Of a stretch of 23,882 bases of DNA, positions 1 through 23,882 are shown piece by piece (position 1 is the stretch's first letter; the number at the start of each line of letters is the position of its first letter). The translations under genes and the position numbers were made by a program. Source of the stretch: a virus; the IMG/VR virus record IMGVR_UViG_3300006753_000075, positions 1 to 23,882 of that record; one strand, 5' to 3'. Below the pieces are notes generated by a model that saw nothing but the letters and a program-made list of their open reading frames with translations, had not been told where the DNA came from and did no database searches.

Positions 1-249
1 AGGCTTTCCACAATACATACATGGGTCACTATCACTTGATGCGCCATAATGATAGTATTTCTTCTGTATGTCAGCTAAAAAGCCTCTAGCAGTAAAATAC
101 CATTGAAATATCATATGTAATTCACCAGTAGGGCTATAGTTATATATCTGTTTGCCAGTCTTGAGTCGTTTATTAAGTATGCGAGCTTCAAGAATCACCT
201 CGCACATTCTGGCAAGTGATACTGTTTCTTCTTCAATTACTTGGCTCAT
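1..249 (-). CDS. Unknown protein, partial (cut by window edge)
   Basis: An open leftward frame of 83 codons starts at ATG 249 and runs off the left edge without a stop. A good ribosome site (AAGGAAGG) lies about 9 bases before the ATG. The visible part is helical and basic in the middle, and ends in a CMYCGKP motif close to the edge. That CxxC could be the first half of a zinc-binding site whose partner lies outside the window. It is the most distal visible member of a leftward group of small genes. I do not recognise the family. Being cut, its true length is unknown. Confidence 0.7.
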   Translation of the reverse strand, partial: MSQVIEEETVSLARMCEVILEARILNKRLKTGKQIYNYSPTGELHMIFQWYFTARGFLADIQKKYYHYGASSDSDPCMYCGKP

Positions 250-327
250 TATCAATTTATCCTTCCTTAGTAAAAGTGTTGAACAACCTAACCATACGCC
301 TGAAAATATAGCCTGGAGAGTAATATA

Positions 328-383
328 AACTAGTGTCATTTTTCCTTATATATATCTCTTATAAGGGAAATTTGACACTAGTT
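328..383. terminator. Long inverted repeat, probable terminator or operator
   Basis: Arms aactagtgtca (328-338) and tgacactagtt (373-383) are perfect complements. A further stretch inside them (ccttata against tataagg) also pairs. The right arm overlaps the stop codon of the small leftward gene 378-482, so on the leftward transcript this hairpin forms directly at the end of that gene. The leftward side is followed by A/T-rich sequence but not a clean T run, so an operator role is also possible. Confidence 0.5.
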
Positions 384-482
384 GGCTAGATGCCCTTCTG
401 ATTGTTTTTCATGAAATACGCCGCGCCGTCTGAAATACTCTTCAAACTTACCTAACCAGCCCAATAGTCTAAACATCTTCAT
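378..482 (-). CDS. Small basic protein, 34 aa, unknown
   Basis: A short leftward gene starts at ATG 482, five bases after an AAGGGGA ribosome site, the same style of site as the two neighbouring leftward genes. The product begins MKMFRLLGWLGKFEEYFRRR and is amphipathic with a basic centre. It could form one helix at a membrane or on nucleic acid, but this is a guess. The stop codon is inside the inverted repeat 328-383. The ribosome site and position between like-oriented genes are the only support. Confidence 0.45.
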   Translation of the reverse strand: MKMFRLLGWLGKFEEYFRRRGVFHEKQSEGHLAN

Positions 483-519
483 ATCCCCTTATCTCACTCC
501 TTCATATTTGATTAGATTA

Positions 520-1011
520 CTATATCCCCATTACCTTATCATAACCATCCTTATCAATCCAAGTATGACCACCATTCCACATTTCAGCTAACTTCGTTAC
601 ACTTTCTTTCTTGATGCCATAGTAATCATAAACTTGTTGCTTATCCATTGGTACTAAATCACCACTAATCAACTCTCTACAGAACATCTGTACTATGCTA
701 TATATCGCCTTTAGTCCTTCCTTTGGCGGTACTTCCCATATACGATTGGCTATCTCTTGCTTGCCAGAACCTTTACTACGTTTCTTCTGTGCCATCTTTG
801 GTAATGTTGTCGAAGGTAGATACTGACCACCTTTATAATGCTCACCATTCATTCCAATTTCACCACCAACCTTAGCTCTAGTCTTCTCAGCTTCTTTTCT
901 CTCAGCTATTTCTATCATCTTAGCATCAACACAAGGAATACATACTGGAAAGTTTTCAGAAGATAGTGGTTCTATATTATCTGTGTTTGCTTTACATATT
1001 ATACAAGTCAT
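520..1011 (-). CDS. Unknown protein with paired CxxC motifs, 163 aa
   Basis: The gene starts at ATG 1011 behind AAGGGGG spaced six bases, a convincing leftward ribosome site. The N-terminus has CIIC at residues 3-6 and CIPC near residues 24-27, spaced like a four-cysteine zinc site. Residues about 45-85 are polar and lysine-rich. The C-terminal half (QQVYDYYGIKKESV, then W-rich GGHTWIDKDGY) looks globular and could hold a small helix-turn-helix. The zinc site is inferred from cysteine spacing only. No family is recognised. It belongs to the leftward early-type cluster and is separated from the next gene upstream by a GGGGC/GCCCC hairpin. Confidence 0.75.
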   Translation of the reverse strand: MTCIICKANTDNIEPLSSENFPVCIPCVDAKMIEIAERKEAEKTRAKVGGEIGMNGEHYKGGQYLPSTTLPKMAQKKRSKGSGKQEIANRIWEVPPKEGLKAIYSIVQMFCRELISGDLVPMDKQQVYDYYGIKKESVTKLAEMWNGGHTWIDKDGYDKVMGI

Positions 1012-1032
1012 TGAATTCCCCCTTATATAAGT

Positions 1033-1046
1033 GGGGCCGTAGCCCC
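1033..1046. terminator. Short GC hairpin between two leftward genes
   Basis: The sequence ggggc-cgta-gcccc forms a compact five-pair stem with a four-base loop in the gap between the genes at 520-1011 and 1060-1407. There is no T run, so it is more likely an mRNA-processing or stability hairpin, or a weak terminator. Such short G/C hairpins are common between phage genes. Confidence 0.4.
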
Positions 1047-1059
1047 GGTGGTGTGTTGT

Positions 1060-1407
1060 CTATTCTAGGACACAAAGCGAATCGAGTTTCAAGCCCTTAG
1101 TCGCCCATGTTCCTGCTTCATCTATCCAGAAATAAACCAAGCCACGCTCAACATTTACTGATACTATCGGGAACATCCCCCCTGCCTTTGTCGCTTGACT
1201 GGCATAACGAAAGAGGTTGCATTTTTTTTTCGGGGTGAAAAAATCATCATCTGACTTAAAAAGGTAAAAGCTAATATCCTTTGTGTTAGCAGTACCATAA
1301 AAAGTTTCGCCTGTATCTCTGTGGAGATATTCGCTATAGTCGGCCGAATGTTTTACTAGCTGATAGGGAATATCGCATTTGGTTGATTTGATTGGTAGAT
1401 AAGTCAT
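1060..1407 (-). CDS. Unknown protein, 115 aa
   Basis: The open frame reaches back to a GTG at 1437, but the better start is ATG 1407 (MTYLPIKSTK), which has GGAG seven bases upstream. The product is a small, mixed alpha/beta-looking soluble protein with aromatic patches (DISFYLFKSDDDFF, GLVYFWIDEAGTW). No signal peptide or membrane segment is visible. The gene lies 30 bases after the stop of the next leftward gene (1438-1743), with which it is probably co-transcribed from the promoter at 1796-1824. No family is recognised. Confidence 0.7.
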   Translation of the reverse strand: MTYLPIKSTKCDIPYQLVKHSADYSEYLHRDTGETFYGTANTKDISFYLFKSDDDFFTPKKKCNLFRYASQATKAGGMFPIVSVNVERGLVYFWIDEAGTWATKGLKLDSLCVLE

Positions 1408-1437
1408 GTTGTTTCTCCAAGAAGTTTGATATTTCAC

Positions 1438-1743
1438 CTAGGCCATATAATTAAAAAAAGCCTCTGTTTGACTAATATACGATTCTTTTATAACTATTTC
1501 TGCGTCTTCCTCTTCCAACCAAGAGCAAAATTGATCTAGGGCTACATAATCACGCCCTGCTTTCTCACCATAAAACTCAAACATGATTGGGCTATCTTGT
1601 CTGATGTATCCTGCATTATCATCAGCCCATTTTATTAAATCTTGTTTCGTAATATTATTTTTAGTATATCCTGTAACGGTAACAGTATTTTTATAACGCG
1701 TATCCTGAATACTTGTTAGTTCCATTTTAATGTTTATCTTCAT
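1438..1743 (-). CDS. Unknown acidic protein, 101 aa
   Basis: Starts at ATG 1743 with AAGGGG seven bases upstream. It is the first gene after the leftward promoter at 1796-1824. The protein opens with a strand-like MKINIKMELTSIQD segment, then KQDLIKWADDNAGYI, and has an acidic patch WLEEEDAEIV near residue 77. The pattern suggests a small alpha/beta fold of the kind seen among phage proteins made early in infection, some of which inhibit host enzymes. That role is a guess from position, size and acidity only. Confidence 0.7.
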   Translation of the reverse strand: MKINIKMELTSIQDTRYKNTVTVTGYTKNNITKQDLIKWADDNAGYIRQDSPIMFEFYGEKAGRDYVALDQFCSWLEEEDAEIVIKESYISQTEAFFNYMA

Positions 1744-1795
1744 TTTATTTCCCCTTAAAAAGTGTTAAGTAACTTGTGTTTCCTTCTCTATCTAT

Positions 1796-1824
1796 AGTAT
1801 ACAAGATTATACAGTAAATGTCAA
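1796..1824 (-). promoter_or_regulatory. Leftward sigma-70-type promoter
   Basis: On the minus strand TTGACA (1824-1819) and TATACT (1801-1796) are separated by exactly 17 bases. Transcription would start about 35-45 bases before the ATG of the gene 1438-1743. The same -10 hexamer and similar -35 boxes recur at 2432-2460 and 7892-7921, so these three look like one promoter class. Confidence 0.75.
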
Positions 1825-1897
1825 GGCTTTATATGGGAAAAAATAGGCTTTATGGAAAAAAACTTGATTTTTCTTGACATAAAAAAGGCTTGATAAT

Positions 1898-1969
1898 CCA
1901 AACCTTACCAAGCCATGCCGTACCAAACCTTACCAAACATTACCAAGCCACGCCGTACCTCACCGCACC
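1898..1969. repeat. Phased CCNNN pentamer repeat, 15 units
   Basis: Starting at 1898, CC occurs at every fifth base (1898, 1903, 1908 and so on to 1968); 14 of 15 positions are CC and one (1938) is CA. On the leftward transcript this reads GGNNN repeated. Within it a 19-base unit (taccaagccatgccgtacc) at 1906-1924 recurs at 1941-1959 with one change. It overlaps the last codons and stop of the small regulator gene 1960-2136 and lies upstream of the leftward promoter at 1796-1824. Confidence 0.8.
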
Positions 1970-2136
1970 TCTTTCGTATCTACCTCTTTCTTAACTAAAG
2001 CATCTCTTAACTGTCCAAGAGTTATATTTTTCGTAGCAGCCAAGACTTTAGCTGTATGAATCGTTGAAGGCAAAACGAATACTCCCCAACGAATACGATC
2101 CTCACCACTACTACTATTTCTCGCTTCATCTTTCAT
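1960..2136 (-). CDS. Small ribbon-helix-helix-like DNA-binding protein, 58 aa
   Basis: A leftward frame starts at ATG 2136, overlapping the end of the frame before it (ATG/TGA within ATGAAAGATGA). AAAGGAG lies about 10 bases upstream. After a polar start (residues 1-14) the product shows one strand (WGVFVLP, 17-23), a first helix (STIHTAKVLAATKN, 24-37) and a second helix (TLGQLRDALVKKE, 39-51). This is the layout of ribbon-helix-helix repressors and antitoxins, which bind DNA as dimers through the strand. No toxin partner is obvious. It may bind the palindromes of the nearby 73-bp element or the pentamer repeat. The fold is inferred from pattern, not from a database hit. Confidence 0.6.
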   Translation of the reverse strand: MKDEARNSSSGEDRIRWGVFVLPSTIHTAKVLAATKNITLGQLRDALVKKEVDTKEVR

Positions 2137-2344
2137 GTTCCATCACGCTCCTTTGTATGTTTAGTATTTTAACACATCCTGATGCTTGTATCTTCTTAAA
2201 CTGAGGAAGAGCCTTAGTTTTTACTGTCTGTAAAGCTTTTGCTTGCGATTTTTTAAGTTTATGATCTATCGCCACTTCTTTTACATCATTATCCATGTTG
2301 AGATAAGGCTTGAGATCATGCACAATAAACGATTGCCATTTCAC
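2126..2344 (-). CDS. Possible small winged-helix-like protein, start uncertain
   Basis: The open frame continues back through the 73-bp element but, with transcription from the promoter at 2432-2460, the first ordinary start codon in frame is GTG 2344 (VKWQSFIVHDLKPYL). No ribosome site is visible there, so a rarer start further upstream (around IKVEAAFLSLP) is possible. The 72-residue product is polar with ALQTVKTKALPQFKKIQASGC followed by a strand-like VKILNI, resembling a helix then wing. The gene lies directly downstream of the promoter/palindrome element and its end overlaps the start of the 58-aa regulator. Either a regulator or a decayed frame. Confidence 0.4.
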   Translation of the reverse strand: MKWQSFIVHDLKPYLNMDNDVKEVAIDHKLKKSQAKALQTVKTKALPQFKKIQASGCVKILNIQRSVMEHER

Positions 2345-2371
2345 TGTTCGTGGTAAAGATAAAAATGCAGC

Positions 2372-2444
2372 TTCAACTTTTATAACAAATTTGTTATAAA
2401 TATCATCTCGAGATGCTATATGTATATTTACAGTATACACAATA
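2372..2444. repeat. 73-bp exact repeat, copy 1, with nested palindromes
   Basis: Identical to 7832-7904. It contains a perfect 22-base palindrome (2379-2400, TTTATAACAA core), a 12-base palindrome catctcgagatg (2404-2415), and TGTATA/TATACA half sites around the -10 box of a leftward promoter. The layout (promoter -10, then two palindromes downstream of the start point) is that of an operator-controlled promoter. Confidence 0.9.
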
Positions 2445-2460
2445 ATACTAGAAATGTAAA
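2432..2460 (-). promoter_or_regulatory. Leftward promoter at repeat copy 1
   Basis: Minus-strand TTTACA (2460-2455) and TATACT (2437-2432) are 17 bases apart. The -10 box is inside the 73-bp repeat and the -35 box is outside it. It would drive the leftward genes 2126-2344 and 1960-2136. The two palindromes lie just downstream of the predicted start point, suggesting repression. Confidence 0.65.
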
Positions 2461-2504
2461 GGCAATATTTAATATATTCTGCAAGACGTTGCAGATGTTG
2501 AGGG

Positions 2505-2576
2505 ATGATCACACACGCTGTTCCTGTGATCATTCCTTTTTTTATGGCCATAGGAACAGCAGTTATGAGGAACAGC
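2505..2576 (+). promoter_or_regulatory. Competing hairpins before the replication ATPase start
   Basis: Hairpin 1 pairs atgatcaca (2505-2513) with tgtgatcat (2525-2533) and is followed by seven T (2537-2543), like a small terminator. The segment gctgttcct (2517-2525) can instead pair with aggaacagc at 2552-2560, or with a second identical aggaacagc at 2568-2576. The latter contains the AGGA ribosome site and ends directly at ATG 2577. The layout is that of an attenuator or translation switch. Whether the transcript begins upstream is not known. Confidence 0.45.
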
Positions 2577-4136
2577 ATGTCAGGTAATGAATCAGTACCA
2601 ATAGAGCAAAGGAAAGCAGCAGAAGCTCATTTACGAGACTATATAGCGACTGAGATAGGGTCTGAAGGCGAGCGAGTATGTCTTGATGCTTTAATGGGTG
2701 TGGTGTTCGATATACAGTCATTTGGGGCGCGCCAGCAATGGCGAGAAAAACTGTCTAAGCTTCCAGATGGTAAAGCAATACCTAAAGGACGTTTTGATTC
2801 TGAAGATAAACGTTTACAGATGATTGTTAAAGCTGGACTGAAAGAAGAGGAAAAACCTCAAGAGGAAGGGCCAACAATCAAAGCAATTCCATTTAAGTTA
2901 TTCGACAATGGAGTTATCATTGATCAAGTATTACAAGGTGGCAAGGTGAGATTCGCAGTTCTTACACAAGAGGATGGAGAGGTCACATACTTGGATCAGA
3001 TTCCAGATGAAGAAGGCGAAGTATTATATGTACCAGTCGAAAATGAGTTATGTCTTAAAGGTGATCCACCAGCAGTGCGACTACCTTCTAAAGCAGAGGA
3101 ATATAAAAGCCTTGCTGATTTATTAGCTGAGATTCGCACATTTATTAAGTACTATCTGGAAGTAGACGAGCTAAACCTCAAGTTGGGGTCTTATTATATT
3201 CTGCTATCATGGGTGTATGATAAGTTTCACAATTTGCCATATCTTAGAGCATTGGGTGATACTGGTACAGGAAAGAGTAGATTTCTGGATACTATTGGAT
3301 CATTAACCTATAAGCCATGCTTCGTCGCTGGCGCTGTTACACCAGCAGTAATATATCGAGTCATAGAGCTTTATGGTGGAAGTCTCATTATAGATGAGGC
3401 TGACTTTCGATCCAGCGATATTCATGATGAAATTGTTAAGATTCTGAACTGTGGGTTTCAACGTAGTTCGCCAGTAATCAGATCACAACCTACAGCTGAT
3501 GGATCATGGGAACCAGCGCCATTCTCTGTATTTTGTCCTAAGATATTAGCTACACGAAGGAAGTTTAAGGACGATGCTCTTGAGAATCGCATGTTTACTG
3601 TAGTTATGCGAGAGTGTGTGCGATCTGACATACCATACACATTGGATGATAACTTCTATGAATGGGCGCGGTCAATCCAGAATAAGCTTCTAATGTTCAG
3701 ATTGAGAAATTTGGCGAAGGTTAAAGCTCTCACAGATATGGAACTGAATGTGGATGCCAGACTTAAACAGATTACTATTCCAATGCTATCAATCATGGAA
3801 GAGGAAGATTTCAAGCAAGACCTAATGGATATTATCGAGACATATCAATCTGAGATTTTCGTAGATAGGTCTACCAGATGGGAAGCTGAAATTATCGCGG
3901 CCATACTTAAACTACATGATCAGAAGTCGACACAACAATTTACTATGAAAGAAATCGCTGAAGTAGTCAACGAAGAGCGAGAAACTGATGATAAGTTATC
4001 AGCGCGTAAGGTTGGATCAGTTGTTCGTAGAAGCCTATATCTAAAGGTATCTAAGCTTCGTAATGTTTATGGAATAGTGTGGGAGAATAACGAGAAGACC
4101 ATACTTGAATTAGCTAAAAGATACGATATTTTATAA
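2577..4136 (+). CDS. Phage replication-type P-loop ATPase, 519 aa
   Basis: Start chosen at ATG 2577 (MSGNES), five bases after GAGGA; an open frame extends further back without a better site. Walker A GDTGTGKS is at residues 227-234 and Walker B LIIDEAD around 270-276 (D273, E274). A later ILATRRKF and ALENRMF segment fits the sensor/arginine-finger region of AAA+ or superfamily 3-like ATPases found in phage and mobile-element primase-helicase proteins. The last 90 residues (EIIAAILKLHD, MKEIAEVVNEE) look like a winged helix for DNA binding. No primase catalytic motif is seen in the N-terminal 200 residues. The GTCGAC array begins one base after its stop codon, which supports a role in replication initiation. 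The helicase activity is inferred. Confidence 0.8.
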   Translation: MSGNESVPIEQRKAAEAHLRDYIATEIGSEGERVCLDALMGVVFDIQSFGARQQWREKLSKLPDGKAIPKGRFDSEDKRLQMIVKAGLKEEEKPQEEGPTIKAIPFKLFDNGVIIDQVLQGGKVRFAVLTQEDGEVTYLDQIPDEEGEVLYVPVENELCLKGDPPAVRLPSKAEEYKSLADLLAEIRTFIKYYLEVDELNLKLGSYYILLSWVYDKFHNLPYLRALGDTGTGKSRFLDTIGSLTYKPCFVAGAVTPAVIYRVIELYGGSLIIDEADFRSSDIHDEIVKILNCGFQRSSPVIRSQPTADGSWEPAPFSVFCPKILATRRKFKDDALENRMFTVVMRECVRSDIPYTLDDNFYEWARSIQNKLLMFRLRNLAKVKALTDMELNVDARLKQITIPMLSIMEEEDFKQDLMDIIETYQSEIFVDRSTRWEAEIIAAILKLHDQKSTQQFTMKEIAEVVNEERETDDKLSARKVGSVVRRSLYLKVSKLRNVYGIVWENNEKTILELAKRYDIL

Positions 4137-4181
4137 TGTCGACGTTGTCGGCGTTGTCGACGTTGTCGACGTTGTCGACGT
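4137..4181. repeat. Five tandem 9-bp iterons (tgtcgacgt)
   Basis: Units begin at 4137, 4146, 4155, 4164 and 4173. Four are exact and the second has tgtcggcgt. The array starts immediately after the ATPase stop codon and is followed by an A/T-rich segment with eight T (4201-4208). Iterons next to a replication ATPase and an A/T-rich stretch are typical of initiator-dependent origins. Confidence 0.85.
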
Positions 4182-4229
4182 TATATGTGGAAAAAGGACA
4201 TTTTTTTTAGAGTATACATTAACGACACT

Positions 4230-4373
4230 ATCGACATATACTCATGGGCTTCTTACCTTTTCACCTAAAATAAGTCGACAATGTCGACATGAATCCATGA
4301 ACGTAAGTGATACCAATAGTTTATGTGGTCGACTTCTCGAAACCTTACAAGTCGACAATATCGACAAGTCGAC
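4230..4373. repeat. GTCGAC motif cluster, possible origin or operator
   Basis: GTCGAC occurs at 4274, 4283, 4328, 4351 and 4368, with ATCGAC variants at 4230 and 4360. The one at 4281-4290 is a 10-base palindrome (atgtcgacat). The triple 4351/4360/4368 has 9- then 8-base steps, the same geometry as the triple at 4773/4782/4790. It ends 15 bases before the ATG of the gene 4389-4631, so it could also act as its operator. Confidence 0.75.
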
Positions 4374-4388
4374 ACATAGAGATTAACA

Positions 4389-4631
4389 ATGGAATATCTA
4401 TCAATAACACCAATAGAATTTAAGGATATTATCTCAGTATTCGCAGAACGTGATATTGAGATTATGCATTCTGTTCAAGATGGCGAGGTCAGAATCTACT
4501 CTCATATTGATGAAGTCGAGCATATTTTATGGTCTGCGCGTGTAGTTGATGGGCTGGAAGCGATATTTTCGCCTAAAATGGCTGTGGATGCAGCATTGAT
4601 AGGGGCTAAGACTGATTCTAGCACATTGTAA
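4389..4631 (+). CDS. Unknown small acidic protein, 80 aa
   Basis: Starts at ATG 4389 with only a weak purine stretch (tagaga) upstream. The product begins MEYLSITPIEFKDIISVFAE and is acidic throughout, with a predicted helix, strand (DGEVRIYSH) and helix. No cysteines, membrane segments or known motifs are present. It lies between two GTCGAC clusters, so it may be controlled by whatever binds them. No family recognised. Confidence 0.6.
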   Translation: MEYLSITPIEFKDIISVFAERDIEIMHSVQDGEVRIYSHIDEVEHILWSARVVDGLEAIFSPKMAVDAALIGAKTDSSTL

Positions 4632-4647
4632 CAGTTGTTAAGGGGGA

Positions 4648-4815
4648 TTGGATTCAGAGCATAATTATTATGCAGACCAACGAGGAAAGTGGTCTAAACG
4701 TAGTGAAATCAATACTCTACAGCGATTAAGGCGTTGCGAAATTGGTACACATAACCTTTATTATGGGGCATTGTCGACAACGTCGACAAGTCGACATGAA
4801 ATGAAAATGAGGTGA
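4648..4815 (+). CDS. Possible small protein, TTG start, 55 aa
   Basis: A frame from TTG 4648 (LDSEHNYYADQRGKW) runs to TGA 4815, five bases before the next ATG. AAGGGGG precedes the TTG but the spacing of one to two bases is too tight. The first 40 residues look protein-like (KWSKRSEINTLQRLRRCEIG), while the end is encoded by the GTCGAC triple (LSTTSTSR). It may be the remains of a longer gene. Low confidence. Confidence 0.3.
   Translation: MDSEHNYYADQRGKWSKRSEINTLQRLRRCEIGTHNLYYGALSTTSTSRHEMKMR
4773..4795. repeat. GTCGAC triple upstream of the next gene
   Basis: GTCGAC at 4773, 4782 and 4790 repeats the 9+8 spacing of 4351/4360/4368. The first is in the 10-base palindrome ttgtcgacaa (4771-4780). 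The cluster is 25 bases before ATG 4820. Confidence 0.75.
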
Positions 4816-4819
4816 TAAC

Positions 4820-5014
4820 ATGGAACATGAATATCCAATAAACAATCAGGAACAGCTTGAATTGTTTCACGCTTGCCTACTCGAAGTCGTTACAGAAAAC
4901 ACTATAATAGGGTACGACGCAAGGATACATGTGGCAACGGCGCTCTTTCAGTATAGAATACAGTGCATAAAAAAGTTGGAGGTGATAACGTATGATGAGC
5001 AAGAAAGAAGTTGA
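4820..5014 (+). CDS. Unknown small protein, 64 aa
   Basis: Starts at ATG 4820, after GAGGTGATAAC, a strong match to the canonical ribosome site. The product (MEHEYPINNQEQLELFHACL) is acidic and mostly helical with a hydrophobic core segment VATALFQYRIQCIKKL. Its last codons overlap the start of the coiled-coil gene at 4992, whose ribosome site (GGAGGTGATAAC) lies inside this gene, suggesting coupled translation. No family recognised. Confidence 0.7.
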   Translation: MEHEYPINNQEQLELFHACLLEVVTENTIIGYDARIHVATALFQYRIQCIKKLEVITYDEQERS

Positions 5015-5519
5015 GAGCCAGATTGACCAGGTACAGAAAGATATTGCTGATTCAGGTACTCAGATTGAATCTCTCACAACTGAGCTTGAAGAATTGAGCT
5101 ACAAGGCCATAGAAAGCGTAGACGGTGCTAAGGCTATACAAGATCAGCGGCACGACATACAGGCTACTATTGAGGCTACTACGGGCTTTAAGGTTGCGCG
5201 GGAAGAACGACTTGAGGTACTAAAAAATATTTTATCCAGACATAACGCCAGAAGCGCGGTCAAAGACTGGGAAAGAAATTGTAAGCGCGTTATTGAATTG
5301 ATGGAACAACAGAATAATCGCGTTGAGGAGGTCATGAGACTTCGCTCTGAGATAGACGACATTAGAGGAAAAATGGACGTTTCAAAGGCGATCAAAAAGA
5401 CAGTTTATTGGAATGAACGAACTGTCTTTATGCCAAATGCGCCTTGGAACTTATTGACACAACTGGATGGTAAACGATACTTGATACAGATTTCAGGCAA
5501 GTTAAGAGATCGGCCATAG
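4992..5519 (+). CDS. Coiled-coil protein, 175 aa, unknown
   Basis: Starts at ATG 4992 (MMSKKEVESQ) behind GGAGGTGATAACGT. A second ATG follows at once. Residues about 3-40 and 60-130 are heptad-like with E/K/Q and regularly spaced I/L/V, giving a long coiled coil (for example IESLTTELEELSYKAI). The last 40 residues (VYWNERTVFMPNAPWNLLTQ) are globular with tryptophans. It is the last gene of the replication-side group and ends just before a hairpin at 5535-5557. It could be a structural partner of the ATPase or a small scaffold, but nothing shows which. Confidence 0.75.
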   Translation: MMSKKEVESQIDQVQKDIADSGTQIESLTTELEELSYKAIESVDGAKAIQDQRHDIQATIEATTGFKVAREERLEVLKNILSRHNARSAVKDWERNCKRVIELMEQQNNRVEEVMRLRSEIDDIRGKMDVSKAIKKTVYWNERTVFMPNAPWNLLTQLDGKRYLIQISGKLRDRP

Positions 5520-5534
5520 TCTATCTGGGTAGAT

Positions 5535-5557
5535 AACCTGTAAATTACTTACAGGTT
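5535..5557. terminator. Hairpin between convergent transcripts
   Basis: aacctgtaa (5535-5543) pairs perfectly with ttacaggtt (5549-5557) across a five-base loop. It lies between the stop of the rightward coiled-coil gene and the end of a leftward remnant, so it may end both transcripts. There is no clear T run. Confidence 0.5.
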
Positions 5558-5889
5558 AAGAAGTGCAAAGATTCTTTCCAGTATGGTTGGGTATGATAAT
5601 ATAAAAGATTCTTCATAAAGCTTAATGGAAATTGTCCATAATAATCATTCCCCACATCAGCTTTCGATTGATTCCAAATATTATATATATTTGGCTCAAA
5701 ATCTTTGTTCTCCAATAAAAAGTCTAAATCAGCCTCGAAAAGTTCTTCATTATTGGTTTCTCTAATGTTTAGAAAAAGCAATAAAAATTGTTTTTTGAAG
5801 TCCGAAATTGGGGAATTATTTTTATACCCAAACTCTTTAGCAATATCTTTTTGTTTCTTTAATTGAATACTGCTAACACTGTTAGCACT
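5545..5889 (-). pseudogene. Remnant of HTH/DNA methyltransferase-type gene, copy 1
   Basis: A leftward frame of 114 sense codons has no ATG or GTG near its beginning; a TAA stop lies at 5892-5890. It contains KKQKDIAKEFG (helix-turn-helix-like), an acidic DFLLENKDFEP, IYNIWNQSKA, and LSFMKNLLYYHTQPY. The last two segments resemble the part of ParB/HTH-linked DNA methyltransferases that directly precedes the SAM-binding DPFAGGG motif. Here the frame leaves that pattern and stops after WKESLHFLTCK. A diverged second copy is at 7516-7767, sharing 30-odd identical bases around KKQKDIAKEFG. The family match is from memory of motifs. Both a lost start and a lost catalytic end point to a pseudogene. 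Confidence 0.6.
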
Positions 5890-5918
5890 TTATAAAACTG
5901 TTAGGAATCCTGACAGTT
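5871..5918. promoter_or_regulatory. Two adjacent palindromes with TGTTAG half sites
   Basis: tgctaaca-c-tgttagca (5871-5887) is a perfect palindrome around one base. aactgttagga-a-tcctgacagtt (5896-5918) is a palindrome with one G/T mismatch. Both carry ctgttag half sites and lie at the front of the leftward remnant 5545-5889. They look like operators, or a hairpin. Confidence 0.5.
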
Positions 5919-6137
5919 CCACATAATTATGAGAAAGTGATATTGGTTGAGCGCGTCATCTTTATGCTCAACTATCTCTTTACATATCTGAATAACGCGC
6001 TTGTTTCGTTTAAGCTTCGTTATCTCCTCAAAGTGTCGCTCCTTAAAATCTTGAGCATGTTCAATTTTTTGTTGAGCATACCAAATTTGTAGATATTGAG
6101 CAGAGTTAGTAAGTTGCTCAATATCCCAATGGCAAAT
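5901..6137 (-). pseudogene. Leftward gene fragment without start
   Basis: A frame of 78 codons reads as a convincing helical, charged protein (YAQQKIEHAQDFKERHFEE, KEIVEHKDDALNQYHF) but has no normal start codon and is preceded by in-frame stops. A frame shifted relative to it starts at ATG 6187 (MDIGKYLIPIVWTN, hydrophobic, GAGG ten bases upstream) and could be its original N-terminus. This suggests a frameshifted, decayed gene. It ends in MWNCQDS, and the leftward gene 7516-7767 begins MWRC, a resemblance that may be chance. Confidence 0.3.
6092..6125. repeat. 11-bp inverted repeat
   Basis: gatattgagca (6092-6102) and tgctcaatatc (6115-6125) are perfect complements separated by 12 bases. 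TTGAGC or GCTCAA occurs about six times between 5944 and 6121, partly explained by Ala-Gln codons in the leftward fragment. Function unknown. Confidence 0.6.
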
Positions 6138-6234
6138 TCAGTGATATTAGTCCATACTATTGGTATCAGGTACTTGCCTATGTCCATTGTAGGGCAACCT
6201 CGAAGGTCATTATTGACGCAATATGGGAATTGAT

Positions 6235-6624
6235 ATGAAATGCCAACATATAGACTCTCTGTCAGGAAAACAATGTGGCGCGCATTCGCTGCGTCAGAGT
6301 GACGATAATCTGTGTTACTTCCATACAACAGATCCAGAGGTGGTCGCCAGGAGAGTCGCCAGTCAACGTCAAGGAGGAAGCAAGGGTACTACTACCATGA
6401 TAGAGAGTGTGGCTAATCTGGACGATATACGACTGATCCTGAGCGATGTTATATCACAGCTGAGAAGCAAAAAGAAGATGACTAGAGATGAGGTATTCAA
6501 GTTAAGATCGGTGGGTTATGTATGCAATGTCCTTGTAAAAGTCATAGACATTTCAGAGATCGAAAACAGAATCCAGAACCTTGAGAAAAATTTATTACCA
6601 AATGGAAGTCGAGAGAGGTGGTAG
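6235..6624 (+). CDS. Small zinc-finger-like phage protein, 129 aa
   Basis: ATG 6235 (MKCQHID) is preferred over the in-frame ATG at 6223 because GGGAA lies five bases before it. The N-terminus shows C-Q-H, then GKQCGAHSL, then LCYFH within residues 3-31. This Cys/His spacing is like the short zinc-binding RC-x-GxxC-xxxA-C-xxH proteins common in phage genomes. A glycine/serine linker (QRQGGSKGTTT) leads to a helical C-terminal half (IRLILSDVISQLRSKKKMT and ENRIQNLEKNL). Function unknown; such proteins are often encoded near small terminase or regulatory genes. It is the first of three closely packed rightward genes. Confidence 0.7.
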   Translation: MKCQHIDSLSGKQCGAHSLRQSDDNLCYFHTTDPEVVARRVASQRQGGSKGTTTMIESVANLDDIRLILSDVISQLRSKKKMTRDEVFKLRSVGYVCNVLVKVIDISEIENRIQNLEKNLLPNGSRERW

Positions 6625-6625
6625 G

Positions 6626-6823
6626 ATGTCTAGGAAGGATAGGATTTCACGACTTGAAAGAGTTAATGGATTAAGTAATCAGATAACTAATAAACCAAGT
6701 AATCAGGAAGTTGACATTACTGAGAAAATGGTAGAGTATCAGCGCCAGGTTAAAAGCTGGTCACTGGATAAATTATACAGCGAGGCGAATAGGCTTCGTC
6801 CGCGTCATTGGGGAAGGAAATAA
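6626..6823 (+). CDS. Unknown small basic protein, 65 aa
   Basis: Starts at ATG 6626, one base after the stop of the previous gene, with GAGAGGTGG upstream. A longer open frame begins at 6581 but has no ribosome site. The product (MSRKDRISRLERVNG) is basic, has an asparagine-rich middle (NQITNKPSNQ) and a helix VEYQRQVKSWSLDKLYSEANRL. It ends RPRHWGRK. A nucleic-acid-binding role is possible from charge only. Confidence 0.65.
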   Translation: MSRKDRISRLERVNGLSNQITNKPSNQEVDITEKMVEYQRQVKSWSLDKLYSEANRLRPRHWGRK

Positions 6824-6825
6824 TC

Positions 6826-7179
6826 ATGAATGATAATTATTTACAATCACCATTTGAGACGTTACGCTGTAAACTAGAATTGGATATAGCAACCTTCAGC
6901 GAAATGATTCGCGTTGAGCCACAGGATTATAAGAGATTAGAAGATTGCTGTGGCGTACCTCATGAGAAGATATTAGTCAGGATGCAGGATTTAGGGCTGA
7001 TAACAGATACCAACGCCTTTGCTGATGAGCAGGCGCAGATGTATGATGATAGAAAGAAGATACTAGAGGAATCCTATCAGCGCGGTTTGCATTTTCGCGA
7101 ATTAAGCATTGACCTACAAGTCGTCTGTTTGACTGAGAATAAAATTGATTTTACGCCAGTGCTCACAAATGAATCATAG
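6826..7179 (+). CDS. HTH-like small protein, 117 aa
   Basis: Starts at ATG 6826 (MNDNYLQ) with GGAAGGAAA upstream, two bases after the preceding stop; the frame also runs back to a TTG at 6808 without a better site. Residues 10-55 (LRCKLELDIATFSEMI, VEPQDYKRLEDCCG, EKILVRMQDLGLI) follow the length and pattern of a Cro/CI-type helix-turn-helix, though without its most typical residues. The C-terminal half is acidic and helical. It may be a transcription regulator. A hairpin beginning at its stop codon (7176-7220) and a terminator (7246-7294) follow. Confidence 0.6.
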   Translation: MNDNYLQSPFETLRCKLELDIATFSEMIRVEPQDYKRLEDCCGVPHEKILVRMQDLGLITDTNAFADEQAQMYDDRKKILEESYQRGLHFRELSIDLQVVCLTENKIDFTPVLTNES

Positions 7180-7220
7180 GCAAGGCCAGGATTCTTAGGC
7201 GTGCGTCTGGCTTTGCCTAT
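7176..7220. terminator. Strong hairpin at gene end
   Basis: ataggcaaggccag (7176-7189) pairs with ctggctttgcctat (7207-7220) over 14 positions with one G/T pair. It overlaps the stop codon of the preceding gene. There is no T run directly after it. Confidence 0.55.
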
Positions 7221-7245
7221 CACAAACCTAGCGCGCGTCGAATAG

Positions 7246-7294
7246 AGGTATCAGTTGCGTATACCAATCACCATGCGCGGCTGATACCTTTTTA
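7246..7294 (+). terminator. Rho-independent terminator candidate
   Basis: aggtatcag (7246-7254) pairs with ctgatacct (7281-7289), immediately followed by a T run (7289-7293). The loop is long but its GC-rich ends (ttgcg, gcgcgg) can pair further. It closes the transcript of the three genes 6235-7179. Confidence 0.6.
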
Positions 7295-7314
7295 TTAGCA
7301 AAGTTGCTAATAAA
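7291..7314. promoter_or_regulatory. 24-bp near-perfect palindrome, possible operator
   Basis: tttattagcaa (7291-7301) and ttgctaataaa (7304-7314) are perfect complements around two bases. It lies 27 bases before the ATG of the small zinc-finger gene at 7341. An operator is more likely than a second terminator because the arms are A/T rich and no T run follows. Confidence 0.5.
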
Positions 7315-7340
7315 TTTATTAGTATTATAAAAGGAGAATC

Positions 7341-7535
7341 ATGGAATCCATGAATGATAATAGACTGATTTGTCCTATATGTTTGAGTAAATTTTTACCT
7401 AATAAGGTAGGTAGACCTCGAAGATATTGCTCGCCAGCTTGCGCGCAGACGCAAGCATATCGCAATTATGATCGTAGGTATAGAAGAAATAATGCAGGAT
7501 TACTTGACAGAAACGCTAAACCAGTGATACAATAG
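7341..7535 (+). CDS. Small treble-clef-type zinc protein, 64 aa
   Basis: Starts at ATG 7341 behind AAAGGAG; a second ATG at 7350 (MNDNRL) is possible. The product has CPIC (residues 11-14), then KFLPNKVGRPRRYC and SPACAQTQAYRN, giving a C-x2-C and C-x3-C pair with a basic region between and after. This is the pattern of the small CGxxRRYCSxxCRxxAYR proteins common in phages and plasmids, which are thought to bind DNA or RNA. The C-terminal third is arginine-rich (YDRRYRRNN). It stands alone between the terminator at 7246-7294 and a convergent leftward gene. Confidence 0.7.
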   Translation: MESMNDNRLICPICLSKFLPNKVGRPRRYCSPACAQTQAYRNYDRRYRRNNAGLLDRNAKPVIQ

Positions 7536-7767
7536 AAGTGGTTTCTATTGCTTTTGATTGATTCCAGATATTATATAGAATTGGACTAAATTCTGTATAG
7601 TCTAATAAGAACTCCATATCTTGCTCAGAAAGTGCCTCAAATTTAATTTCACTAGCTTCTAGCGAAATTAAATTCAGAGCGTTTTTGAAGACCTTAATTG
7701 TCGGCTCCGATACTCCAAACTCTTTAGCAATATCTTTTTGTTTCTTTTGGAAAAGACAACGCCACAT
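7516..7767 (-). pseudogene. Remnant of HTH/DNA methyltransferase-type gene, copy 2
   Basis: A leftward frame of 83 aa starts at ATG 7767 (MWRCLFQKKQ). It has QKDIAKEFGVSEPTIKVFKN, a good helix-turn-helix, then EQDMEFLLDYTEFSP and LYNIWNQSKA, as in copy 1 at 5545-5889. After that the resemblance ends, and the last residues (IETTSIVSLV) are read from the strand opposite the zinc-protein gene. The part expected to hold the SAM and catalytic motifs of a methyltransferase is missing. It may survive as a small DNA-binding protein since it has a start codon and a promoter upstream (7892-7921). A hairpin (7530-7550) lies near its end. Confidence 0.5.
7530..7550. terminator. Hairpin between convergent genes
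   Basis: caatagaa (7530-7537) pairs with ttctattg (7543-7550). On the plus strand cttttg follows. It covers the stop of the zinc-protein gene and the 3' part of the leftward remnant, so it may end either transcript. Confidence 0.4.
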
Positions 7768-7814
7768 TAGAAGCTACGAACTTCTAACATGGCGCGATGT
7801 TGTCTAATTTTCAT
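7755..7814 (-). promoter_or_regulatory. Leader ORF and hairpin before the leftward remnant
   Basis: gacaac-gccacattagaag (7755-7773) and cttctaacatggcgcgatgttgtc (right arm to 7804) form a long stem with G/T pairs and a small bulge, followed on the minus strand by TTTT. A 15-codon frame, ATG 7814 to TAA 7767, is read through the hairpin, and its stop overlaps the next start (TAATG). The layout resembles leader-peptide attenuation or coupled translation. No ribosome site precedes the leader, so this is tentative. Confidence 0.35.
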
Positions 7815-7831
7815 GTATAACACATAACACT

Positions 7832-7904
7832 TTCAACTTTTATAACAAATTTGTTATAAATATCATCTCGAGATGCTATATGTATATTTACAGTATACAC
7901 AATA
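7832..7904. repeat. 73-bp exact repeat, copy 2
   Basis: Base-for-base identical to 2372-2444, with the same 22-base palindrome (7839-7860) and 12-base palindrome (7864-7875). The flanks differ from copy 1 on both sides. Confidence 0.9.
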
Positions 7905-7921
7905 TTTGGGAAATCTGTCAA
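7892..7921 (-). promoter_or_regulatory. Leftward promoter at repeat copy 2
   Basis: Minus-strand TTGACA (7921-7916) and TATACT (7897-7892) are separated by 18 bases. It directs transcription through the palindromes toward the leader and the copy 2 remnant. It is back-to-back with the late promoter at 7964-7992. Confidence 0.65.
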
Positions 7922-7963
7922 GCATAAAAACGTAAAATAATAGGCTTTAATTAAAAAAAAATC

Positions 7964-7992
7964 TTGACAGTCGCTATCTATCATGGTATTCT
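7964..7992 (+). promoter_or_regulatory. Rightward promoter of the late (structural) operon
   Basis: TTGACA (7964-7969), 17 bases, TATTCT (7987-7992). It is the only good rightward promoter seen before the structural genes. It leaves a leader of about 135 bases before ATG 8134, in which I see no strong hairpin. The ctgtcaag/cttgacag inverted pair (7915-7922, 7963-7970) makes its -35 and that of the leftward promoter mirror images. Confidence 0.7.
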
Positions 7993-8133
7993 GTAATAAG
8001 ATAGAAGCATTAAATACACACCGTCCATGCAAGAGGGCGCAATAAAAACCCGTCTCAGGCGATTGGTTTATGCCTTCAAATTATATATCACAACCACATA
8101 AAATATATAAATTCGATAAAGGGAGTATATCTC

Positions 8134-9858
8134 ATGCCATTCGTCAATGAGCATAGTCTTAGATTGCGTTCACCCACCATTTTTGACGAAAGTAGCTTTA
8201 GACGAACTAGAGGCGGCACGCTATTCGGCGGCAACCTTCAAGTACCTAATAGTATTAGTCTAATTTTGGCGAAGTTAAAAGACTGTGCTGACTCTGATGA
8301 TCCAGTGATCGCACAAACCTTCCAATTTGACAAGTCAAAATGGACAATAGATGCTGCGAAATCTTGGGTCACCAAAAACATCAAGCGCGACATATTTGAA
8401 CCAGCCTCTTCTAACAATACTGAAAAACCTATTACTGACAAAGACCTTGTTGAGAGTATAATACAGGGCAATCTTGAAGACTATAATGCTGGTGAAGAAA
8501 TTAGCTATGTAGATATTGAATCAATGAAGTCTACCATAGAATTCTCAGAGACAGAGGAATTTGACGCTACCTCAATACTTGCTGCACAATTACATCAACT
8601 AAACGCGGAGGAATCGAATACAGACACGACTAGCACAGCTAGTGAAAGCCTCGCAGAAGAAGATAAAACTGATGAGGCTGAGATACAAAACCTAGAAGGT
8701 ATTGAAATCTTTGCAACTGGCACATTTAGAGGCGTTCCTTATACGACAAAAGACCTGGATGAAATTGTCGCGAATTTTATGAAGTTGCGTGGTCAGATTA
8801 AGCCACCAATTAAGCTAGGTCATGATGAAGGACAGCCATTACTCAAGATTGAGGGTTTACCAGCAGGCGGGTGGATCACGAAGTTGAGCAGGATAGGCGA
8901 TAAGTTAGTGGCTGATATTGTAGATGTGCCAAATAAGATAGCCAGGATTGTTAAGAATCGTGGTTATAAACGTATTTCGTCAGAGATATACACCAATTTA
9001 GAACACAATGGCGAGCGACATGGTAAAGTATTGAAAGCTATAGCCTTTTTAGGAGGCGACATTCCAGAGGTCAAATCACTGGATGATATGGTGGCTCAGT
9101 ATGATGATAAGCTTGCTAATAATGAATTTAGGAGCGTGATATTCATGGCTGACGATGCCAAGAAAGAAGTCGTCGAAGAAAAAACTACCGAGGAAGAGGA
9201 AGCTACAGAAGAAAAAACTGAGGAAAAAGCCACTGAGGAAGAATCTACTGAGGAAGAAGAAGAAAAAGAAGTAGAGGAAGCCGAAGAAGAAAAGGAGAAA
9301 GAGGAAGTAGTGGAAGATACTAAGCCTGATAATTCAGAAATGGAAGCTAAGTTGACAGAACAGGCTAAGATGATTAAGCAGTTGACTGAGAAGGACGCTG
9401 TTAGAGATCAGGTTATTGCTAATCTACAGGCAAACGCTAAGGCTGAAAAAGATAAAAAGAACCATTTGCTTGACGAGACTTTCCTAACTGAATTGACTAA
9501 GGCTGGTAAATTCCCACCATCACAACATTCAAAGGCATTAGCTTTGTTGACTGAGTTGCGTACTGATGAAGAAAAGGTCGTAACTTACACCGAGGATGAT
9601 ACTGAAATTAAGGTCAGTCCTTTTGAGCTTGTCAAAAAGCTGTTTACAGAGTGGCCGCAAGGTATAAGTTTCGCGGAAACTGCCAAAGGTTCTGAGATAA
9701 TTGATCCAGGCAGCGGCAAAACGATTGAAGTGAATAAAGATGGTGTGCCTATTTATGGGGCTGATATAGCTGAAAAAATTACTAAATACATGGAAGAACA
9801 TGAGGGCGTTGATTATGGCGAAGCTTATGCTATAGTTGACAAACAAATAAAATCATAA
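8134..9858 (+). CDS. Prohead protease fused to scaffold protein, 574 aa
   Basis: Starts at ATG 8134 after AAAGGGAG. It would cut scaffold and capsid precursors during head maturation. Residues about 45-80 (DKSKWTIDAAKSWV) resemble the N-terminal part of XkdF-like phage serine proteases. The protease core spans about 190-325: GIEIFATGTFRG, then IKLGHDE with likely catalytic H230, and YKRISSEIY with S282/S283 as likely nucleophile, ending AIAFLGGDIPEV. From about 340 the chain is extremely acidic (EEEEATEEK type), then coiled coil (residues ~405-445), then a C-terminal helical part, as in scaffold domains. This matches the protease-scaffold fusion plan of Mu/lambda-type phages. An internal start at 9145 probably makes the scaffold alone. 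The catalytic assignment is by motif and unproven. Confidence 0.8.
   Translation: MPFVNEHSLRLRSPTIFDESSFRRTRGGTLFGGNLQVPNSISLILAKLKDCADSDDPVIAQTFQFDKSKWTIDAAKSWVTKNIKRDIFEPASSNNTEKPITDKDLVESIIQGNLEDYNAGEEISYVDIESMKSTIEFSETEEFDATSILAAQLHQLNAEESNTDTTSTASESLAEEDKTDEAEIQNLEGIEIFATGTFRGVPYTTKDLDEIVANFMKLRGQIKPPIKLGHDEGQPLLKIEGLPAGGWITKLSRIGDKLVADIVDVPNKIARIVKNRGYKRISSEIYTNLEHNGERHGKVLKAIAFLGGDIPEVKSLDDMVAQYDDKLANNEFRSVIFMADDAKKEVVEEKTTEEEEATEEKTEEKATEEESTEEEEEKEVEEAEEEKEKEEVVEDTKPDNSEMEAKLTEQAKMIKQLTEKDAVRDQVIANLQANAKAEKDKKNHLLDETFLTELTKAGKFPPSQHSKALALLTELRTDEEKVVTYTEDDTEIKVSPFELVKKLFTEWPQGISFAETAKGSEIIDPGSGKTIEVNKDGVPIYGADIAEKITKYMEEHEGVDYGEAYAIVDKQIKS
9145..9858 (+). CDS. Probable nested scaffold protein, 237 aa
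   Basis: Inside the protease gene and in the same frame, ATG 9145 (MADDAKKE) has AGGAG ten bases upstream and sits exactly between the protease core and the acidic scaffold part. In lambda (C/Nu3) and Mu the scaffold is made from such an internal start in the protease gene. The product would be the acidic, coiled-coil and C-terminal region only. Support is the ribosome site, the domain boundary and precedent. Confidence 0.5.
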   Translation: MADDAKKEVVEEKTTEEEEATEEKTEEKATEEESTEEEEEKEVEEAEEEKEKEEVVEDTKPDNSEMEAKLTEQAKMIKQLTEKDAVRDQVIANLQANAKAEKDKKNHLLDETFLTELTKAGKFPPSQHSKALALLTELRTDEEKVVTYTEDDTEIKVSPFELVKKLFTEWPQGISFAETAKGSEIIDPGSGKTIEVNKDGVPIYGADIAEKITKYMEEHEGVDYGEAYAIVDKQIKS

Positions 9859-9876
9859 AACAGGAGGTGTATTAAT

Positions 9877-10320
9877 ATGGCAGGCCCACAGACGATACTT
9901 CCTGTAAGTTATGAAGCTGGTGAAGACCTATCATCTAGTCAGTATCGTGCGATAGTTGTAGGAGCTAGTCAAGGTTTGATAGCTTTACCTAGTGGGGCAA
10001 ACGCTTCACGGTTCCAGGGTATTCTTCAAGATCGACCAGTCGCAGGCGAGTCTGGCGAAGTAATGAAGTTGGGTATTTCACGCGCTATTGCTGTAGGTAC
10101 TATTGCAAATGGCGATCCTTTGGAAATTGGCGACGCTGCTGGTGGTGTAAAGTCTTTAACGTCTGGCGTTGGTTCGTATCTTGGAACTGCTGAGAAAGAT
10201 GCTATTGATGGTGAAGAATTCTTGATGTTTATCTGTCCTGTAGAACTTGCAGGAACAGGTATTACATATTCAAGTTCGTCTTCGTCTAGCTCTAGCTCGT
10301 CCAGTTCCAGTTCACAATAA
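9877..10320 (+). CDS. Capsid decoration/cement protein A with poly-Ser tail, 147 aa
   Basis: Starts at ATG 9877 behind AGGAGGTG, one of the strongest ribosome sites in the window, fitting a highly made protein. Residues 1-127 (MAGPQTILPVSYEAGEDLSS, ARAIAVGTIANGDPLEIG-like core) match the plan of small DUF2190-type capsid cement proteins: beta-rich, glycine-rich, located between scaffold and major capsid genes. The C-terminus is 15 serines followed by Gln. A paralogue follows directly. It should bind the outside of the head and stabilise it. The family call rests on sequence pattern and gene order. Confidence 0.75.
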   Translation: MAGPQTILPVSYEAGEDLSSSQYRAIVVGASQGLIALPSGANASRFQGILQDRPVAGESGEVMKLGISRAIAVGTIANGDPLEIGDAAGGVKSLTSGVGSYLGTAEKDAIDGEEFLMFICPVELAGTGITYSSSSSSSSSSSSSSSQ

Positions 10321-10337
10321 AGGGGTAGGTGATAAGT

Positions 10338-10844
10338 ATGCCAGGCCCACGAGACATTTTAACAGTCACTTACTCTGCTGAGGAAGACCTATCCAGCAGT
10401 CAATATAGAGCAGTCGTACATGGTAGTACTGATGGGAGTGTCGCTTTACCGGCAGGAACTAGTGCTGGTCGCTGTCTAGGTATCTTACAGAATAAGCCCC
10501 CAAGTGGTGGCTGCGCTTCTGTGAGAAAGTATGGTCAATCTAATGCTATAGCAGTAGGAGCTATTTCGGCTGGCGACGCTTTAGAGATAGCCAACGCTAC
10601 TGGTGGTGTACGAACAGCACAAGCTATTGTCGGGACGTATTTAGGAACAGCCGAGGAAGATGCTGCTGATGGTGATGAGTTCAGGATGTTCATTAGATTA
10701 TTTGAGGTTCTAGCATCGACGCTAACTTGGTCGAGTTCGTCCTCATCTAGTTCTAGTTCGTCTAGTTCTTCGTCTTCGAGTTCTAGTTCTTCGTCTTCGA
10801 GTTCCAGTTCGTCTAGTTCGTCCAGTTCAAGTTCGTCAGACTAG
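10338..10844 (+). CDS. Capsid decoration/cement protein B with longer poly-Ser tail, 168 aa
   Basis: ATG 10338 (MPGPRDILTV) follows AGGTGATAAGT; the frame also reaches a GTG nine bases earlier. It is a clear paralogue of the protein before it: shared MxGPxxIL, EEDLSSSQYRAxV, AIAVGxIxxGDxLEI and GTYLGTAEEDAxDGDEF. The tail is 36 serines from residue 132, ended by Asp. Two decoration proteins in tandem could occupy different capsid sites or form mixed assemblies. The much longer tail is the main difference. Confidence 0.75.
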   Translation: MPGPRDILTVTYSAEEDLSSSQYRAVVHGSTDGSVALPAGTSAGRCLGILQNKPPSGGCASVRKYGQSNAIAVGAISAGDALEIANATGGVRTAQAIVGTYLGTAEEDAADGDEFRMFIRLFEVLASTLTWSSSSSSSSSSSSSSSSSSSSSSSSSSSSSSSSSSSSD

Positions 10845-10878
10845 CAGAATGCTTAACAATACAGGAAGGTGATTATCA

Positions 10879-11796
10879 ATGCCAGCAAATCTAACCATAA
10901 GCTCGGTGCATATAAATAAGCCACTGACTAATCTTGCAAGAGGTTATACGCCGCCTGGGTTCATAGCAGAGCGGGTATTCCCTGTTGTAACTGTTGAAAA
11001 AGAGGCTGATTCATATTTTCAGTTTGGTAAAGAAGAATTGCAAGCTGATGAAGAGAATACGCTTCGCGCTGATGGAGCGTTGGCGTCTGAGTTTAGTTGG
11101 GATGTGACCAATACGTCTTACCTTGCTCACGAGTACGCCAAACGTCAGTTGATTACTGATAGAATTGTAAATAACGCTGACCCGCAGGTACAGCCTAGTA
11201 TTAACACCACAAAAAAGCTCAAGAGTTTGTTAATGCTAGGTCAGGAAAAGCGAGTACAGGCCATAGCGCAGAGCGCGGCTGTATTTACAAACACTGCTGT
11301 GCCTGCTATAAAATGGGATCAGTCTACTGCGACTATTCAGGCAGACGTGAACACGGCGAAAGAGCAAGTCCTGTTGAATGCAGGAACTATGCCTAATTCG
11401 TGGCTGATGAACTTCCAAACGGCTAACGATATTATGCTGTGGTTGAAGAATCAAGCACAGACTACGTTCTCAGAGTGGTTGAGCAAGAATATGTTGCCGC
11501 CCATTTTGTGGGGCTTGGAAACTATCATTGGCGAAGCTGTTGAGAATACTGCCAATCCAGAGGCAGCAGAAGCGTTGGCTTATGTATGGACAGATAACTC
11601 ACTTATCTTCCACAAACAGCCTACTCCTACTTTGCAAGATAGGTCGGCTGGTTATATCCTGAGAGCGCAGGATTGGGAAGTAAAGACCTATCGCGAAGAA
11701 GCGCGTAAGGGTAATTGGCATGAATGCTCAGTGATTGAAGATGAAGTCACTATTGATGCCAGTTCTGGGTATTTGTGGACTGATGTTCTAACGTAG
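10879..11796 (+). CDS. Major capsid protein, 305 aa
   Basis: Starts at ATG 10879 after GGAAGGTGAT. The N-terminal half (residues ~22-50: YTPPGFIAERVFPVVTVEK, ADSYFQFGKEEL) and the order scaffold, decoration, this gene, connector are typical of HK97-fold major capsid proteins in Mu-like and related phages. A middle helix-rich part (KKLKSLLMLGQEKRVQAIAQ) resembles the spine helix, and the end (RAQDWEVKTYREEARKGN) is strand-rich as in the P domain. It has no poly-Ser tail, unlike its neighbours. It forms the capsid shell. The gene ends just before a perfect 10-bp hairpin. Confidence 0.85.
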   Translation: MPANLTISSVHINKPLTNLARGYTPPGFIAERVFPVVTVEKEADSYFQFGKEELQADEENTLRADGALASEFSWDVTNTSYLAHEYAKRQLITDRIVNNADPQVQPSINTTKKLKSLLMLGQEKRVQAIAQSAAVFTNTAVPAIKWDQSTATIQADVNTAKEQVLLNAGTMPNSWLMNFQTANDIMLWLKNQAQTTFSEWLSKNMLPPILWGLETIIGEAVENTANPEAAEALAYVWTDNSLIFHKQPTPTLQDRSAGYILRAQDWEVKTYREEARKGNWHECSVIEDEVTIDASSGYLWTDVLT

Positions 11797-11807
11797 AATC
11801 TCGCCAT

Positions 11808-11841
11808 GTTTAGTCTGGGGGAATATTCTCTCAGACTAAAC
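11808..11841. terminator. Hairpin after the capsid gene
   Basis: gtttagtctg (11808-11817) and cagactaaac (11832-11841) are perfect complements over 10 pairs with a 14-base loop. There is no T run. A partial terminator or mRNA-end stabiliser after the capsid gene would lower downstream expression relative to capsid, as in many phages. Confidence 0.6.
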
Positions 11842-11856
11842 TAATCGGGTAATTTG

Positions 11857-12309
11857 ATGCCATATACTACAGTTGCAGAAGTCAGACTAAATCATGAATT
11901 GATCAACACAAATGCTAATTCAGATTCAATAATCTCTATGCACATCCCTGGGGTTGATGATTTGATAAATGGTATGATAAGGAGTAAGGTCACTATTCCA
12001 TTCGTGGGTGAAGCTCCTGAACTCATTAAAGGTATTAGTCGTGATTTAGTTACATTCAGAACACTGCGCAGTCTTTATAGCGCACAAGTAGAACAATACC
12101 AAACGTGGCTTGACCAATACAAGGTTGAGCAGATGGAAGTACTTGAAGCGATTAGAGATTGTACTATAATCTTAGACCCTGATTTAGCTACTGCTTTAGC
12201 GAGAATAGCTAGTAACACCAAAGGCAAGGAGGCTATCTTTAACCTATCTGATGAAGAAGGCCAGAACTTTCACCCAACTGATGGCGATCAACGCTATGGA
12301 GAGATATGA
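11857..12309 (+). CDS. Head-tail connector protein, 150 aa
   Basis: ATG 11857 is preferred to the TTG just before it, although the ribosome site (CGGGTAA) is weak. The protein begins MPYTTVAEVRLN and has the all-helical look of DUF1320/gp6-type head-completion proteins: VDDLINGMIRSKVTIPF, then LVTFRTLRSLYSAQV and DQYKVEQMEVLEAI. Proteins of this type form the ring between portal and tail. Its position directly after the major capsid gene agrees. It ends in an ATGA overlap with the next gene. Family assignment is by pattern and position. Confidence 0.65.
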   Translation: MPYTTVAEVRLNHELINTNANSDSIISMHIPGVDDLINGMIRSKVTIPFVGEAPELIKGISRDLVTFRTLRSLYSAQVEQYQTWLDQYKVEQMEVLEAIRDCTIILDPDLATALARIASNTKGKEAIFNLSDEEGQNFHPTDGDQRYGEI

Positions 12310-13259
12310 AATTAGCGATCTTTTGTATTGGTGGGCTAAATAAGGCTATATTATCTAAGCTGAGAGTAGAGGCTTTGGACAATATAGCCTATCACGATAT
12401 TGAGTCCACAATACCTAGCGAACCCTTAACGTCATGGACGACAGCATGGACAGGTATTGGCCCAGCGGTGCATGGTAAGGTTGCTGGTATCAAAGGTCGT
12501 AAGCCAGCACTAAACACCATCTGGGACGATTTCATCAGGAATGGTCAGAAGGTCATAGTTTACGATGAAGGTGAATGGGCTAAAGAAGACGATACTGATA
12601 TTGGGGTTTATAATTTAGATTCTGTTTCTGATTCTGTGATCAATGGCGATATAGCTCAAGCTCAGGAAACGCTCAACTCTGCCACAGAAATGATTAAGAG
12701 CGTTAGCGATATACCTTATTTAATCATTTCCGCGTATGGTACTGCTAAATATAGTACAAGCTTGAATGTAGATAAGTTTCTAATTGGTAAGTCAATGATC
12801 AAGAGGAATGCGCGCGGAATGGAGTATGAAGAAACAATCGCCTATCCTGCCAATTATATAGGCAAGAAGCCGCGCACGACTTATGGGATCGTATTGAATT
12901 CCAATAAGCGTATAAAAGGCTTTATGGAAGATCGTCACGTAATGAATGTGGCTGGCAATTTAATGATGATACTGAATAACGTTCAAGGTATTGACGCTAA
13001 ACCAGCACATCTACAGTATGACATTACTGGCAGTTACTTTGACGATATGCCTGATATAGTATTAAGTAGCCCTAGCAATCTGACGTGTTTTCGCGTGATG
13101 GGTGAAGTTAAGGCGGCGGCCTTGTCGCCCTGTTATGATTATGGTTTGTCGGCAATGGGTATGATTGCTTCTAATGAGCCTGATGTAATCTCAGGTATCA
13201 ATACAGTGATGGATATTCGCAAGGCGATTAAACGAGCAAACGATAAGGCGAAAGATTGA
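12306..13259 (+). CDS. AlkP-superfamily-like protein, apparently inactive, 317 aa
   Basis: Starts at ATG 12306, overlapping the preceding stop (ATGA). The first 90 residues follow the type I phosphodiesterase/alkaline phosphatase superfamily: MKLAIFCIGGLN at the first strand, STIPSEPLTSWTTAWTG with AVHGKVAGI, then NTIWDDFIRNGQKVIVYDEG. Around residue 140-160, LIISAYGTAKYSTSLNVDKFL matches the position of the usual SDHG motif. The first metal-binding Asp (IDG) reads IGG, and SDHG reads SAYG, so three expected metal ligands are absent. Near the end PCYDYGLSAMGMIASNEPD resembles the usual GTHxxxGxxIAxGP with His lost. The fold is inferred from motif memory, and the loss of activity from the replaced residues. 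Genes of this kind are unexpected between connector and tail genes. Confidence 0.55.
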   Translation: MKLAIFCIGGLNKAILSKLRVEALDNIAYHDIESTIPSEPLTSWTTAWTGIGPAVHGKVAGIKGRKPALNTIWDDFIRNGQKVIVYDEGEWAKEDDTDIGVYNLDSVSDSVINGDIAQAQETLNSATEMIKSVSDIPYLIISAYGTAKYSTSLNVDKFLIGKSMIKRNARGMEYEETIAYPANYIGKKPRTTYGIVLNSNKRIKGFMEDRHVMNVAGNLMMILNNVQGIDAKPAHLQYDITGSYFDDMPDIVLSSPSNLTCFRVMGEVKAAALSPCYDYGLSAMGMIASNEPDVISGINTVMDIRKAIKRANDKAKD

Positions 13260-13777
13260 TGAATAAGAGCGCATTCATGGGGCGTAATGGTACATTACAT
13301 ACGATGCCTGATAAAGGAATATTGAATATCTTTAATTGTCGTCGTTTAGATGATGCTATTCCAGCCCTGAATCTATTAGGAGCAGATGGGTATTTGCTCT
13401 CAGTAATCGTTAATGAGAAAGGCTCGCAGGAAGACAGCAGTGATTATCACAATACAGTCGGGCAAATAGAAAACTGGATCAGGAATGATGTATATAGCCC
13501 CATCTTTTTTCGTTACTGCTATCACCACCACGCTAAGAAATGCGATTGTAGATTACCTAAAACTGGCTTGATTGACGCCTTACAAAAAGAACATGATATA
13601 GACTTATCTGAAAGTATTATGTTTGCCACGTCTCAACAAGAAGTCGAGGCCGCTGAGGTTGCTAATATTGGTAATATAATTAGGATCAATACTGGTAAAG
13701 CAGATTGGGCAGATGACGAGTTACCGCTTTACGAAACTTTACTAGATGCAGTAAGGGAACTTACGCTAAATGGCTAA
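13259..13777 (+). CDS. HAD/GmhB-like protein, apparently inactive, 172 aa
   Basis: Starts at ATG 13259, overlapping the stop of the AlkP-like gene (TGATG). The layout follows the histidinol-phosphatase/heptose-bisphosphate phosphatase (GmhB) branch of HAD: FMGRNGTLH near residue 7 (usual FLDRDGTL), AIPALNLLGADGYLLSVIVNEKG (usual VTNQSG), YCYHHHAKKCDCRLPKTG (usual zinc loop CxHxxxCxCRKPxPG), and SIMFATSQQEVEAA (usual MVGDxxxD). The zinc-loop Cys/His residues are kept, but both Asp of DxD and the GD of the last motif are replaced. So the fold is probably intact and phosphatase activity absent. A structural or ligand-binding role is possible. Start, overlap and order suggest coupled translation with its neighbour. 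Confidence 0.6.
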   Translation: MNKSAFMGRNGTLHTMPDKGILNIFNCRRLDDAIPALNLLGADGYLLSVIVNEKGSQEDSSDYHNTVGQIENWIRNDVYSPIFFRYCYHHHAKKCDCRLPKTGLIDALQKEHDIDLSESIMFATSQQEVEAAEVANIGNIIRINTGKADWADDELPLYETLLDAVRELTLNG

Positions 13778-14312
13778 ATCAGGTATATCATTCAGCGTTG
13801 AGATAAAGAGCGACGATCTGAAACGTCTCTTGAAAGAGATGGAGATTCGTGGTAAGAATCTATCGCCATTATTCAAGAAATTTGCCATAATTATGACGCG
13901 CTCCTTTGCTGATAACTTTCGCCAAGAAGGACGACCTACAAAGTGGAAAGCTCTATCTAAGAATACTGTAGCAGGTAGGCGTAAAGGTAGTAGTCGTATA
14001 TTACAGGATAAAGGTTTTTTGCGTCAATCTGTTTTAGCCAGATCAGGGTCGGGGAACATCAGGAAGTTTACCAAAGATTCGCTTACGATGGGAACGCGCA
14101 ATAAGGTTGCGCCTTTTCATCAATTTGGCACTAAGCCATTCGTGATAGTTCCTAGAAGTAAAAAAGTTTTAAGTTTCATGACAGCATCAGGGCGCGTATT
14201 TACCAAAAAGGTTAATCATCCTGGGTTAGTAGCCAGACCATTCGTAATGATTCAACAAGAAGATGAAGACGCAATGGCGAAAGCGACTCTAGGCCATATG
14301 GTTGAGGAATAA
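13770..14312 (+). CDS. Phage virion morphogenesis (Mu gpG-like) protein, 180 aa
   Basis: Starts at ATG 13770, overlapping the previous gene by eight bases. It has the standard plan of the family: an N-terminal helix (LKRLLKEMEIRGKNLSPLF), FADNFRQEGRPTKWKALSKNT, a basic RILQDKGFLRQSV segment, then MGTRNKVAPFHQFGTKPF and ARPFVMI. These are well-known marks of tail completion/virion morphogenesis proteins, needed for joining or finishing tails. Length of about 180 aa is usual. It has no poly-Ser tail. The next gene starts at its last base. Confidence 0.85.
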   Translation: MAKSGISFSVEIKSDDLKRLLKEMEIRGKNLSPLFKKFAIIMTRSFADNFRQEGRPTKWKALSKNTVAGRRKGSSRILQDKGFLRQSVLARSGSGNIRKFTKDSLTMGTRNKVAPFHQFGTKPFVIVPRSKKVLSFMTASGRVFTKKVNHPGLVARPFVMIQQEDEDAMAKATLGHMVEE

Positions 14313-14866
14313 TGGCGTTACCATTTGAATTATTAGATCAAATTGAATCAGTTTTTGAAGCTGAAAATGTTCCAACAGGCTTATTGCCTGGGATAAACTT
14401 TATTGGACAAGGTGGAACATTGCCACCTTTGCCTGTTGATGAATTTCCAGCGATTCTTATAGACATAGATCGCTCACGCCACCCTATGATGCGCGCCGCT
14501 CTTGGAAAGTCAGAAGCCTTTGATGAGATATACTTTATTGGCATTACAGTAGCTTCGTATATTGTTAAAACTGATGCTGGTATTGGTGGCGTCAAGGCTG
14601 CGATGAGAGAGGCAGTTGGCTTGTGGAAGACTATCTTAACTATTTGTCAACGAGAAACTAGGGAAAATAAGTGGAATAATTTAGTCTATGATGCTGGTGT
14701 TAATCGTGATGAAGATGTTGAATATGGCGATATTTTTCCATTAGATGGGACATTTCCTATAGCTTACGCTGTAAGAGGAGTAATGGAATGTAAATCAGTG
14801 AGTAAGACGAGTAGCTCGTCTAGCTCAAGCAGTTCTTCTTCGAGTTCTTCTAGCTCGTCAACTTAA
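14312..14866 (+). CDS. Tail terminator-like protein with poly-Ser tail, 184 aa
   Basis: Starts at ATG 14312, overlapping the preceding stop (TAATG). The N-terminus (FELLDQIESVFEAENVP) and central strands (EIYFIGITVASYIV, KAAMREAVGLWKTILTI) resemble tail terminator/minor tail proteins that cap the tail and face the head. Its place between gpG-like and tail tube genes supports this. From residue 167 the chain is 17 serines followed by Thr. Residues before the tract (MECKSVSKT) look like an ordinary C-terminus, so the tract reads as an added tail. Confidence 0.65.
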   Translation: MALPFELLDQIESVFEAENVPTGLLPGINFIGQGGTLPPLPVDEFPAILIDIDRSRHPMMRAALGKSEAFDEIYFIGITVASYIVKTDAGIGGVKAAMREAVGLWKTILTICQRETRENKWNNLVYDAGVNRDEDVEYGDIFPLDGTFPIAYAVRGVMECKSVSKTSSSSSSSSSSSSSSSSST

Positions 14867-14884
14867 AAATAAAGAGGTTTTATT

Positions 14885-15922
14885 ATGGGAATGCAGTGGA
14901 ACGCTATTTTAGGGCTTGCCGAGGAACAAGTTTGGGGTGATGGTGTTAATACTCCAATATCACTTATTGGTGTTTTATCAGGAGATCAAGTCGTTGAGGC
15001 AATAGTACCGGACGATACTAGAGCGACTAAGTTACGTGCGCCTAGAACTGCGCCTTTAACTGGATTAAATTATGCTTTTAACTGGCAACAATGGGTTAAT
15101 CGAGAGGTAATTGGATCAGCATTAAAGTTTCTGTATGGCGCAGTGAATACTACTGGTGGTGGGCCTTTTACGCATACTTATGCTCATGCTACAACGCCAT
15201 TAGGCTTGCCTGGATTTACCCTATTCGTAGATAGAGGTATTGATGGTTCTAACCCAACTGATGCTCTAGCTGGTTGTATCATGAATCAGATGACGTTAGA
15301 AAATAGCGCGGCTGATGTGTTAATGGCTACGTTTGAAGGTGTTGGACGTAATCGTTCTCAAGAAGCTGCTATTGCTATTTCCGCAGCACAATGTACTGAA
15401 TTAGGACTTGATCCATTTATCTTTTCTGAATTGACGTTTAAGCAAGGACTGAATGGGGCGGCTTTGGCTACAGATACTACGATTGAGAATTTATCAATAG
15501 TGATTACCAATAATATCGTAGCTGATAAACGCACCGCTGATCAGTCTTTATACATCCAGCGACCACAAGCAGGTATGATTGAAGTAACTGGTACGTTTGA
15601 TGTAGAGCAGGAAGATTATACCAGATTTGACGCCTTTGAAGCTAATCAACAGGTCGATATTGAAGCAACTTGGAGCGATGGTACTTATTCGTTATTGATT
15701 CGAGTTCCTAACGCTAGATTCACAGCACACCCATTATCGCCTATCGGCGGCAATAGTGATAGAGGTATTATAACTGTAGAATTTAGAGGGATTTATGACT
15801 GCGCTGATTCAGAAATAACTCACGCCGTTTTAGTGAATGATGATGCAGCAGTGCCTAGTTCGACTAGTTCTAGTTCTTCGTCATCCAGTTCTTCATCTTC
15901 AAGCTCTTCTAGCTCAACGTAA
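14885..15922 (+). CDS. Tail tube protein A with poly-Ser tail, 345 aa
   Basis: Starts at ATG 14885, preceded by AGAGG. It opens MGMQWNAILGLAEEQVWG, then AFNWQQWVNRE, FTHTYAHATT, FTLFVDRGID, GCIMNQMTLENSA and EGVGRNRS; this succession of strands ending with a second repeat (FIFSELTFKQGLNG, GMIEVTGTFDVEQEDY) is the plan of long-tailed phage tail tube proteins. The chain ends with PSST, 17 serines and Thr. It is expected to stack as hexamer rings around the tape measure protein, with the C-terminus facing outward. A paralogue follows. Confidence 0.8.
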   Translation: MGMQWNAILGLAEEQVWGDGVNTPISLIGVLSGDQVVEAIVPDDTRATKLRAPRTAPLTGLNYAFNWQQWVNREVIGSALKFLYGAVNTTGGGPFTHTYAHATTPLGLPGFTLFVDRGIDGSNPTDALAGCIMNQMTLENSAADVLMATFEGVGRNRSQEAAIAISAAQCTELGLDPFIFSELTFKQGLNGAALATDTTIENLSIVITNNIVADKRTADQSLYIQRPQAGMIEVTGTFDVEQEDYTRFDAFEANQQVDIEATWSDGTYSLLIRVPNARFTAHPLSPIGGNSDRGIITVEFRGIYDCADSEITHAVLVNDDAAVPSSTSSSSSSSSSSSSSSSSST

Positions 15923-15934
15923 TATGGAAACAAA

Positions 15935-17191
15935 ATGGAATGGCAAGGATTACTTGCTTTATCGCAAACGCAAACATGGGGAGATTTCAGCGACACGCCG
16001 CAACGCAAGATTGCTGTAGAGCGTGCTAGGATACGTATACCAAAAGATACAGGTAGATATGGAAGGGCGACTGATTCCAGACAGTTCCATAGAAGCATAT
16101 TGGAAGGGCTGGACGTTGCCTTTGAATGGGTACAATGGGTAAACTACAAAAACTTAGTTGAAGTATTGCTATTCGCCTTTGGAAACGATATTACAACCGG
16201 GTCAAATCCTTTCGCTCATTCCTATTCGACTGAGAATGCGCCGAATAGCTTACCAAACTTTTCTCTGTTTTTAGATCAAGACATAGACACCAGTCCTACA
16301 AAAAACATTAGTGGATGCAAGATAGATGAACTGCGATTGGAAAATGATAGCAGTAATATTCTAAAAGCAACTATCAATGGCGTTGGTCGAAGCCACCGCG
16401 ATATTGCAGCTTTAACAGTCAGTATAGACGACTGTGATCAGTTCGCATTATCGCCATTTATCTTTAGCGACTTAGCATTTACATTAGGCTTGAATGGCGC
16501 AGCTAGAAGCGCAGAAACAGGTATTGAGTCTTTACGAATTCGCTTACGAAACAACTTAATTAAAAGAATTCCTTCGTCAACTTCTAATTTCGTAATAGAG
16601 CCAAGCGAAGGCATGGTTGATGTAAGCGGGTCGTTCAGAATGGAAGTGGAAGACTGGACTGAGTTTGACGCTTTCATAGCCAACGAACAAGTTGATATAT
16701 CGACAACGTGGACTTCTGGGGTTTATTCTTTAACAATTACAATACAGAATGCTAGATTTGCAGTAGTTCCAGTTCCAGAAGCAAGGGGCAGTTCAGGACG
16801 TGGTGTTGTTGAGATACGTTTTGAAGGACTTAACGATGGTAGTGATACAATTACAGCGACTTTGGTTACAGACGAAGCAGGGGTTGTGCTGGCTAGTTCT
16901 TCTAGCTCAAGTCAATCCTCTTCGAGTTCCAGTTCGTCGTCATCAAGCTCTTCCTCGAATTCTTCGAGTTCTAGTTCGTCGTCGTCTTCGAGTTCGAGTT
17001 CGTCTAGTTCTAATTCTTCGAGTTCTAGTTCGTCGTCGTCTTCGAGTTCGAGTTCGAGTTCTAGTTCGTCCTCGTCGAATTCGTCATGTAGCAGCAGTTC
17101 CAGTTCGAGTTCGTCGTCAGCGAGTAGTAGTAGTTCTTCGTCAAGTTCGTCGTCCAGTTCTTCGTCGAGTTCGTCAACAAGCATAACTTAA
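15935..17191 (+). CDS. Tail tube protein B with ~90-residue poly-Ser tail, 418 aa
   Basis: Starts at ATG 15935 (MEWQGLLALSQTQTWG), after GGAAAC. It is a clear paralogue of tail tube A: FEWVQWVNYK, FAHSYSTENAP, FSLFLDQDID, GCKIDELRLEND, INGVGRSHRDI, FIFSDLAFTLGLNG, GMVDVSGSF. After residue 325 comes about 90 residues of serine broken only by single Q, N, C, A and T, ending TSIT. This is the longest tract in the window and holds an exact 45-bp duplication (16958-17002 and 17012-17056). It may be a second tube component or a tube variant at one end of the tail. Confidence 0.75.
   Translation: MEWQGLLALSQTQTWGDFSDTPQRKIAVERARIRIPKDTGRYGRATDSRQFHRSILEGLDVAFEWVQWVNYKNLVEVLLFAFGNDITTGSNPFAHSYSTENAPNSLPNFSLFLDQDIDTSPTKNISGCKIDELRLENDSSNILKATINGVGRSHRDIAALTVSIDDCDQFALSPFIFSDLAFTLGLNGAARSAETGIESLRIRLRNNLIKRIPSSTSNFVIEPSEGMVDVSGSFRMEVEDWTEFDAFIANEQVDISTTWTSGVYSLTITIQNARFAVVPVPEARGSSGRGVVEIRFEGLNDGSDTITATLVTDEAGVVLASSSSSSQSSSSSSSSSSSSSSNSSSSSSSSSSSSSSSSSNSSSSSSSSSSSSSSSSSSSSSNSSCSSSSSSSSSSASSSSSSSSSSSSSSSSSSTSIT
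16958..17056 (+). repeat. 45-bp direct duplication in poly-Ser tract
   Basis: The 45 bases beginning aattcttcgagttct at 16958-17002 recur exactly at 17012-17056, 54 bases (18 codons) later. It shows recent expansion of the tract by duplication, in frame. Confidence 0.85.
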
Positions 17192-17207
17192 AAGGAGATT
17201 TGCTCTC

Positions 17208-17756
17208 ATGAGACTAATGCAAGAAACTAGACCAGAAGATTTAGAAGTTGTAGAGTATTGGGTTAAAGAGAATGGCAAGGCATGGTCGGTTAGTGATGAT
17301 AATGAACCATTAGATAGCGATGGTAATGTCTTCCCTATGGATGCTAATGGCCTTCCAATAGCTATCCCTACCATAATAGACCCACAAGAGAATGAGGAAG
17401 TGGATTCTACGCCCAATATGGAAGAGATAGAGCTACCTGAGCGATTGGTCTTCAAGCTTAGAATGCTTTTAGGTAATGATGATAACAAAATTACGCAAGC
17501 TTTAATCAAGATCAAAACACAGGCAACGCGACGTAATAGACCTGGTAAAGTTGAGCAGGAAATAGATCAAGGCGCGGCAGCTAACGTGAAGTTAAGTTTG
17601 GCTATTGAAGAATGGGCTGGCATTCTTGATAAGAATGGTAATCTTGCTGAAATAACACCTGAGAATGTAGGCTATTTACCTTCGTGGATTCATGGCGATC
17701 TTACTGAACGAGTTACCTCCATGAGTTTGATTAACGAAGAAGACGCGGGGGAATAG
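17208..17756 (+). CDS. Tail assembly chaperone (G-like), 182 aa
   Basis: Starts at ATG 17208 after AAGGAGA. It lies between the tail tube and the tape measure genes, where siphophages encode the G and GT chaperones that coat the tape measure before tail assembly. The product is acidic and soluble (EYWVKENGKAW, MEEIELPERLVFKLRMLLG, SLAIEEWAGILD) with no membrane segment. It ends DAGE-stop at a GGGGGAA site; the downstream frame is open in -1, so part of the product is probably extended. No sequence family could be named; function is from position and the frameshift. Confidence 0.7.
   Translation: MRLMQETRPEDLEVVEYWVKENGKAWSVSDDNEPLDSDGNVFPMDANGLPIAIPTIIDPQENEEVDSTPNMEEIELPERLVFKLRMLLGNDDNKITQALIKIKTQATRRNRPGKVEQEIDQGAAANVKLSLAIEEWAGILDKNGNLAEITPENVGYLPSWIHGDLTERVTSMSLINEEDAGE
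17747..17753 (+). other. Probable -1 frameshift site
   Basis: GGGGGAA immediately precedes the TAG stop (17754) of the chaperone gene. In the -1 frame a stop lies just upstream in the coding sequence, so the shift window is about 20 bases and the G run is its obvious slip site. From there the -1 frame is open to 18106. It is not a perfect X-XXY-YYZ heptamer, since the A-site codon re-pairs only partly. Confidence 0.6.
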
Positions 17757-17797
17757 GCGAGGCAGTTGCGTTATACCTGGAGCAATCTGCTTATGAC

Positions 17798-18106
17798 ATG
17801 GAAACCAGGGGATGGCAATTAGCTGATTTATCGCCTATTGCTAGAAACGCCGTTAGGCTTTATTTTCGTTGTCAGATGTTTAATGAAATAGCATTACCAG
17901 AAAGCGGTGGCGTTTTAGATCAGAATGAGTTAGTCGTCTCAATGCTTGAAACGGTGCATGGTTTCGTTATGGAATTTCGTAATAGGGAAATGGATAAGTC
18001 AATACGCGTTGGTAATAAGCCAGCACAAAGCTTTCCAGGCGTGAATTCTCGTGATACTGAGAATATATCTATTGGGAAGAACTTTAATAAGAGGATAACA
18101 AGGTGA
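17798..18106 (+). CDS. Frameshift-extension of tail chaperone (GT-like C-terminal part)
   Basis: The frame is open from about 17747, in -1 relative to the preceding gene, and reads IGEAVALYLEQSAYDMETRG before the first ATG (17798). GGAG before that ATG is too far away for a good start, so the natural product is likely the fusion, as in lambda GT. The segment is helical and mostly charged (DLSPIARNAVRLYFRCQ, MLETVHGFVMEFRNREM), ending in a basic stretch (KNFNKRITR). It should bind the tape measure protein. The coordinates give the ATG-begun part only; an independent start remains possible. Confidence 0.6.
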   Translation: METRGWQLADLSPIARNAVRLYFRCQMFNEIALPESGGVLDQNELVVSMLETVHGFVMEFRNREMDKSIRVGNKPAQSFPGVNSRDTENISIGKNFNKRITR

Positions 18107-18441
18107 TACTTACAGAAGCAACTCTAGCTGAATTACATCCAGAACTAGTTGAACGATTGAAGATGGCTCATGGTAAGCCTGTGATGATCACAGTTACGCA
18201 TATTGATGATACGAAGGATAATAAATTTCAATATTGGATGATGACGAATAATGAGTTTTCACATAATGATATTTATAAAACGCTGTGTCATTTAGGAAAG
18301 CAAGCTATAGATAATAGCCAGATGCGATCAGTATCACGGCGTAATTTCTGTGCATCCTGCGAACCTGTTAATGATCTTAAAGTAGTTGAAACAATTAAGC
18401 CACAGTTACAAGTTAGGAAACCAGCCAACTTACGAGGTTAG
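18103..18441 (+). CDS. Unknown protein before tape measure, 112 aa
   Basis: Starts at GTG 18103, overlapping the preceding gene, with AGAGGA upstream. The product is small and mixed alpha/beta: LTEATLAELHPELVERLK, then KPVMITVTHID, KFQYWMMTNNEFSHNDIY, and a C-terminal CASCEPVNDLKVVET with one CxxC. It may be another tail assembly factor, given its place three bases before the tape measure start. No family is recognised. Confidence 0.65.
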   Translation: MILTEATLAELHPELVERLKMAHGKPVMITVTHIDDTKDNKFQYWMMTNNEFSHNDIYKTLCHLGKQAIDNSQMRSVSRRNFCASCEPVNDLKVVETIKPQLQVRKPANLRG

Positions 18442-18444
18442 ATC

Positions 18445-21400
18445 ATGGCATCTAAGCGCGAAGTTAGTATAATAATCAGAGCTATTGATAAAGCCACTAG
18501 AACGCTAAAGGGCATTGGTACTGCTGCCGGGCAAGGCTTTAAGCGTATTGCTCAAAATGCAGATGAGGCGGCGCGTGCTTTGTTAGCTGTTGGCGCAGCC
18601 ACTACTTTAGCGTTAGGATTAGCAGTTAGCACAGCGGCAGCATTTCAGCAAGAGATGGCTAATTCACAATCAGTCGTGGCGGCGACTTCTGCTGAATTAG
18701 CTATCTTAACAGATAATGCGCGAGAGATGGGTAAGACGACTGTATTCTCTGCGCGCCAAGCTGCTCAAGCTATATTCTTTTTAGGCAGTGCTGGCTTTTC
18801 TACAGAAAAAATTATAGGATCATTAAAAGGAACGTTGGCGTTGGCGGCGGCGACTAATGCTGATTTGGCTTTCTCTGCCCAAACAGTCGTTTCCACATTG
18901 TCAGCATTTAATTTAACAGCACAAGAATCTGGTCGTGTTGCTAATGTCTTTGCGGCTTCAATAGGTGGTTCGCAGGCTACTATTGTTCGCCTTGCTACAA
19001 GCATGTCTATTATTGGCCCTATTGCTGAATCTGTTAATATGTCTTTAGAACAAACTACAGCGATAATGAGTCTTCTGTTTAATAAAGGTATTGATGCTTC
19101 TACAGCAGGTACAGCATTACGACAATCAATAGCTAAATTACTCAAGCCAAGCGAAGACGCCAAAGAGGCGTTAGGGCGTTTAACAGTTTCAGTGTTGAAT
19201 ACTGATAATACTTTACGGCCATTGGTAGATATTGTTAGAGCCTTAGAAGAAGCTGGTCTATCAACAGCAGATGCTATGTCTATCTTTGGTGTAAGGGCTG
19301 GCCCCGCTATGTTGGCATTGGTCAGCACAGGCGCGGACGCTATAGAAGATTTTACAGATAGTATTACTGATACTGAAAAGGCTGCTGAAATGGCGGCAGT
19401 ACAATTAAATACATTCTCAGGTCAAATTCGTTTACTAAAATCTGCTTCACAAGAGTTCCAAATTAGCGTGGGGAACCAATTATTACCAACCTTAAAGGAA
19501 TATGTTAAAACGATTACAACATTATTAAACAATACCTCAGAATGGATGAAACAACATCCTGTCTTGACAGAAGTTATTGTAAAAACTACAGGCGCAGTGG
19601 GGATATTATTAACAACTCTGGGCGGAGGGTTGTTTGTATTAGGCTCATTTGCTAAGGCTATTCTTTCTTTAGTGGCCGCGATTGGCGGGGTAGCCACTGG
19701 ATTTGTAGCGGGTATTGGATTAGCGGTAGTTGCTATGACTGCTTTTGTAATTGCAGCTAAGGCAGCAGCGGTGCATGCAAGACGTACTCGCAATGCTATT
19801 TCTGGCAAGTATACAGCAGAAGATGTTATCTCAGGAGTTCCAGAAGCTGTGGCTGAATTTGAACTGCTCCGAAGCGAAATGGCTGATACAACAAATAAAA
19901 TTATATTCTTAGAACAAGAGATCGAAAAACGCAAAGCCAAATTATTAGAAACACCAGCCTTTAGAGGCACTTCCTTTGAGGTGCGAATCAAACAGATGCA
20001 AGAATCTGTAGAGGTATTTAAGGCGCGTTTTGCTAGTAGTCTGGAAGAAATTTCTAAATTAACTCTCAAGCCTTCTATACTTAAAGCGGGGCTTTATCAG
20101 TTGATACCAAAATTTCCTAAAGTGAAGGATGTTGCACCTCCTCCTGTGGCAGGATTAACTGATGTTCAAAAGAAATTAAATGAAGAACTAGATTTGGATC
20201 GTAAACGTTTAATTTTCTCAACTGCTGAATTGGAGATAAATGCAGCTAAAAATGTTGCTAAGAAAAGATTGGAAATAGAAGGTATTACTGATGCTCAAAG
20301 AGTTGCGATTCGACGAGTAGCAGCCGCGCAAATTGCAGAAATAAATAAGAACGCTACTAGAGAAGGTATTGCTAATGCTTTAGCTCAAAGAACTGCTACC
20401 ATAGCCGGGAAAAAAGAAGAACAGAAGGCCTTTGCTGATTCTATTAAGGCATTTTTTGATGGCAATGCTGCTAGAGAAAAAATGATAGATGATCTTGAGA
20501 TAAGAACATTAGAATCAGAAGGTAAGAAGAGGGCAGCAGCAGAAGCCAGATTAGAACAAGAATTGAATGCTTTACAATTAGCTGGTAGAACGAAGTTAGA
20601 GATAGATAGATTTGAAACAGCTAGACGCGCTGAAATACAAAAAGAATTTGTTGACGATGTTATAGCCAAAAATGCCAAGATGATACGCGATTTAGTGAAT
20701 AAACGCTTAACAGCAGAAGCAGATTTAGCTAAGAAAATTAAAGATATTCGCGAAACTTCCTTTGAGCAAGAACAGAATCGTATTGAACAATTAGGACAGT
20801 CATATGCTGGTTTTGTACGTTCTGCGATTAGTGTTGGTCGTCAATTCTTTTCAGCACAAGAAGAAGGTTGGATTAGAGCATTAGCGGCTACTGTGCGCTT
20901 TGTAACTAAGGTCGTGGCTGGTTTTTTAAGACAGCGTTCTTTGGAAAAACTCAAAGATGCTGATCAAGCTAAAACTTCTGCTCACTTCCACATACAACAC
21001 GCAGCTAAAATGACTGCTTTGGCGGCCGAAGCTGCTCTGTTATCAGTAATAGCTTTTGCCAGTGGTAATATAGCTTCTGGTATTGCTTTAGCAGCTGGGG
21101 CGGCGAAATCCGGGAAGAGCGCATTAACATCAATAGCAGCTGCAGGAGTATTTGAGGCACAAGCCACTAAATTACAGACTGAGGCTGCTGGGTTAGCTGT
21201 GGCGGCTACTGCTGTAGAAGTAGCTGGCGCGGCTGTAGCTAGTGGCTTAGACTTAGCTGCTGATAAAGTTAGACGCGCTGCTAGAGAAGAGGAAGAATTA
21301 GCCAGAACTAAAGAACGCAGATTAGATACTGAATTACGCCTTAAACAACAAATACTTGAGTTAGAAGGTCACACAATTGAGGCTAGGCGTTTGGGTATTC

Positions 21401-21696
21401 AAGATGAAGCGACACAACTGCGTGAAATGGGTATTGACGAAAAGCTAATCAGACGTTTTGAACGCCTATCAATACAGCAAGCGCAACAAGAAACTGGTGG
21501 TACTGTAGTAGATACTGGTAGTTTAACGCCTGTAGCTGGCGGTGGTAGTGTAATTTCACCAGCAGGAACAGTCGTTACGCAGAATTTTACTTTTATAGGT
21601 ATACTTGAATCAGATAATGAAGTAATGTTACGCGAATTGGCAGAGAAGCTAAAACCATTTACAGAAGAATTGGATGACTTAGAAACTACTGCTTAA
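18445..21696 (+). CDS. Tape measure protein, 1083 aa
   Basis: Starts at ATG 18445 with GAGGTTAGATC before it. It is by far the longest gene, as usual for the protein that sets tail length. The first 350 residues match the phage tape-measure core domain (AFQQEMANSQSVVAATSAEL, TTVFSARQAAQAIFFLGSAGFS, FGVRAGPAMLAL). Residues about 380-445 are hydrophobic and glycine-rich, a likely membrane-active segment for DNA delivery. From about 470 to 1000 the chain is alanine-rich and coiled coil. The last part has TGGTVVDTGSLTPVAGGG and a strand-rich end (VVTQNFTFIGIL). With the commonly observed 0.15 nm per residue the tail would be about 160 nm. No poly-Ser is present. Confidence 0.9.
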   Translation: MASKREVSIIIRAIDKATRTLKGIGTAAGQGFKRIAQNADEAARALLAVGAATTLALGLAVSTAAAFQQEMANSQSVVAATSAELAILTDNAREMGKTTVFSARQAAQAIFFLGSAGFSTEKIIGSLKGTLALAAATNADLAFSAQTVVSTLSAFNLTAQESGRVANVFAASIGGSQATIVRLATSMSIIGPIAESVNMSLEQTTAIMSLLFNKGIDASTAGTALRQSIAKLLKPSEDAKEALGRLTVSVLNTDNTLRPLVDIVRALEEAGLSTADAMSIFGVRAGPAMLALVSTGADAIEDFTDSITDTEKAAEMAAVQLNTFSGQIRLLKSASQEFQISVGNQLLPTLKEYVKTITTLLNNTSEWMKQHPVLTEVIVKTTGAVGILLTTLGGGLFVLGSFAKAILSLVAAIGGVATGFVAGIGLAVVAMTAFVIAAKAAAVHARRTRNAISGKYTAEDVISGVPEAVAEFELLRSEMADTTNKIIFLEQEIEKRKAKLLETPAFRGTSFEVRIKQMQESVEVFKARFASSLEEISKLTLKPSILKAGLYQLIPKFPKVKDVAPPPVAGLTDVQKKLNEELDLDRKRLIFSTAELEINAAKNVAKKRLEIEGITDAQRVAIRRVAAAQIAEINKNATREGIANALAQRTATIAGKKEEQKAFADSIKAFFDGNAAREKMIDDLEIRTLESEGKKRAAAEARLEQELNALQLAGRTKLEIDRFETARRAEIQKEFVDDVIAKNAKMIRDLVNKRLTAEADLAKKIKDIRETSFEQEQNRIEQLGQSYAGFVRSAISVGRQFFSAQEEGWIRALAATVRFVTKVVAGFLRQRSLEKLKDADQAKTSAHFHIQHAAKMTALAAEAALLSVIAFASGNIASGIALAAGAAKSGKSALTSIAAAGVFEAQATKLQTEAAGLAVAATAVEVAGAAVASGLDLAADKVRRAAREEEELARTKERRLDTELRLKQQILELEGHTIEARRLGIQDEATQLREMGIDEKLIRRFERLSIQQAQQETGGTVVDTGSLTPVAGGGSVISPAGTVVTQNFTFIGILESDNEVMLRELAEKLKPFTEELDDLETTA

Positions 21697-21791
21697 GCGC
21701 GTTTGAATCATCTTTATGATATATTTATCACAAAACAACTCGAACGAGCAAGTAGGCTGTGTTTTATCAATCCTCATAGGTGATATCGCGA

Positions 21792-22172
21792 ATGGCTAAT
21801 CCACAATTCACAGATCAAAATGGAAATTTCCCCTACATCTGGCAAGAACTACCCATTATACCTAGTGATCGTCCAGATGTAGCTACGCCTACAAATACAG
21901 ATAGAACTATACTAGACTTCAAACATGCAGGTATGACTATTGGTACAATGTTCTTAACTAAGCGCGGTAAATGGTCTATTCGTTTCAGGTCAATCACAGA
22001 AGCCATGACTATTTCACTACAGTTTTTTTTCAATAAGGGATTCATACGCTTCCACCCTGATTCAGATAGCGCGACATATAAAGAAGTATATATCAGTAAC
22101 CAATTTAATCCAACGTGGCAGCCTGGGGGTCGTTACGATCTGACGCTAGAATTGAGACAATATAGTCCATGA
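21792..22172 (+). CDS. Distal tail-like protein A, 126 aa
   Basis: ATG 21792 (MANPQFTDQNGN) is chosen over an earlier in-frame start at 21780 because AGGTGAT lies about eight bases before it. The protein shares a plan with the C-terminal domain of the next gene: F-D-NGN, LPxxPSDRPD, a central K/R-T-K-R-G-x-W segment, a helix SITEAMTISLQ, and a final strand (RYDLTLELRQY). Both lie right after the tape measure gene, where the distal tail and tail tip proteins are encoded. It ends in an ATGA overlap with the next gene. It lacks poly-Ser, unlike its paralogue. Confidence 0.6.
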   Translation: MANPQFTDQNGNFPYIWQELPIIPSDRPDVATPTNTDRTILDFKHAGMTIGTMFLTKRGKWSIRFRSITEAMTISLQFFFNKGFIRFHPDSDSATYKEVYISNQFNPTWQPGGRYDLTLELRQYSP

Positions 22173-22855
22173 TTATTTCAGCATTAGAGATTATCACGAC
22201 AGCACAATTAGCCTTTAGCACGAGTTCGAGTTCCAGCACAAACAGCGCATCTAGTAGTAGTTCTTGTAGTTCGTTGTCGTCAAGCGGCAGCACATCTCCC
22301 TCATCTTCGTCATCCAGTTCTTCGCAATCTAGCTCTAGTTCTACTTCGTCATGTTCATCATCATCTTCCAGTTCTTCTCAATCCAGTTGTAGTTCTTCAC
22401 AATCAGCTAGTTCACAATCAGGCACTTCGTTTCCTAAGTTCGCTGATTCAAATGGTAACACTGTATATTTCTTCGAGGTATTACCTTCACCAAACAGCGA
22501 TAGACCTGATTTGACATTTGAAGTTCCACAAGAGAATATTACGATAGAGCATAGACGTAATGGTGTATTAGCTGATCGTGAAGTTATAAAGACGCGTGGT
22601 GTTTGGAATCTGATCTGGCATGGATTGACAGAAGCGCAAATGCAGAGCTTGCAAGTATATACAGAGTTAGATGAATTTCGCTTTTATCCAAATGGTTTAT
22701 TGCAAGTATTTAGGCGTGTGTTTTGTCCTAGTAATGGTTGGCGTACAGTAGTTGAACGCGGCGGAACTTATACAGTAAATATGCTGTTAAGAGAACGTGA
22801 TATTACGCAAAGTAGCTCTAGTTCGAGTAGTTCTAGTTCATCATCGAGTGATTGA
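22169..22855 (+). CDS. Distal tail-like protein B with two poly-Ser tracts, 228 aa
   Basis: Starts at ATG 22169, overlapping the previous stop. A short N-terminus ([17 protein letters not shown]) leads into about 70 residues of serine broken by T, N, Q, C, L, G and P, then a globular domain from about residue 88 ([54 protein letters not shown]), and a tail of 13 serines and Asp. The globular domain is a paralogue of the protein before it. Here the serine tract is a linker at the front as well as a tail. It may join two tail-tip layers or hold a fibre. Confidence 0.65.
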
Positions 22856-22857
22856 AA

Positions 22858-23882
22858 ATGGCACAAACAATAGATATAGCCTTATACAAAACCAACGCCT
22901 TCCTAGATAGTTATTCGCAGTCTGGCTCAATGGATGATCCTATCTTTCCCAAGTCTAGCATAACGTGGGATGGTGAAGCTGGGCAAGTTAGAGACATACA
23001 GCTATTCGCACAGAACGATGGAAACGTTGATGGTTTTGGTGTTATCGTTGAAGTTGTAGAGATAGATGGTACTGATGAAACAACTTGGTCGAAATTAGCC
23101 TCGACGCAAGCTGGCTTATCTGGTGCTATAGTTGGTGGCTCATTAGCTATAGGCGATTTAGCAGTTGGGGCTAGTACGAATTTCTGGCTACGCGTTCAAG
23201 TACCAGTTGGGGCTAGTTCTGAGAATAAGACTGATTTAAGGGTGAGAGCGGCGGCTTCGTGGTCTTCTTCGAGTTCGTCTTTAAGTTCATCACAATCGAG
23301 TCAAAGTTCCAGTAGTGGTTCACAAAGCTCTTCTAGTTCTAGCTCAAGTTCCAGTTCCGGTTCGTCTTCTTCCAGTTCATCTTCTTCTAGTTCTAGTTCG
23401 AGTAGTAGTCAGAGTTTACTAGCAGGGCCAACAGGGCCACAAGGCCCAACAGGCCCGCAGGGGCCAACAGGCCCGTCGGGAGGCCCAACAGGGCCATCCG
23501 GAGGAGCAACAGGGCCACAAGGCCCAACAGGCCCGCAGGGGCCAACTGGTTCGACAGGTGCGACAGGAACATTGGGCGTGACCGGTACTTTAGGTGTAAC
23601 CGGCTCGACAGGTGCTCAGGGAGCAACAGGTTCGACTGGCGCGCAGGGAGCAACAGGCTCGACTGGTGATCAGGGAGCAACAGGTTCGACTGGTGATCAG
23701 GGAGCAACAGGTTCGACTGGTGATCAGGGTGCCGTTGGCAATCAGGGTGCGACTGGTTCAACGGGTGCTCAGGGGGCAACTGGCTCGACTGGTGCTCAGG
23801 GGGCAACTGGCTCGACTGGTGATCAGGGTGCCGTTGGCAATCAGGGTGCGACTGGTTCAACGGGTGCTCAGGGGCCAACTGG
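22858..23882 (+). CDS. Collagen-like tail fibre protein, partial (342 aa seen)
   Basis: The gene starts at ATG 22858, two bases after the preceding stop, and is open to the right edge. A globular N-terminal domain of about 135 residues ([52 protein letters not shown]) probably anchors it to the tail. Residues about 136-187 are poly-Ser with Q, G and L interruptions. From residue 190 the chain is collagen-like G-X-Y ([30 protein letters not shown]) to the window end. Collagen-like shafts form thin trimeric fibres on several phages. The host-binding tip is outside the window. Confidence 0.8.
23425..23882 (+). repeat. Collagen G-X-Y repeat region
   Basis: Continuous glycine-every-third-codon sequence, in which GPT/GPQ triplets give way to GST, GAQ, GAT and GDQ. 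Near-exact DNA blocks recur, for example the segment starting tcgactggtgatcagggt at 23713 and again at 23812, 99 bases (33 codons) later. Confidence 0.85.

Follow-up and report, generated by a model that had tools for sequence, protein, structure and literature searches.

A coupled pair of predicted phosphatase-fold pseudoenzymes among the neck genes of a long-tailed phage

Main finding

The virus contig IMGVR_UViG_3300006753_000075 (23,882 bases, analysed over its whole length and called here the window) carries a head-tail module in its right part, in which two adjacent genes encode proteins that appear to descend from two unrelated phosphatase superfamilies and to have lost the residues of catalysis while keeping much of the surrounding framework. 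The explanation that fits best, to which we give somewhat less than even confidence, is that both are exapted, catalytically dead phosphatase-fold proteins that serve as protein-binding modules in neck or head-completion assembly.

Gene order and overlapping frames

The genes of the module are the following:

8134-9858, head-maturation protease
9877-10320 and 10329-10844, two related small head proteins, between the protease and the major capsid protein
10879-11796, plus strand, major capsid protein (phrog_1005, 1.6e-48)
11854-12309, plus strand, Mu gp36-like protein of 151 aa in the head-tail adaptor position, following the capsid gene (PF07030, 6.1e-7)
12306-13259, plus strand, AlkP-superfamily-like predicted pseudoenzyme of 317 aa (hhalign of both halves, HMM, residue map)
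13259-13777, plus strand, HAD-IIIA GmhB/HisB-N-like predicted pseudoenzyme of 172 aa from the ATG (NCBIfam, PDB, AF2, Foldseek, alignments)
13770-14312, plus strand, Mu gpG-like or Neck1 (Ne1) protein of 180 aa (PF05069, 8e-13; phrog_26, 6.2e-20)
14312-14866, plus strand, protein with a C-terminal Ser tract in the tail-terminator (Tc1/gp37) position, assigned by position only and matching no family in Pfam or PHROGs
14885-15922 and 15935-17191, two tail-tube proteins (Phage_tube_2), followed by the tape measure

The placement of the pair between a head-tail connector and a Mu gpG-like gene, proposed in a preliminary description made from the sequence alone, is thus borne out by the family matches on either side, and so is the coupling of the two genes by overlapping stop and start codons. 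In particular, the stop codon of the gp36-like gene and the ATG of the AlkP-like gene share the bases ATGA (12306-12309), the AlkP-like stop TGA (13257-13259) and the HAD-like ATG (13259-13261) form TGATG, and the HAD-like stop (13775-13777) lies beyond the gpG ATG at 13770, with an overlap of 8 bases. ATG 13259 is the likelier HAD-like start; the alternative TTG 13256 gives 173 aa. Open reading frames of such length are not expected by chance at 41% GC (P about 2e-9 for the AlkP-like gene and about 2e-5 for the HAD-like gene), and the base composition (GC 0.42/0.40) fits that of the neighbouring genes, so that it gives no sign of recent insertion. Neither terminase nor portal was detected on the contig, which is incomplete.

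Other features of the window concern the virion-type proteins in general. Tracts of about 15-40 Ser, mostly C-terminal, occur in at least seven of them (9877-10320, 10329-10844, 14312-14866, 14885-15922, 15935-17191, 22169-22855 and 22852-23882) and are absent from the capsid, adaptor, AlkP-like, HAD-like, Neck1 and tape-measure proteins; TCN and AGY codons are mixed in the tracts, which points to selection at the protein level, and they could be glycosylation or surface features. Two tandem duplications are present, one of the paired small head proteins (9877-10844, 76-77% DNA identity in blocks) and one of the paired tail-tube proteins (14885-17191). The frame at 22852-23882, which runs off the contig end, continues after its Ser tract with collagen-like G-x-T/G-x-P repeats and probably encodes a fibre protein. 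Further upstream, 2505-4136 encodes a 543-aa protein with a Walker-type GDTGTGKS motif, whose only matches are distant (Pseudomonas phage Phipami28 and Virus Rctr41k from a DAMO/AAA enrichment culture).

The HAD-like protein

The preliminary description had proposed two unrelated phosphatase ancestries, and the support for the HAD one is strong. The protein matches NF006506 (PRK08942/GmhB) at 1.8e-19 and HisB-N at 8e-10 in NCBIfam, both far below the equivalog cut-offs, and phmmer against the PDB retrieves E. coli GmhB (3l8e, 7.9e-10) and HisB (1.6e-6); sequence similarity by itself is already enough to place it as a GmhB/HisB-N-type HAD. GmhB is the D-glycero-D-manno-heptose-1,7-bisphosphate 7-phosphatase. 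The fold prediction agrees with this assignment, as the AF2 model (pLDDT 88, pTM 0.86) has E. coli GmhB 3l8e as its top Foldseek match (E 6.4e-12, TM 0.79), in a model whose fold is partly inherited from the canonical GmhB rows held in the input alignment. The protein shares fold, length and motif order with GmhB and HisB-N at 24-30% identity, together with the zinc knuckle C-x-H...C-x-C with a short HisB-like loop; it differs from them in that its gene lies outside any heptose or histidine pathway operon.

The catalytic residues were followed in alignments with GmhB, HisB-N and 15 viral GmhB relatives, with residues numbered from ATG 13259. The DxD of motif I is lost, FLDRDGT having become FMGRNGT (nucleophile D8G, acid/base D10N); the Thr of motif II is replaced in V51-N-E for TNQ (T51V), the Lys of motif III in C-R-L99-P for CRKP (K99L), and the Mg2+-binding acids of motif IV, GDxxxD, in A123-T124...E128 (D124T, D128E). 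Among the columns that are at least 90% conserved in the 15 viral GmhBs, the protein keeps 13/16 of the other positions and 0/5 of the catalytic ones (Fisher p 0.003); at the sixth catalytic position, D124, the viral relatives have D or N and this protein has T. In contrast to these losses, the predicted zinc ligands C87, H89, C95 and C97, invariant in the 15 relatives, are intact. With none of its catalytic residues present, the protein is predicted to have lost catalysis completely.

The AlkP-like protein

The second ancestry is moderately supported by statistics obtained with home-made profiles at modest E-values. Searches of Pfam, PHROGs, NCBIfam, PDB sequences and phages with the AlkP-like protein gave nothing usable, PF01663 itself included; weak matches to phrog_17968 (0.014) and TIGR-Tas (0.17) were treated as chance. 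Profiles were therefore built from bacterial-genome proteins collected via PF01663 and from a COG3379-like group. With small HMMs of this kind the AlkP-like protein scored 7.5 bits against 0.9 for the best shuffle, and 5.3 against 4.1 in a second test, outscoring all controls (500 to 3000 shuffles and other contig proteins). A home-made profile alignment in local mode with a gap cost of 6 gave 34.2, against 32.0 for 1000 shuffles and 28.2 for 401 other-frame fragments, and at other gap settings 0-5 of the 401 fragments reached the AlkP-like score.

The hhalign comparison with profile A1 gave E 2.8e-4 for the whole protein, against 0.18-0.65 for two control contig proteins (probability 0.1-0.3%). 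The N half (E 1.6e-5, probability 79%) and the C half (E 0.003, probability 10%) matched independently and in family order, with 0/150 shuffles as high in either case. The S-x-x-G segment test taken alone is weak, since 7-27 of 2000 shuffles reach the pooled-profile score and the subgroup profiles are not significant, and the AlkP claim consequently rests on the combined evidence.

The N-terminal core shared with PF01663/COG3379-type proteins is colinear (W-T-x-x-x-T-G-x-x-P-x-x-H-G, then IW...G.kv.V), and the shared C-terminal core comprises S-x-x-G plus N/DxxL, TxAY and PD[IL], with SAYG aligned on SDHG and EYEETIAYP on DWSRTxAYx. The positions kept are W44, G50, P53, G57, W73, V85, S142, G145, L159, T191, P249 and D250. 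In contrast, the first-strand family Asp corresponds to G9, the Thr/Ser nucleophile to P40 at an ungapped position, SDHG to S142-A143-Y144-G145 and the last metal-ligand His to P275; the whole cap, which bears another Asp and His ligand, is absent, the family members having 460-700 aa and this protein 317 aa. The contrast in retention (20/34 versus 0/4, p 0.04) is inflated, as the alignment had been optimised. On this residue map the protein has neither the nucleophile nor any of the predicted metal ligands, and no cap. The loss of catalytic residues with retention of fold motifs, originally suggested for both proteins, is thus upheld strongly by the HAD alignments and moderately by the AlkP map.

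Relatives and related cassettes

No close relative of either protein was found in IMG/VR and phages, nor did plasmids, genome contigs or about 980 bacterial genomes yield one for the AlkP-like protein, the genome searches being run without a positive control. Similarly, no homologous AlkP-HAD pair turned up in the collections searched, no phage-encoded member of the PF01663/COG3379 type was found, DNA scans of viral and genome contigs for the WT..TG..P..HG motif returned only out-of-frame or unrelated matches, and a scan with the tail-tube protein had no match. Three GmhB matches in the phage collection (H1-H3) were set aside as bacterial DNA with complete motifs. In 11 bacterial genomes no AlkP gene shared a contig with a GmhB-type gene above the cut-off, and no ancestral operon was found.

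Catalytically complete viral GmhBs sit in ADP-heptose cassettes (kinase, isomerase, adenylyltransferase, GmhB) or in sugar-nucleotide clusters, and among the inspected ones there is none in a neck module. In six IMG/VR phage contigs (L081, L082, L083, L085, L089, L097) the ADP-heptose pathway is carried as separate small genes for heptose-7-P kinase, GmhA, heptose-1-P adenylyltransferase and GmhB, with families checked for L081 and L089 and the rest assigned by eye. Phage pseudoenzymes are familiar, as are exapted enzyme folds; the open-access literature searched contained no description of two unrelated, catalytically dead phosphatase folds coupled within a neck operon.

The neck slot

The usual order of the type 1 neck is Ad1-Hc1-Ne1-Tc1, and 28% of type 1 necks have no Hc1 detectable at high stringency (PMC4362835). 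In CRP-6 and RHph_Y52, phages with related capsids, a phrog_161 Hc1 occupies the slot between adaptor and Neck1 that is filled here by the AlkP-HAD pair. Hc1 (SPP1 gp16; phrog_161) is small and beta-rich (PMC4362835), whereas the pair consists of a 317-aa and a 172-aa protein of probable alpha/beta enzyme ancestry, with the same genome slot and no sequence similarity. No phrog_161 match was obtained for either protein or for the other scanned ORFs of this incomplete contig, Hc1 being very divergent. That the two form an obligate hetero-complex that takes over the Hc1 step, two enzyme folds thereby replacing a virion gatekeeper, is a speculative extension that we consider most unlikely.

Interpretation

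On this explanation the late structural operon of a long-tailed phage would have taken in two enzymes, a GmhB-type HAD phosphatase and an AlkP-superfamily phosphohydrolase without a cap. Both would have become catalytically dead protein-binding modules, and the kept zinc knuckle would hold the HAD fold together. The four overlapping frames (adaptor, AlkP-like, HAD-like and Neck1) are probably translated together, so that the pair would be made alongside the neck proteins and would most likely help to assemble the neck or complete the head, either as virion components or as assembly chaperones. A kept framework, vanished catalysis and tight coupling to neck genes fit the pattern of recruitment as protein-binding parts. 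We infer in this way the absence of enzymatic activity, the virion presence, the partners and the assembly role of both proteins.

Phage operons also carry non-structural cargo, and the pair may instead be late-expressed, host-directed pseudoenzymes (decoys, sponges or inhibitors) that merely ride in the structural operon and act, for instance, by binding an enzyme partner from the host, a signalling nucleotide or a sugar phosphate. This is a rather unlikely alternative with some points in its favour: both folds derive from enzymes whose ligands are small phosphorylated molecules, non-structural genes are generally known among phage late genes, and complete GmhBs are present in phages with ADP-heptose cassettes. 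However, the phosphate- and metal-binding residues are precisely those lost in both proteins, which makes binding or sequestration of a phosphate ligand at the ancestral sites less likely, and the tight coupling suggests a dose matched to that of the neck proteins. Accordingly, among the three roles first put forward for the pair, structural reuse in the neck fits best, and the binding of a nucleotide or sugar-phosphate and the sequestering of a host signal molecule are disfavoured. It is improbable, in turn, that the AlkP resemblance arose by chance or extends to no more than a single motif, with 12306-13259 an unrelated phage protein and the HAD-like one the sole pseudoenzyme. The lack of database matches, a strict local match limited to residues 28-85 and an AF2 pLDDT of 29 in modelling without homologues speak for it; the independent C-terminal match in the correct order, and scores exceeding those of all shuffles and tested contig proteins in the HMM and profile comparisons, with the very low hhalign probabilities of the controls, speak against it.

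Decay of formerly useful cargo without present function is decidedly improbable. It would account for the missing catalytic residues, the lack of conserved relatives and the identity of about 25% to canonical members, but the frames are intact and tightly overlapped with neck genes, and free decay would not prefer catalytic residues over the non-catalytic invariants that the HAD-like protein selectively keeps. It is very improbable, finally, that one or both proteins still catalyse a reaction through residues that have moved or been substituted. Unusual chemistries are generally known in both superfamilies, and T42, two residues past the lost AlkP nucleophile position, leaves a small doubt; nevertheless, the AlkP-like protein is devoid of all metal ligands and of the cap that carries two of them, and HAD motifs I-IV contain no alternative Asp pair or lysine, so that the shifted catalytic residues named at the outset as evidence against a pseudoenzyme pair were not found there.

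The pair is also a warning about automatic annotation, as homology alone would name the HAD-like gene a heptose phosphatase and count it as phage metabolism. Should both proteins belong to the virion or to its assembly machinery, a single phage would have turned two phosphatase folds of separate origin into components of its neck; this would be a clear example of enzymes exapted during virion evolution, and the pair might stand in for a core neck protein.
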